From: an uncultured Flavobacteriales bacterium
Lineage (GTDB): Bacteria; Bacteroidota; Bacteroidia; Palsa-965
Reading direction: 5' to 3'
Assembly (NCBI GenBank): GCA_903873905.1
Contig: CAIQQJ010000115.1
Location: 1-64,000 of the forward strand
DNA: 64,000 bases
This document shows, in pieces, positions 1 through 64,000 of the stretch (positions are counted from its first letter, which is position 1; each line of letters begins with the position of its first letter). The position numbers and the translations under genes were made by a program. The notes below the pieces were generated by a model. That model ran no database searches, had not been told where the DNA came from, and saw nothing but the letters and a program-made list of their open reading frames with translations.

Positions 1-160
1 AAACTCTCAAAATCAATCTCCGAACTAAATACTCAAAACTAAACTCTCAAAATCAATCTCCGAACTAAATACTCAAAACTAAACTCTCAAAATCAATCTC
101 CGAACTAAATACTCAAAACCAAACTCTCAAAATCAATCTACGAACCAAACACTCCGAACT
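1..160. repeat. Tandem repeat, 40-bp unit (aaactctcaaaatcaatctccgaactaaatactcaaaact), about 4 copies, the last degenerate; truncated by the window edge
   Basis: Copies at 1-40, 41-80, 81-120 nearly identical; 121-160 diverged. Confidence 0.95.
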
Positions 161-165
161 CAACA

Positions 166-1896
166 CTATTTAATTACTGTAAAAAATCCTCTCAATGGTT
201 TTTTATCATAAGGCCAACTCAACACGTAATAATAAGTTCCATCCACAACATTCGGTTTCCAATCGTTGTGATAATCGAAATTCGAATAAATTAAATTTCC
301 CCAGCGATTGTAAACTTCCAATTTTGATTTTGGATAATCCACAAGATTCTTGAATTCCAAAAAATCATTTACACCATCGCCATTTGGTGTTACAACATTC
401 GGAGCAGACAACGGAAGCGGTTCGTGTGCAATGAGAAAATGAACCGTATCCGTTCCTGTGCAACCGCCTGCAAGTTGAATGGTGAGCGTTACAATAAAAA
501 CAGAATCATTCACACTTACAAAAGTGTGCTGTGGATTTTGCAGCACAGAAGTATTCCCATCACCAAAATCCCATAACCAACTGATTGCTCCAAGTGAAAG
601 ATCGGTGAACTGAATTGTTGTTCCCGATATTTGTGGGGCAGGAGGATAAACAGAGAAATTCACATTTGGTAAATTCACAATATTCACAAAAACATTTACG
701 GATGTAGAAGCTGGTGGCAATCCATTGTCTGTTCCAATAATTGTAATCGTATTCAATCCAACATTCGCAGTATTGGCAATCAATTGCGCATCAATAACAG
801 CGGGATTTCCAGGAACGTTATTTACAATTGTAAATCCCATGCAAGTTGTGTTCATGACCGCCGAAGTTATTTGCCCCTGTTCAGGTGAAAGAAATGTGGC
901 GGAAATATCAATTGTATCACCAATGCACATGTACATGGTGTCGCATATGGAAGCGGAATTTACAATGGGTGGAAGATTGTTTCCGGAACCATTATTGCAA
1001 ACATCAAAATAAAAAGTCTGATTGTCTAACCAACTCACACCATCAGGATTTCCAAATGGACCATCATAAATTGTTCCTGCCTGATCAAATTGTCCGATCT
1101 GAATATAGTCAACACCATTTCCACGATTCACTCCAACTGTTGCTGGTGAACCTCCGAAACCATTTACACCACTGGAAGCATCGCCTGTTGTCCATTGCAT
1201 ATCGCCATAACAAAACGAAACATTATTTCCAGAAGGAAGAATCGGATCGGAACCATTGGTGACAATCAATTGAAAATCGTTGTGCAAGGATTGGTGTGAG
1301 GTATTCGCAGGATCGGAATTAAAATAATCGACCACTTTCCAATGCACCACCATATACGTTGGAGTTATCTTATAATACACCAAACCACTGAAAAGATTTC
1401 TCGTATCCACATCACCCCAGAAGGGTGCGATCATGATAAAATTTGGATCGGGAAAGGAATTGGCAGTGAAGGTTCCATAAGATGCTCCGAAAGAAATATT
1501 TCCATTGTTATTGATAAAACAATCATTCATTGTTTGTCCGTAAAAACAAAAATTGAAAGGAAAAATAATTTGTCCGCTTGAGCCATCATCATTGCGGTAA
1601 TCGGGAGGAACTCCTTGTAAAGGCATGGGCACAACTTGAAAGGACGCATCAATGGGAAGCATGCAGTCGCAAGCCACGCTGGATTGTGTGGAAGAAGGCT
1701 GCTGAACTTTCGCTTGCATATTCAAGAAGAAAGTATCCTTGTTCAATATCATCACCGGACCTTTCGGGAGTTGCCCGCTTTTTTTCAATTGTTGATATTC
1801 GTGGGTATTGGTTGGGGGAATGGATTGTGAGCAAAGTTGTATTGAAAAACAACTCATCAGAAGAAAGATAAAAAATGCACTTTTGCCATCCTTCAA
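166..1896 (-). CDS. Secreted NIDO-like/PKD domain protein with T9SS type-B (gliding motility-associated) C-terminal domain
   Basis: NIDO-like 'INNNGNISFG...IMIAPFWGDVDTRN...GLVYYKITP'; PKD 'WLWDFGDGNTS'; C-terminal 'NVVTPNGDGVNDFLEF...VYNRWGNLIY'. ORF open to 2190, but the signal-peptide-like segment (KDGKSAFFIFLLMSCFSIQLCSQS) implies a start at TTG 1896 or ATG 1857. Confidence 0.8.
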   Translation of the reverse strand: MKDGKSAFFIFLLMSCFSIQLCSQSIPPTNTHEYQQLKKSGQLPKGPVMILNKDTFFLNMQAKVQQPSSTQSSVACDCMLPIDASFQVVPMPLQGVPPDYRNDDGSSGQIIFPFNFCFYGQTMNDCFINNNGNISFGASYGTFTANSFPDPNFIMIAPFWGDVDTRNLFSGLVYYKITPTYMVVHWKVVDYFNSDPANTSHQSLHNDFQLIVTNGSDPILPSGNNVSFCYGDMQWTTGDASSGVNGFGGSPATVGVNRGNGVDYIQIGQFDQAGTIYDGPFGNPDGVSWLDNQTFYFDVCNNGSGNNLPPIVNSASICDTMYMCIGDTIDISATFLSPEQGQITSAVMNTTCMGFTIVNNVPGNPAVIDAQLIANTANVGLNTITIIGTDNGLPPASTSVNVFVNIVNLPNVNFSVYPPAPQISGTTIQFTDLSLGAISWLWDFGDGNTSVLQNPQHTFVSVNDSVFIVTLTIQLAGGCTGTDTVHFLIAHEPLPLSAPNVVTPNGDGVNDFLEFKNLVDYPKSKLEVYNRWGNLIYSNFDYHNDWKPNVVDGTYYYVLSWPYDKKPLRGFFTVIK

Positions 1897-1951
1897 CAAG
1901 TTCAAGACAAGCTCCGACACAGAAAAAAAATGAATTGTGTGTTTTTTATTT

Positions 1952-2083
1952 TTCGCGTGAGGGATAGTAGCGGAAAGCCCGCCTGCGCCGAGTGGCTTCG
2001 GCGGGCATAGCCCGAGTGAAACTAAACCAAGCGGACTTGCAGCGAATAGCCCGACCCCAACAATTTCTGTTGGGGGCACGCCC
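1952..2083 (+). repeat. Dispersed intergenic element family 1 (GCGTGAGGGAT ... AGCCCGACC [hairpin] GGGCACGCCC)
   Basis: Starts with gcgtgagggat, ends agcccgaccccaacaatttctgttgggggcacgccc; same termini as 5161-5297 (inverted), 16960-17011, 49102-49199. Confidence 0.8.
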
Positions 2084-2190
2084 AAAGCATTAGTATTATT
2101 CTTTGTAAACCGCGGAATCCGAAACTTCATCAAAGGGGTTTTGATAATTTTTAAATTCGTCAACGAAAAAAAGAAACAAGTCAGATCCAA

Positions 2191-4452
2191 TTATCGAATG
2201 AGATTGACGTGACCGATATATTTGTGATCAACTCCATCTGTACCTCGAACAGTAATCTTAAAAACATAAACGTCCGATTCCACTTTTCCACTTTTCATTT
2301 TTCCATCCCAACCTTTATACGGATCATCGGTTCTGAAAATCAAATTTCCCCAACGATCGAAAAGCATCATGTCATAATTTACAATATAGGATGGGTCACT
2401 GAAAACAGGAAGGAAGATTTCATTTTTCAAATCTCCATTTGGCGTGAATGCATTTGGAATCCAAATCAACAATTCAGGTGAGATAACGACAACTTCATAA
2501 GCAGTATCAGGACAAGAACCATTCGGAGCACTCACAATCAACATCACGGTATAAGAACCCGTGTCGGTATAATTAAAAGAAGGATTTTGACTGGTGGATG
2601 AATTGTTACCTACACCAAAATCCCAAAACCATTGTGCAGGATTTCCTGTTGACTGATCTGTGAAATTTATTGTTGGATCAGAACTCGTTGCAGGCTGCGG
2701 ACCAAAACTGAATGCCGCTTGAGGACCTGGCACTACATGAATATAATTTGGAACAGTAGTAGTAAACGAACAACCTTGCGCGGAAGTGACCATGAGTGAA
2801 ACATTGAAATTTCCATTGACAGGATAACAATAAGCAGGATTTTGTAATGTGTCGGTATCACCATTTCCAAAGTTCCAAACCCAATGTGCAGCAGTACTAT
2901 TTTGCACAGTTGAAAGATCTTGGAAATTTACACACAAGGGTGCACATCCAGAAGTTGGCGCTGCACTGAAACTCACCAACGGCAAATAATAAACAGAAAC
3001 ATTTTGTTGTGCGGTGTCTTTGCAACCCAATGAATCAACAACCTGCAATGTCACTTGATAATTTCCTGGTGTATTGTATACATACGTTGGTGAAACAATA
3101 TTGGAAGTGTCGTTGGTCAATGCAGCCATTCCAAAATCCCAATGCTGCGAAACCAAAGGACCATTTCCTGCTGCAGAAGTTGACAAATTTGTAAATGGCA
3201 TTGTTCCACCAGGACAAATTCCAATACTAGAAAATGATGCGGTGGGCCCTGCAATAACATGAATGATAATATTTCCACTTGTTGTTTGCACAGGAATTCC
3301 ATTATCAGTGCCAGAAATTTGAATGGTATTAATTCCTATGTTCGAATTCATGCCAACAAAAATTCCATTGAAGTTTGCTGGATTTCCCGGTGTGCTAAGA
3401 ACGGTTGTAAGACCAGTTCCTGAAGAAGTTGCAGTGGCTGTTGTAATCTGATTATTTTCTGGTGAAAGAAATTCTGCAAGAATCGGAATGGTATCGCCAA
3501 CGCAAATTGTAAACGTGTCGCACACCAATGATGCATTCATGATTGGAGGAATATTTCCACCTCCACCTGTACTGCATGCATCCAGAAAAAATTGTTTGTT
3601 ATCGAGCCAATCAATTCCACCTGGTATTCCAAATGGTCCATTGTAAGCAGTGCCCGCTTGATTGAATTGTCCTAACTGAATAAAATTTATTCCATCTCCA
3701 ACATTACATCCAACAGTTGCTGGTGTTCCTCCTAATCCATTCAGACCACCATTTGAATCGGCTGTTGTCCATTGCATATCGCCATAACAAAATCCAACAT
3801 TGCTTCCCGGAGGAAGAATAGGATCAATGCCATCGGTGATGATCAATTGAAACGTATTGAGCTTATCTGCATGTTGATTCCAATAACCAACACCTTCCCA
3901 CTTCACAATCATGCAAGTTGGAGTTATCTTATAATACACCAATCCACTTGCAAAATTTCTTGTGTCAACATCCGCCCAAAAAGGAGCGATGATGGAATAA
4001 GCACTACTTGGAAAAGGAATTGCCGAAAAGGCACCATAGTTGGAACCAAAAGAAATATTTCCATTGTTATTGATATAAACCTGATTCTGAATATTTCCAT
4101 AAAAACAAAATGAGAATGGAAGATTGATCACCGGCGAAGAGCCATCATCATTGCGATAATCAGGAGGTGAACTCAAATAAAATGGAACCACCTGAAATGT
4201 TGCGTCAATTGGAATTGAACAATTACAATTGGCAGGAATAGTTTGTGTAGAAATTGGAGCTTGTATTATTGCATTAAGCGGAACTGGATTTTGATTTCCG
4301 CGCATCACATACAAACCCGTTGAAAGTTTTCCCTCCAATTTTAATTGCGCATACTGATCAGGTGAAACAGATTGAGTTCTGCCCACAGGAGTTTGTGCGA
4401 CAAGAAATCCTGTCGCAAAAAACAAGGTCAAAATGCCAATCATTTTTTTCAT
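2191..4452 (-). CDS. Secreted NIDO-like/multi-PKD domain protein with T9SS type-B C-terminal domain; tandem paralogue of the preceding gene
   Basis: Signal peptide MKKMIGILTLFFATGFLVAQ; NIDO-like region; PKD motifs 'HWDFGMA', 'WVWNFGNGDT', 'WFWDFGVGNNS'; C-terminal 'IPNAFTPNGDLKNEIF...LFDRWGNLIF'. Confidence 0.85.
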   Translation of the reverse strand: MKKMIGILTLFFATGFLVAQTPVGRTQSVSPDQYAQLKLEGKLSTGLYVMRGNQNPVPLNAIIQAPISTQTIPANCNCSIPIDATFQVVPFYLSSPPDYRNDDGSSPVINLPFSFCFYGNIQNQVYINNNGNISFGSNYGAFSAIPFPSSAYSIIAPFWADVDTRNFASGLVYYKITPTCMIVKWEGVGYWNQHADKLNTFQLIITDGIDPILPPGSNVGFCYGDMQWTTADSNGGLNGLGGTPATVGCNVGDGINFIQLGQFNQAGTAYNGPFGIPGGIDWLDNKQFFLDACSTGGGGNIPPIMNASLVCDTFTICVGDTIPILAEFLSPENNQITTATATSSGTGLTTVLSTPGNPANFNGIFVGMNSNIGINTIQISGTDNGIPVQTTSGNIIIHVIAGPTASFSSIGICPGGTMPFTNLSTSAAGNGPLVSQHWDFGMAALTNDTSNIVSPTYVYNTPGNYQVTLQVVDSLGCKDTAQQNVSVYYLPLVSFSAAPTSGCAPLCVNFQDLSTVQNSTAAHWVWNFGNGDTDTLQNPAYCYPVNGNFNVSLMVTSAQGCSFTTTVPNYIHVVPGPQAAFSFGPQPATSSDPTINFTDQSTGNPAQWFWDFGVGNNSSTSQNPSFNYTDTGSYTVMLIVSAPNGSCPDTAYEVVVISPELLIWIPNAFTPNGDLKNEIFLPVFSDPSYIVNYDMMLFDRWGNLIFRTDDPYKGWDGKMKSGKVESDVYVFKITVRGTDGVDHKYIGHVNLIR

Positions 4453-4731
4453 AGGGCACATGCACTACAGGCTTCCAACTTTTACCGCTTGCCAAGGATA
4501 AAAGCCTACCGCTAAGCTTAATCTATAAAATTAACGAAAAAAAAGACGGTTTATGCACCGTATTCCAGAGCCTACATATCGCATTGATATCCAAATGCTT
4601 GCAAAGGAATTGAAATGTAAAAAAACAAATGAGAATTGCAGATCGTACTTTTCGATTTTAAGTTCCGATTTGGTCCTACCCACCGAAATGATTTCTGGAA
4701 TTGTTTTTTGAAAATAATTTCCTGCTTTTTT

Positions 4732-5049
4732 TTATTCGCCCTGACTGGCCTTCAGCAAATCTTGATCGAGCAAAGTTCCAAAAGGAACAAAATGTCCAAC
4801 AGGAATAATGTCGAAATCAATAACGCCAGCCTTTACCATTGGAAATGTTGCAAGGATTTTTTTTGCTTCCGCAACACTTTCACATTCCAGAACAAGCACA
4901 ACACCTGGCCGATCTTTTCGAAAATAAGTTTCGCGAACAATATCCTTTGTGTAAAGCATCCAAATATGAAGTGCTTCACGTATTACAACTCCACGAATGG
5001 TTTCTTCAGTAGCTGTTGGAAGAATGCGATCGATAGCGAAAAGTTTCAT
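4732..5049 (-). CDS. Small ferredoxin-like dimeric alpha/beta-barrel protein (YCII/muconolactone isomerase-like)
   Basis: 105 aa; 'VVLVLECESVAEAKKILATFPMVKAGVIDFDIIPVGHF' resembles YCII/MIase-like proteins. Confidence 0.55.
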   Translation of the reverse strand: MKLFAIDRILPTATEETIRGVVIREALHIWMLYTKDIVRETYFRKDRPGVVLVLECESVAEAKKILATFPMVKAGVIDFDIIPVGHFVPFGTLLDQDLLKASQGE

Positions 5050-5160
5050 AGCAATTAATTTTTGGAAGCAGTATTGAAATCCGAGATCATCACGAATCTT
5101 GAACGGCTCATCTCATAAAGATAATAAAGAGTTGGCAGTATCAGAATTCAACAATATAAT

Positions 5161-5297
5161 TGGGCGTGTCCCACCCACCCCCAACAGAATTGTTGGGGGT
5201 GGGTGGGTCGGGCTTTCGGGAGTCGCTTTTTTTTGTCCCGTCTGAAAAGTCGAGACAAAAAAAGAGCTCCAACATTCCCTCAATCCCTCACGCAAAA
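5161..5297 (-). repeat. Dispersed intergenic element family 1, inverted copy with a 17-bp-stem hairpin
   Basis: atccctcacgc at 5283-5293; aaaagcgact.cccgaaagcccgacc on the minus strand; perfect stem 5170-5186/5191-5207. Confidence 0.8.
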
Positions 5298-5319
5298 AAA
5301 CGATTACTGATAAATAAAA

Positions 5320-5354
5320 AAATTGCCCATCTCTTTCAAGACAGGCAATTTTAA
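5320..5354 (-). terminator. Rho-independent terminator downstream of groEL
   Basis: Minus strand AAATTGCC...CTTGAAAGAG...GGCAATTTTTTTATTT. Confidence 0.6.
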
Positions 5355-5415
5355 GTTTTGAATTTCAAACTTGTCGGCTGAGTGTCCCAACAGAACTGTT
5401 GGGATGTATCGAAGC

Positions 5416-7047
<1,632 letters not shown>

Positions 7048-7079
7048 TTATAGTTTATATAATGAAAATTATTTTTGAA

Positions 7080-7358
7080 TTAAATCACCGCGAAAATATC
7101 TGACTCGCGCATGATGAGAAATTCTTTTCCGTCAATCTGAACTTCTGTACCAGAATATTTTCCGTAAAGGATGGTATCACCAACTTTTACTGTCATCGGT
7201 TCATCAACTTTCCCATTTCCAACAGCAACTACTTTCCCACGTTGTGGTTTTTCTTTTGCTGTATCAGGAATAATAAGACCACCAGCAGTTTTTGTTTCTG
7301 CAGGCGCTGCTTCGACGACCACTCGGTCTGCCAAAGGTTTAATCTTCGGATTCGCCAT
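7080..7358 (-). CDS. groES: 10 kDa co-chaperonin GroES
   Basis: [39 protein letters not shown]...; start taken at MANPK rather than the longer ORF start. Confidence 0.97.
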
Positions 7359-7516
7359 TTTTGTTTTTATTGATTTGTTTGACATTTTGTTTTTATAAGA
7401 TTCTGCTAAAAAAACATTTTTGATAGCGGAACAGGTTAAGCGAAAAATATGCCCTTTATGATATTGAGGTTCATTTTGCCAAACTTTCCGCTTTCGCTGA
7501 CAAGTCTTCCGAAATA

Positions 7517-7546
7517 AAAAATGTCAGGAGTAAACTTCCTGACATT
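7517..7546 (-). terminator. Rho-independent terminator downstream of secG
   Basis: Minus strand AATGTCAGGA...TCCTGACATTTTTTATTT. Confidence 0.6.
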
Positions 7547-7567
7547 CTTGTCTATTATCAAATAGGT

Positions 7568-7945
7568 TTATGGTTTTTTTGGAACAGGAACTGCAGTTGG
7601 AGGTTGCATTGAACCGCCACCTGGATTTGCATTATTGGTTCCTGGCGCCGGTGCCTTCTTGTCAAATTCACTTGCTTTATCTTTTGTTGTTGAAGTTTCA
7701 GAAGGACTTGCAGCTCCTTTGCTTCTTCCCGCAGGACTTGTTGTTGCCACACTGAAAACAAACAGCAGAACGGCTAATGTCCACGTTGCTTTTTCAAGAA
7801 AATCTGCTGTACGACGAACGCCCATTACCTGAGAGCCGGTTGTAAAACCTGTTGCAAGTCCACCACCTTTTGGATTCTGAATTAGAACCGCAATGATAAG
7901 AATGATACAAGTAAGAAGGATAAGTACGGATATTACTGCTGACAT
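7568..7945 (-). CDS. secG: Preprotein translocase subunit SecG
   Basis: [31 protein letters not shown]...[20 protein letters not shown]. Confidence 0.9.
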
Positions 7946-7957
7946 TTTGTAAATTTT

Positions 7958-9223
7958 TTATTTTGGAGTACGCTTCAATTCCTCTATGAGGGCTGCAAAG
8001 TAACTGCTTTTTTCTGGAAACTTCAAAGAAAGCTTTTGATAAGCTCGAATTCCCTTTGAAATATTGCCCTGTTTGATATAGATTTTTGCCAATGTTTCTG
8101 TGATAAATTCATCATTATCCTGAACACTTTTCTTGGCCATGTTTACAGGGTTGAAGAAACTTGTTTTGTTCTGTTGGATTCTAGGTTGGTCTTGAATGAA
8201 CTTATCCAACAGATTGCTTCCAATAGCTTGTTTTTCAGGCCTTTCTTCAGCTAGAGTTGCTTTATTAAGTTGCTTCACCCAAGCCTCAAATGTCAATTCA
8301 GAACTTGGCTTTTCTTCAACAATTTCTTCAACAATTTTGACCGGTTCAGGATTGCGATCTGCCACCACTTTTTTATGCCCCAACTCCTCCAAACTTGGCA
8401 AAGAATCATCCACTTCTAATTCAATGGATGAACTGATTGCCTCGCGTATTATTTCCTGGGAAAGGGAATCTTGAGGGATCTGAAGGTTTTCATTTTTGAA
8501 TGAGGCTGTTTCCTCAGATTCCAGTTCAAGAACTTTAACATCCCAGTTTTCATCCTGTTCTGTTGCAACAATTTCTTGCTCAGTTGAAATTATCTCATCC
8601 CCATCTGAAATATCCTCTGAAGCACCTGGCTCAACCAATACATAAAGTAAGGTGTTGATTTCATCAGCAGCACTTGGTGATTCTACTTTTTCAGATTTTT
8701 CAAATTGCTGTAATTTTTCTTTCTCAGCTTTAATTTCTTCAAGTCTCTTATCTAGAATTTCTTGAGGCGAAGTTTTCCAATGATGCAGCAATTGCAATTG
8801 ACGAATCATTCCTGATTCCCATTCATCTTCGTCCTTGCCAAATCGTTTCTTCGGAAATTCAGGTTGAATTATTTCTTCAGTCTGTTCAATTTTGTTATTG
8901 ATAATTTCTTGCGCAACCACAATTTCTTCTGTTGCCAAAACATTTTTTTCCTCGAAAACTTCACTTGTCCCCTGTCCCTTGTCCCTCGTCCCTTTCTTGG
9001 TAATAAGTTCGTAAAGCACTTTTCTATTCGTGGTATATGCCGCAGCAACTTTCAACTGATTGTTGTAAAGAAAACTATTTTCATTGTGCAGACTTTTGAT
9101 ATATAATAAATGAGCTGTTTGAAAATAAGGAAACGTCTGCGTAAGCAAATCCAATTGCGCAGAAGCTTCTTTACCGAGCGTACCCGGATCTTTCATCCAA
9201 CCGATTAATTGTTGTGCTTTCAT
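7958..9223 (-). CDS. Hypothetical protein, acidic, TPR-like C-terminus
   Basis: 421 aa; 'DNDEFITETLAKIYIKQGNISKGIRAYQKLSLKFPEKSSYFAALIEEL' resembles a TPR; in tight array with lptE. Confidence 0.6.
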   Translation of the reverse strand: MKAQQLIGWMKDPGTLGKEASAQLDLLTQTFPYFQTAHLLYIKSLHNENSFLYNNQLKVAAAYTTNRKVLYELITKKGTRDKGQGTSEVFEEKNVLATEEIVVAQEIINNKIEQTEEIIQPEFPKKRFGKDEDEWESGMIRQLQLLHHWKTSPQEILDKRLEEIKAEKEKLQQFEKSEKVESPSAADEINTLLYVLVEPGASEDISDGDEIISTEQEIVATEQDENWDVKVLELESEETASFKNENLQIPQDSLSQEIIREAISSSIELEVDDSLPSLEELGHKKVVADRNPEPVKIVEEIVEEKPSSELTFEAWVKQLNKATLAEERPEKQAIGSNLLDKFIQDQPRIQQNKTSFFNPVNMAKKSVQDNDEFITETLAKIYIKQGNISKGIRAYQKLSLKFPEKSSYFAALIEELKRTPK

Positions 9224-9745
9224 TTACCAGGCGTTGATGGATCGATTCAAAATATCCTGAACCAATTGATCAGAAATGTCTTTTAATAATTGATCTTCCA
9301 CAGCAGAAAGATTCTGTGAACTTGGAAAATCGGCATAACGAGTGAATGTACTTTCGAAACTGTATTTTTCATTAACATTATCAGTGTAAATGACATTTAC
9401 GGTAACGGTCAATCTGTTCAACGCAGTCGTATTATTTCCACCACCTTGTACGGCAATTGGTGTGACTGTATAACCGGTAACGCTACCTTCAAAATTCAAG
9501 TCTCCATTTTTCGGAACCATTTTACATCTTGTCTGATGTTGGATTCCATCACGCATAGCTTCTGAAAATGTTTGCGGAAATGTTGTTTTTGTCAATGGAG
9601 CTGAATTCGTAAACGTCATCACAGAAACCGTGACTGTATCCGTAAGATCAGCTCTTCCACCAGTAAAATTATAATGCGGACAACCACTGCTTTGAAGCAA
9701 TAGCAAAAGAAGGGCCGGTGCAATTATGAATTTCAGAATCTTCAT
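9224..9745 (-). CDS. lptE: LptE-like LPS assembly lipoprotein
   Basis: Lipobox-like LLLQSSGC; 'DTVTVSVMTFTNSAPLTKTTFPQTFSEAMRDGIQHQTRCK' typical of Bacteroidota LptE; position next to secG and the sigma54 regulator. Confidence 0.75.
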   Translation of the reverse strand: MKILKFIIAPALLLLLLQSSGCPHYNFTGGRADLTDTVTVSVMTFTNSAPLTKTTFPQTFSEAMRDGIQHQTRCKMVPKNGDLNFEGSVTGYTVTPIAVQGGGNNTTALNRLTVTVNVIYTDNVNEKYSFESTFTRYADFPSSQNLSAVEDQLLKDISDQLVQDILNRSINAW

Positions 9746-10989
9746 CCAGCAATATTGTATTCGTTGATTTTTCTGTACAAAGTTCGTTCCGAAATTCCGA
9801 GTTCCTTCGCGGCATTCTTGCGCTTTCCTCGATGTTTTTCCAATGCTTTTGTGATCAATTCAATTTCTTTATCCTGCAACGATAAGGAATCTTCCACAAC
9901 TTCTTCGTGTGTTTGGATTTCTTCGTTGGAATCTTTCCAATTTGGACTATGGATTACAACTGATTCCCCATTGGAAGAAGTTTGTGACTTTACATCAGAA
10001 AAATGTTTTTGTATGACGGGTGCATTTTGCGATAAAATTTCGGGAGTAATGCGTCCTCCGGCTTGAATCATTTGCATGGTCAATCCTTTCAGATCATTTA
10101 ACTCCTGACGCATTTGTTGCAAAAGCTGAAATAAAAATTCACGCTCCCGCGGATCACTCGCACCAGCTTCTCCTCTTGCAAGCACTGGCATATTTGAAGC
10201 AGATGTTTTGAAATCCGGTAAATATTTACTCAAGGTTGCAATATCAATCTCGCGACTTTTTTCAATAATGGAAAGTTGTTCCGTCACATTTTTCAACTGA
10301 CGAATATTTCCGTGCCAATAATAACTCGTCAACATGTGTTCTGCCTCTGGCAAAAGTTTAATCACAGGCATTCTGTATTTCGCTGCAAAATCTGCTGCAA
10401 ATTTTCGGAACAACATATGAATATCCTGACGACGATCGCGCAATGGTGGAAGTACAATTGGAACTGTATTCAAACGGTAATATAAATCTTCACGAAATTT
10501 CCCGCGAGAAATTGCTTCCAAAGGATTCACATTGGTTGCAGCAACAACACGCACATTTGTTTTCTGAACTTTCGAAGAACCCACACGAATGAATTCTCCC
10601 GATTCCAAAACACGTAATAATCTTGCTTGAGTTGCCAATGGCATTTCAGCCACTTCATCTAGAAAAATTGTTCCTCCGTCGGCCACTTCAAAATATCCCT
10701 TGCGCGCTTCATTCGCTCCTGTAAAAGACCCTTTTTCATGACCAAACAATTCCGAATCAATTGTTCCTTCTGGAATCGCACCACAATTTACCGCAATGTA
10801 CGGACCATGTTTGCGCGCACTGAGTTGATGAATGATTTGCGGAAAAGATTCCTTTCCCGTTCCGCTTTCACCAGTGATGAGAACAGAAAGATCAGTAGGT
10901 GCAACCTGCACCGCAATGTCAATCGCACGATCAAGTTGTGGCGTTGTACCGATGATTCCGAAGCGTAATTTTATTTCTTGAATTGTCAT
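9742..10989 (-). CDS. Sigma54-type AAA+ transcriptional regulator with Fis-type HTH, no receiver domain
   Basis: Walker A GESGTGKESF, GSFTGA loop, Walker B GGTIFLDEVAEMP, C-terminal HTH KNAAKELGISERTLYRKINEY. Confidence 0.9.
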   Translation of the reverse strand: MTIQEIKLRFGIIGTTPQLDRAIDIAVQVAPTDLSVLITGESGTGKESFPQIIHQLSARKHGPYIAVNCGAIPEGTIDSELFGHEKGSFTGANEARKGYFEVADGGTIFLDEVAEMPLATQARLLRVLESGEFIRVGSSKVQKTNVRVVAATNVNPLEAISRGKFREDLYYRLNTVPIVLPPLRDRRQDIHMLFRKFAADFAAKYRMPVIKLLPEAEHMLTSYYWHGNIRQLKNVTEQLSIIEKSREIDIATLSKYLPDFKTSASNMPVLARGEAGASDPREREFLFQLLQQMRQELNDLKGLTMQMIQAGGRITPEILSQNAPVIQKHFSDVKSQTSSNGESVVIHSPNWKDSNEEIQTHEEVVEDSLSLQDKEIELITKALEKHRGKRKNAAKELGISERTLYRKINEYNIAG

Positions 10990-11027
10990 TTTTAAAGTCT
11001 AAAAATTCTCCGTGTCACCGTGTTTTT

Positions 11028-12473
11028 TTAATTCACTTTCCCAATCAAAGTAGTCGCCGTACAAGTATCCACAAAAACATCTGCATATTCCCCGATCTTA
11101 TAATTCCCCTTCGGAAAAACCACAACTATATTCTGCGAATTTCTTCCAGCCCATTTATTTGGATCACGCTTCGAAGTACGTTCAATCAACACACGATGTG
11201 TTTTATTTAAATGCGTCAATGTTTTTTTCTCTGATAAATTTTTCTGCAATTCAATCACTTCAGCCAAACGACGTTTCTTGATTTCTTCAGGAATATCATC
11301 CTCCAATTTCCGTTCCGCAGCAGTGTTTGGACGTTCGGAATAAAAAAACATAAAGGAGAAATCATATTGCGCCCATTTCATCAACGACAATGTTTCCTGA
11401 TGATCTTCCTCCGTCTCCGTACAAAATCCGGAAATGATATCAGCGGAAATTCCGCAGTCTGGAAGAATTTTTCTGATCGCAAGAATTCTTTCCATGTACC
11501 ATTCACGTGTGTAACCACGATTCATCAATTCTAGAATTCTGGAACTTCCACTCTGTACTGGAAGATGAATGTTCTTGCAAATGTTTTCGTATTTCGCCAT
11601 CACATACAAAACATCATCCGTCATATCTTTTGGATTGGATGTGCTGTAACGAACACGCAAATCAGGATTTATCTGCGCAACCATTTCCAACAATTGAGCA
11701 AAATTGGTGGTAGGAATATTTTTACTGACGTCCGCATCGAACGTAGTCGAGATGTCTTTTTTCAATCCTCCTCCTGCCCAGATGTAAGAATCTACATTCT
11801 GTCCAAGCAATGTCACTTCACGATATCCTCTTTCAAATAGATCTTTTACTTCGGCAATAATGCTTTCCGGATTGCGCGAACGTTCACGTCCACGAGTGAA
11901 AGGCACCACACAAAACGAACACATGTTATCACATCCACGCATAATGCTGACGAATGCCGTTACACCATTGCTGTCAATTCTCACTGGAGAAATATCCGCG
12001 TACGTTTCCTCTTTCGACAAAATAACATTCACCGCTTTTTGTCCGCTTTCAACTTTGGCAAGTAAATTCGGAATGTCGCGATATGCATCTGGACCAACAA
12101 CAAGATCAACCAACTTTTCCTCTTCCAGAAATTTCTCTTTCAAACGTTCTGCCATACAACCCAGAACACCAATGACCAATTCAGGATTTTTCTTTTTCGC
12201 TTTTTTGAAATCCGTCAAACGTTGACGAACGCGTTGCTCCGCATTATCACGAATCGAGCAAGTGTTTACAAAAATCACATCCGCCTCATTAAAATCCTTG
12301 GTCGTTGCAAAACCTCCGTTGTGTAAAATGGAAGCCACAATCTCACTATCCGCGAAATTCATTGCGCAACCATAACTTTCAAGATAAAGCTTACGTTTTC
12401 CCTCCGCTTTTCCATCCATCATCAAGGCTTCTCCTTGGCGATTTTCATCAATGACTTTTCCTATTTCTTCCAT
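11028..12473 (-). CDS. miaB: tRNA-2-methylthio-N6-dimethylallyladenosine synthase MiaB
   Basis: [19 protein letters not shown]..., radical [29 protein letters not shown]-like C-terminus. ORF opens at 12533, but an internal ATG (MEEIGKV) is preferred because a promoter overlaps 12503-12534. Confidence 0.93.
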
Positions 12474-12502
12474 TTTCAAAATCCTTCTCTTAAAAAGGAA
12501 AG

Positions 12503-12534
12503 CAAAGGTATCAAAAATCAAATCATCTGCCAAA
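12503..12534 (-). promoter_or_regulatory. Bacteroidota-type promoter for miaB (-33 TTTG, N20, -7 TACCTTTG)
   Basis: Minus strand TTTG-GCAGATGATTTGATTTTTGA-TACCTTTG matches the TTTG/TAnnTTTG consensus. Confidence 0.6.
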
Positions 12535-12804
12535 ATGTCACGTTTTTTAACAAGACCTTAAAAAAATATTTTTTGACACTCCTTTTTTAGCCTTTTCATA
12601 CTATATAAACAGGGCTTTAAAAAAGGCCTGGGTCTTGGCTTCGATCATGGACTGGATTTGGAATTGTGGTAAAGGAATGTTTTTCTTTGCGCCCCATCGA
12701 TCCAATTATTCTGCAATTTTTTCGAGGCTAAAGAATTTTGGAATTAGACGATTTAGAGATACATATATGTAGTGTGCAGTTGAACTTTTAATAACGAACA
12801 ACAA

Positions 12805-15321
12805 ATGGCGAAAAACCTTGTGATAGTTGAGTCTCCAGCGAAAGCGAAGACAATTGAAGGATTTCTTGGGAAAGATTTTTTGGTAAAATCAAGTTTCGGA
12901 CACGTGCGCGACCTTGTAAAAAAGGGAATGGCCGTTGATACCGATAATAAGTTTCAACCGAAATATGAGATTTCCCCTGATAAGGAAAAGGTGGTTTCTG
13001 AATTAAAAAAATTAGCGAAAGATGCTGTTGTATGGTTAGCGACTGATGAGGACCGTGAAGGAGAAGCCATTTCTTGGCACTTGGCTGAAGCATTGAATCT
13101 CGATGTAAAAAAAACCAAGCGAATTGTTTTTCATGAAATTACAAAAGGTGCAATTCTAAAAGCAATTGAATCGCCACGCACCATCGACAAACATTTGGTG
13201 GATGCACAACAGGCTCGTCGTATTTTAGATCGTCTTGTTGGTTTTGAATTATCACCGATTCTTTGGAAAAAAATCAAACCATCACTTTCTGCAGGGCGTG
13301 TTCAAAGTGTTGCAGTAAGATTGATTGTGGAACGTGAACGTGAAATCACAAATTTCAAGTCGGTTTCTTCTTATAAAGTATCTGCACTTTTTAATTCCAA
13401 TGGAAATAATTTCAAGGCAGAATTAAAAAATAATTTCAAAACAATTGAAGAAGCTCGTGCATTTTTAGAAAAATGCAAAGCCGCAACCTTCACGATTTCC
13501 TCATTGGAAACAAAGCCTGCGAAAAAAACACCATCTGCTCCATTTACAACTTCAACTTTACAACAGGAAGCTTCACGCAAATTGGGTTTCTCCGTTAAAC
13601 GTACAATGTCCGTTGCGCAACGCTTGTACGAGAGTGGAAAAATCACCTACATGAGAACGGATTCCGTGAATCTTTCTGAAACAGCATTGGATCAGGCAAG
13701 AACTACCATCGGAAAAAATTACGGCGAGAAATACATCAACATCCGCACATTCAAAAACAAAAGCAAAGGTGCACAGGAAGCCCACGAAGCAATTCGTCCA
13801 ACTTACCTCGAGCATTCTTCTGTTGATGCTGAACGTGATGAAGCGCGTTTGTATGAATTGATTTGGAAACGCACCATCGCTTCCCAAATGGCCGATGCCG
13901 AATTGGAAAAAACAACTGCGATCATTTCTGTTTCTACCACTTCAGAAAATTTTGTTGCACAAGGTGAAGTCATCAAGTTCGATGGATTTTTAAAAGTGTA
14001 TTTGGAATCTTCTGATGACGATGAAGAGGATGAGAATGACGAAACCAAAGAGGGAATGTTGCCGCCACTCAAAATGGGGCAAAATCTTGAAGTAAATAAT
14101 ATCACTGCCACACAACGTTTTTCTCATCATCCCGCACGATTTACAGAAGCGAGTCTGGTGAAAAAATTGGAAGAACTCGGAATAGGCCGACCTTCCACTT
14201 ACGCTCCAACAATTTCAACTGTTCAAGATCGTGGTTATGTGGTGAAGGAAGATCGTGAAGGAACACCACGAAAATATGATGTACTGACTTTACGAAATAA
14301 AAATATTTCAGAAGAGATTAAACAGGAAAATACCGGTGCGGAAAAATCAAAATTATTTCCAACCGATATCGGAATGGTTGTAACGGATTTTTTGAATCAA
14401 CATTTCCCAATTATCATGGATTATAATTTCACCGCAAAAGTGGAATTGGAATTTGATGAAATTGCAGAAGGAAATGTGCAGTGGCAAAAAATGTTGGAAT
14501 CTTTTTATCGCCCTTTCCACAAAACAGTTGAAACCACAGAAGAAAAATCGGAACGCGCAAGTGGCGAACGTTTGCTTGGTGTTGATCCGAAATCTGGAAA
14601 AAATATTTACGCTCGTATTGGAAGATTCGGTCCGCTCGTTCAAATCGGTGAAGCGGATGAAGTGGAAAAAAAATTCGCAAGTCTAAAAAAAGATCAGCGC
14701 CTCGAAGGAATTACGCTTGAGGATGCATTGGAACTTTTCAAACTGCCACGCATCGCCGGCCAATTCGAAGACAAAGACATGAAAATTGCCATCGGTCGTT
14801 TCGGTCCTTACATTCAACACAACAATTTATTTTTCTCCATTCCCAAAGACGATGATCCATTGGAACTTTCCAAGGAACGCGCCATCGAAATTATTTTGGC
14901 GAAAAGAAAATCCGACGCTGAAAAGGAAATCAAAGCTTTCCGAAATGAAGGCCGCGATGATATTCGTATTTTGAATGGACGTTGGGGCCCGTATTTCTGT
15001 ATTGGAAAAAGCAATTATAAAATTCCAAAAGACCGCGAACCTGCTTCACTTTCTCTTGCAGAATGTTTAGCACTAGCAGAAGAGCAGGAAAAAAATATGC
15101 CGCCTTATAAACGCGCATTGCTTGCAAAAAAAGCCGCCCTCGAAGCGAAGAAAGCTCCGAAAGGAAAAAAAGTTGCCGTGAAAAAAGTTCCTGCAATAAA
15201 TAAAATGCCTGCAGCAAAAAAAGAAGGTCCTGTTAAAAAAGTAGCGATAAAAAAACCTGCAAAAACAACAGCGCGAGTTGTGAAAAGAGGGTCCAAGAAA
15301 AAAGCAGCCAAGAAAAAATAA
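12805..15321 (+). CDS. topA: DNA topoisomerase I with Lys/Ala-rich C-terminal tail
   Basis: MAKNLVIVESPAKAKTIEGFLGKDF..., active-site region GKITYMRTDSVNLSE; tail AKKAALEAKKAPKGKKVAVKKVP...KRGSKKKAAKKK. Confidence 0.98.
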   Translation: MAKNLVIVESPAKAKTIEGFLGKDFLVKSSFGHVRDLVKKGMAVDTDNKFQPKYEISPDKEKVVSELKKLAKDAVVWLATDEDREGEAISWHLAEALNLDVKKTKRIVFHEITKGAILKAIESPRTIDKHLVDAQQARRILDRLVGFELSPILWKKIKPSLSAGRVQSVAVRLIVEREREITNFKSVSSYKVSALFNSNGNNFKAELKNNFKTIEEARAFLEKCKAATFTISSLETKPAKKTPSAPFTTSTLQQEASRKLGFSVKRTMSVAQRLYESGKITYMRTDSVNLSETALDQARTTIGKNYGEKYINIRTFKNKSKGAQEAHEAIRPTYLEHSSVDAERDEARLYELIWKRTIASQMADAELEKTTAIISVSTTSENFVAQGEVIKFDGFLKVYLESSDDDEEDENDETKEGMLPPLKMGQNLEVNNITATQRFSHHPARFTEASLVKKLEELGIGRPSTYAPTISTVQDRGYVVKEDREGTPRKYDVLTLRNKNISEEIKQENTGAEKSKLFPTDIGMVVTDFLNQHFPIIMDYNFTAKVELEFDEIAEGNVQWQKMLESFYRPFHKTVETTEEKSERASGERLLGVDPKSGKNIYARIGRFGPLVQIGEADEVEKKFASLKKDQRLEGITLEDALELFKLPRIAGQFEDKDMKIAIGRFGPYIQHNNLFFSIPKDDDPLELSKERAIEIILAKRKSDAEKEIKAFRNEGRDDIRILNGRWGPYFCIGKSNYKIPKDREPASLSLAECLALAEEQEKNMPPYKRALLAKKAALEAKKAPKGKKVAVKKVPAINKMPAAKKEGPVKKVAIKKPAKTTARVVKRGSKKKAAKKK

Positions 15322-15376
15322 TTCTATATTCAGAATCATCTGCGAAATCATTTGAAGCTGCGATAAATGTTTTTTT

Positions 15377-15483
15377 AGGAGCACTGAAATTGCAGTTTCA
15401 AAGCAACGCTTCACCTGCTATCCGTTCCAAGTCCTCTCCCAACAGAAATGTTGGGATCCGGGCTTTCTACTTCTATCAGGGCT
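15377..15483 (+). repeat. Dispersed intergenic element family 2 (AGGAGCAC ... AAGTCCTC [hairpin] GGGCTTT ... GGGCT)
   Basis: Shared blocks with 55651-55758, including CCCAACAGAAATGTTGGG. Confidence 0.65.
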
Positions 15484-15663
15484 GTTTTAGGGAATCTTTA
15501 TTTCTAATAAAATCTCCCGCGCCTCAGCGCTAAAAAATTGTTAGTGAATCTCAATTTTTACATAAATCCAACGTTACCAACATTCCTCTGCTCAAAACCC
15601 CAATCACCTGCAACCAATCACCACCCACCATTTTCCGATATTTGCTAAACACGAAAATCAGAA

Positions 15664-16851
15664 ATGAGCCAATCCCTAGACTTCAGCGAATTTTTCGAAC
15701 CGGTAAACACCGAAAGAATTTCTTCAGGAAAAATTTTTCTTGGAACACAATTTGGCCAATTGCTTCGCACCAATAATCCTGTAACAGGCTGGCCCGATCT
15801 TAATGGCGTTCAACTTGTTCTCATTGGCGTAAATGAAGATCGCCGTTGCATAAATAACAATGGCGCAGCACTCGCTCCTGATGAAGTGCGCGAAAATCTC
15901 TACAAACTTTTCCAAGGCGATTGGCAATTGAAAATGGCCGATCTCGGTGACATTCGCGCAGGCCACACACCCGAAGACACAGATTATGCTTTGAAAACTG
16001 TGATTGGTGCAATGCTGAAAAAAAATATTGTCCCAATTATCATTGGTGGCGGACAAGATCTCACCTATGCGCAATATCTTGGGTATGAAAAAATGGAACA
16101 AACCGTAAACGTAGTTTCCATCGATTCACAATTTGATTTGGGTGCTGCGGGAGAAGAATTGAATTCTCGTTCTTTCCTCAGCAAAATAATTTTACAACAA
16201 CCTAATTTCCTTTTTAATTTTTCCAATATCGGTTACCAAACTTATTTCGTTGAACAAAGTGGTTTGGAATTAATGCAGAAATTGAATTTCGATATTCACC
16301 GTCTCGGTCAAGCGCGTGCGAAAATGGAAGAGGTAGAACCGATTATCCGCAATGCAGATTTGGTGAGTTTTGATTTGGGTGCCGTTCGACAGAGTGAAGC
16401 GCCAGGAAATGGAAATGCATCGCCCAATGGTTTTTTTGGTGATGAAGCATGTCAACTCGCGCGGTATGCAGGAATTTCTGATAAGTGCACTTCCATCGGA
16501 ATTTATGAATTGAATCCTGCTTTCGATCGAAAACAACTCACTTCACATTTGGTCGCTCAAATGATTTGGTGTTTCGCTGATGGATATTACAATCGCAAAA
16601 AGGATTTTCCATTCTCTGACATCACCGATTATACGCGCTTCCGTGTTTTTCTCAAAGATCACAAACACGAAATCGTTTTTTACAAATCGGCAAGAAGCGA
16701 TCGTTGGTGGATGGAAGTTCCTTATCCTCCCAATCAGAAATTGCGTTTTGAGCGTCATGCACTCGTGCCTTGTTCGTACAACGATTACGAAGAAGCCTGC
16801 AAAGAAGAAATGCCCGATCGCTGGCTGCAGACTTTCCAAAAACTTTCTTGA
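15664..16851 (+). CDS. Arginase/formimidoylglutamase-family (ureohydrolase-like) protein
   Basis: 'IVPIIIGGGQDLTYAQYLGYE', 'VVSIDSQFDLG', 'ADLVSFDLGAVRQSEAP' resemble the ureohydrolase fold. Confidence 0.75.
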   Translation: MSQSLDFSEFFEPVNTERISSGKIFLGTQFGQLLRTNNPVTGWPDLNGVQLVLIGVNEDRRCINNNGAALAPDEVRENLYKLFQGDWQLKMADLGDIRAGHTPEDTDYALKTVIGAMLKKNIVPIIIGGGQDLTYAQYLGYEKMEQTVNVVSIDSQFDLGAAGEELNSRSFLSKIILQQPNFLFNFSNIGYQTYFVEQSGLELMQKLNFDIHRLGQARAKMEEVEPIIRNADLVSFDLGAVRQSEAPGNGNASPNGFFGDEACQLARYAGISDKCTSIGIYELNPAFDRKQLTSHLVAQMIWCFADGYYNRKKDFPFSDITDYTRFRVFLKDHKHEIVFYKSARSDRWWMEVPYPPNQKLRFERHALVPCSYNDYEEACKEEMPDRWLQTFQKLS

Positions 16852-16959
16852 TAAAATTCTCGCGCACACTCTTTCGCGCATTTCCAATTTGGTGACTTCC
16901 AATTTCCAATTAAAAAATCCAATTGAAAATCGGCAATCAATAAATCGCAATCTTTTTCT

Positions 16960-17011
16960 GCGTGAGGGATTGCAGCGTAAAGCCCGACGCAACATTTCTG
17001 TTGGGGCACGC
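16960..17011 (+). repeat. Dispersed intergenic element family 1, short copy, followed by an additional CCCAACA-GTAT-TGTTGGG hairpin at about 17031-17049
   Basis: gcgtgagggattgcagcgtaaagcccgacgcaacatttctgttggggcacgc. Confidence 0.75.
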
Positions 17012-17186
17012 ACAAATAGAAAAAAGCGGTCCCAACAGTATTGTTGGGAGCAGTAAAAAAATAGTCAAGGCTAAATCAACAATTTTCGAATAATCAAATT
17101 TTCGAATCTCAAATCAGATGTATCTTTTTTCAAGGGTTTGGTTATAGAATAAAGTCGCCGCTTTTCATTTCACCAAAACGATACAC

Positions 17187-18161
17187 ATGAAAAAAATAAT
17201 TACACTTCTTGCCCTTGCGCTCAGGAGCACGATGGCATTTGCACAGCAGGATCCGCAATTTTCGCAATACATGAACAATAAACTTTTCATGAATCCGGCT
17301 TATGCAGGAATGCGGAATGCACTTTGCATGAGTTTGATTGGACGAAATCAGTGGAACGGATTTGATGGGTCACCAAACAGCGGAGTTTTGTCTACAGATT
17401 TTGTTCTGCCCAAAAACAGTGGAGGTGTCGGATTCAATTTGATGTACGATAAGTTGGGTTTTGAAAACAATTTGAGTTTTCATGGAATCTATTCGAAACA
17501 TTTTGAATTGAAACATGAATCCCAAATTGGAATAGGAATGGATATTGGAAGTTTCAGTAAACGATTGGGACCATCAGGAAATCAACAATGGCTCGCCACA
17601 ACAAATTGGCAAGCGGATGCAACGATTCCTCCTCAGATAAAAAAAACGGTTTTGGATTTGGGTTTGGGAATTTGGTACCAGAATCCAAAATTGTGGTTTG
17701 GCATTTCCACCTCGCATCTAAATGGAAAATTGATTGACGATGGCAACCAACAAATAGGAAATGAGAATCATAATCTTGTTTTTCAAATGGCGCGGCATTA
17801 TTTTATTACTGGCGGAGCAAATCTTTTTCAACCCAATACTTGGGAAGTAAAACCGTCTTTTCTTATAAAGACAGACGGAATTATTACTTCCTTGGATTTG
17901 AATACCACGATCATTTACAAAAAACGTTTCTGGTTTGGTGCTTCCTACCGCTATAAAGATGCTATTTGTCCAATGGCAGGATTTCTGATTCCAAGCTCCA
18001 AAGCAAATCCTGACCTCGGACTGAAAGTTGGTTTCGCGTATGACTACTCCACTTCACAACTAAAGAATTACAATAACGGAACCATTGAAGTTTTCATAAA
18101 CTATTGCATGCCATTAGAATGGCTTACTGGTTGGGGACGTGACACAAGGATTTTTCTCTAA
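17187..18161 (+). CDS. PorP/SprF-family type IX secretion membrane protein (copy 1)
   Basis: Signal peptide then QQDPQFSQYMNNKLFMNPAYAGMRNALC, hallmark of PorP/SprF. Confidence 0.92.
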   Translation: MKKIITLLALALRSTMAFAQQDPQFSQYMNNKLFMNPAYAGMRNALCMSLIGRNQWNGFDGSPNSGVLSTDFVLPKNSGGVGFNLMYDKLGFENNLSFHGIYSKHFELKHESQIGIGMDIGSFSKRLGPSGNQQWLATTNWQADATIPPQIKKTVLDLGLGIWYQNPKLWFGISTSHLNGKLIDDGNQQIGNENHNLVFQMARHYFITGGANLFQPNTWEVKPSFLIKTDGIITSLDLNTTIIYKKRFWFGASYRYKDAICPMAGFLIPSSKANPDLGLKVGFAYDYSTSQLKNYNNGTIEVFINYCMPLEWLTGWGRDTRIFL

Positions 18162-18252
18162 AGTTCGGCTACAAATGCAAAAAAATAAAATTGCCCTAAA
18201 AAGTCCAATTTGTTAAAATGAGTCTTCGTGAACAGGCGATGGTTAAAAAAGA

Positions 18253-18283
18253 TTTGTTTAAATAAAATGAATACCTATCTTAG
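18253..18283 (+). promoter_or_regulatory. Bacteroidota-type promoter (TTTG-N19-TATCTTAG) upstream of porP copy 2 / gldKLMN
   Basis: TTTG 18253-18256, 19-nt spacer, TATCTTAG 18276-18283 (one mismatch to TAnnTTTG). Confidence 0.55.
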
Positions 18284-18316
18284 CGACCTGTGTACTGAAA
18301 GTGCACAATTTAATTT

Positions 18317-19348
18317 GTGGCAAAACACATGAGAAAAATGAAGAAAACCCTTACTATCATTGCCTTTGCGCTAGGAAGCACAGCTGCCTTTTCACAACAG
18401 GATCCGCAGTTTTCCCAGTACATGTACAACAAGCTTTTCATGAATCCGGGTTACTCTGGAATGCGTCAAGCGCTCTGTTTTACAGCCATCGCACGACAAC
18501 AGTGGGCTGGATTTGATGGAGCACCGAAAAGCGGCGTGTTTTCTGCTGATTGTTTTCTTCCAAAAATTCGTGGTGGAGTTGGAATCAATATAATGTATGA
18601 TCAACTCGGATTCGAGAATAACATGGGTTATCGCCTGAATTATTCATACCATCAGCCTTTGGGTGGTGGCATTTTGGGAATCGGTCTTGAGTTCGGTGCA
18701 TTCAGCAAACGACTTGGACCAACTGGTACACAAGCTTGGCTTGCAACTTCAAATTGGCAGAATGACCAATCTATTCCCCCTCAATTGAAAAAAACAGTTT
18801 TTGATATGGGATTTGGTCTTTGGTACCAACGTCAAAATCTTTGGTTTGGAATTTCCTCAACCCATTTGCCTGCTAGTTCATTAAGTGGACAGTCTTCATC
18901 CATGATTGTTCTACCAAATCCAACCCCACAGACATTTAGCCTTACTTACCAAATAGCTCGTCACTATTTTGTAACGGGTGGTTACAATTGGAATATCAAC
19001 GGTGGAGCGTGGGAACTTCGTCCTTCTTTCCTCGTGAAATCGGATGCAACAATCACTTCATTTGATCTTAATGTTACAGCACTTTATAACCAGCGCTTCT
19101 GGTTTGGAGCTTCTTATCGTTTCCAGGATGCTATTTGTCCTATGATCGGTTTTATGCTTCCTCAGGCCAAAGCAACTTCAAATGAAATGCCTGGTGGTGG
19201 ATTGAAAGTTGGATTTGCCTACGATTACACAACTTCAAACTTAAAGAATTACAATAGCGGTACATTTGAATTGTTGCTGAATTATTGTATTCCAATCGTT
19301 ATTCCTGTTCACCGTCAAGGTCATGGCGATGTTCGTATTTTCGATTGA
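18317..19348 (+). CDS. PorP/SprF-family type IX secretion membrane protein (copy 2)
   Basis: QQDPQFSQYMYNKLFMNPGYSGMRQALC; collinear with copy 1. Start may be the internal ATG of MRKMKKTL (18329) or MKKTL (18338). Confidence 0.92.
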   Translation: MAKHMRKMKKTLTIIAFALGSTAAFSQQDPQFSQYMYNKLFMNPGYSGMRQALCFTAIARQQWAGFDGAPKSGVFSADCFLPKIRGGVGINIMYDQLGFENNMGYRLNYSYHQPLGGGILGIGLEFGAFSKRLGPTGTQAWLATSNWQNDQSIPPQLKKTVFDMGFGLWYQRQNLWFGISSTHLPASSLSGQSSSMIVLPNPTPQTFSLTYQIARHYFVTGGYNWNINGGAWELRPSFLVKSDATITSFDLNVTALYNQRFWFGASYRFQDAICPMIGFMLPQAKATSNEMPGGGLKVGFAYDYTTSNLKNYNSGTFELLLNYCIPIVIPVHRQGHGDVRIFD

Positions 19349-19543
19349 GCTGTAGCGAAAAGAAAGGTAACGAAACCTTAACCAATAAAATAGCGTAAGA
19401 ACGTATTCATTGTTAGTTAGATCATTGTACTAATTATGTACGATGATTTTCTACCAAGAGGGCAATTTTGGAAACATTGCCTGCGTTTTAGTAATACCAA
19501 CACCAGAAAATAGTACACTAAAGGGAAATTAAAGGAGGCACAA

Positions 19544-20989
19544 ATGAAACGATTATTGTTTGTGGGCGTTATTGCCATCTTATTGCTAAATTCCTGTGAA
19601 ACAGAGAATGGGCAATTGATGGGCGTTCAAAATCGCCCCGCATGGTATCCATTGGATCCGTTCGGAATGTTGTATTGCGGAATGGGCAGTTACAACATGG
19701 GACCAAGTGATGAGGATATTCCTTATGCACATACCACCAAGTCAAAAACGGTGTCAGTGCAAGCTTTTTATCTGGACCAAACAGAAATTTCCAATAATGA
19801 ATATCGTCAGTTCGTATACTATGTACGTGACTCACTGGCCCGTCGTCTATTGGCTACTAATGGATTTGAAGATGATTATCTCATTCCTGAAGAAGAATGG
19901 CATGGATATGAGGACAATGGTCCTGTCTATGTTGGAGATGATATGCCACAGGATCCTTATTTGCCATTAAATTGGGAAGAGAAAGTTCGTTGGGATGCAA
20001 CTGATCCTGACTATAAAGCAGCGTTAAACGACATGTATCTTCCAGCTGAAGAACGTTTCTGGCATCGCAAAGAAATTGATACACGTAAGTTGATTTATGA
20101 ATATTACCGTATTGATTTGCGAACAGCTGCTCAAAAGACAAACCGTTATATTCCTAAGACGACACCTAATCCGTCCGAAAATGGTAGAGTAATGCCTACT
20201 CGTGATCAAGGTAATTATGATGTTAGTTCACGACGAGTTACCGCCAATGGAGTTGACCGAAGCGTTTTTATTGTGAAGGATGTTATTAACGTTTATCCTG
20301 ATACACTTGCTTGGGTGCATGATTTCTCGTATGCATTTAACGAGCCGATGACTAATATGTATTTCTGGCATCCATGTTATGATGACTATCCGGTTGTGGG
20401 TGTAACTTGGAAGCAAGCTCGTGCCTTCTGCATTTGGCGTACTCAATTATTGAACAACTTCCTTGAGGCTAATAGTGAGGTTGCTGTTCAAGATTTCCGA
20501 CTGCCAACTGAGTCAGAGTGGGAATATGCTGCAAGAGGCGGTCTACAATTGAGTGCATACCCTTGGGGTGGTCCTTACATTCGTAATGCTCGTGGATGTT
20601 TCCTCGGAAACTTTAAGCCTATGCGCGGATCGTATATTGATGATGGAGGTTTCCACACTGTAAAAATCATGTCTTACAATCCAAATGATTGGGGTTTCTA
20701 TTGCATGGCAGGAAACGCTGCAGAATGGACTTCCTGTGCATTTGATGAGTCTGCGTATGATTTCATGCATGATTTAAACCCTGATTATCAGTATGAAACA
20801 ACTGTCCAAGATGAAAAAACTGCTCCCGTACTTTGTCGTAAAGTAATACGTGGTGGTTCTTGGAAGGATGTAGGTTTCTATCTTCAAACAAGTACTAAGT
20901 CTTACGAGTATCAAGATACAGCAAAATGTTACGTTGGTTTCCGTTGTGCCATGACATTCCTTGGCCGTTCGAAAGACGACGATTTATAG
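19544..20989 (+). CDS. gldK: Gliding motility/T9SS lipoprotein GldK (formylglycine-generating-enzyme-like fold)
   Basis: Lipobox LLLNSCE; 'VQAFYLDQTEISNNEYRQFVYYVRDSLAR'; SUMF1-like 'RLPTESEWEYAARGG', 'GNAAEWT'; followed by gldLMN. Confidence 0.95.
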   Translation: MKRLLFVGVIAILLLNSCETENGQLMGVQNRPAWYPLDPFGMLYCGMGSYNMGPSDEDIPYAHTTKSKTVSVQAFYLDQTEISNNEYRQFVYYVRDSLARRLLATNGFEDDYLIPEEEWHGYEDNGPVYVGDDMPQDPYLPLNWEEKVRWDATDPDYKAALNDMYLPAEERFWHRKEIDTRKLIYEYYRIDLRTAAQKTNRYIPKTTPNPSENGRVMPTRDQGNYDVSSRRVTANGVDRSVFIVKDVINVYPDTLAWVHDFSYAFNEPMTNMYFWHPCYDDYPVVGVTWKQARAFCIWRTQLLNNFLEANSEVAVQDFRLPTESEWEYAARGGLQLSAYPWGGPYIRNARGCFLGNFKPMRGSYIDDGGFHTVKIMSYNPNDWGFYCMAGNAAEWTSCAFDESAYDFMHDLNPDYQYETTVQDEKTAPVLCRKVIRGGSWKDVGFYLQTSTKSYEYQDTAKCYVGFRCAMTFLGRSKDDDL

Positions 20990-21053
20990 ATTTAAATTCC
21001 CCTATCAACGATTAACTAACCCGAGTACTTAACCAACACAAACAAGCACAACA

Positions 21054-21923
21054 ATGAGTGATAAGAATAGTGTCTTCGAGAGTAAGAAGTGGAAACTCTT
21101 CATGGCTAAACTTTATGGCTTCGGAGCGGCAGTAGTAATTATTGGAGCTCTTTTCAAGATTCAGCATTGGCCAGGTGCCAGTTATATGTTGACTATTGGT
21201 CTTGGAACCGAGGCTGTTATTTTCTTTTTCTCCGCATTTGAACCTATTCATGAGGAAATTGACTGGACACTGGTCTATCCTGAATTAGCAGGAATGACTG
21301 AAGAGGAAAAACGTAAAGAGCAGCTTGAGGAGAAAGGTGAAGAAACATCACTCACACAGCAATTAGACAAAATGCTTGAGGAAGCCAAAATTGGACCGGA
21401 ACTTCTCGAGAGTTTGGGAGCTGGAATGCGCGGTCTTTCCGAAAGTGTTACTAAAATGGGAGATATTGCTGATGCTAGTGTTGCATCAAAAGATTTCACT
21501 GATAACATAACAAAAGCAACAACAAATGTTGATCAGCTTTCTCAGGCTTATCAGCGTGCAAATGATAGCGTAAGTTCTTCAGTTGATCAACTTGCAGGAG
21601 CGTACACTCGTGCATCAAAAACTCTTGAAGTATTTGCTACTGCCAATGAAGATTCTGCAAATTATAGCGAGCAACTTGGAAAAGTTTCCAAGAATCTTTC
21701 TGCACTTAATGCAGCATATGAATTGCAACTTCAAGGTTCAAACGAGCATCTTAAAGCAACTAATTCACTTTACGAAGGAATCAATACAGTTCTTACGAAT
21801 CTTAACGATTCAATGGACGATACACGCAGATACCGTACGGAAATTAGCAGTCTTGCAACCAATCTTGAAGCGCTCAATACGGTTTATGGCAATATGCTGA
21901 CCGCAATGAACGTGCGTAAATAA
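21054..21923 (+). CDS. gldL: Gliding motility/T9SS inner membrane protein GldL
   Basis: 'KLYGFGAAVVIIGALFKIQHWPGASYMLTIGLGTEAVIFFFSAFEP' is the GldL TM signature. Confidence 0.96.
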   Translation: MSDKNSVFESKKWKLFMAKLYGFGAAVVIIGALFKIQHWPGASYMLTIGLGTEAVIFFFSAFEPIHEEIDWTLVYPELAGMTEEEKRKEQLEEKGEETSLTQQLDKMLEEAKIGPELLESLGAGMRGLSESVTKMGDIADASVASKDFTDNITKATTNVDQLSQAYQRANDSVSSSVDQLAGAYTRASKTLEVFATANEDSANYSEQLGKVSKNLSALNAAYELQLQGSNEHLKATNSLYEGINTVLTNLNDSMDDTRRYRTEISSLATNLEALNTVYGNMLTAMNVRK

Positions 21924-21978
21924 ACCACAAGTGAAGTAGTATTTGAATATTAACTTTAAAAGAAGGAGATTTTAGAAA

Positions 21979-23613
21979 ATGTCAGGTGGTAAACAGACTC
22001 CCCGCCAGAAGATGATCGGTATGATGTACCTCGTACTGACTGCTCTTCTCGCGCTCAATATTTCGAAAGAAATTATCAATGCCTTTATCACTATTGATAA
22101 TGGATTGAAAAATACGAACTCTAATTTTGACAATAAAAATCAAATGACCTATACGGCATTTGAGAAAGCAAAGCAAAATGATGAGAAAAAGGCGGCCATC
22201 CCATACGCAAATGCGATGAAAGCTAAAAAACTCTCCGCTGACCTTTGTGCGTATATCACTAGTCTTCGTGGTAAAATAGTTAATCTTTCTGCAGGTTTTG
22301 ATGAAAAATCAAAAGTGGGAGACACATTACGTCTCACCTTGTTAGAAAAACCAGATGATTATGATAATCCAACCCACTTCATGATTGGAAGTGACCCCGC
22401 TAATGTTACTGGTGAAGCAAAACCTTTGAAAGCAGCTTTGATCAAATATTATGATGATTTGACAAAACTATTACCAGAAAAATCACAAAAAGATTTTTCA
22501 ACCCGAATCAAACCTTCTGTTCCAACAGAAAAAGTTTACTCCGGTGAAGAAAAAGAAATGATTACATGGGAGAGGTATAATTTTTACCATGCACCTATTG
22601 TGGCGGCAATTGCACAAATGGACAGAATTATTAATGATGTAAAGAATGCCGAAGGAGATGCTGTTAATGAATTGTTTAATTCTGTAAATGCGAATGACTT
22701 TAAGTTTGATAAGCTAACAGCTAAAGTCGTGGCGCCTACTAGTTATGTTTTCACTGGTGACCATTATACTGCAGACGTTTTCGTAGCTGCTTTTAATTCA
22801 ACGCAAAACCCAAGTATTTGGCTTTGTGAACATGATAGCGTAAAACCATATGCTGTAAAACCAGGAACTCCTATTGACTCTACATCTGTAAAAGTTGAAG
22901 CAGGAATGGGAAAATATGATGTTGTTGCTGGCGGTGTTGGTCTTCAAAAATGGGCTGGACTTATTCGCGTAAAAAAACCAGATGGAACATTTGATACTTA
23001 TCCTTTCAAACAAGAGTATATGGTAGCGGCTCCGTCGGCTGCGGTATTCCTTGAGAAAATGAACGTGTTCTATATTGGTGTTGATAATCCAATTTCAATT
23101 TCTGCAGCAGGTGTTGCTCCAAGTGATCTTTCACCTTCACTTAGTGGTGGTCAAATGAGATCAAGTGGCAAAGCTGGTTCTTATATTGTAACTGTTGCAA
23201 GTGGAACAGAAGCTACATTAAACGTAGGAGCAAAATTGAATGGCGTAAATAAATCAATGGGATCTTTCAAGTTCCGTGTTAAACGTGTACCTGATCCAGT
23301 AGCTTATGTAGGTAGCATTAAGGCAGATGGAATTATGTCTAAGGCAGAATTGCAGGCTACAAGTGGGGTTTTTGCAAAAATGGATAACTTCGATTTCGAT
23401 TTAAAATTCACAGTTGTATCATTCGTAATGTCAATGGGTGTTAACGGTGTATTCGTTGAGAAAAAAGCGGTGGGTCCGGCATTTACACCAGATATGAAAC
23501 AAGTATTGGCTGGCGCTAAACCAGGAAATAGAGTATTGTTTGAACAGGTAACAGTAAAAGGTCCTGATGGAACGCTTCGGAAAATTCCGGGCGTAAGCAT
23601 CAAAGTGAGATAA
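21979..23613 (+). CDS. gldM: Gliding motility/T9SS protein GldM
   Basis: MSGGKQTPRQKMIGMMYLVLTALLALNISKEIINAFITIDNGL. Confidence 0.97.
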   Translation: MSGGKQTPRQKMIGMMYLVLTALLALNISKEIINAFITIDNGLKNTNSNFDNKNQMTYTAFEKAKQNDEKKAAIPYANAMKAKKLSADLCAYITSLRGKIVNLSAGFDEKSKVGDTLRLTLLEKPDDYDNPTHFMIGSDPANVTGEAKPLKAALIKYYDDLTKLLPEKSQKDFSTRIKPSVPTEKVYSGEEKEMITWERYNFYHAPIVAAIAQMDRIINDVKNAEGDAVNELFNSVNANDFKFDKLTAKVVAPTSYVFTGDHYTADVFVAAFNSTQNPSIWLCEHDSVKPYAVKPGTPIDSTSVKVEAGMGKYDVVAGGVGLQKWAGLIRVKKPDGTFDTYPFKQEYMVAAPSAAVFLEKMNVFYIGVDNPISISAAGVAPSDLSPSLSGGQMRSSGKAGSYIVTVASGTEATLNVGAKLNGVNKSMGSFKFRVKRVPDPVAYVGSIKADGIMSKAELQATSGVFAKMDNFDFDLKFTVVSFVMSMGVNGVFVEKKAVGPAFTPDMKQVLAGAKPGNRVLFEQVTVKGPDGTLRKIPGVSIKVR

Positions 23614-23639
23614 ACTAAATTCCCAAGGAGGGACGTCCA

Positions 23640-24503
23640 ATGAAAACGAACAAGTTTGTACTGGTTGCAATTTTAGCTTTCCTAGCGTTTGACACTGTCA
23701 AAGCTCAGGTCCTGGATCCGGTTTTTCCTGACCAAGTTTTTCTTCGCGAAAATACACGAACAAGAAAACCAATTCCTTACACTTATCTGCGTGAGGCGGA
23801 TGTAATGTGGTCGAAACGAGTTTGGCGTACTCTTGATCTTCGCGAGAAGTTCAATCATCCATTGTATTACCCAGAATCTCGAATCAATGATCGTCGTAGT
23901 CTTTTTGATGTAATAAAAGATGCACTTTTAGCTGGAGAAATTACTGCGTTTGACAATCCTGTATTTGACGATGAGTTCAAAGTCAAAATGTCTAAAGCTG
24001 CAATTGAAGCCACATTTGTTCAGTGGGATTCAACTGCACAAACAGAGGATCCAAATAATCCAGGTGTAATGATTTCTGCACCCGTTAAAACAGACCTTAA
24101 TTCCAATAACGTAAAAGCCTATTGGATGAAGGAAGACTGGTTTTTTGATAAACAACGTTCAGTAATGGATGTGCGTATTCTTGGACTTTGTCCAATGAGA
24201 GAGAAAGCAGATCCTGCAACAGGTGAGATTCTTGGATACTTGCCTTTGTTCTGGGTTTACTTTCCACAATGCCGACCAGTATTTGCAAAGGCTGAAGTTT
24301 ACAACACAAAAAATGATGGAGAGCGTCGTTCACTTGATGATATTTTCTGGAAACGAATGTTTGCAAGTTACATTCACAAAGAATCAAACGTTTACGATCG
24401 CACAGTTCCTGCTTATTTAACCAATCAGTTGGATCAGCTTCTTGAAGCAGAACGAATCAAAAATGACATTTTCGTTTTGGAACATGATTTGTGGCACTTG
24501 TAA
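23640..24503 (+). CDS. gldN: Gliding motility/T9SS protein GldN
   Basis: ENTRTRKPIPYTYLREADVMWSKRVWRTLDLREKFNHPLYYP. Confidence 0.96.
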   Translation: MKTNKFVLVAILAFLAFDTVKAQVLDPVFPDQVFLRENTRTRKPIPYTYLREADVMWSKRVWRTLDLREKFNHPLYYPESRINDRRSLFDVIKDALLAGEITAFDNPVFDDEFKVKMSKAAIEATFVQWDSTAQTEDPNNPGVMISAPVKTDLNSNNVKAYWMKEDWFFDKQRSVMDVRILGLCPMREKADPATGEILGYLPLFWVYFPQCRPVFAKAEVYNTKNDGERRSLDDIFWKRMFASYIHKESNVYDRTVPAYLTNQLDQLLEAERIKNDIFVLEHDLWHL

Positions 24504-24521
24504 TTTTAGAAAAAATAAAAA

Positions 24522-24556
24522 AAAGACCCTTCATAATTATGGAGGGTCTTTTTTTT
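24522..24556 (+). terminator. Rho-independent terminator between gldN and gldO
   Basis: AAAGACCCTTCATAATTATGGAGGGTCTTTTTTTT. Confidence 0.85.
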
Positions 24557-24693
24557 GCTTTGTCTTTTTTAGTTTTGATTGAATTAAAAGCGCAGGAGAA
24601 ATTATTCTTCACATGTTGGTGACTTTTTAGCTGATGCGTTCTTATGCTTTCAGAAACGACCTAAAAGGGTTTAAACGAAAGAAAGGAACGCCA

Positions 24694-25611
24694 ATGAAAA
24701 CTATCCACCATCAAATCCAAGACCTCCGTGTCGAAAATAAAAAGCACTATGTGTGCACTTTATTTCTAATCAGTTTTATTTTTTCTGTTACGATTCTGGA
24801 TGCACAGCCAGTATTAAATCCGACATCTGAATTCGGTGAAACATTTTATATCAAAGAAAATTCCCGTACACGAAAGCCAACTCCCTACACCCATGAACGC
24901 GAGGGTGATGTTATGTGGTCAAAACGTGTTTGGCGCACTATAGATCTTCGTGAAAAATTCAATCACCCCATCTATTTTCCGGAAACACAAATCAATGATC
25001 GGAAAAGTTTATTCGATGTGATTAAGGGTGGCATACTCAGCGGTGAAATTTATGCTTATGACAATCCATTTTTTGATGATGAGTTCAAAGTGCGAATGAC
25101 CAAAGCTGCTGCTACAACCATGTTCTATTGGACGGACACAACACTTTTTGCAGACGATCCAAATAATCCCGATGGGCCACAAATTGCAGCGCCCGTAAAT
25201 TATGAATTGACTTCGAGAGACGTGAAACAATATTGGGTGAAAGAGGATTGGTTCTTTGACAAAGAACGCTCAGTAATGGATGTACGCATAATTGGCCTTT
25301 GTCCGCTGAAAGAAAAAACAGATCCAACAACAGGAGCAATGATTGGAGTGATGCCCCTTTTCTGGGTTTACTTCCCACAATGCAGAAATCTGTTTGCAAA
25401 ATCTGAAGTTTTCAATACAAAGAATGATGCGCAACGAAATACGTACGATGATCTTTTTCAAAAAAGAATGTTCTCGAGTTTTGTAAGAAAAGAATCAAAC
25501 GTTTATGATCGTGAAATTGCTTCTTATGCAACGGAAATTGACATTCAATTAGAAGCTGAACGTGTAAAGGATGATATTTTCAAAATGGAACATGACATGT
25601 GGCATTTGTAA
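24694..25611 (+). CDS. gldO: GldN paralogue (GldO-like)
   Basis: KENSRTRKPTPYTHEREGDVMWSKRVWRTIDLREKFNHPIYFP; collinear with gldN; start taken at MKTIHHQ. Confidence 0.88.
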   Translation: MKTIHHQIQDLRVENKKHYVCTLFLISFIFSVTILDAQPVLNPTSEFGETFYIKENSRTRKPTPYTHEREGDVMWSKRVWRTIDLREKFNHPIYFPETQINDRKSLFDVIKGGILSGEIYAYDNPFFDDEFKVRMTKAAATTMFYWTDTTLFADDPNNPDGPQIAAPVNYELTSRDVKQYWVKEDWFFDKERSVMDVRIIGLCPLKEKTDPTTGAMIGVMPLFWVYFPQCRNLFAKSEVFNTKNDAQRNTYDDLFQKRMFSSFVRKESNVYDREIASYATEIDIQLEAERVKDDIFKMEHDMWHL

Positions 25612-25630
25612 ATGAAAATGCATTTTGGAA

Positions 25631-25662
25631 AAATGTCGAGTTAGCCAACTCGACATTTTTTT
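25631..25662 (+). terminator. Rho-independent terminator downstream of gldO
   Basis: AATGTCGAGTT-agcc-AACTCGACATTTTTTT. Confidence 0.8.
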
Positions 25663-25772
25663 GTTCGTACAAAGTGGAAAGGGAAATGTTGAGCCAAATA
25701 GATGTTTCCATTTTTCCCATTTTTAAAAATAAATAGTAGAAGTGACGCGATACAATAATATGAAGTTGTGTT

Positions 25773-25808
25773 AAAAAAGAACGTCCGGCCACACACAGCC
25801 AGACGTTC
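25773..25808 (-). terminator. Rho-independent terminator downstream of yqeY (minus strand)
   Basis: Minus strand GAACGTCTGGCtgtgtgtGGCCGGACGTTCTTTTTT. Confidence 0.7.
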
Positions 25809-25831
25809 ATTCACACACAATTAACACACAC

Positions 25832-26278
25832 TTAAACTTTGCTGAGCAATTCCTTGACGATAGTAGAAATCATTTTGCCATCGGCTTGCCCTGCATATTT
25901 TTTTGAAGCAGCACCCATAACTTTTCCCATATCAGCGGGAGAAGTGGCACCAAGTACATTAATCAATTCTTGAATTAAAGGACGAAGTTCAGCTTCACCC
26001 ATTTGTTTCGGAAGATATTCTTCGATGACATTGGCCTGGAATATTTCCACATCGCCCAAATCATTCCGATTTTGTTGTTTGTAAATCTCTGCAGTTTCTC
26101 TTCTCTTCTTCACTTCCTTCTGCATCACTTTGGCAGCTGATTCTTCTGTCAAACCTTCAGGAGATGTTTTCAATAATAAGATGGCAGATTTTATTGCACG
26201 TAATGCATCCAATCTACCTGCATCTCTTGCGAGCATTGCAGTTTTAATATCCGCATTAATCTTTTCCTCTATTGCCAT
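25832..26278 (-). CDS. GatB/YqeY domain-containing protein
   Basis: MAIEEKINADIKTAMLARDAGRLDALRAIKSAI...PADMGKVMGAASKKYAGQADGKMISTIVKELL. Confidence 0.93.
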   Translation of the reverse strand: MAIEEKINADIKTAMLARDAGRLDALRAIKSAILLLKTSPEGLTEESAAKVMQKEVKKRRETAEIYKQQNRNDLGDVEIFQANVIEEYLPKQMGEAELRPLIQELINVLGATSPADMGKVMGAASKKYAGQADGKMISTIVKELLSKV

Positions 26279-26349
26279 TTTTATTTTTGAAAATTGCGGA
26301 TCCAGTTAAAACAACCAGATCCGCAGTGTATTATTACTAAACAGAAAGA

Positions 26350-28854
26350 CTAATCAACATTGTCGTGTAAGAAAGAATTGTTCGGACGAATCTCAATTTT
26401 CTTCTCTTCGTTTTCTGTCAATGTGTAACGTGAAACTTGTGATTCAGAAGAATGTGGTACATTTTCAAGACTGACATTTCTACGTTTGTAGGCAGGCTCA
26501 TGCTCCATTTCATTCAAACCTTTAGGCGTTTTTAATTTCAAGCTCAGCGCTTTCAATTTCATAATTCGCTCTTGCGCTTTTTTCTGAAGTTCTTCTGTTT
26601 GAATTCTTTTCTCCAATTCTTCCTGATTTAATTTATCAGCAAGTACAGTTTCTGCAGACACTTCTGCTACAGGCTCTGATTTCTTAATCAGGTAAGGCTC
26701 ATTGTAATTTGTCTCTTCAGCAACAGGTTCGTTTACATAAGTAACTTCTGCAACTGGCTCGCTTACCAAATTGATTTCAGCAACAGGTTCAACAGTCATT
26801 TCAGCAACTGGCTCTGACCAAGTTTCCGCAATCGGTTCGCTGTAAATTTCCTCTTCAGCAATCAACTCCAAGTTGGAATTCTCGTTGAGGTCAGAATTTT
26901 CTGAAGAACTATAATTGGTTATTTCAAATACTACATTCGTATTCAAAACCGGTTCGACAACTTCATCCGTTTCAGTTTCAGAAACTGGCGACACAAACTC
27001 AGCCAATTCTAATAATTCCGCAACTGGATTAAAAGTTTCTTCAGTCAATGTTACTTCTGCAATTGGCGCAAGGATTTCTTCTTCCAATGTTACCTCTGCA
27101 ATTGGTGCAAGGATTTCTTCTTCCAATGTTACCTCTGCAATTGGTGCAAGGATTTCTTCTTCCAAAGTTACCTCTGCAATTGGTGCAAGGATTTCTTCTT
27201 CCAATGTTACCTCTGCAATTGGTGCAAGGATTTCTTCTTCCAATGTTACCTCTGCAATTGGTGCAAGGATTTCTTCTTCCAATGTTACTTCAGCAATTGG
27301 TTCAAGGATTTCTTCTTCCAATGTTACCTCAGCAATTGGTTCAAGGATTTCTTCTTCCAATGTTACTTCAGCAATTGGTGCAGCTACAATTTCAGCAACA
27401 GGTTCTTCCACTTTTGTAATTAAGAATGGTTCAAGTGGATTTGCAATTTCAGCTTCAATAGTTTTTACTTCTGCAATAGGTTCCGGTTGTTTCGAAACAA
27501 GGAAAGGCTCAAGTGGATTTACAGTTTCCGCTTTTGTTTCCTCTTTCACTAATTCCGCAACAGTTTCTGTTTTATTCTCTTCCAATTTCAGAACAACTTT
27601 CTCTTCAGCCTGTTTTTTTGTGTATTCATAAGCGATTGGGTTATTCTGATTAAAACCTGTCGCAATGATTGTCACATTTACGCTATCACCAAGTGAAGGA
27701 TCAACACCGTAACCTTTGATGATTTCAGCAGTTTGTCCAGCCGCTTCTTGAATGTAATCGGTAATTTCTCCCAATTCATCCATGGTAATTTCATTCTCGC
27801 CAGAAATAATATTGAGGAGCACATAACGAGCACCAGTAATATTATTATCATTTAGCAAAGGAGAATTCAAAGCCATTTCCACCGCACGTGTAGAACGATT
27901 TTCACCAGATACTGCGGCAGATCCCATGATTGCAACACCGCTATTGCGCATCACTGTGCAAACGTCAGCGAAGTCAACGTTGATTTGTTGCGTAAGTGAA
28001 ATAACTTCTGCAATTGATTTTGCTGCAATGGCAAGAACATCATCAGCATGAGAAAATGCATCACTGAGTTTTAAATTGCCATACATCTCACGCAGTTTGT
28101 CATTGCAAACAACGAGAAGTGTATCCACATTTTGCTTGAGCTGTTCCAAACCATCTTCCGCTTGTTGACGACGTTTTTTCCCTTCGAACAAAAACGGAAC
28201 CGTTACAATCGCAACAGTTAGAATTCCCATTTCGCGAGCGATGCCTGCTATGATTGGCGCAGCACCTGTACCCGTTCCACCACCCATACCTGCAGTGATG
28301 AAAACCATTTTTGTATTGTTCGCGAGAACGCTTCGAATGTCTTCAATATTTTCTATTGCGGCATTTCTTCCAACTTCAGGAAGCGACCCAGCGCCACGTC
28401 CTTCGGTAAGTGTTGTTCCAAGAACAATTTTATGAGGAACAGGACTCATATCGAGCGCTTGTTTATCGGTGTTGCAAACAATGAAGTCTACACCTTTGAT
28501 GCCTTGGCGATACATGTGATTAACAGCATTGCTGCCACCACCGCCGACACCGATCACTTTAATGATCGAGGAATGTTCCGGAAGGTCGAATTTCATAGCC
28601 ACGTGAGATTGGTTTGTATTGTTAGTGTGTGAAGTGTTTTCTATTGTTGATGCATTCAAATTACCCGCAATTCCCAATGGATCTTTTTCTGAAACTGAAA
28701 ATTGTGAAGTTGCCATTTCCGATTCTTCATTCGTTCCCGAAATAATTTCTATTTTTTCAAGAGGTGTTTCATCAATGAACGATTCCAGATTGGAAGAATC
28801 AGCGTACTGATCTTTTTCATCCTCAAAATCATTAAAAATGCTGTACATGTCCAT
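26350..28854 (-). CDS. ftsZ: Cell division protein FtsZ with N-terminal extension and very long repeat-rich C-terminal linker
   Basis: IKVIGVGGGGSNAVNHM, GGGTGTGAAPIIAGIA; terminal FLHDNVD peptide; about 18 P-[IV]-A-E motifs in the linker. Confidence 0.98.
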   Translation of the reverse strand: MDMYSIFNDFEDEKDQYADSSNLESFIDETPLEKIEIISGTNEESEMATSQFSVSEKDPLGIAGNLNASTIENTSHTNNTNQSHVAMKFDLPEHSSIIKVIGVGGGGSNAVNHMYRQGIKGVDFIVCNTDKQALDMSPVPHKIVLGTTLTEGRGAGSLPEVGRNAAIENIEDIRSVLANNTKMVFITAGMGGGTGTGAAPIIAGIAREMGILTVAIVTVPFLFEGKKRRQQAEDGLEQLKQNVDTLLVVCNDKLREMYGNLKLSDAFSHADDVLAIAAKSIAEVISLTQQINVDFADVCTVMRNSGVAIMGSAAVSGENRSTRAVEMALNSPLLNDNNITGARYVLLNIISGENEITMDELGEITDYIQEAAGQTAEIIKGYGVDPSLGDSVNVTIIATGFNQNNPIAYEYTKKQAEEKVVLKLEENKTETVAELVKEETKAETVNPLEPFLVSKQPEPIAEVKTIEAEIANPLEPFLITKVEEPVAEIVAAPIAEVTLEEEILEPIAEVTLEEEILEPIAEVTLEEEILAPIAEVTLEEEILAPIAEVTLEEEILAPIAEVTLEEEILAPIAEVTLEEEILAPIAEVTLEEEILAPIAEVTLTEETFNPVAELLELAEFVSPVSETETDEVVEPVLNTNVVFEITNYSSSENSDLNENSNLELIAEEEIYSEPIAETWSEPVAEMTVEPVAEINLVSEPVAEVTYVNEPVAEETNYNEPYLIKKSEPVAEVSAETVLADKLNQEELEKRIQTEELQKKAQERIMKLKALSLKLKTPKGLNEMEHEPAYKRRNVSLENVPHSSESQVSRYTLTENEEKKIEIRPNNSFLHDNVD
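27056..27380 (-). repeat. 39-bp coding tandem repeat in ftsZ linker (PIAEVTLEEEIL[A/E]), 8 near-identical units plus one diverged unit
   Basis: Plus-strand unit gcaattggtgcaaggatttcttcttccaatgttacctct repeated with only a few substitutions. Confidence 0.95.
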
Positions 28855-28919
28855 TGTTGTTGTCCGAATAAAAAATCGTTGAAAATTACTTCACATACAA
28901 ATCACATTAACAAAACACG

Positions 28920-28943
28920 AATTGAACTTACTAACGTTCAATT
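28920..28943. promoter_or_regulatory. Inverted repeat in ftsA-ftsZ intergenic region (AATTGAAC-N8-GTTCAATT)
   Basis: Perfect 8-bp arms separated by 8 nt. Confidence 0.5.
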
Positions 28944-28962
28944 GTTAATTTCATGGTCATTT

Positions 28963-30234
28963 TCAGTCGTTTGAGTCTTCTTCAAACCATTGTTTACCCT
29001 TGTTGAAAATATTATCGAAGAATCCACCCTTTCGTTTTTCAGAATGGTTTTTCACTTTCACTTTTTCATCAACAATAGCCAGCTTCTGCTGCAATTTCAA
29101 GCCTCGCATAACCAAACCAACACCTGTTGCATACATTGGACTTGTCACCTCTTCAGAACTTGTTGCAAGATGTTCATTCGGATAACCCACTCGTGTATCC
29201 ATACCAGTTACATATTCCAATAGTTGGGAAATGTGTTTGAGTTGAGCTCCGCCACCAGTGACAACAATGCCCGCCACCAACTTTTTCTCGAATCCAGAAT
29301 TTTTTATTTCATAGTAAACATGTTCAACAATTTCCTCCATTCTTGCTTGAATAATGTGTGCAAGATTTTTTACGGAAATTTCCTTGTGTGGACGACCACG
29401 TAAGCCAGGAATGGAAACTATTTCATTTTCCTGATTTTCGCTGGCCAACGCAGAACCAAATTTTATTTTCAATAATTCCGCTTGTGTTTTAATAATGCTG
29501 CAACCTTCTTTGATATCTTCAGTAATAATATTTCCACCAAATGGAATTACTGCAGTATGACGGATAATTCCATCATGAAAAATTGCGACATCAGTGGTAC
29601 CACCACCTATGTCTACCAATACAACTCCTGCTTCTTTTTCCTCATCACTCAAAACTGCATCAGCAGATGCCAATGGCTCAAGCGTGAGATCTGCTACCTC
29701 AAGTCCGGATTTCGCCACGCATTTGTAAATATTTTTTGCGGCCGCCACTTGTCCTGTGATGATATGGAAATTCGCTTCCATTCGTGTTCCTGCCATTCCA
29801 ATCGGATTCTTAATTCCGACTTCATTGTCAATAATATATTCTTGCGGAATAACATGAATGATTTCTTCACCAGGCGACATCACCAAGCGATACATATCAT
29901 CAATTAATTCATCAATATCTTTTTGCGAAATTTCGTCATCGATGCTTCGTCGTGTTTTCATTCCACGATGTTGCAAACTCTTAATGTGTTGACCCGCAAT
30001 CCCAACATTCACCACCTTAATATCAACACCAGATTTGATACTAGCCTCTTCTACCGCTAGTTTTATTGCGCGAACAGTTTCATCGATATTGAGAACAACA
30101 CCTCTGGCAACGCCGAGAGATTCCGCTTTCCCTATTCCGAGAATTTCGATTTTTCCATGTTCGGTACGCCGGCCAACAAGCACAGCGATTTTTGTTGTAC
30201 CGATGTCAAGTCCTACTACGATGTCAGATTCCAT
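28963..30234 (-). CDS. ftsA: Cell division protein FtsA
   Basis: DIVVGLDIGTTKIAVLVGRR..., VLVDIGGGTTDVAIFHDG; start at MESDIV. Confidence 0.96.
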   Translation of the reverse strand: MESDIVVGLDIGTTKIAVLVGRRTEHGKIEILGIGKAESLGVARGVVLNIDETVRAIKLAVEEASIKSGVDIKVVNVGIAGQHIKSLQHRGMKTRRSIDDEISQKDIDELIDDMYRLVMSPGEEIIHVIPQEYIIDNEVGIKNPIGMAGTRMEANFHIITGQVAAAKNIYKCVAKSGLEVADLTLEPLASADAVLSDEEKEAGVVLVDIGGGTTDVAIFHDGIIRHTAVIPFGGNIITEDIKEGCSIIKTQAELLKIKFGSALASENQENEIVSIPGLRGRPHKEISVKNLAHIIQARMEEIVEHVYYEIKNSGFEKKLVAGIVVTGGGAQLKHISQLLEYVTGMDTRVGYPNEHLATSSEEVTSPMYATGVGLVMRGLKLQQKLAIVDEKVKVKNHSEKRKGGFFDNIFNKGKQWFEEDSND

Positions 30235-31039
30235 GTTCATTGTTCTTTTTAGTGCAAACGATTTGATTTTTATATTGAAGGTCGATGATACTATAATCAT
30301 TCCAGCTTCCTGTGCGATTGAGTCCGTCGTGATAAAAAATTTGAAGCTTATTTAATTTTTCATCAAGGTCACTGATGTCTCCAAGTACAATAATGTGATT
30401 TCCGACTCGGGGAATCAATTCAAATTTTTTATCTTCTGTAATATACACCTGTACCATTTGTGCGCGCAGAAATGTATCAGCATCAATTCTTTTTGTGATT
30501 TGCCAAACGTCATCCATAAGTAAAGGTGTTTTCATTGCTGAGTCTGCAGAATAAGAATCAAATTGTATATGATACATCGACGCATAATTCTCCGTGAAAT
30601 ACCCGCTCACTAGAATAACTGGCGCAGTATATTCCTCCGACCATGGCATGAGCATTCCACGGTTGTCGAAATAATAGGATTCGTTAGTGAGGTTAATCAT
30701 CCGTGAAATGGCGCGACGTTGTTTCAATTTAATTGTCATTTCACCGCCGACTGAAACAAACACATCACAGGATTCAACCGCAGGATGACTTAAAACCAAA
30801 TTTTCAAGAGCTGCAACATCAATTTTAGAAAGTGATTGACCAATTGGCATTTTTCCATGATCACTCAAAAGTTTTGTAATGTTTTCTTCCTTGATAAACA
30901 AGTCGGAATTTTCCCTGTCAATCGTTATGCTCAGTTTTGTACAAAGTCTATTTGCATGCGCACGATTTGCAAAACTCATTACAAAAATAGTTCCTGCTGC
31001 AAAAAGTGTCCAAAGAGAAATTAGGAGTATTTTTTTCAT
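30224..31039 (-). CDS. ftsQ: Cell division protein FtsQ
   Basis: Single N-terminal TM, POTRA-like 'VDVAALENLVLSHPAVESCDVFVSVGGEMTIKLKQRRAISRM'; between murC and ftsA. Confidence 0.85.
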   Translation of the reverse strand: MKKILLISLWTLFAAGTIFVMSFANRAHANRLCTKLSITIDRENSDLFIKEENITKLLSDHGKMPIGQSLSKIDVAALENLVLSHPAVESCDVFVSVGGEMTIKLKQRRAISRMINLTNESYYFDNRGMLMPWSEEYTAPVILVSGYFTENYASMYHIQFDSYSADSAMKTPLLMDDVWQITKRIDADTFLRAQMVQVYITEDKKFELIPRVGNHIIVLGDISDLDEKLNKLQIFYHDGLNRTGSWNDYSIIDLQYKNQIVCTKKNNEHGI

Positions 31040-32469
31040 GATCGTACCTCCCCTATTTTAAATTTTTCACGCAATGATTTTTCCAAGGGTTCAACCAGTT
31101 GATCAATATCACCAGCACCCATTGTCACCAAAACATCAAAATCATGCTCAGTCACTTTTTTTACCAATTCAGATTTTGAGTACAAGGACTTTTTTCTACC
31201 CTGAATTTTTTCCAACAACATGGAAGAGGAAATTCCGGGAATGGGTTTTTCTCTCGCAGGATAAATATCAAGTAGGACCACATCATCCAACAATTCCAAA
31301 CTTCTTGCAAAATCATCTGCAAAATCACGCGTACGAGAAAACAAGTGTGGCTGAAAAACGCCAGTCACTTTTTTACCTGGGAATAATTCCTTTACAGAAG
31401 AAATGCATGCGAATAACTCAGCGGGATGATGTCCATAATCGTCAATGAAAATAATTTTTGGATTGCGAATACGAAAATCAAACCTTCGCTTTACTCCTTT
31501 AAAGGAAGTTAATGCTTTTCGAATTGATTCATCATCTACACCAACTTGTTTTGCAGCAGCTACAGCGGCAACAGCATTTTCAACATTGTGTCGTCCAGGA
31601 AGTCCGAGTTTCAAATTTGAAATTCTGGATTCGAAAACAACAAGGTCAAATGCATAATAACCATCGTCTATTCTGATATTCTCGGCAAAACAATCGGTTT
31701 CCTTATTGTCAAGTGAATATGAAATGAGACGTTTGTCTTTTGGTAATTGAAGCGTTTCAATTACTTGAGGTTTTGTAATCGCTTTATCAACTACTTGCTT
31801 CACGAAATCGCGATAAGAATTATGCATTGCATTTTCATTGCCGTAAATATCAAGATGATCCGCATCAACAGAAGTAATGATTGCGATAGAAGGATGAAGC
31901 CATAGAAAAGAACGGTCATATTCATCAGCTTCGGCCACTACAATGTTGTTTTCAATTGGGACATTTTCATTCCCAAGCCTTTTTCCCAACAACAAATTCG
32001 TATTGTAATTTCTTGATATCCCTCCAAGAAAAGCGGAACAATCGATTTTAGCAGTGCGAAGAATATGCGCTATCAAAGTTGTTGTTGTTGATTTTCCATG
32101 TGTTCCTGCAACTGCAATTGTTTTAGATTGGCCCACAATCAATCCAAGAACTTGAGCTCTCTTCATTATTGAAAAACCGTTTTTCTGAAACCATAACAAT
32201 TCGGAATGCTCTACAGGAACAGCAGGAGTCCATACAACAAGAATATTTTCTTTATCCGAAGATTCTCTGATCGCTACAGGAATCAATAAACTATTTTCTT
32301 CAAAATGAATTGCAATTCCCTCTGCCATCAACTCACTTGTCAGTTCAGTTTGTGTTTTGTCATAACCACACACAATTTTTCCTGAAGCATGAAAATAACG
32401 CGCAAGCGCACTCATACCGATACCACCGATTCCAAGGAAATAAATATGAGTGAGTTTATCCAATCTCAT
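31036..32469 (-). CDS. murC: UDP-N-acetylmuramate--L-alanine ligase MurC
   Basis: HIYFLGIGGIGMSALARYF, VAGTHGKSTTTTLI, DDYGHHPAE. Confidence 0.97.
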   Translation of the reverse strand: MRLDKLTHIYFLGIGGIGMSALARYFHASGKIVCGYDKTQTELTSELMAEGIAIHFEENSLLIPVAIRESSDKENILVVWTPAVPVEHSELLWFQKNGFSIMKRAQVLGLIVGQSKTIAVAGTHGKSTTTTLIAHILRTAKIDCSAFLGGISRNYNTNLLLGKRLGNENVPIENNIVVAEADEYDRSFLWLHPSIAIITSVDADHLDIYGNENAMHNSYRDFVKQVVDKAITKPQVIETLQLPKDKRLISYSLDNKETDCFAENIRIDDGYYAFDLVVFESRISNLKLGLPGRHNVENAVAAVAAAKQVGVDDESIRKALTSFKGVKRRFDFRIRNPKIIFIDDYGHHPAELFACISSVKELFPGKKVTGVFQPHLFSRTRDFADDFARSLELLDDVVLLDIYPAREKPIPGISSSMLLEKIQGRKKSLYSKSELVKKVTEHDFDVLVTMGAGDIDQLVEPLEKSLREKFKIGEVRS

Positions 32470-33584
32470 TTCTTAACTGAATTCTTTTTATTGATTAATG
32501 TTATCACTTCATTCGCAATTAAATCAGCGGAATTTTTTATTGCTAGATTTGACATATTCAATTCCATTTTGTTTCTCAACTCTTGATCAAATGCAAGTTC
32601 AATTGCCTTTTCAACAAGAGCATTTTTTGCATCCACATCTTTTACCAAAATTGCCGCTTGATGATTTACAAGTGACATGGCATTTTTTGTTTGATGATCT
32701 TCAGCTGCACTAGGTAATGGAACAAGAATGCAAGGTTTATGAACGAGACAAAGTTCAGAAACAGCACCTGCGCCTGCACGAGAGATCACAATATCAGCAG
32801 CTGCATATCCATAATCCATTTTCGTAATAAATTCAGTTGCAATAATTCCTTTGCCTTTGAAAGGAGCAACAGCCACTTCCGCTCTTGAAAAAAAAGGTTT
32901 TCCGGTTTGCCAAACAACTTGAATATTTTTTTCAGCAAGTTTCCCTAAATTCAATTCCAAACTTTCATTAATTGCTTTTGCACCTAAACTACCACCAACA
33001 ACAAGCAACGTTGTTTTATTTGCATCCAGTCCAAACATTTCCTGTCCACGTGGACGCTTACCTTCAAGGTTCAAAATATCCTGACGAACTGGATTTCCCG
33101 TAAAAACAATTTTTTCTTTTGGAAAAAACTTTTCCATTCCTTCGTATGCAACACAAATTCTGCTAACTCGATTTGCAAGAATCTTATTTGTAATTCCAGG
33201 AAATGAATTCTGTTCTTGAATTAAAGTTGGTATTCCCGCTTTTGATGCAACACGCAACATTGGGCCACTTGCATAACCGCCGGTTCCGATAACAGCATCG
33301 GGTTGAAATTTTTTTAGAATTTTTTTGGCTCTTGAAATACTATTGATGACTTTGAACGGAAAAGACAGATTACTCCAAGTTAATTTTCGCTGAAGTCCGC
33401 TGATCCAAAGTCCTTCAATTTTATATCCAGCAGCAGGAACTTTTTCCATTTCCATTTTTCCTTCCGCACCCACAAACAAGAATTCTGCATCCGGCAATTT
33501 TGCCTTCAAGGCATTTGCAATTGCAATCGCTGGAAAGATGTGACCACCAGTTCCACCTCCGCTAACAATAAATTTATGTGGCAA
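32466..33584 (-). CDS. murG: UDP-GlcNAc:undecaprenyl-PP-MurNAc-pentapeptide GlcNAc transferase MurG
   Basis: KFIVSGGGTGGHIFPAIAIANAL; probable TTG start at 33584 preceded by AAAGGAG; the ORF-track ATG is 33632. Confidence 0.93.
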   Translation of the reverse strand: MPHKFIVSGGGTGGHIFPAIAIANALKAKLPDAEFLFVGAEGKMEMEKVPAAGYKIEGLWISGLQRKLTWSNLSFPFKVINSISRAKKILKKFQPDAVIGTGGYASGPMLRVASKAGIPTLIQEQNSFPGITNKILANRVSRICVAYEGMEKFFPKEKIVFTGNPVRQDILNLEGKRPRGQEMFGLDANKTTLLVVGGSLGAKAINESLELNLGKLAEKNIQVVWQTGKPFFSRAEVAVAPFKGKGIIATEFITKMDYGYAAADIVISRAGAGAVSELCLVHKPCILVPLPSAAEDHQTKNAMSLVNHQAAILVKDVDAKNALVEKAIELAFDQELRNKMELNMSNLAIKNSADLIANEVITLINKKNSVKK

Positions 33585-34773
33585 GTGCAGCTCCTTTCTC
33601 AATTGATGGCTCGGAAAAATCTTCCGTATCATTTTCTGTTTGACGACTTACACTTAATATAATTCCAATTGCAATACTTGAAAACAATAAAGATGTTCCT
33701 CCCATACTCAGAAATGGTAAAGGCTGACCTGTTACTGGAAAAAGATTTACCGCCACAGCCATATTAATAAATCCCTGAAAGACCAAACTGAATGCCAATC
33801 CAAATGAAAGCAATGCTCCAAAAGTCTTTTTCGTTTTTGTTGCAACACGGACGCCTCGAAATAATAATATCAAATACAATAAAACAATTCCAACACCTCC
33901 CAATAGTGAACCATATTCCTCTATGATAATTGCATAAATAAAATCCGAATAAGCTTGAGGTAGAAAATTTCTCTGTGTGCTATTTCCAGCACCCATTCCC
34001 ATGAACCCTCCTGTAGCAATCGCAATTTTTGCATGATTAGCCTGATAACTTTTATCAGGATCTTGCTCTTCTTTCCCCTTAAAAAATTCAACAATTCTAT
34101 TTTCCCAAACCTGTAGACGCGGAAGAGTTTTTGGGAAAAAATTCCCAAGCATCAATAGAAATGCAAAACCTGCTATCGCAATACCCAAAACTTTAAAAAT
34201 ATGTTTCAAGGGAACTCGACCAATAAACATTAAAATAAGACAAGTACAAAGTAGAATTGCTGCTGTCGAAAAATTCGCAGGAAGAATCAATCCGCAAACG
34301 ATAAAAACAGGAGTCATAATATGAATCAATACCGCTTTAAAATCAGTGAGCTCATTTTGCTTTTGTGTAACAATTCGGGCAACGTACATAATGAGTGCAA
34401 GCTTGGCAAAATCAGAGGATTGAAAAGTCAATCCAATTCCAGGAATTGCAATCCATCTATTTGCTTCATTCAGATTAGCACCATGCAATAAGGTATAAAT
34501 CAATAATGGAATTGAAATGATGAGCATGATTTGTGAAATTCGCGAAAAATAATTGTAAGGAATGCGATGCGTTATAAACATTAGAACAAAACCAAGAATA
34601 ATTAATTTTCCGTGTTTGAATAAGTAATATTCGGTTGCACCATTCTGATGTTTATATGCAAGCGCAACAATAGAACTATATACTGCAAGCAAGGATAATA
34701 ACGAAAGCAATATCGCAATCATCCAGATTACTCTGTCGCCTTTGAGAAAACTAAATAGATTAAATGATTTCAT
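33574..34773 (-). CDS. ftsW: Peptidoglycan polymerase FtsW/RodA/SpoVE family
   Basis: 'AIATGGFMGMGAGNSTQRNFLPQAYSDFIYAIIIEEYGSLLGG', 'FPVTGQPLPFLSMGGTSLL'. Confidence 0.96.
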   Translation of the reverse strand: MKSFNLFSFLKGDRVIWMIAILLSLLSLLAVYSSIVALAYKHQNGATEYYLFKHGKLIILGFVLMFITHRIPYNYFSRISQIMLIISIPLLIYTLLHGANLNEANRWIAIPGIGLTFQSSDFAKLALIMYVARIVTQKQNELTDFKAVLIHIMTPVFIVCGLILPANFSTAAILLCTCLILMFIGRVPLKHIFKVLGIAIAGFAFLLMLGNFFPKTLPRLQVWENRIVEFFKGKEEQDPDKSYQANHAKIAIATGGFMGMGAGNSTQRNFLPQAYSDFIYAIIIEEYGSLLGGVGIVLLYLILLFRGVRVATKTKKTFGALLSFGLAFSLVFQGFINMAVAVNLFPVTGQPLPFLSMGGTSLLFSSIAIGIILSVSRQTENDTEDFSEPSIEKGAALAT

Positions 34774-35288
34774 TCTTCTATTTGCAAAGTTTGTTTTACC
34801 AACTGTCGGAATAAATTTCCTCGATTTTTATAATTGTCAAAAGCATCATAACTTGAACAAGACGGGGAAAATAAAATTGTTTTCACACTACTATCGGAAA
34901 GAACAATTGCATGATGAATCGCCTCTCTCATGTTCCTCGCATGAACAATAAGTTTTACCGAATCACTATATGCATTGAAATATTTCCATGGAGTTGATCC
35001 TAGACAAATTACTGCATGCACCTTTTCTTTCACGAGTTGCTTTAGTTTTTTCTGATCTTCTGATCGATCAATTCCACCAATTATTAAAACAACAGAATTT
35101 GGAACATCGCGAAGCACATGCCATGTCATATCTATATTAGTAGCCATGGAATGATTAATCCAATCAATGCCGTTGTGCGTACAAACAATTTCAAGATGAT
35201 GGGATTGATCACCCTGCATTTTAATGCGCGCGCTGATCAACTCATCGTAATGAGTAAATACTTGCTGTTGTTTGATGCAATTTTGCAT
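34770..35288 (-). CDS. Stand-alone MurD C-terminal (Mur_ligase_C-like) domain paralogue; lacks the ATP-binding and N-terminal domains
   Basis: 'NGIDWINHSMATNIDMTWHVLRDVPNSVVLIIGGIDRSEDQ...VICLGS...LFSPSCSSYDAFDNYKNRGNLFRQLVK' aligns along the last ~130 aa of the neighbouring MurD. ATG at 35288, 16 nt after murD stop; ATGA overlap with ftsW. Confidence 0.85.
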   Translation of the reverse strand: MQNCIKQQQVFTHYDELISARIKMQGDQSHHLEIVCTHNGIDWINHSMATNIDMTWHVLRDVPNSVVLIIGGIDRSEDQKKLKQLVKEKVHAVICLGSTPWKYFNAYSDSVKLIVHARNMREAIHHAIVLSDSSVKTILFSPSCSSYDAFDNYKNRGNLFRQLVKQTLQIEE

Positions 35289-35304
35289 AATGGATGCCCT
35301 AATT

Positions 35305-36639
35305 TTATAGTGCGCGCACAGCAGCTTTAAATTGCTGTCCACGATCTTCGTAATTTTCAAACATATCAAAACTTGCACAAGCCGGTGAAAGAAGAACCGA
35401 ATCTCCTTTTCCTGCCAGACGATAAGAAAGCGCAACTGCATCATTTGCATTTGCAGCTTCCACAATTGTCTCTACTTTACCCGTGAAGGCTTTGATAATT
35501 TTTGCATTATCCGTTCCGAGACAGATAATGGCTTTCACTTTTGCTTTTGCCAATTCGAAAAGTTGGGCATAATCATTTCCCTTATCCACACCACCAACAA
35601 TCCAAACAACGGGTGTGTTGACACTTTCGAGTGCATACCAAGTTGAATTCACATTGGTTGCTTTCGAGTCATTGATAAAATCGATATTGTTGATTCTCGC
35701 TACAAATTCCATTCGGTGTTCCACACTCTGAACATCAGAGAGGCTTTCACGAATAGATTCTTTGCGAACATCCAACAATCTTCCGGCAATGCCAGCTGCC
35801 ATTGAATTGTAGATGTTGTGTTTTCCTTGGAGTGCGAGTTCTTCGATTGTCATAGACAGTTGATTGTTATTGATGGTTAAAATAATTTCATTGTTGTTTA
35901 GCCACGCGCCTTCTTCGACGCGTTCATGAATAGAGAATGGGTAATGTTTTGCATTGATTTTTATTTTTGTCATTTCAATTTTTGTCATTTCATCATCGAG
36001 ACAAAAAATGAAAGCATCTTCAGGTCTTTGATTTTGTGTGATGCGCATTTTTGCAGCGGCATAATTCTCGAATTTGTAATCATATCGATCGAGATGATCA
36101 GGAGTGATGTTCATGAGTATCGCTATGTCGGCTCTGAATTCATACATGTCATCCAGTTGAAAACTGCTCAACTCAAGCACGTAATAATCATAATTGCCTT
36201 CAGCAACAAGCATGGCGAAACTATGTCCAACATTTCCACCGAGCGCAACATTCAATCCTGCTTTTTTCAGAATATGATGTGTAATGGTTGCAGTTGTCGT
36301 TTTGCCATTGCTACCCGTAATACAAATCAGTTTTGCATTGGTGTAACGCGCTGCAAATTCGATTTCTGAAATCACAGGTGTACCTTGCTTTTTCAATTGT
36401 TGAATAAGTGGCGCCTTGTTGGGAATGCCTGGACTTTTAACTATTTCGTCAGCATTGAGAATCAACTTTTCTGTGTGTTGATTCTCTTCCCATTCTATTC
36501 CATGATGTGAAAGAACGATCTTATACTTTTCTTTTATCGAGCCTTTGTCAGTGACAAAAACATCGAAACCTTTTTGTTTTGCAAGAACAGCCGCTCCCGC
36601 CCCACTTTCTCCACCGCCAATGATCACGATTCGTTTCAT
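35305..36639 (-). CDS. murD: UDP-N-acetylmuramoyl-L-alanine--D-glutamate ligase MurD
   Basis: RIVIIGGGESGAGAAVLAKQKG, TGSNGKTTTATI, FINDSKATNVNST, SPACASFDMFENYEDRG. Confidence 0.97.
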   Translation of the reverse strand: MKRIVIIGGGESGAGAAVLAKQKGFDVFVTDKGSIKEKYKIVLSHHGIEWEENQHTEKLILNADEIVKSPGIPNKAPLIQQLKKQGTPVISEIEFAARYTNAKLICITGSNGKTTTATITHHILKKAGLNVALGGNVGHSFAMLVAEGNYDYYVLELSSFQLDDMYEFRADIAILMNITPDHLDRYDYKFENYAAAKMRITQNQRPEDAFIFCLDDEMTKIEMTKIKINAKHYPFSIHERVEEGAWLNNNEIILTINNNQLSMTIEELALQGKHNIYNSMAAGIAGRLLDVRKESIRESLSDVQSVEHRMEFVARINNIDFINDSKATNVNSTWYALESVNTPVVWIVGGVDKGNDYAQLFELAKAKVKAIICLGTDNAKIIKAFTGKVETIVEAANANDAVALSYRLAGKGDSVLLSPACASFDMFENYEDRGQQFKAAVRAL

Positions 36640-36646
36640 GATTTTC

Positions 36647-37924
36647 TCAGCGTAGTTTTAATGTTGCAATTGCTAGTACTCCGAGCATGATGCTAATAAT
36701 CAAAAAACGAAAAACAATTTTCGATTCGTGCATTCCCTTTTTTTGATAATGATGATGTAATGGTGCCATCAGAAATAATCTGTGTGATCTTGCATAATCA
36801 ATTCCAGATTTTTTCTTTCTGTATTTAAAAACCAGCACCTGCAAAATCACAGATATATTTTCAACAAGAAATACTCCGCAGATAATTGGAATCAATAATT
36901 CTTTTCGAATGGCAATTGCGAACACTGCAATAATTCCACCGAGCGCCAAGCTTCCCGTATCACCCATAAATACTTGTGCCGGAAAAGCATTGTACCAAAG
37001 AAAACCTACACAAGCACCAACAAAAGCCGCAATGAAAATTACAAGCTCACCAGTATCGGGGATGTACATGATATTCAAATAATCCGCAAACACAGTGTTA
37101 CCAGAAACGTAGGCGAGAATCCCCAATACGACTCCAATAACAGCTGAAGTTCCAGATGCAAGACCATCAATCCCATCTGTGACATTGGCTCCATTTGAAA
37201 CTGCGGTAATGATGAAAATTACGATTGGAATAAAAATCAACCATGCCCAATCCTTCGCTTTGTCTCCCATGAAACATAAAAAAGATGAATAGTCGAATTC
37301 ATTGTTTTTTACAAATGGAATTGTTGTTTTAAGAGAATGTGTTTCGGTTTTAGAATATAGTGGAAGATTTGTTGGGGAAGGTGACGACTGAGTTTGCTCA
37401 GGAGTCATTGTGAAATAATCTTTTCCTGAAGTCGCAATTTTTTCACGCACAACAACATTGTGATTGAAAAACAAAACACAACCTACAATCAAACCAATGC
37501 CCACTTGTCCGATAATCTTGAAACGTCCATGCAAACCTTCCTTATCTTTTTTGAAAACTTTAATATAATCATCGATGAATCCAATAGCGCCCAACCAAAC
37601 GGTGGAAACCAACATGAGGATGATATAAATGTTTGAAAGATTTGCAAACAGAAGCGTTGGAACAATAATTGCGGAAATAATTATAAGCCCGCCCATTGTC
37701 GGTGTTCCTGCTTTTTGTTTTTGTCCATCAAGACCCAGATCACGCACTGTTTCTCCCACCTGCATTTTCTGAAGCAGATTGATTATTCGTTTTCCGAAAA
37801 CCATTGAGATGATCAATGAAACAAAAATTGCCATCGCAGCCCTAAATGAAATGTATTTGAATACACCCATTCCAGGAATGTGATATTGCATTTTTTCAAG
37901 CCAGGTATACAGATAGTAAAACAT
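36647..37924 (-). CDS. mraY: Phospho-N-acetylmuramoyl-pentapeptide transferase MraY
   Basis: [46 protein letters not shown]. Confidence 0.97.
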
Positions 37925-37926
37925 AA

Positions 37927-39390
37927 TTATGCGTTGGCGTTGTTTAAGTTGTCTTTTAATACATCCATATCATCAAAGGGTTGTTTAACACCTTTTATTT
38001 CCTGATACTTTTCATGACCTTTTCCTGCAATCAAAACAATATCACCAGGTCTTGCTAATGCAACTGCAGTTCGAATTGCTTCCCTACGATCAACAATCGA
38101 CAATGTTTTTTTTGTGTTTTGTTTTTCAACTCCTCCTTGCATTTGATTCAAAATACTTTGAGGATCCTCACTTCTCGGATTATCAGAAGTAAGAATTACA
38201 CGATTACTGAATTCACAGGCGATGTGTGCCATCATTGGTCGTTTCGCTGCATCACGATCACCACCGCAACCAATTACAGTAATCACTTGTTCGTTTCCTG
38301 TACGTATATCCTGAATTGTTTTCAAAACATTTTTTAATGCATCTGGTGAATGTGCATAATCAACAATTCCAGTAACACCCAAATCATTTCTCAAATACTC
38401 AAATCGTCCTTCAACTGGCCCAAGTGTACTCAATGTTGTCAGCACATTCATCTTATCCTGATTGAGTAACATTGCAGTTGCATAAACAGTAAGAAGATTG
38501 TAAGCATTAAAACTCCCAATGAGTTTGCTCCACATTTCTACACTATCAATATTTAACTGCAATCCGGAAAATTGATTTTCAAGAACACGACATTTGAAAT
38601 CAGCAATACTTGTAACCGAATAACTTCTTTTTAATGCGCGCGTATTTTGAACCATCACTGCGCCATTTGCGTCATCCTTATTTACAAGAGCAAAAGCATT
38701 TGAAGGCAACTGATCGAAGAATGCTTTTTTCGCTTTGATGTATTCATCAAATGTTTTGTGATAATCAAGATGGTCGTGTGTGATATTCGTGAATACACCA
38801 CCAGCGAATTCCAGTCCTGCAATTCTTTTCTGCACAATGCTGTGAGAACTGACTTCCATGAATGCATACTTACAACCACTGTCCACCATTCGACGCAAAA
38901 GTTTATTCAGTTCAACTGCATCAGGTGTGGTATGTGTAGAAGGAATTTCCTCGTTGTTGATCATGTTGCGAACAGTAGTCAGCATTCCTGCTTTCATTCC
39001 CATCGCACGGAAGAGATGAAACAACAATGTTACTGTTGTTGTTTTTCCATTTGTTCCAGTAACACCAACTAATTTTAAGGACCCGGAAGGATTGTCATAA
39101 AAATTGGAAGCCATAATTCCCAATGCTTGCGAACTGTCAGCAACCTTCACGTAAGTAATTCTTTCAACTAATTCAGCAGGGAATTTTTCGCAAACAATTG
39201 CAATTGCACCAAGGGCAATAGCCTTTTCAATAAAATCATGTCCATCGGATTTTGTACCACTCGTAGCCACAAACAATCCGTCCTTCTCTACATTTCTCGA
39301 ATCAAATGTCATCGAGGTAATGGCGACGTTTGTGGAACCCTGTACTTCTACAAGACCCGCTTTATAAAGTATGTCGCTCAATAATTTCAT
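37927..39390 (-). CDS. murE: UDP-MurNAc-tripeptide synthetase MurE
   Basis: [63 protein letters not shown]. Confidence 0.97.
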
Positions 39391-41522
39391 AATGACAATT
39401 CAACAATTATTTCAGAATTCTTATTAATGCTTTGTCCAGGAAGAATGGATTGTTTTGTTACAGCTCCACAACCTTTCAACTTTACTCTATAACCACGATT
39501 TTCCATCAGATAAAGTACATCCGAGGCTGGCATTCCTGTCAAGTCTGGCATGATACTTTTTCTTAACTGCTCATCAGGATTACTATTTCCTACTCGGACA
39601 TCCTTTTCGTCAGGTTGTATTTTAACAAAACCATCATTCTTGAAATCAGAATTTGTTTTCACTTCTATCAACAATCCTTTCATCGCAGATAGTGTAGGTG
39701 TTGTAAGCCCATTTTTTATCAATGGAATTTCCGCCAATGGATTTACAATGGAATTAACAGGAGTATGAATGTCCATTTCTGTCGCAAAAACACGATCAGC
39801 AATTTGCTTGAAAATAGGGCCAGAAACTTTTCCGCCATAATACACATCGCCACTTGGCGCATTGACAATTACTATGCAAGTATATTTTGGATGATCAGCA
39901 GGAAAATAGCCAACGAAAGAAGCTTGATAAGTAATGTCATTTCTTTCTTTTCCGTAACCATTTCCTTTTGCAATCCTTGCTGTTCCAGTTTTTCCTGCAA
40001 CTTGATACACAGAATTATTTAAATTTTTTGCTGTTCCATTTTTCACAACACCTTCCAAAAGAGTTTTTGCTTTTGCAATTGTTTCCGGTTTTGCAATTGC
40101 AGGATTAATAATTTCGGGTTCATATGTCCTGATTATTTTTCCCTTATCACGAATTTCTTTTACAAACATTGGCTTCACCATGACACCATTATTTGCAACT
40201 GCATTATAAAGAGTAAGCGTTTGTATTGGTGTAATGAGTGATTCATATCCAATGGAAATAAATGGAAGGGAAACACCCGTCCAGTTTTTATCACCAGCAG
40301 TTTTAATTTGAGCCTTACCTGTCCCTGGAATTTGTAATTCAAAAGAATTTCCAAAGCCCAAACGATGTAACCCATCGGTGAACTTTTTAGGGTTTTTTGA
40401 ATATGCCGCAGTAATTGCTTTTGAAATTCCAACATTTGAAGATTCTTCGAATGCTTCTAGAACCGTTACAATATTTTCTTTGGGAGTTTCAGCATCGTGC
40501 ATGACCAAATCACCATAAGCATGTTGACCTCCTTCGAGATTCAATTTGTCATCGATGTCTATTAATCCATCATCCATTCCAACCAACAGGGATGCAAGTT
40601 TAAATGTAGATCCTGGTTCTTCTAAATCCTGAATTGCATAATTCAAATCCTCCACATAAACACCTGAATCTTTTCGTGACAGATTTGCAATGGCGCGAAT
40701 TTCTCCAGTGGAAACTTCCATCAAAACAACACAACCGTATTTTGCATCATGCTCTGCCAACGAATTCATTAAAGCATTTTCCGCAACGTCCTGAATATTT
40801 ATGTCAATGGTTGAAACAACATCTCTTCCTTGTTGTGGTTCAATTTCATTTTCATTGTTCAAAGGTTTCCAAACTCCTCCTGCAATTTTTTGCATTAGTT
40901 TTTTTCCTCTTGTTCCAGTCAATACAGAATCAAATGCGCCTTCAAGACCGACTTTCACTTTTCCACTATCACCGATATAACCAATAGTTCTTGCAGCAAG
41001 CATTCTGAAAGGACGTTCTCGGTGATTGGTTTGACTGTAAATGAGTCCACCTTTATATTGTCCGGCGCAAAACAGTGGCAATTTTTTTATTTCTTGCAAT
41101 TCATTGTAGGAAATATCACGAGCCAGTTGTTCATAATGCGACCCATGTGCACGCGCATTCAAGAGTGTTTGAAAATATTCTGCAGCGGAATGATCATGTA
41201 ATACGAAAGCCAAACCTTTTGCCAAGGCACGAGCACTATCTTCAAACTCTCCATCGTCAATATTTTTATTGGCATGTGGATCAATTGCAAGTTCATAATA
41301 GGGTAATGAGGTTGCAAGCAATGAACCATCGACAGCAAAAATATTTCCACGAACAGCCTCAATATCCTGTTCCTTGTTCATGAAATTTTTCGCTTCCTGT
41401 TTCCAATGATCACCTTGTGCAATCTGAATAAAAAACACACGACCAAGCACTGCCAGCGCAAAAACGCAGCAGCAGATGTACACGAGGTACACACGCTTGA
41501 GTATGTCTTTTTGTTCTTCCAC
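39387..41522 (-). CDS. ftsI: Transpeptidase FtsI/PBP2x-type with C-terminal PASTA domain
   Basis: EEPGSTFKLASLLVGM (SxxK), YQVAGKTGTARIAKG (KTG), C-terminal PASTA-like MPDLTGMPASDVLYLMENRGYRVKLKGCG. Confidence 0.95.
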   Translation of the reverse strand: MEEQKDILKRVYLVYICCCVFALAVLGRVFFIQIAQGDHWKQEAKNFMNKEQDIEAVRGNIFAVDGSLLATSLPYYELAIDPHANKNIDDGEFEDSARALAKGLAFVLHDHSAAEYFQTLLNARAHGSHYEQLARDISYNELQEIKKLPLFCAGQYKGGLIYSQTNHRERPFRMLAARTIGYIGDSGKVKVGLEGAFDSVLTGTRGKKLMQKIAGGVWKPLNNENEIEPQQGRDVVSTIDINIQDVAENALMNSLAEHDAKYGCVVLMEVSTGEIRAIANLSRKDSGVYVEDLNYAIQDLEEPGSTFKLASLLVGMDDGLIDIDDKLNLEGGQHAYGDLVMHDAETPKENIVTVLEAFEESSNVGISKAITAAYSKNPKKFTDGLHRLGFGNSFELQIPGTGKAQIKTAGDKNWTGVSLPFISIGYESLITPIQTLTLYNAVANNGVMVKPMFVKEIRDKGKIIRTYEPEIINPAIAKPETIAKAKTLLEGVVKNGTAKNLNNSVYQVAGKTGTARIAKGNGYGKERNDITYQASFVGYFPADHPKYTCIVIVNAPSGDVYYGGKVSGPIFKQIADRVFATEMDIHTPVNSIVNPLAEIPLIKNGLTTPTLSAMKGLLIEVKTNSDFKNDGFVKIQPDEKDVRVGNSNPDEQLRKSIMPDLTGMPASDVLYLMENRGYRVKLKGCGAVTKQSILPGQSINKNSEIIVELSL

Positions 41523-41524
41523 TT

Positions 41525-41938
41525 CTATTTTTTTGAAATTGATTTTGAGTGCACTAATATTTTTTGCGGGGGTTCAACTGATTCCTTTACACCAAAAGGT
41601 TCAATTCGTTTTGCTACTTCTGATTGTTTACTGAGATCACTGAGGCTTGATTTTGAAATGATATATTCCGAATGAAGTTCTTTCAAATCATTCGTGATGG
41701 TATTTTCCTTACGAATTTGCGATTCAGCATAATATCCATTTGCGATATAACACAAGGCCGTAAACGTGAGAAAGAAAATAAAAGGAAGTGCTTGAACCGC
41801 TCGCTCTTTGGAAAGAAATGCTCCAGTCAAAACAGAGCCTACATTACGGGTGACGATGTTTCCTCCGCCGCTTTTTTGCTTCGGTTTAACTTCTACTTTA
41901 GGTTGTTCCTTTATCGCGTTTTTTGTCATAACCCACAC
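41525..41938 (-). CDS. ftsL: FtsL-like divisome protein
   Basis: Single TM (ALPFIFFLTFTALCYIANGYYA) followed by coiled-coil-like region; located between rsmH and ftsI. Confidence 0.75.
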   Translation of the reverse strand: MWVMTKNAIKEQPKVEVKPKQKSGGGNIVTRNVGSVLTGAFLSKERAVQALPFIFFLTFTALCYIANGYYAESQIRKENTITNDLKELHSEYIISKSSLSDLSKQSEVAKRIEPFGVKESVEPPQKILVHSKSISKK

Positions 41939-41954
41939 CTTGTGGCCTGTCTCT

Positions 41955-42863
41955 TCAAAGAGATTTTACTGCTATTCTTAATTTTGCGCTTCGTGCGCGA
42001 TTGTTTTCTTTCAATTCTTCATCACTTGGGATAATCGGTTTTCTGTTAATCGGTTCCATTGGTCTTATCAGATTTCCGAAAAAGTCTTTTTCAGTTTCTC
42101 CTTCGAAATTTCCTGTTCGGAAAAAATTTTTCACCAATCGGTCCTCAAGAGAGTGATAAGAAATTACAACCATCCTTCCACCGGGCTTTAAAACTTCCAT
42201 CGATTGAAGAAGCAATTGTTTCAACGCATCCATCTCACCATTGATTTCAATTCGCAATGCCTGAAAAACTTTCGCTAGATATTGAAACTCTTTTCCTCTC
42301 GGTGTACAGGGAGCGATTATCTCTTTCAATTCTGCTATTGAACGCATCGAAACATTTTCCCTAGCAGAAACAATTATGTTGGCAAGCTTTGCTGCATTTT
42401 CAACATCACCGAATTCTCTGAACATATTTCGCAATTGACGCTCATCGTAAGTGTTCAACACTTCTTCTGCATCAGTTGTTGCGGAACGATTCATGCGCAT
42501 ATCAAGAGGTCCATCAAAACGCGTTGAAAATCCTCTTTCAGGTTCATCAATTTGATGCGAAGAAATTCCGAGATCAGCGAGGATTCCATCAACCGGAATT
42601 GCATTGTGCAAGCGGAGGAAATTTTTCAGGAATCTGAAATTCTGTCTGACAAGAATGAATCGCGGGTCATCAATTGCATTTACAACCGCATCTTCATCCT
42701 GATCAAATGCGATCAGTTTTCCTTTTTCTCCCAATTGCGCAAGCATTGCGCGTGAGTGACCTCCACCTCCGAAAGTAACGTCAACATACGTTCCGTCGCT
42801 TTGAATGGCCAAACCCTCTAGGCTTTCATTTAAAAGAACGGGATTATGGTAAGTCGACATCAT
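41955..42863 (-). CDS. rsmH: 16S rRNA (cytosine1402-N4)-methyltransferase RsmH (MraW)
   Basis: YHNPVLLNESLEGLAIQSDGTYVDVTFGGGGHSRAML, ISYHSLEDRLVKNFFR; start at MMSTYHN. Confidence 0.96.
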   Translation of the reverse strand: MMSTYHNPVLLNESLEGLAIQSDGTYVDVTFGGGGHSRAMLAQLGEKGKLIAFDQDEDAVVNAIDDPRFILVRQNFRFLKNFLRLHNAIPVDGILADLGISSHQIDEPERGFSTRFDGPLDMRMNRSATTDAEEVLNTYDERQLRNMFREFGDVENAAKLANIIVSARENVSMRSIAELKEIIAPCTPRGKEFQYLAKVFQALRIEINGEMDALKQLLLQSMEVLKPGGRMVVISYHSLEDRLVKNFFRTGNFEGETEKDFFGNLIRPMEPINRKPIIPSDEELKENNRARSAKLRIAVKSL

Positions 42864-43323
42864 CTCCCTTATTGCCCATTGCACCCATTACCTCTTCAGC
42901 AAGTGAACCGAAATCAACTGAAGGATCATTGATCGCTTTTTCATAACAATCCTTGTCCCAGATTTCAATCATATTCACTGCAGCTGACATAACGATGTTT
43001 TTGGAAATTCCAGCGAATGTCACTAAGTCTTTCGGCACAAGAATTCGTCCGCTACTGTCGAGATCAACAGGCTTCACACCGGCATTAAACATTCGGATGA
43101 AGTCAACATTTTTTTTCTTGAAGCGATTCAGTTTGCTAATGTCCTTCACTAATACATTCCACTCATTTATTGAATAGAGTTCGAGGCACTTGTGAAACAC
43201 ACTACGCTTAACAACGAAACCTTTTTTCAGAATTGTCTGTAGCTGCTTTTTGAATGCAACAGGCAGGAGCAAACGCCCCTTCGCATCAATGTTGCACTCG
43301 TAAACACCAATCAAACTATTCAT
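42844..43323 (-). CDS. mraZ: Transcriptional regulator MraZ
   Basis: GVYECNIDAKGRLLLPVAFKKQL and second SpoVT-AbrB-like half DLDSSGRILVPKDLVTFAGI. Confidence 0.96.
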   Translation of the reverse strand: MNSLIGVYECNIDAKGRLLLPVAFKKQLQTILKKGFVVKRSVFHKCLELYSINEWNVLVKDISKLNRFKKKNVDFIRMFNAGVKPVDLDSSGRILVPKDLVTFAGISKNIVMSAAVNMIEIWDKDCYEKAINDPSVDFGSLAEEVMGAMGNKGDDVDLP

Positions 43324-43360
43324 GTTATTGCTTCTTGAGCCGTAAAAGTATTGAAATAAT

Positions 43361-43385
43361 TCCCACTATTTCCCACAAAACCCCA
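43361..43385 (-). promoter_or_regulatory. Triple MraZ-box operator (TGGGG-N5-TGGGA-N5-TGGGA)
   Basis: Minus strand TGGGGTTTTGTGGGAAATAGTGGGA; strict 10-bp period, 38 nt upstream of mraZ ATG. Confidence 0.9.
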
Positions 43386-43828
43386 CTTTTGTTGATAACT
43401 TACCTATCAACACTTAAAATCGTAGTAGTTTCTGACTTATCATTTGCGTGAAAGGCTTGAAAACACTGAGATATATTGAATTTTATGACACTATTTTCAA
43501 GTGGGGGAAATGAACAATGGGCAAGAAACTTTGGAATTCAGAAACAAACCCAGAAGAAGCTTTGAAAAAAAATAAACAATAAAATATTATTTCATCAATT
43601 ACATGAAAGTCAATAGAATTAAGCACTTCAAAGATTCAGCATAAAATGAACTATAGCTTTTTCTAATAAAATTTCTTTTTACGGTAACAATTGAACAATT
43701 ATGCAAAAACTCTTAAACAGTAAGATTCCATTGATATTACAAGCTAATTGCAAAAAAAAAGAATTGAAAAAATTGATTTCAGATGTAGGGTATATCTGAA
43801 AAATCCAGAGTAATTTTGCGCCTGAAAT

Positions 43829-44680
43829 ATGAAGAAGGATCCATTTATCAATGTTGAAAAAATCATTCGCGGAAAAAATCCCCGGCTCTTGAAATGGATG
43901 CCAAAATTTTTATTGAATTATGTGAAACGTATTCTTCATGAGAAAGATGTAAATGATTTCATGGAGCTGCATGGGCATAACAGAAATCTCGATTTTGTTA
44001 ATGCCATACTAACAGATTTCAAAACAAAAATTGTCGTAAAAGGAATAGAAAACATTCCGGAGCATGGGGGAGTTATCATTGCATCCAATCATCCACTTGG
44101 TGGATTTGACGGCCTTGCATTGATTAAAGCGGTTTCAGAAAAAAGATTGGACATACGATTTTTGGTAAATGATATTTTACTGAATTTAAGTCCACTGAAT
44201 GATTTTTTTGTTCCTGTAAATAAACATGGGGCACAAAATGCGATTTCAAAAATTGAAGAAACCTATAAATCCGATAATGCAATTTTGGTTTTTCCTGCTG
44301 GACTCGTTTCTCGAAAACAAAAAGGAAAAATCATGGATCTCGAATGGAAAAAAAGTTTCATTGCAAAATCCATACAATATCATAAGCCTATTGTCCCAAC
44401 ATTTATTGATGGAAAAAATTCTTCTTTTTTTTACAACTTTTCCCTATGGAGAAAACGCCTAGGGATCAAAGCTAATCTGGAGATGTTTTATCTTTCGGAA
44501 GAAACGTTTAAGCAACGACATAAAACAATAACCATTACCTTTGGTGAAGTAGTTCATCCATCTATTTTCGATCCAAAAAAATCCCATCGAGAATTGGCAG
44601 AACAAATGAAAACACATATCTATGCAATGGGCGAAGGAAAAATTGGACCTTTTTCCAAACCCAAGGAAAATTCGCTGTAA
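43829..44680 (+). CDS. Lyso-lipid O-acyltransferase (PlsC/hemolysin-like family)
   Basis: 'GGVIIASNHPLGGFDGLALIKAVSEKR' (HPLGGxD), 'AILVFPAGLVSRK'. Confidence 0.85.
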   Translation: MKKDPFINVEKIIRGKNPRLLKWMPKFLLNYVKRILHEKDVNDFMELHGHNRNLDFVNAILTDFKTKIVVKGIENIPEHGGVIIASNHPLGGFDGLALIKAVSEKRLDIRFLVNDILLNLSPLNDFFVPVNKHGAQNAISKIEETYKSDNAILVFPAGLVSRKQKGKIMDLEWKKSFIAKSIQYHKPIVPTFIDGKNSSFFYNFSLWRKRLGIKANLEMFYLSEETFKQRHKTITITFGEVVHPSIFDPKKSHRELAEQMKTHIYAMGEGKIGPFSKPKENSL

Positions 44681-44694
44681 AGAATCAAAACAAA

Positions 44695-45627
44695 ATGCAA
44701 GCACTTATTCCTCCTGTCGCACGTCATCTCCTCGAGCAAGAGCTGAATGAACATACATTTGTGCGAGATGCTCGTGGAGGAGAAAATCAAATATTTATTG
44801 TGAATATTCACAATGCACCAAACACGCTTCAGGAAATTGGCAGACTTCGTGAATTGACTTTTCGTGCTGCAGGTGGCGGAACGGATAAAGCTTGCGATCT
44901 GGATGATTTTGACACATGTGAAAAATGCTATGAGCAATTGATTGTTTGGAGTCCCGAAAACAAAGAAATTGTTGGCGGCTATCGATTCATTCGCTGTTGT
45001 GATTCCAGGACTCCAGATGGAAATTATCATCTTGCAACAACAGAACTTTTTACTTTCAGTGATAATTTCAAAAAAGATTTTCTCCCTTACACAATTGAAC
45101 TTGGAAGATCTTTTGTTCAACCCAATTATCAACCTTCCATTTCAAATCGGAAAGGTCTTTTTTCTCTTGATAATTTGTGGGACGGACTCGGCGCACTTGT
45201 GGTTGACAATCCAGACATGAAATATTTTTACGGGAAGGTGACAACCTATCGACATTATAATGTTGAAGCTCGAGATTATATTCTTCATTTCATGAATCAT
45301 TATTTTCCAGACGAAAATCATCTTGTTACTCCAATTCATCCTGTACAAATCAAAACCGATGTGAGTTCTTTTGAAAAAGAACTTGATACGTTAAATTACA
45401 AAGAGGGACATAAAATTCTTAATCAGCATGTGCGGGCATTGGGGGAAAATATTCCTCCATTGGTAAATTCATACATGAACCTCAGTGCAACCATGCTAAA
45501 TTTCGGAACTGCCGTGAATGATGAATTTGGTGATGTTGATGAAACAGGAATTATGGTAACGATTTCAGATATTTATCCGACAAAAAAAGAACGGCACATC
45601 AGTTCATATGCGGGCAGGGAAAAATAA
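44695..45627 (+). CDS. GNAT-family N-acyltransferase (OlsB/GlsB-like)
   Basis: 'LQEIGRLRELTFRAAGGGTDKACDLDDFD', 'IVGGYRFI', 'ELGRSFVQPNYQ' typical of ornithine/glycine-lipid N-acyltransferases. Confidence 0.8.
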   Translation: MQALIPPVARHLLEQELNEHTFVRDARGGENQIFIVNIHNAPNTLQEIGRLRELTFRAAGGGTDKACDLDDFDTCEKCYEQLIVWSPENKEIVGGYRFIRCCDSRTPDGNYHLATTELFTFSDNFKKDFLPYTIELGRSFVQPNYQPSISNRKGLFSLDNLWDGLGALVVDNPDMKYFYGKVTTYRHYNVEARDYILHFMNHYFPDENHLVTPIHPVQIKTDVSSFEKELDTLNYKEGHKILNQHVRALGENIPPLVNSYMNLSATMLNFGTAVNDEFGDVDETGIMVTISDIYPTKKERHISSYAGREK

Positions 45628-45663
45628 TTCTTTTGCTCTTTATTTTGCTTATTCCATCTCTTC

Positions 45664-46275
45664 TTGAAAATTTCATCAGCAGTTTACATCAGCAGCAACG
45701 CAAAATTTGAAGATTGTCCTCCAGCGGATAAACCGGAATATGCTTTTATCGGTCGTTCTAATGTTGGGAAATCTTCCTTGATCAATATGCTTTGTGGAAT
45801 AAATGGTTTGGCAAGAATTTCCTCTACGCCCGGCAAAACGCAAATCATAAACCATTATTTAATAAATGATAAATGGTATTTGGTGGATTTGCCAGGTTAT
45901 GGTTATGCGAAAGTTTCAAAATTAAAACGCGCACAGTTTAACCAAATGATCAGCCGTTATATTCTTGGAAGAAAAAATCTAATGTGTGTTTTTATTCTGG
46001 TTGATTCTAGGATTGAACCGCAGGCCATTGATTTGGAATTCATGGAAAATCTTGCAACAATGGAAATTGCTTTTACTGTGGTTTTCACAAAGTGCGACAA
46101 ACTTTCTTCAATAAAATTGCCAAAAGCAATTGCTGCCTATAAAAGGACCATGCTAAAAACGTGGGAAGAATTTCCAAAACATTTTCTTACTTCAGCTGAA
46201 AAGAAAACAGGACGTGCTGATATTTTGGATTTCATTGAAGAAACCAATTTGATTTTCGATCAGCTTAACAGTTGA
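45664..46275 (+). CDS. engB: Ribosome biogenesis GTPase YihA/YsxC/EngB (TTG start)
   Basis: EYAFIGRSNVGKSSLINML, STPGKTQIINHYL, LVDLPGYGYAKVSK, FTKCDKLS. Confidence 0.95.
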   Translation: MKISSAVYISSNAKFEDCPPADKPEYAFIGRSNVGKSSLINMLCGINGLARISSTPGKTQIINHYLINDKWYLVDLPGYGYAKVSKLKRAQFNQMISRYILGRKNLMCVFILVDSRIEPQAIDLEFMENLATMEIAFTVVFTKCDKLSSIKLPKAIAAYKRTMLKTWEEFPKHFLTSAEKKTGRADILDFIEETNLIFDQLNS

Positions 46276-46279
46276 TTAT

Positions 46280-46687
46280 TTAGGGATGAATGTGGAAATA
46301 CATTCGAGTGGTTTTAATGTAATTCCCCTTCCGGTCTTTCACCCACATATCCAAGACCATTTCACGATTATTCAGGGTTTGTATTTTATAAATGTATTGA
46401 TCGGGTTCCGTGCAATACAACCATAATTCCACTTTGTTTTTCAAAGTATAATTACAAGCATAATTCTGATCCGACAAATCAAAAAGAATTGTTCCTTCAG
46501 AAAAAGTAATGGATTCTTTTTTGGGATTTTTATTCTTTCCTTCAAATAACTTTCCGCATTTTTTTTCAGCTACCAAATCCCATTTTGTTCCCGTTATTTT
46601 TTTAAGAAACTTTTCGTCAATTTTTCCAGCGTGCAAAGCGTTCGTTCCCACGATAATACTTAGAAAAATAAAAACTATTTTTTTCAT
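46280..46687 (-). CDS. Hypothetical secreted protein, lipocalin-like
   Basis: Signal peptide MKKIVFIFLSIIVGTNALHA; 135 aa beta-rich. Confidence 0.55.
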   Translation of the reverse strand: MKKIVFIFLSIIVGTNALHAGKIDEKFLKKITGTKWDLVAEKKCGKLFEGKNKNPKKESITFSEGTILFDLSDQNYACNYTLKNKVELWLYCTEPDQYIYKIQTLNNREMVLDMWVKDRKGNYIKTTRMYFHIHP

Positions 46688-46736
46688 GAAATCATGTTTG
46701 CTTTAAAGACGTTTAAATCCTGAATCGTTGCCAAAG

Positions 46737-46771
46737 AAAAAGTCCCGTCCTGAAATCAGAACGGGACTTTC
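46737..46771 (-). terminator. Rho-independent terminator downstream of the 46784-48604 gene
   Basis: Minus strand AAAGTCCCGTtctgatttcaggACGGGACTTTTTC. Confidence 0.75.
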
Positions 46772-46783
46772 CAGAAAAATATT

Positions 46784-48604
46784 TTATTGTTTACCTGATC
46801 CTATCAAGGTAAGAAATCCACTTGTGCTGTAATCGCGGGTATCAGTTAGTGCATGCAAGATGTAATAATAAGTTCCATCGCTACACTTTTGGCCCGATGT
46901 GGAATGACCATCCCAATGAATGGCTGGTGCTTCAGATTCGAAAATTTTCACGCCCCAACGATCAAAGATTTCGATTTTGAATTCTTTCAATCCACTGTTT
47001 GGAATGTAAAACTCATCATTTGTTCCGTCACCATTTGGAGAAAATACGTTTGGTATTAAAAGACCTTCAAGAACGGTTACGATGGATTGAACTGTGTCAA
47101 CGCATCCATGAGAATCTGTTGCAGTTAAGGTGACTGTATAAGTTCCAGCGCCAGTATAAGTATTTATAGGATTTTGTTGAGTTGAAGTTGAGCCATTGCC
47201 AAAATCCCAAACCCACGATGTTGCACCTGTCGTCTGATCAACGAAATTCCATGTTGATGCCCATGGTCCACTGCCTGTTGTATCGGTTACAAATTGGGCT
47301 ACTGGACTAGGATAAACTGTTGGAGAACATGTTGCAGGAAGTGAAAAACAATTTGCATCCAATGGAGAAACAGAAACTACTGTTACAGCAGCAGTACCCG
47401 TGGTCCAATTAACATACAATGAATCTGTTCCTTGTCCACCAATTATTGTTCCGTTTCCAGGTATTGTCCATGTAAATGGAGCAGCTCCGCCTGTCGCAAC
47501 AAATAAATTATTATTCGAATTTTCGCAGAATGAAGGACAAACAATTGAAGGTGCTGCTGGTTTTAATTCTGTCAAAACATAAGGTTCACCGGGATTTGCA
47601 AATGCCCATGCTGCGCGAGTGCGAGTTGTAAAAATTCCAGAAATTCCAGAAGTGGCAGCAGCAATATCATTCCACATATTGTTGGATGTTCTCCAATGAG
47701 AAACACCATTCCAAGGACCATCCGTTGCGGGAATAAAATAAACTGAAATGTCAGCAGCGTCATTGCCACTAGGACGAAGAATGGCGTGATAGAAAGTATC
47801 GTTAGCGGTACAAATCAATCCATCATTCGTTGCTCGGTTGTAAGTGTCATTATCAGGATTGTGATTAATGAACCGAACGGTATAGATGTCGTTATTGGTT
47901 GCTGTTGGTTTTACGTCAATTGGTCGGTAGCGTGTAGCTACAACACTCGATCCTGTTGGAAAAAGATAAGTTCCTGTTGAATTTGTTGCTCTAGAAAGTA
48001 CTCCTGGAGCATCGCTACTTACAAATCCTTCGCTTCCTGGAACCTGAAGATTTACAACTGCAGCCACCGCAGGATCATTGACAAAAAATGTATTGATTTG
48101 AGTTTCCAATTCACGATCTCCAATATTCAAGACGCCACCACTAGCATCGGTCATTGCATTTACCAACAACAATGTTTTTTTGCGATTGGCTAATGTTCCT
48201 GTGCCTGTGAGTTTGAGATTATGAAATGTAGTAACTGTGCTATTAATGCTTGTAATAAATTGTTGTGTATTTCCATTCAATTCCACGGTGCTTGTTCCTC
48301 CAACAAAAACAGAATTGTTGATCCAATCCTGTTCCACTTTATAATATCCATTTCCAGAAGCAGAACCACTATTGATGGTCATGGTTCCTGGCAATAGAAA
48401 AAGTGGTGAATTCTTGACAACATCAACCGAACCATCATTTGTAAAGTTGGAAACGTTGTCGAGGGTAAGACCTCCATTACAATGCAACATTCCACCAGTA
48501 GTAACGGCTACAATGGCGCCATTGGAATAAAATATTTGTGCATTTAAACCCGAAGAAAAAGCGAGAGCCAATAATGCAGAGAAGATGGGGTACTTCTGTT
48601 TCAT
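46784..48604 (-). CDS. Secreted PKD-domain protein with T9SS type-B C-terminal domain
   Basis: Signal peptide; PKD 'WVWDFGNGSTSTQQNP'; C-terminal 'LLIPNVFSPNGDGTNDEFYI...IFDRWGVKIFES'. Confidence 0.9.
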   Translation of the reverse strand: MKQKYPIFSALLALAFSSGLNAQIFYSNGAIVAVTTGGMLHCNGGLTLDNVSNFTNDGSVDVVKNSPLFLLPGTMTINSGSASGNGYYKVEQDWINNSVFVGGTSTVELNGNTQQFITSINSTVTTFHNLKLTGTGTLANRKKTLLLVNAMTDASGGVLNIGDRELETQINTFFVNDPAVAAVVNLQVPGSEGFVSSDAPGVLSRATNSTGTYLFPTGSSVVATRYRPIDVKPTATNNDIYTVRFINHNPDNDTYNRATNDGLICTANDTFYHAILRPSGNDAADISVYFIPATDGPWNGVSHWRTSNNMWNDIAAATSGISGIFTTRTRAAWAFANPGEPYVLTELKPAAPSIVCPSFCENSNNNLFVATGGAAPFTWTIPGNGTIIGGQGTDSLYVNWTTGTAAVTVVSVSPLDANCFSLPATCSPTVYPSPVAQFVTDTTGSGPWASTWNFVDQTTGATSWVWDFGNGSTSTQQNPINTYTGAGTYTVTLTATDSHGCVDTVQSIVTVLEGLLIPNVFSPNGDGTNDEFYIPNSGLKEFKIEIFDRWGVKIFESEAPAIHWDGHSTSGQKCSDGTYYYILHALTDTRDYSTSGFLTLIGSGKQ

Positions 48605-48699
48605 AGTATTTTCGAAAACGGTTTAAACCGAGCCGACACTAAAATAAAACAATTTTCATGATAAATAATGGTCACAATCATATTTGCCAAAAAAAAAGC

Positions 48700-49029
48700 C
48701 TACTTAGGATCTACAAGCCCCATTTTTTCAGCAAAGTAGGCCGCAAAATCCCGCATGTCGCCAGACATTTTTTCCTCACCTGTTGCGCGGGTAAAAGTAT
48801 CGGACATGGTGACCAAATTTTGATGAAAAAAACGTTTCATTTCATCGATGGGCATTGTTTTGGTCCAAAGGTCAATTCGCATGGTATTATGTTCGTTTTC
48901 ATCCCACATGGTGAGCATGATGGCTTTACTTTTTCCGCCGTCTTGTGAATCGCTGGCTTTCCATTCAATGGATTCGGGAAGGTTGTTTTCATCAAGGGTG
49001 ATGGTGAAATTGATGGTGGCTTTTCTCAT
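48700..49029 (-). CDS. gldC: Gliding motility protein GldC
   Basis: 'SIEWKASDSQ...KAIMLTMWDENEHNTMRIDLWTKTMPIDEMKRFFHQNLVTMSDTFTRATGEEKM'. Confidence 0.93.
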   Translation of the reverse strand: MRKATINFTITLDENNLPESIEWKASDSQDGGKSKAIMLTMWDENEHNTMRIDLWTKTMPIDEMKRFFHQNLVTMSDTFTRATGEEKMSGDMRDFAAYFAEKMGLVDPK

Positions 49030-49101
49030 GCTGCAAAGTTAGCCAGAGATTTCGCAGATTTTGCAGATTTTGATTGGGAAAAAACTTGGAGGCTCGATTT
49101 T

Positions 49102-49199
49102 GCGTGAGGGATGGAGGCATTATTGAAGCTCTTTTTTTCGATTTCTTCGAAAAAAAAGCGACTGCCGAGAGCCCGACCTGACGTAGGAAGGGCACGCCC
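49102..49199 (+). repeat. Dispersed intergenic element family 1
   Basis: gcgtgagggatggaggcattattgaagctcttttttt...aaaaaaaagcgactgccgagagcccgacc...gggcacgccc. Confidence 0.8.
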
Positions 49200-49297
49200 T
49201 ACTAAAAAGGAGCAGTAGTCAAAAAGCGACAGCGGTAGTTAAAAATAAAAATATCGGCAAGTTGCTATCAGCGGTCGGTGGTTGAGGCGGTGTTGAA

Positions 49298-50368
49298 TTA
49301 GAATTTCGGTTTGTATTTGGAGCGATTCAATAAAGCTGCGCCGTCTTTGAAATTCATTAATTCATCGAGGGAAATAGTTGGATTTTTTTCCATGAATGCT
49401 TCCACGATTTGCAGCCCAATCCAAGTGCCAGCCCTACCAGGAGATTCTTTCGGAAAACCAGGAGAAAAGGGGCCGTCTTCAGTATAATGATTGAGATCGT
49501 CTTCGTTTTCGGAATACACTTTTTTCTGTTCGATTAAAGTGGCCCACATTCTTGCTTCATTTTCCTTACACCAATCCAATTTTGATTGTGGAAAACCCGT
49601 GATGATGCTATCGGATGCATTTCGCAACAATGCTTTTTCGAGATAGAGTAATTTGCCTTCGTAAACCATTTTATTGATGAGATCATTTTTCGGTGGATCG
49701 TAAGGGAATTCATTCATCATCCAGCCTTTTACAAAACTCACTGCCATGTATTCTTTTGAACTTACACGACGACGATAAGCTGGCCATTTTTCACGAAGGG
49801 ATTCGCTGGAATAATAAAAATGATCCTGACCGAGAAAATATTCCAATCCGATTCCATAATAATTATCAACTTGGAGAATGCCATAATTAAATCCGGTCAT
49901 GGTTGTGTAAACACCTTTTGGCAAGGGGCGTTTTGGAAAATGATATCGGAAATGTTTGTAGGCATCGGTGATATCGTTTTCCAGGAATGAAAAATCGTTG
50001 GCGAAAATGGAATTGCATTCTTTCAAAACATCGCGGTAACCCGTATTGAGAATAAAATCGCGGATGGCATAATCGCAGCCGATTGAATCGTGTGCTTGAC
50101 TGCAAACAACATGGTTCACAAATCCATCATTAAAATTTCCGAAACGCTGATGAAGCAATTCCAATGACTGCGTCATTTTATTCGTATCCAAAGCAAAAAA
50201 ATCTTTTTCATAATGCAGGATTTTCACTTGAGGGACGGAAATGGAAGAAACGTCGACATCCAAAGGATCGTGTGAGCAAGAAGAAAAGAAAGTAATTATC
50301 AAGAAAAAAGCGGCAGCAATTTTTGTTGCAGCTACAGTTGAAAAAGAAATTGGACCTATACCTTTCAT
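49298..50368 (-). CDS. gldB: Gliding motility lipoprotein GldB
   Basis: Lipobox FFSSCS; 'VKILHYEKDFFALDTNKMTQSLELLHQRFGNF', 'RPGRAGTWIGLQIVEAFMEKNP'; adjacent to gldC. Confidence 0.9.
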   Translation of the reverse strand: MKGIGPISFSTVAATKIAAAFFLIITFFSSCSHDPLDVDVSSISVPQVKILHYEKDFFALDTNKMTQSLELLHQRFGNFNDGFVNHVVCSQAHDSIGCDYAIRDFILNTGYRDVLKECNSIFANDFSFLENDITDAYKHFRYHFPKRPLPKGVYTTMTGFNYGILQVDNYYGIGLEYFLGQDHFYYSSESLREKWPAYRRRVSSKEYMAVSFVKGWMMNEFPYDPPKNDLINKMVYEGKLLYLEKALLRNASDSIITGFPQSKLDWCKENEARMWATLIEQKKVYSENEDDLNHYTEDGPFSPGFPKESPGRAGTWIGLQIVEAFMEKNPTISLDELMNFKDGAALLNRSKYKPKF

Positions 50369-50416
50369 AAAACATTCAAAATTATCGTAATATTGTACAA
50401 CGCAAAAACCTCAGAC

Positions 50417-51226
50417 AAAAGTATGAAAAAGGTAATCCTATTAATGCTAGCGCTCACCATTGGTGGCAAATATGCAATCGCTCAAAGCGGCGAAAATGAC
50501 ATCAAAAATTTCCGTTTCGGTTTGAAAACTGCGGGAATGCTCACTTGGTACAAACCTGATGATCAAAAGAAATACACCAGTGGCGGTGTTTCTGCTAAAG
50601 GTTGTTATGGATTGATGATGGAATTCCGTCTGAACAAAGTAGCATCGATTGCAATGGGATTTCAAGTTGATTATTTCGGTGGAAAATTAAACATGTTGGA
50701 TTCCAATTATTATTTTCTTTCGAAAGACAGTGAAATTCTACCTAAATCGGATTCAACAACCCTCACTTCACGTTATCTTTTAAATAACCGCACCTACAAA
50801 TCGACCTATGTAACACTTCCATTTACCTTGAAGTTGAAAACTCCTGAAATAGGATCGCTTACCTATTATGGCCAATTCGGAATAAATGCTTCCGTAAGAA
50901 TGAAAACCCGAGTTACTGATGCTGTAAATACAACAAGTTGGGCTGGCAATAGAGTTGTTACTGGCTCACCAGCCACACAAACCGATTTGATCAATTCAAC
51001 CGACATGAATTTGTTCATGTTTGCACTTAATGTTGGTGCTGGCGCAGAATGGAATCTTGCTGGTTCAACGTCATTGGTTTTTGGATTGAATTGGTATAAT
51101 GGATTCTCAAACGTTTTAAAATCGGATTCAAAATATTTAGTACGCACACCTTTTAATTCAAATGTTGCAACAAAACAAAATGCGAAAGCTAGTGCAATAG
51201 CGTTGACTTTCGGAGTGTTGTTCTAG
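50417..51226 (+). CDS. Outer membrane beta-barrel (PorT-like) protein
   Basis: Signal peptide MKKVILLMLALTIGGKYAIAQS; aromatic-ended beta strands, C-terminal ALTFGVLF. The start could be the upstream ATG at 50393. Confidence 0.75.
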   Translation, partial: KSMKKVILLMLALTIGGKYAIAQSGENDIKNFRFGLKTAGMLTWYKPDDQKKYTSGGVSAKGCYGLMMEFRLNKVASIAMGFQVDYFGGKLNMLDSNYYFLSKDSEILPKSDSTTLTSRYLLNNRTYKSTYVTLPFTLKLKTPEIGSLTYYGQFGINASVRMKTRVTDAVNTTSWAGNRVVTGSPATQTDLINSTDMNLFMFALNVGAGAEWNLAGSTSLVFGLNWYNGFSNVLKSDSKYLVRTPFNSNVATKQNAKASAIALTFGVLF

Positions 51227-51246
51227 AAAAGAAAAAATAATTTGTA

Positions 51247-51280
51247 AAACGATCGGTTAATTCAGCCGATCGTTTTTTTT
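51247..51280 (+). terminator. Rho-independent terminator
   Basis: AACGATCGG-ttaattcag-CCGATCGTTTTTTTTT. Confidence 0.85.
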
Positions 51281-51319
51281 TGTGTTATCAGAAAATAAAC
51301 ATTGTAATTTTACAGCATC

Positions 51320-52963
51320 ATGAAAATTGCATTAGCACAGCTGAATTATCATATCGGGAATTTTTCTTCTAATGTGGAGAAAATTAAATCGAACATTCTC
51401 CGTGCAAAAATGGAAGGTGCTGACTTGGTAATGTTTGGAGAATTGAGCGTGTGTGGTTATCCACCAAGGGATTTTCTTGAATTTCCCGATTTCATTTTGC
51501 GGTGTGAGGAAGCGGTAAAAGAAATTGCATCTGTTTGTTTTGGAATTTCTGCAATTGTTGGTGCGCCAGTGAAAAATCCAAATGTAGAAGGGAAAGATCT
51601 TTTCAATGCTGCATTTGTTTTGGTTGATGGGAAAATAAAAAGTGTTCATCATAAAGGATTGCTTCCTAATTACGATGTGTTTGATGAGTATAGATATTTT
51701 GAGCCGGCAAAGGCTTTTCACATTGCAGAAATTTGCGGAAAGAAAATCGCATTGACGATATGTGAAGACTTATGGGATGTGGAAGAAAATCTCATGTACA
51801 CGCAATGGCCGATGGAAGAGCTGATCAAACAACAACCTGAATTGATGCTCAACATTGCAGCTTCCCCATTCAGTACGGAACATGTGGAAATGCGGAGAGT
51901 TGTAATGAAACGCAACGTGGAGAAATATAAAATGCCGCTATTTTATGTTCAACATGTGGGAGCACAAACGGAAATTATTTTTGACGGCGGATCGATGGTG
52001 TTGAATGAAAAAGGAGATGTTGTTTGTGAGATGAAGTATTTTGAGGAGGACTTTCAGATTATTGATACGGAAGGAATATCGAATATCGAATATCGAACAC
52101 CGAATATCGAAGTGAATAAATCGGAAATCCTTATGATTCATGACGCTCTTGTTTTGGGAATCAAGGATTATTTTTCGAAGATGGGATTTACGAAAGCGAT
52201 TTTGGGCTTGTCGGGAGGAATTGATTCTGCACTTGTTCTTGTTCTTGCGATTCGTGCATTGGGTAAAGAAAATGTTTTGTCGGTATTGATGCCTTCGGAA
52301 TTTTCCTCACAACATTCCATTGATGATTCCATTGCGCTCTGTAAAAATCTGGAATGCGGTTACGAAATTGTTCCGATCAATGATGCTTACGAAGAAATGT
52401 TGGATACACTTTCTCCTGTTTTTAAAAGTGCTCCTTTTAATGTTGCAGAAGAAAATATTCAAGCGCGTTTGCGCGCCGTGATCTTAATGGGAATCGCAAA
52501 CAAATTCGGTTACGTTTTATTGAACACTTCAAATAAAAGTGAAGCTGCTGTAGGTTACGGGACATTGTACGGCGATATGTGCGGTGGAATTTCCGTGATT
52601 GGTGATGTTTACAAAACCAAAGTGTTTGAGTTGTGCCGATTCATCAATTCTGAAAAAGAAATTATTCCAAATAATATCATTTCAAAAGCTCCATCAGCTG
52701 AGTTGCGTCCAAATCAAAAAGACAGCGATTCGCTTCCTGAATATGAAATTCTTGATAAAGTTTTATTTGAATACATTGAAAAACGTCAAGGCCCAAAAGA
52801 ATTGATTGAAATGGGATTCGAAAAAACTTTGATAGATCGCATTCTGAAAATGGTGAATTCGAATGAATGGAAACGTGCGCAGATGGCTCCCGTTCTTCGC
52901 GTTTCACAAAAAGCGTTTGGAAGTGGAAGAAGAATGCCTATAGTTGGGAAATACCTTGGCTAA
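51320..52963 (+). CDS. nadE: NAD+ synthase, glutamine-dependent (nitrilase + NadE domains)
   Basis: MKIALAQLNYHIGNFSSNVEKI..., LTICEDLW, GLSGGIDSALVLVLA, LNTSNKSEAAVGYGTLYGDMCGG. Confidence 0.97.
   Translation: MKIALAQLNYHIGNFSSNVEKIKSNILRAKMEGADLVMFGELSVCGYPPRDFLEFPDFILRCEEAVKEIASVCFGISAIVGAPVKNPNVEGKDLFNAAFVLVDGKIKSVHHKGLLPNYDVFDEYRYFEPAKAFHIAEICGKKIALTICEDLWDVEENLMYTQWPMEELIKQQPELMLNIAASPFSTEHVEMRRVVMKRNVEKYKMPLFYVQHVGAQTEIIFDGGSMVLNEKGDVVCEMKYFEEDFQIIDTEGISNIEYRTPNIEVNKSEILMIHDALVLGIKDYFSKMGFTKAILGLSGGIDSALVLVLAIRALGKENVLSVLMPSEFSSQHSIDDSIALCKNLECGYEIVPINDAYEEMLDTLSPVFKSAPFNVAEENIQARLRAVILMGIANKFGYVLLNTSNKSEAAVGYGTLYGDMCGGISVIGDVYKTKVFELCRFINSEKEIIPNNIISKAPSAELRPNQKDSDSLPEYEILDKVLFEYIEKRQGPKELIEMGFEKTLIDRILKMVNSNEWKRAQMAPVLRVSQKAFGSGRRMPIVGKYLG
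52073..52116 (+). repeat. 44-bp repeat embedded in frame in nadE interdomain linker (encodes GISNIEYRTPNIEVN)
   Basis: GGAATATCGAATATCGAATATCGAACACCGAATATCGAAGTGAA; 43/44 identical to reverse complement of 54494-54537. Confidence 0.95.
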
Positions 52964-53052
52964 TTACAGCCTTCGATACATTTTTTGTCAAACAAAAAAT
53001 CTTATTTCAAAAGAACATTGTTGTGACAAAAAACACTCAGTCTGACAATTTT

Positions 53053-53116
53053 AATTTGAAAATTTGAAGATTCGGTCTTAACTAATTATAATCTTCGAAT
53101 TTCGAATTTTCAAATT
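53053..53116. repeat. Imperfect inverted repeat at a convergent gene junction
   Basis: AATTTGAAAATTTGAAGATT ... AATCTTCGAATTTCGAATTTTCAAATT. Confidence 0.6.
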
Positions 53117-53124
53117 CTCGAATA

Positions 53125-53943
53125 CTACAGAAATATATCCACCATCAATTCCGCTCCCGGCACAACTGAGTAGTGTGACAAATCCGTAATTCCTTCTTTT
53201 GCCAACACTTCATCGTCGAGGAAAAAATTTCCGGTTGTTTCTTTTGAATTTTTACTGAGAATATAATAAGCAGCGTCAGCCAAAATTTCCGGCTTGCGCG
53301 ACTTCAACATCATTTCTTCTCCACCCAAAATATTTTTTACCGCAGCAGTTGCAATCGTGGTTCTTGGCCACAAACAATTTGCTGCAATTCCATCCTTGCG
53401 CAATTCTTCAGACATTCCCCAAGTGAGCATACTCATTCCAAATTTACTTAGTGTATAAGGAGCGAAATGCGAAAACCATCTTTTATCCAAACTCAAAGGC
53501 GGCGACATGGTGAGAATATGTCCGTTGGAAGATTTTTTCAAATGTGGAATGCAATGACGGGAAACCAAATACGTTCCGCGCGAATTGATGTCTACCATCA
53601 AATCATATTGTTTGGCAGGAAGAAGTGAAACAGGAGAAAGATTAATGGCACTCGCATTGTTCACGAGAATATCTATTCCACCAAAAGTTTTTACCGCTTC
53701 GGCCACAGCAGCTACAACTTGCTCCTCTTCTCGGATATCACATTTCACAGCCAATCCCTTTCCTCCTGCTGCATTGATTTCCTCCACAGCAGAAAAAATT
53801 GTTCCTCCGAGTTTGGGATTCTCCTCTGTAGATTTTGCCGCAATGATAATGTTCGCGCCTTCCGATGCCAATTTCAATGCAATCGCTTTTCCAATCCCGC
53901 GAGATCCGCCAGTGATGAAAACTGTTTTTCCTTTATAGTACAT
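53125..53943 (-). CDS. SDR-family oxidoreductase (HSDL2-like)
   Basis: KTVFITGGSRGIGKAIALKLASEGANIIIAAKS; NNASAINLSPVS; canonical YxxxK-type region PYTLSKFGMSML. Confidence 0.9.
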   Translation of the reverse strand: MYYKGKTVFITGGSRGIGKAIALKLASEGANIIIAAKSTEENPKLGGTIFSAVEEINAAGGKGLAVKCDIREEEQVVAAVAEAVKTFGGIDILVNNASAINLSPVSLLPAKQYDLMVDINSRGTYLVSRHCIPHLKKSSNGHILTMSPPLSLDKRWFSHFAPYTLSKFGMSMLTWGMSEELRKDGIAANCLWPRTTIATAAVKNILGGEEMMLKSRKPEILADAAYYILSKNSKETTGNFFLDDEVLAKEGITDLSHYSVVPGAELMVDIFL

Positions 53944-53989
53944 TTTGCAAAGTTAGGTTATTGCATGAACTCTTTCAGTACGAACTTTT

Positions 53990-54029
53990 GAATATCGAAT
54001 ATCGAACACTGAATATCGAACATCGAAGG
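53990..54029 (+). repeat. Copy of the GAATATCGAATATCGAACAC repeat, left flank of four-helix-bundle gene
   Basis: gaatatcgaatatcgaacactgaatatcgaacatcgaagg. Confidence 0.9.
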
Positions 54030-54124
54030 AAATAAAAAAAATGAAGGTCGGTTTTTCGGATTCGAGAATTTTTAGACCTTTGGCAACTGTTTTAAAATTA
54101 TTTTACTTTTTATTAATTTATTTT

Positions 54125-54493
54125 ATGGAACAGAAGAAATTTGATTTACAAGAAAGACTTATTGATTTTTCGATTGCAATTATGGAGATATCAGAGTCAT
54201 TACATTCAACTTTTGCATCAAAACACATTGGAGGACAATTATTGCGTTCAGGCACCTCACCTGCTTTAAATTATGGTGAAGCTCAAAGTGCTGAATCACC
54301 AGCCGACTTCGTTCACAAAATGAAAGTTTGCTTGAAGGAATTGAGAGAAACATTGATCGGACTAAAAATCATCAGCAAAAAACCTTTGACAAACAACCTT
54401 GAAATTGTGAACAAGTCATCCGTCGAATGTAATGAACTCATATCGATATTTGTAAAAAGTATCCAAACGGCAAATAAAAATCGTCAGAACTAA
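54125..54493 (+). CDS. Four helix bundle protein (23S rRNA-intervening-sequence protein/S23 family)
   Basis: MEQKKFDLQERLIDFSIAIMEISESLHSTFASKHIGGQLLRSGTSPALNYGEAQSAESPADFVHKMKVCLKELRET is the family signature; internal ATG preferred over 54041. Confidence 0.93.
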   Translation: MEQKKFDLQERLIDFSIAIMEISESLHSTFASKHIGGQLLRSGTSPALNYGEAQSAESPADFVHKMKVCLKELRETLIGLKIISKKPLTNNLEIVNKSSVECNELISIFVKSIQTANKNRQN

Positions 54494-54537
54494 TTCACTT
54501 CGATATTCGGTGTTCGATATTCGATATTCAATATTCC
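54494..54537 (-). repeat. 44-bp repeat, inverted, immediately after the four-helix-bundle stop codon
   Basis: Reverse complement GGAATATTGAATATCGAATATCGAACACCGAATATCGAAGTGAA. Confidence 0.95.
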
Positions 54538-54543
54538 TTTTTT

Positions 54544-55605
54544 ATGACAAAACCTGTAATCAGCGGCATACAACAAGTTGGAATCGGAATTCCTGATGTG
54601 CATGCGGCATTCAAATGGTACCGACAAAATTTCGGGATGGACATTCCTGTCTTTGAAGAAAAGGCGGAAGCAAATTTGATGTTGCCCTACACCGGAGGAA
54701 AACCACATTGGCGTCATGCAATTCTCGCCTTGAATATGAAAGGTGGTGGTGGATTTGAAATTTGGCAATACACTTCGCGTGTTCCCGTTCCTGTGAGTTT
54801 TGAAATTCAATTAGGCGACATCGGACATTTTGTAACACGAATGAAATCTTCCGATGTGAAAGGTTCTTATGAATTCTTGAAAAACAAAGGCCTTGATATT
54901 TTGGGTGAATTACAAAATTCTCCTGATGGCAATCCCACTTTTTTTGTGCGCGATCCGTGGGGAAATATTTTTCAGATTGTTCCGGGAACAGATTGGTTCG
55001 GAAAAGGAAAACAATTGACAGGCGGTCCTTCCGGTGCATTGCTGGGTGTAACTGACATTGAAAAATCCAAGATATTCTATAATGAAATTCTTGGTTATGA
55101 TACAGTCATTTACGACAAGAGCGGAAAATTTGATGATTTGAAAAACCTTCCTGGTGGAGATGTGGAAGTGCGTCGTGTGCTGTTGAAACATTCCAAACCA
55201 CGTGCAGGAGCATTTTCAAGATTGCTCGGATCATCCATGATCGAATTGGTGCAAGTGATAGGTAAGAAACCAAGAAATATTTTCGAAGGAAGGTATTGGG
55301 GCGATCGTGGATTCATTCATTTGAGTTTCGATATCATTGGCATGAAAGAAATGCAAACGTTATGTGAATCGAAAGGGCATCCCTTTACTGTTGATAGCGC
55401 AAAAAGTTTTGATATGGGAGAAGCAGCAGGACATTTTGTTTACATCGAAGATCCGGATGGAACATTGATTGAAATGGTGGAAACACATAAAGTTCCCGTG
55501 CTGAAAAAAATCGGTTGGTATTTGAATCTGAAAAATCGTCCTGCAGAAAAAGCTCTTCCAGATTGGATGGTGAAATCAATGGCGATGAATCGGGTGAAGG
55601 ATTGA
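54544..55605 (+). CDS. VOC/glyoxalase-family protein, two VOC modules
   Basis: 'IQQVGIGIPDVHAAFKWYRQNFGMD' and 'LLGVTDIEKSKIFYNEILGYD', 'GHFVYIEDPDGTLIEMVET'. Confidence 0.85.
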   Translation: MTKPVISGIQQVGIGIPDVHAAFKWYRQNFGMDIPVFEEKAEANLMLPYTGGKPHWRHAILALNMKGGGGFEIWQYTSRVPVPVSFEIQLGDIGHFVTRMKSSDVKGSYEFLKNKGLDILGELQNSPDGNPTFFVRDPWGNIFQIVPGTDWFGKGKQLTGGPSGALLGVTDIEKSKIFYNEILGYDTVIYDKSGKFDDLKNLPGGDVEVRRVLLKHSKPRAGAFSRLLGSSMIELVQVIGKKPRNIFEGRYWGDRGFIHLSFDIIGMKEMQTLCESKGHPFTVDSAKSFDMGEAAGHFVYIEDPDGTLIEMVETHKVPVLKKIGWYLNLKNRPAEKALPDWMVKSMAMNRVKD

Positions 55606-55867
55606 TTTCAAATTGCAGATGTGCAGATTGCAAATTATTAAAAAAAAATCAGGAGCACACCAATATGGTTTTCCAGCAACTCTTCTCCCGCCTTCTGCTA
55701 CAAGTCCTCGTCCCAACAGAAATGTTGGGACTGTGGGCTTTTCGCGGCAGTCGGGGCTATTTTCGAACACTTCAGTTTCAAACAAAAAAACACGGAGGCA
55801 CGGAGGAGTTTCAATTTGATATCATCACATTTCTAATCTGAAATCTGCACATCTGAAATCTGAAATC
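55604..55867. repeat. 34-bp inverted-repeat arms (55604-55637 / 55834-55867) flanking a family-2 element at a convergent junction
   Basis: GATTTCAAATTGCAGATGTGCAGATTGCAAATTA vs reverse complement GATTTCAGATTTCAGATGTGCAGATTTCAGATTA, 30/34 identical. Confidence 0.85.
55651..55758 (+). repeat. Dispersed intergenic element family 2
   Basis: AGGAGCAC...AAGTCCTCGTCCCAACAGAAATGTTGGGAC..GGGCTTT...GGGCT, shared with 15377-15483. Confidence 0.65.
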
Positions 55868-57242
55868 AATCTGCTCCCAAGGGAAATTTAGCTTTCAATA
55901 GTTCTACTTCCTCAACAATTTCGTTTCTCATTTTCTGAACCTCCCCTACTTCACTACTATTTTTCATCAAGAGAAATTTCCTTGCTCCATTTGCTTTTTT
56001 CACCAGCACATACAATTCCTGCGCAAGCATTCCTGTAATGGGAACCAGCAACATAAATGCTCCAAGTAAATACCAATTACGAAACACAAGTGCTACAACA
56101 AGACTTTGTGCTAGCCAATAAAACTGCCAAAGAAATGCGGCAATCGTAGCATTGACAGAAGCTTGCCATTCAATATTCTTTGCAACCTTTTTAGCAATGA
56201 CGTAAGGAACTTTGTAGGGAACATAATTGGTGATCAATCCAAATAGCCAGATGGGAGAAAACAGCAGGAAAATAAAATAATTGAATACAATTCCTCCACT
56301 TTTCAATTCTCCCAAATTATTTTTTTCAACGATCCAGTCTCTTGTATGAAGTGCTTTTATTTTACTGAAATAAATCGCCACTTTTTCACGCAATGCAGTA
56401 ACACGACTTGATTCCACCTTTTCACATTCCTTCAACAAATGTGTAATTTCCTTTGAGATACGAAATGTCTCTGTCTGATTATTTGGATTGCGATATTCCT
56501 CCTTCGACCACTTCTTCACAAACATTTGTTCCAGTTGATAAACCAATTCATCATTCGCCTTATCATCAATAATGATAAGCTGTTGAGCCATCCGTTTTTC
56601 AAGATCACGCGTAAACAAATTCATTGCACGTGCCTTGTTCGTTTTATAAATCTCCTCGTAATCCTTTGCTGCAAATGGTTCTCCAAAACGAACGTGAAAT
56701 CTACTTCTGAATTTCCATGGTGTTGCGGAATAATTTAATCCAACAGGAATAATAGTGAGATTGAGTTTGAAATCATTTCGTTCTTCTGCTGTTAAAGCAA
56801 TTCGCGCCGTCCCTTTTTTCAAACTTCGCAACCTTCGTTCCTGAATGCAAAGTCCTTCGGAATAAATCATGATTGGTTTATTTTCGGAAAGCACCTGCGT
56901 ACAACGATCAATCATCTCATCATTCTTGGAGAGATTTTCAGCACCTTCCAACAATCTGTAAATGGGAATAATTCCAATGAACCCTAAAAATTTTGCAATC
57001 ATTTTATTGCTAAAAGCATCAGATCGTGCAAGCGACCAAGTGCGGCGGTTAACGGTAGCTCCCAATAAAAGCGCATCCATAAAGGCATTCGGATGATTGG
57101 AGCAAAACAACACTGGTCTGTCCTTGGGAATATTTTCCATTCCAACTGAATGTTTCACTCGATTATGTCGATAGAAATATCCCAGAAAAATATTTAAAAC
57201 TGACCAGAGGTAATTGTAAAAAATGTAAGCTATAATTTTCAT
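55866..57242 (-). CDS. 1-acyl-sn-glycerol-3-phosphate acyltransferase (PlsC-like) with C-terminal membrane domain
   Basis: 'RPVLFCSNHPNAFMDALLLGATVNRRTWSLARSDAF', 'PIMIYSEGLCIQERRLRSLKKGTARIAL'; start taken at MKIIAYIFYNY. Confidence 0.88.
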   Translation of the reverse strand: MKIIAYIFYNYLWSVLNIFLGYFYRHNRVKHSVGMENIPKDRPVLFCSNHPNAFMDALLLGATVNRRTWSLARSDAFSNKMIAKFLGFIGIIPIYRLLEGAENLSKNDEMIDRCTQVLSENKPIMIYSEGLCIQERRLRSLKKGTARIALTAEERNDFKLNLTIIPVGLNYSATPWKFRSRFHVRFGEPFAAKDYEEIYKTNKARAMNLFTRDLEKRMAQQLIIIDDKANDELVYQLEQMFVKKWSKEEYRNPNNQTETFRISKEITHLLKECEKVESSRVTALREKVAIYFSKIKALHTRDWIVEKNNLGELKSGGIVFNYFIFLLFSPIWLFGLITNYVPYKVPYVIAKKVAKNIEWQASVNATIAAFLWQFYWLAQSLVVALVFRNWYLLGAFMLLVPITGMLAQELYVLVKKANGARKFLLMKNSSEVGEVQKMRNEIVEEVELLKAKFPLGAD

Positions 57243-57448
57243 AGTGGTTACGGCAAAGATAGAATCTCCTCGGGACAATCTAAAGGCCTGTTGTAAAACG
57301 CTGTTGGGATAGCTGGACCTTACCAACAAACAAAATTTGCATAATTCTTACAAGAGGAAGGTGAGAAAGGTTTTGGGTTTCTGTAACAACTACGATTAGG
57401 ATAAGTTTACTAGAGATAATTCCAAGTTCATTTTAACCCCAATGTAAC

Positions 57449-59218
57449 ATGAAATATTTTAACGCGATTGTTTTGACAGTGTTCGGTTCCGTCCGCCTCT
57501 TGGGTCAATTTGGTCCATTAAGTCCTTCGTCAGGAACAAATAATTCTGAGACGGGAACAATTGCTTGGAACACTCCTGAAAACATCACCGCGAGTGACAA
57601 TGCATATGCTTCCGTTTCTACTTCTGCGAATACGAATTATCTCTTTGGAACAAATTTTGGTTTTACCATTACAGGCCCGGTTAATATAGATGGAATTCAA
57701 GTTGAAATTGAAAAGAAAGAATTATCTCCAAATGCAGTAGGTATTCTCAATGACTGGTCAAATGGACTTACCAAAACTATTTCTTCAGGCACTAATCGTT
57801 GCCTCATTGTAGTAGCTGCAATAGAAAACGGAAATAGCATCCGTGATATTACGAGCATTAAATACGGAGGAATGGCAATGACACAAGTGCTAGAAATTTC
57901 TTCAGGTAATACAACAGGATTTTCCGATAAATTGGAAGTTTGGATGTTGCTGGAAAGTGATATCAGTTCTGCCGTGGGGACAATTATTGCACCAACTTAT
58001 GCCGCCGGAACAGTTTTGGAAGATGTTGAATTCTATGCAAGTATTGTTTTTCAGGATGTAGATCAGACTTCTCCCGTTTATAGCAGCCAAACAACTGCAA
58101 GTAATACATCTACAAATCCACACCAGCTCTCTGCGCCATTTAATACGCTCTTGAATGGCATGAGTGTTGCCGGTGTAATATGCGGGAACAATACAACACC
58201 CAATTCAACCTCTGGAGGGACAAATACCTATTCCATCAATTCCACTTTTCTTGAAGGAGAAGATATTTATTTATCCAATGCATCTGCTACGACTTCGGGT
58301 TGTTCCATCGAAACCTCAACCAAAGCATGTACAGTGAGCGGAACAGAACAGCCATCATTTACATTTGCAGGAACCGTTAACCGTGCAGCTATGTTTGGCT
58401 TCACACTTCAACGTGCACGAGGGCTTGACAATTCAGTTTACCTTCTGAAAGCAAATGTCCTCGTAGGAGATAACAAAGCTCCCACTGCAACGTCGTGGCC
58501 AACAAGCGACACCTATGTTTCATATGGCAATTCCACAGATTTGTGGGGAACTACCTGGACGCTTTCCGATATTAACAACACAAACTTTGGTGCTGCCTTA
58601 AGTGCTTCAAAACATAATGGAAATCTCCAAGTCGATCATTTTCGGATTACCGTTTACACAACAAGTACACTTCCAATTGAACTTTTGGAATTTAATGCAG
58701 TCCCTTCCGAAAATCAAGTAAACACACAATGGGTGACTGCAACTGAACAAAACAATAATTATTTTGAAGTTGAAAGAACCACCGACGGCTTCACTTTTAA
58801 AACAATCGGTTTGATAAATGGATTCGGGAATTCTTCATCACCACATAGCTATGAAATGGCAGACACAACTCCTGTAGTTGGTGTTGCTTATTACCGACTG
58901 AAGCAAGTAGATTTTAACGGGGAATACAGTTATTCCCCTATCGTTACTGTCACTTTTAATAAAAAAGCAGAAGCAACAATTTATCCAAATCCAAGTTTGG
59001 ATGGTGTATTCACATTTCTTCAGGAAACACAATACACCAATAATGAAGTTGCCATTTTTTCTACAGACCTAAAACTCATAAAAAAAATCATTGTTGCTCC
59101 TGGGGAAAAAGCAATCATCAGCATTGCAGATCAACCTGAAGGAATTTATTTTCTGATCTATGAAGAAAATGGAATAAGACAAGTATCTAAAGTCCAGAAA
59201 ATATCCAGGGATAAATAA
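57449..59218 (+). CDS. Secreted protein with T9SS type-A C-terminal sorting domain
   Basis: 'LPIELLEFNAVPSENQVNTQWVTATEQNNNYFEVERTTDGFTFKTIGLI' and C-terminal 'ATIYPNPSLDGVFTF...GIYFLIYEENGIRQVSKVQKI'. Confidence 0.88.
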   Translation: MKYFNAIVLTVFGSVRLLGQFGPLSPSSGTNNSETGTIAWNTPENITASDNAYASVSTSANTNYLFGTNFGFTITGPVNIDGIQVEIEKKELSPNAVGILNDWSNGLTKTISSGTNRCLIVVAAIENGNSIRDITSIKYGGMAMTQVLEISSGNTTGFSDKLEVWMLLESDISSAVGTIIAPTYAAGTVLEDVEFYASIVFQDVDQTSPVYSSQTTASNTSTNPHQLSAPFNTLLNGMSVAGVICGNNTTPNSTSGGTNTYSINSTFLEGEDIYLSNASATTSGCSIETSTKACTVSGTEQPSFTFAGTVNRAAMFGFTLQRARGLDNSVYLLKANVLVGDNKAPTATSWPTSDTYVSYGNSTDLWGTTWTLSDINNTNFGAALSASKHNGNLQVDHFRITVYTTSTLPIELLEFNAVPSENQVNTQWVTATEQNNNYFEVERTTDGFTFKTIGLINGFGNSSSPHSYEMADTTPVVGVAYYRLKQVDFNGEYSYSPIVTVTFNKKAEATIYPNPSLDGVFTFLQETQYTNNEVAIFSTDLKLIKKIIVAPGEKAIISIADQPEGIYFLIYEENGIRQVSKVQKISRDK

Positions 59219-59332
59219 AAACAGGAATTTGCTGAGTTGCATTCAGTGAGAATGACACAAACCTTCAAATTTGGATCGAAATCTTTCCCGATTTTTCGCT
59301 AAATTTGAGTGTTCCCACTCAATTATTCCTAA

Positions 59333-62011
59333 ATGAAAAATCTCTTTACACTTCTTGCATTTTTGCTTGCCTTCCAATTGAGCGCTCAAAAATTCATTAA
59401 ACCATCAACAGAAAAACCAATCACATTTACTGAAATGCAAAGACAGTATAATGATTGGAAAAAAACGGTTGATCTGAAAAAAATTAAAGGCTGGAAATAT
59501 TTCTCACGTTGGGAAGAGGATATGCTTTTACACACCAATGCACAAGGTGAAATTGCTGACCCTACTGATTATATCAATGCTGCAATTGATGTTGCCAATC
59601 AAAAACAGGCTGCATCATCACGACAAATGACAAGTGCCGCTTGGTACCCTGTAGGTCCGAATGCTGTTCCGAATAACCTTACTGGTTATATGGAAAATGG
59701 AATTGGCAGAATTAATTGCATTGCGTTTCATCCTACAAATGCAAACACTTATTTCGTTGGCGTTGCACAAGGGGGAATGTGGAAAACAAGCAACAACGGA
59801 ACATCGTGGACTCCGCTTACTGATAATCTTCCCATCACACGCATCAGCGACATTTGTATTGATCCAAGTGATCCGAATAACACCATGTATATTTCTGTTT
59901 GTGATTTTGAATATATTGGCTTCGGACTTTATCTCAATGGAAGAAAAAGAAATACGCATTACGGACTTGGAGTTTACAAAACCACAGATGGCGGTTTGAC
60001 TTGGAATCCGACTGGATTGACTTTTCAAATGACACAAGGCGATGCTTCCTTGATCCGAAAAATAATTGTTGATCCAACAAACAGCAACAATATTCTCGCT
60101 TGTGGTGTAACAGGAATGTATCGCTCCACAAATGCTGGTGTAACATGGACAAATGTAAATCCCGGTTTATTCTGGGATATGCAAAAAGACCCTGTGACTT
60201 CTAATACAATTTATGCTGCAACAGGTTGGGTAATGAATTCAAATGATGGAAGCGCATCCATTTTGAAATCAACAAATTTTGGTTTGACATGGACAACCTT
60301 GACAACTGGAATTCCTGCAACAGGATCTGTGCAAAGAATCAAATTAGCCATTGCTCCTTCCGATCCGAATTATATTTATGCAATTGCCGTAGACAACCAA
60401 AGTGGTTTATATGGAATTTATAAATCGACAAATGCAGGAACGAATTGGACATTTATTCCAGCAACAACAAATATTTTAGAAGGTGGAGATGGAACAAATT
60501 CAGGAGGACAAGGAACCTATGATTTGGGATTTATGGTTAATCCAACAAATAGAAATGTGTTATACGTTGGTGGCGTGAATTTGTGGGGCTCATCTAATGG
60601 CGGAACATCTTTTGATCCTGCAAGCCATTGGACATTAAGTTATGGTCCAACCATTCATGGTGACATCCATTTCATTGCACCAAATCCAGTGACAGGTGAG
60701 ATTTATGTTTGCAGTGATGGAGGAGTGTTTCGAACAGCAAGTTTTCTTACACAAACTTGGAACGCTGCAAATGGTGGATCACCATGGCCAACGCAATGGA
60801 CACATATCAGTGATGGTATGCAGATTTCTTCATTCTACAGAATTTCAAGTTCAAAAAATGTTGCAGGAAGATTAGTTGTGGGTGCCCAGGATAACGCTTC
60901 GATGTATTTCTCGAATAATGCATGGAGTACAATTTTCGGTGGAGATGGAATGGATAATTATTTAGACCCAGTGAATAATCTGAAAATTATCGGATCAAGT
61001 CAGTATGGATATTTTTACATGTCGCTTGATGATGGACTTTCAGATGCCGGAACAAATCCGAATGTAAATGGTGAAGCAGGAGAATGGACCTCACCAATTA
61101 TTGCGAACTACAATCAATACGGAACAATTTACGCTGGATTTGAAAATGTGGTAAAGACCACAAATGGTGGAAACAATTGGAGTGCAATTTCCAATTTTCC
61201 AAATCTCGGAAATGCACAGGAAGTTTGCGCCATTGCAGTTTCAAATTCTAATAGCCAGGTTATTTATGCTGCCAAGAGAGTTCACTATGAATATGGACTT
61301 CCTTCGTTGTTATATAAAACAACCAATGGTGGTGGCCTGTGGACAAACATCACAGCTGGTCTTCCCGATTCCTTGTATTTTACGAGTGTGGAAATAAGTG
61401 AAACGGATCCGCTCACGGCTTATGTAGCAATGGCTGGTTTTTGTGCGGCGGATAAAATTTTCCGTACAACAAATGGAGGAACAAGTTGGACAAACATTTC
61501 CTACAATCTCCCGAATGTTCCTGTGAATTGTATTAAATATGTTCCAAGTGCAAATACTGTAATCATCGCAACCGATCTTGGTGTTTATATGTTAGACGTA
61601 CCAAACAACACATGGGTTTTGCGCAGTACAGGATTGCCGAATGTAATTTGTTCAGATATTGAGTTCAATGTTCCTCTGAATAAAATTTATCTCAGCACAT
61701 TCGGAAGAGGAATTTGGGCAACAGATCTCGACGTATTTACAAATCTTCAAAACACAGCAACAAGCAACTCTGAACTCACGCTTTTCCCTTCACCAAACAA
61801 TGGATCGTTTTCCATTGGCTTGAATGACGAAAATTCCTTAGATGAAAAACTCAATCTGGAAATCATCGACATCAATGGAAGGATTATTCAAACTGCTGTT
61901 CTTTCCGGACAAGCTCAATACGATTTACATTACGACCTTGCTCCAGGAATGTATTATGCAAGAGTGCACGGAACAAAACACAATGGCGTGAAAAGTTTTA
62001 TTGTTCAGTGA
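59333..62011 (+). CDS. Secreted BNR/sortilin-like (VPS10-type) beta-propeller protein with T9SS type-A C-terminal domain
   Basis: Repeated 'GVYKTTDGGLTWNPTG', 'GMYRSTNAGVTWTNV', 'GIYKSTNAGTNWTFI'; C-terminal 'LTLFPSPNNGSFSIGL...PGMYYARVHG'. Confidence 0.9.
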   Translation: MKNLFTLLAFLLAFQLSAQKFIKPSTEKPITFTEMQRQYNDWKKTVDLKKIKGWKYFSRWEEDMLLHTNAQGEIADPTDYINAAIDVANQKQAASSRQMTSAAWYPVGPNAVPNNLTGYMENGIGRINCIAFHPTNANTYFVGVAQGGMWKTSNNGTSWTPLTDNLPITRISDICIDPSDPNNTMYISVCDFEYIGFGLYLNGRKRNTHYGLGVYKTTDGGLTWNPTGLTFQMTQGDASLIRKIIVDPTNSNNILACGVTGMYRSTNAGVTWTNVNPGLFWDMQKDPVTSNTIYAATGWVMNSNDGSASILKSTNFGLTWTTLTTGIPATGSVQRIKLAIAPSDPNYIYAIAVDNQSGLYGIYKSTNAGTNWTFIPATTNILEGGDGTNSGGQGTYDLGFMVNPTNRNVLYVGGVNLWGSSNGGTSFDPASHWTLSYGPTIHGDIHFIAPNPVTGEIYVCSDGGVFRTASFLTQTWNAANGGSPWPTQWTHISDGMQISSFYRISSSKNVAGRLVVGAQDNASMYFSNNAWSTIFGGDGMDNYLDPVNNLKIIGSSQYGYFYMSLDDGLSDAGTNPNVNGEAGEWTSPIIANYNQYGTIYAGFENVVKTTNGGNNWSAISNFPNLGNAQEVCAIAVSNSNSQVIYAAKRVHYEYGLPSLLYKTTNGGGLWTNITAGLPDSLYFTSVEISETDPLTAYVAMAGFCAADKIFRTTNGGTSWTNISYNLPNVPVNCIKYVPSANTVIIATDLGVYMLDVPNNTWVLRSTGLPNVICSDIEFNVPLNKIYLSTFGRGIWATDLDVFTNLQNTATSNSELTLFPSPNNGSFSIGLNDENSLDEKLNLEIIDINGRIIQTAVLSGQAQYDLHYDLAPGMYYARVHGTKHNGVKSFIVQ

Positions 62012-62121
62012 TGAATTAAAAGTTCCATTTAGTCCTGATTATTGTTCATCGAACAAAATCATAGGAACTTTTGCAAAAACAAATCATTGAAACTGTTTTA
62101 CCTCTGCTTGTGCTTCTAACT

Positions 62122-62129
62122 TATCTTTG
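62122..62129 (+). promoter_or_regulatory. Bacteroidota -7 promoter motif TATCTTTG upstream of the MATE gene
   Basis: Exact TAnnTTTG match; overlaps the ORF-track TTG start, supporting ATG at 62145. No clear -33 TTTG. Confidence 0.4.
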
Positions 62130-62144
62130 TCGCCACTGATTTTT

Positions 62145-63500
62145 ATGGACCCCATTTCCTGGCGCAAACATTTTTTTCAAACACTCGCACTTGCCATACC
62201 GGTTTGTCTGAGCAACGTTGGTCACATTGCAGTTGATCTTGCGGACAATTATTTCATTGGACAATTACCTGAAAAAACTTCTGGACAAGCAGCCGTGAGT
62301 CTTGCAGGCGCACTTTACATCATGATTCTTGTTTTATTAATCGGCGTTTCATTTGGACTCACTCCAATTGTTGCCGAGGCAAATGCACAAAATAAAAAAG
62401 ACAAAATCATCGCGCATTTAAAACATGCGTTTATTCAAAATATTTCTGTCGCCATCCTTCTGTTCATTTTGTTGATGGCATGCGCACCCATGTTGCGACT
62501 CACCGACAAACCTCCAGCAATTACTGATCTCGCTGTTCGATATTTGAACGTCATGATGTTGTCGATGATTCCTCTAAGTTTATTTTTTACAAGTAAACAA
62601 TTTGCAGAAGGAATGTCGAATACAAAACCAGCAATGTTCATTACGATTGGAGCAAACCTTCTGAACATTTTTCTGAATTGGGCATTGGTGTTCGGTCATT
62701 TGGGATTTCACCGCATGGGTGTAATGGGCGCATGCTGGGCAACATTTATTTCTCGATGTGGAATGGCGCTTGTCATGGTCATGTACATTTATTTTGCACC
62801 TCGCTATCGCGATTATCGTTCTGCTTTTCGATATTGGTCAACAAGAAATACTGCTGAAAAATTATCTTGGCAACCCATCAAAGAACAATTAAAAATTGGA
62901 ATTCCTTCTGGTTTGATGTTTGTATTGGAAGTTGCAGCCTTCAGTGTACCAACCTTATTCATCCCAGGCACTCCACAACTTGCGGCACACCGAATTTCAC
63001 TTGGACTAGCCGGGATGACTTACATGATTTCAAGTGGACTCGGTGCTGCAGCTACAATTCGAGTTGGACATTTTCTAGGATTACAAGATAAAATCGGTTT
63101 GCGTCGTGCTGGTTTCAGTGCCCTATTTCTTGCGCTTATGTTTATGTTCCTGTCGGCAATCACCTTTATTGTTTTCCGATTCAAATTAACTTCCTTTTTC
63201 AATAACGATCCGAACGTTTTAAAATATGCAGCGCCACTATTATTTATTGCAGCTGCATTCCAATTATTCGACGGAGCACAAGTAACAGTGCAAGGAGCTT
63301 TGCGCGGCTTGAAAGACACAATCGCACCAGGCTTCATCGCATTTTTCGCTTACTGGATAATTGGATTGCCAGCCAGTTGGTATTTCTGTACACAAATGAA
63401 TTTGGGAGTACAAGGCGCTTGGTTCGGATTTATTCTCGGACTTGCCGCAGCGAGTTTCGGATTTATTTGGAGATTCAATCGGCTATCTTCTCTGGCATAA
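62145..63500 (+). CDS. MATE-family efflux transporter
   Basis: 'LALAIPVCLSNVGHIAVDLADNYFIGQLPEKTSGQAAVSLAGALYIMILVLLIGVSFGLTPIVAEANAQ'; about 12 TM pattern. Confidence 0.93.
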   Translation: MDPISWRKHFFQTLALAIPVCLSNVGHIAVDLADNYFIGQLPEKTSGQAAVSLAGALYIMILVLLIGVSFGLTPIVAEANAQNKKDKIIAHLKHAFIQNISVAILLFILLMACAPMLRLTDKPPAITDLAVRYLNVMMLSMIPLSLFFTSKQFAEGMSNTKPAMFITIGANLLNIFLNWALVFGHLGFHRMGVMGACWATFISRCGMALVMVMYIYFAPRYRDYRSAFRYWSTRNTAEKLSWQPIKEQLKIGIPSGLMFVLEVAAFSVPTLFIPGTPQLAAHRISLGLAGMTYMISSGLGAAATIRVGHFLGLQDKIGLRRAGFSALFLALMFMFLSAITFIVFRFKLTSFFNNDPNVLKYAAPLLFIAAAFQLFDGAQVTVQGALRGLKDTIAPGFIAFFAYWIIGLPASWYFCTQMNLGVQGAWFGFILGLAAASFGFIWRFNRLSSLA

Positions 63501-63529
63501 AAAATCCTGCGCGAAGCAGGATAATATTC

Positions 63530-64000
63530 CTAAAATAAATCTTGCAAATAGCGTTCCTTCAAAACATTCTGGTGATGAAGATGATGTCCTACAATAATAT
63601 AAAGTAAAGCACGAGGTGTAACTGGATTATTGTTGGCACATCCCATCCGATCCAAATCTTCAATGGTAAACGATTTGAAAAGTGAAAGGGTTGCTTCACG
63701 AACAAATCCGAATTCATGACTGAGATCGTAAAGCGAACGTTTGTCAAATTTTCCTTCTGCAACATATTCGTTTTCATCAAAACCAGGAAGCGATTGTTTC
63801 TCCCCACGCGCAATGCATAATGCGCGACAAGCCATGATGCGTTCCGTATCGATCATGTGTCCTACAACTTCTTTCACTGACCATTTTCCATCTGCATAAC
63901 GGAAATCCTCTTTTTCATCAGGTACTTCAGACAACAGCACTTTAAAATCCAACACAAGTGATTCCAATAAATGCAATGGATCTTGGCCTGATAATTTGCT
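63530..64000 (-). CDS. DinB-family protein, 5' end beyond the window edge
   Basis: 'FRYADGKWSVKEVVGHMIDTERIMACRALCIARGEKQSLPGFDENEYV'; frame stays open past the ORF-track start to the window end (SKLSGQDPLHLLES...). Confidence 0.9.
   Translation of the reverse strand, partial: SKLSGQDPLHLLESLVLDFKVLLSEVPDEKEDFRYADGKWSVKEVVGHMIDTERIMACRALCIARGEKQSLPGFDENEYVAEGKFDKRSLYDLSHEFGFVREATLSLFKSFTIEDLDRMGCANNNPVTPRALLYIIVGHHLHHQNVLKERYLQDLF

Follow-up and report, generated by a model that had tools for sequence, protein, structure and literature searches.

An FtsZ with a tandem-repeat linker and a clade-specific N-terminal tail in an uncultured Flavobacteriales bacterium

The ftsZ Locus and Its Domain Layout

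The window analyzed here is a 64,000-nucleotide stretch of DNA from the draft genome (3.93 Mb, 181 contigs) of an uncultured Flavobacteriales bacterium. Directly downstream of ftsA, it carries an open reading frame whose 834-aa product is identified as FtsZ by profile comparison: it matches TIGR00065 with 369.6 bits (E=1.8e-110), above the curated cut-off of 295.2, as well as the Pfam models Tubulin (PF00091) and FtsZ_C (PF12327, 76.2 bits), and its core contains the GTPase signature GGGTGTG. ZapA and FtsA are both found in this genome, which holds only one ftsZ. The overall layout is as follows:

26350..28854, minus strand: ftsZ, 834 aa, sole copy (TIGR00065, PF00091, PF12327)
27652..28578, minus strand: FtsZ globular core, residues 93-401 (Pfam and structure prediction, high confidence)
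26656..27651, minus strand: disordered C-terminal linker, residues 402-733 (pLDDT under 50)
26353..26382, minus strand: C-terminal conserved peptide NNSFLHDNVD (from sequence; the protein ends FLHDNVD)

The structure model predicts disorder for the N-terminal 92 residues and for the whole linker, repeats included, in support of the disordered linker assumed in an earlier, sequence-only reading of this DNA. A linker predicted to be disordered and followed by the conserved peptide is the arrangement expected of an FtsZ. The tail after the core measures 433 aa, including a linker of about 330 aa, and ranks third among 113 Bacteroidia C-regions of at least 140 aa (median 226, maximum 469). The underlying survey comprised roughly 190 FtsZ sequences, all from Bacteroidia and neighbours and partly redundant. 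Two neighbouring ftsZ genes occur in L061, L063-L068, L070, L078, L080, L082 and L095 (Prolixibacteraceae and similar); at these paired loci, one gene has the usual C-terminal peptide and the other a shorter C-region without it.

Two further observations concern the window itself. A tandem pair of genes for type IX secretion ring subunits, two adjacent gldN (TIGR03523), lies at 23640-24503 and 24634-25611 on the plus strand, and positions 1-154, at the contig start, hold 3.8 copies (96%) of a 40-bp tandem repeat, the likely reason for the assembly break there.

An Acidic N-Terminal Tail Restricted to One Clade

The sequence-only reading mentioned in passing an acidic/polar extension of about 95 aa before the core. 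The extension is present, but the stretch preceding the core is 101 aa long, with 86 aa lying beyond the usual Bacteroidia start, and it is a rarer feature than the repeat array described below.

28597..28854, minus strand: clade-specific acidic N-terminal tail, residues 1-86 (only in G000-G007; pLDDT about 30-40)
28828..28854, minus strand: tip peptide MDMYSIFND, conserved (pattern MDxYx[IM]F shared by seven of the eight genomes)
28594..28596, minus strand: internal ATG at the ordinary Bacteroidia start position (MKFDLPE; sequence comparison)

In nearly all other Bacteroidia FtsZ proteins, the start lies 15-31 aa ahead of the glycine loop and resembles MxFDLPxxxSSIIKV; the longer starts in L120 and L184 stem from an upstream in-frame Met, with the normal start still visible. 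An extra 38-324 residues precede the ordinary start in the genus of the window genome (G000-G006, the window genome being G000) and in one genome of a sister genus (G007). No such extension is present in G008-G010, which represent the family's third genus, nor in any of about 180 further Bacteroidia FtsZ sequences, the term clade-specific thus applying to Bacteroidia and neighbours as surveyed. In the FtsZ tree, the eight extended genomes group together as a single, moderately supported clade; the concatenated tree is only partly resolved.

The extension is acidic in all eight genomes and poor in K/R in most of them, and two structure models predict it to be disordered apart from one short helix. 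Beyond the tip, the remainder of the tail is variable: the sequence between tip and core diverges fast, with 21, 21 and 27 changes at the three codon positions between two sisters. Apart from ftsZ, only three ORFs of this genome, 18-59 aa long, match the start pattern of the tip. Derivation of the tail from linker sequence was considered and rejected, within-protein blastp giving nothing better than E about 0.2. Long N-tails tend to accompany shorter C-regions, a trade-off that is suggestive only, as the rank correlation among seven complete, related sequences is not significant (Spearman -0.52, p 0.23; Pearson -0.78, p 0.04). In one extended genome, G001 (L009), the glycine-loop region is abnormal (GVDLGGRRIIKNKN...) between normal flanks, which suggests compensating frame errors in the assembly; the tail itself is open there.

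The Extended Start and Its Upstream Element

A conserved block separates ftsA from the extended ATG and contains two elements, present in this order in all eight extended genomes:

28925..28949, minus strand: conserved cis-element ATTAACA-N7-GTTWRTAAGTT, 95 nt before the extended ATG (comparison)
28881..28888, minus strand: TAATTTTC, invariant in the clade and possibly promoter-like (comparison)

In seven genomes, the cis-element precedes the extended ATG by 86-96 nt, with 0-2 mismatches, and in the eighth it is located at -96 with three mismatches. Eight loci lacking the N-extension carry it 83-100 nt ahead of the ordinary start. Its spacing is not absolute: the element is found near -130 in some unextended loci (L015, L040, L131), and many families have no match. 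Since the distance in the extended genomes matches that of unextended loci, the extended ATG stands where the ordinary start would be, and inserted coding sequence is the best reading of the N-tail. The open frames of up to 324 codons at this position agree with such an insertion. Judging from these comparisons, the extended start is probably real and would be the one used in cells. The cis-element is seen upstream of ftsZ in L014, L016, L019, L026, L027, L116, L118 and L140, which belong to several Bacteroidia families; it has the look of an inverted repeat, and its variant in L116 is similar to paired DnaA boxes.

All eight extended genomes retain a Met at the ancestral start. In seven of them, the 30 nt before this internal ATG are unusually A/C-rich and unstructured, even compared with the rest of the tail and the linker, and in the third genus similar A/C-rich leaders precede the true start. 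An A at -3 and -6 promotes initiation in Flavobacterium johnsoniae (PMC6847099); before the internal ATG, A is missing at -3 in five and at -6 in all eight genomes, which are not independent of one another. Taken together, these sequence features hint weakly at a two-start model in which tailed and tail-less forms would both be made.

A 39-bp Tandem Array in the Linker

The most regular part of the linker is a tandem array:

27067..27378, minus strand: eight near-identical 39-bp units coding PIAEVTLEEEIL[A/E] (TRF and sequence)

TRF delimits the array at 27046-27382 (8.6 copies, 96% matches) with a score of 604, the highest among 132 Bacteroidia ftsZ genes. Eight such units had been proposed at 27056-27380; in this assembly the number agrees, and the coordinates were a few bases off. 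Likewise, the estimate of about 18 P-[I/V]-A-E motifs corresponds to exactly 18 in the linker, plus one PVSE, whereas shuffling of the linker yields an expectation of 0.18. The eight full units differ from each other at few sites, mostly synonymous, so that the protein sequence of the 13-aa unit (PIAEVTLEEEILA, charge -4) is almost constant. Recent duplication explains this constancy, but selection on the sequence could do so as well. Opposite-strand ORFs at 26915-27631 and 27048-27419, which overlap the repeat region, are taken as by-products of the repeat.

The array is common to only two species, the window genome and its sister G004, whose FtsZ core is 97% identical to that of the window and whose contig ends within ftsZ. 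G003 and the remaining relatives do not have it. G004 shares the 39-bp periodicity, its strongest repeat being a 78-bp dimer (2.2 copies, 95%). The eight units of the window genome are closer to one another than to any G004 unit, which indicates that amplification went on after the two species split. In-frame linker arrays of other sequences are present in L131, L016 and L018, and none of the 132 genes has one within the core; tandem growth of the FtsZ linker is thus recurrent in Bacteroidia. The near identity of the unit DNA, the distinct dimer in the sister species and the separate arrays in other families all support the recent tandem duplication that had been proposed. No direct report on repeats in FtsZ linkers, or on Bacteroidota FtsZ linkers, was found in a literature search that covered subscription journals in part.

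Conserved Motifs Beside the Array

Several short motifs and one longer module accompany the array in the C-region:

27490..27519, minus strand: EPFL-type motif NPLEPFLVSK (sequence)
27412..27441, minus strand: EPFL-type motif NPLEPFLITK (sequence)
26680..26703, minus strand: related motif NEPYLIKK (sequence)
26914..26928, minus strand: FEITN motif, recurrent in Bacteroidia linkers (sequence)
26428..26655, minus strand: conserved pre-CTP module, residues 734-809 (alignment; helix confidently predicted from residue 734 to 775 or 785)

The first three had been described as a second motif alternating with the repeat units; the motif is real, but it flanks the array. The pattern EP[FYVT][LM] occurs in 41 of 109 Bacteroidia linkers (69 seen against 3.5 expected), and the LEPFL-type form is nearly constant within the family of the window genome. 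FEITN-type motifs are present in 26 of the 109. Within the pre-CTP module, the segment KAQERIxKLKELSxKxKT...ELExEPAYKRRN belongs to the majority consensus of a 38-sequence alignment. A PAYKRR regular expression matches 82 of 113 C-regions, and visual inspection reveals a PAY- or PAF-like core in most of the listed misses. For this module, neither a Pfam model nor a convincing PDB relative was found by sequence.

Comparison with Characterized FtsZ Proteins

The FtsZ proteins of E. coli and B. subtilis share with the window protein a core, a disordered linker and a C-terminal conserved peptide. Their tails, however, measure 68-104 aa (PMC9939409), compared with 433 aa after the core here, where a 39-bp array, a predicted pre-CTP helix and an N-tail are added. 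A greatly lengthened disordered linker is also found in Alphaproteobacteria (about 240 aa in Agrobacterium and over 170 aa in Caulobacter), in which longer linkers can favour condensates (PMC13170164); the window linker is longer still and differs in its near-identical tandem array and front tail. In Anabaena, an N-terminal peptide of 20 to over 80 aa is linked to SepF, residues 2-51 being needed for normal polymers and for the SepF interaction (PMC6175996). The likeness lies in a clade-conserved sequence before the core, although in the window clade only the tip is conserved and the design is a short tip plus an acidic spacer of 38-324 aa. A profile search of the window genome for SepF gave no PF04472 match while controls matched, so that a partner of the Anabaena type was not detected. 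The N-terminal extension of Odinarchaeota FtsZ1 is likewise functional, as its amphipathic helix binds membrane (PMC12583498), whereas the window tip is acidic and not predicted to be helical.

Interpretation and Alternative Explanations

The explanation that we hold with slightly better than even confidence is that an otherwise ordinary FtsZ core has had its disordered tethers enlarged at both ends; we infer that the linker serves as an adjustable spacer and the N-terminal tip as a docking or regulatory peptide. Linker function in E. coli and B. subtilis depends on flexibility, charge and length rather than on sequence (PMC9939409), and this dependence, together with four negative charges per unit, favours an acidic entropic spacer. 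The linker would have grown partly by in-frame tandem duplication of the 13-aa acidic unit and would act as an entropic and electrostatic spacer, with length and charge adjustable in 13-aa steps, setting the distance between FtsZ filaments as well as that between the filaments and the membrane-anchored C-terminal peptide. In this view the repeat would matter through length and charge rather than as a specific binding site, and specific contacts would more likely run through the EPFL and FEITN motifs, the pre-CTP helix and the CTP. The earlier suggestion that copy number could tune filament spacing is plausible. Viable linker lengths in E. coli are 43-95 aa, and lengths above 100 aa disturb B. 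subtilis (PMC9939409); given these limits, a linker of 330 aa may have a role in addition to spacing.

At the other end, the clade-specific acidic tail may present its conserved tip on a flexible leash as a second docking or regulatory peptide. Since FtsA and ZapA are present and SepF was not detected, whatever binds the tip, if anything does, would have to be a protein other than SepF. A more elaborate but less probable version can be offered tentatively: FtsZ would be tethered at both ends, with the tip on its variable acidic leash forming a second docking or regulatory site that mirrors the C-terminal linker plus peptide, and two start codons possibly giving tailed and tail-less forms.

Neutral slippage, in which both the array and the rapidly evolving N-tail would have no adaptive role and reflect drift that disordered regions tolerate, would fit the strong length variation among close relatives and the restriction of the array to two species, but we regard it as unlikely because the tip, the EPFL motif and the pre-CTP module are conserved while the spacers vary, and because the N-tail is kept throughout the eight genomes. 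More doubtful is the multivalent docking proposed in the sequence-only reading, with P[IV]AE units as sequence-specific sites for a partner and copy number setting avidity. P[IV]AE is about 20-fold above the shuffled expectation across Bacteroidia linkers (57 seen against 2.5 expected, a total inflated by the window array), and several copies occur in a few scattered, unrelated lineages such as L116, L118, L134 and L016. However, the motif is present in just 19 of 109 linkers, mostly as a single copy, and the linker of the close relative L006 has none. A Bacteroidota-specific P[IV]AE partner is therefore not supported, a phylum-wide docking motif was set aside as the leading view, and P[IV]AE is, from its distribution, a composition-type motif that recurs. 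Should the linker side be where a partner docks, the EPFL motif, which is more conserved, would be a better candidate than P[IV]AE, as would FEITN and the pre-CTP segment. Collapse or expansion during assembly is very improbable as the source of the unit number: the array exceeds typical short-read length in a draft of 181 contigs, and the exact number of eight units, which rests on that draft, could still be wrong, but the units carry distinguishing variants in an intact frame, no stray unit was found on other contigs with up to three mismatches allowed, and the separately assembled G004 has a related array.

Biological Significance

Work on how linker length and charge control FtsZ rings has relied mainly on engineered linkers in a small number of species. 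The window genus provides a natural series in which cores 84-97% identical to that of the window are combined with C-regions ranging from 212 to 433 aa and, sister genus included, with N-extensions of 38-324 aa, allowing both evolutionary and laboratory tests of tail function. The predicted pre-CTP helix, found across Bacteroidia, and the EPFL motif offer concrete candidates for contacts. Furthermore, the clade indicates that a single-copy, presumably essential FtsZ can acquire a disordered N-terminal tail.
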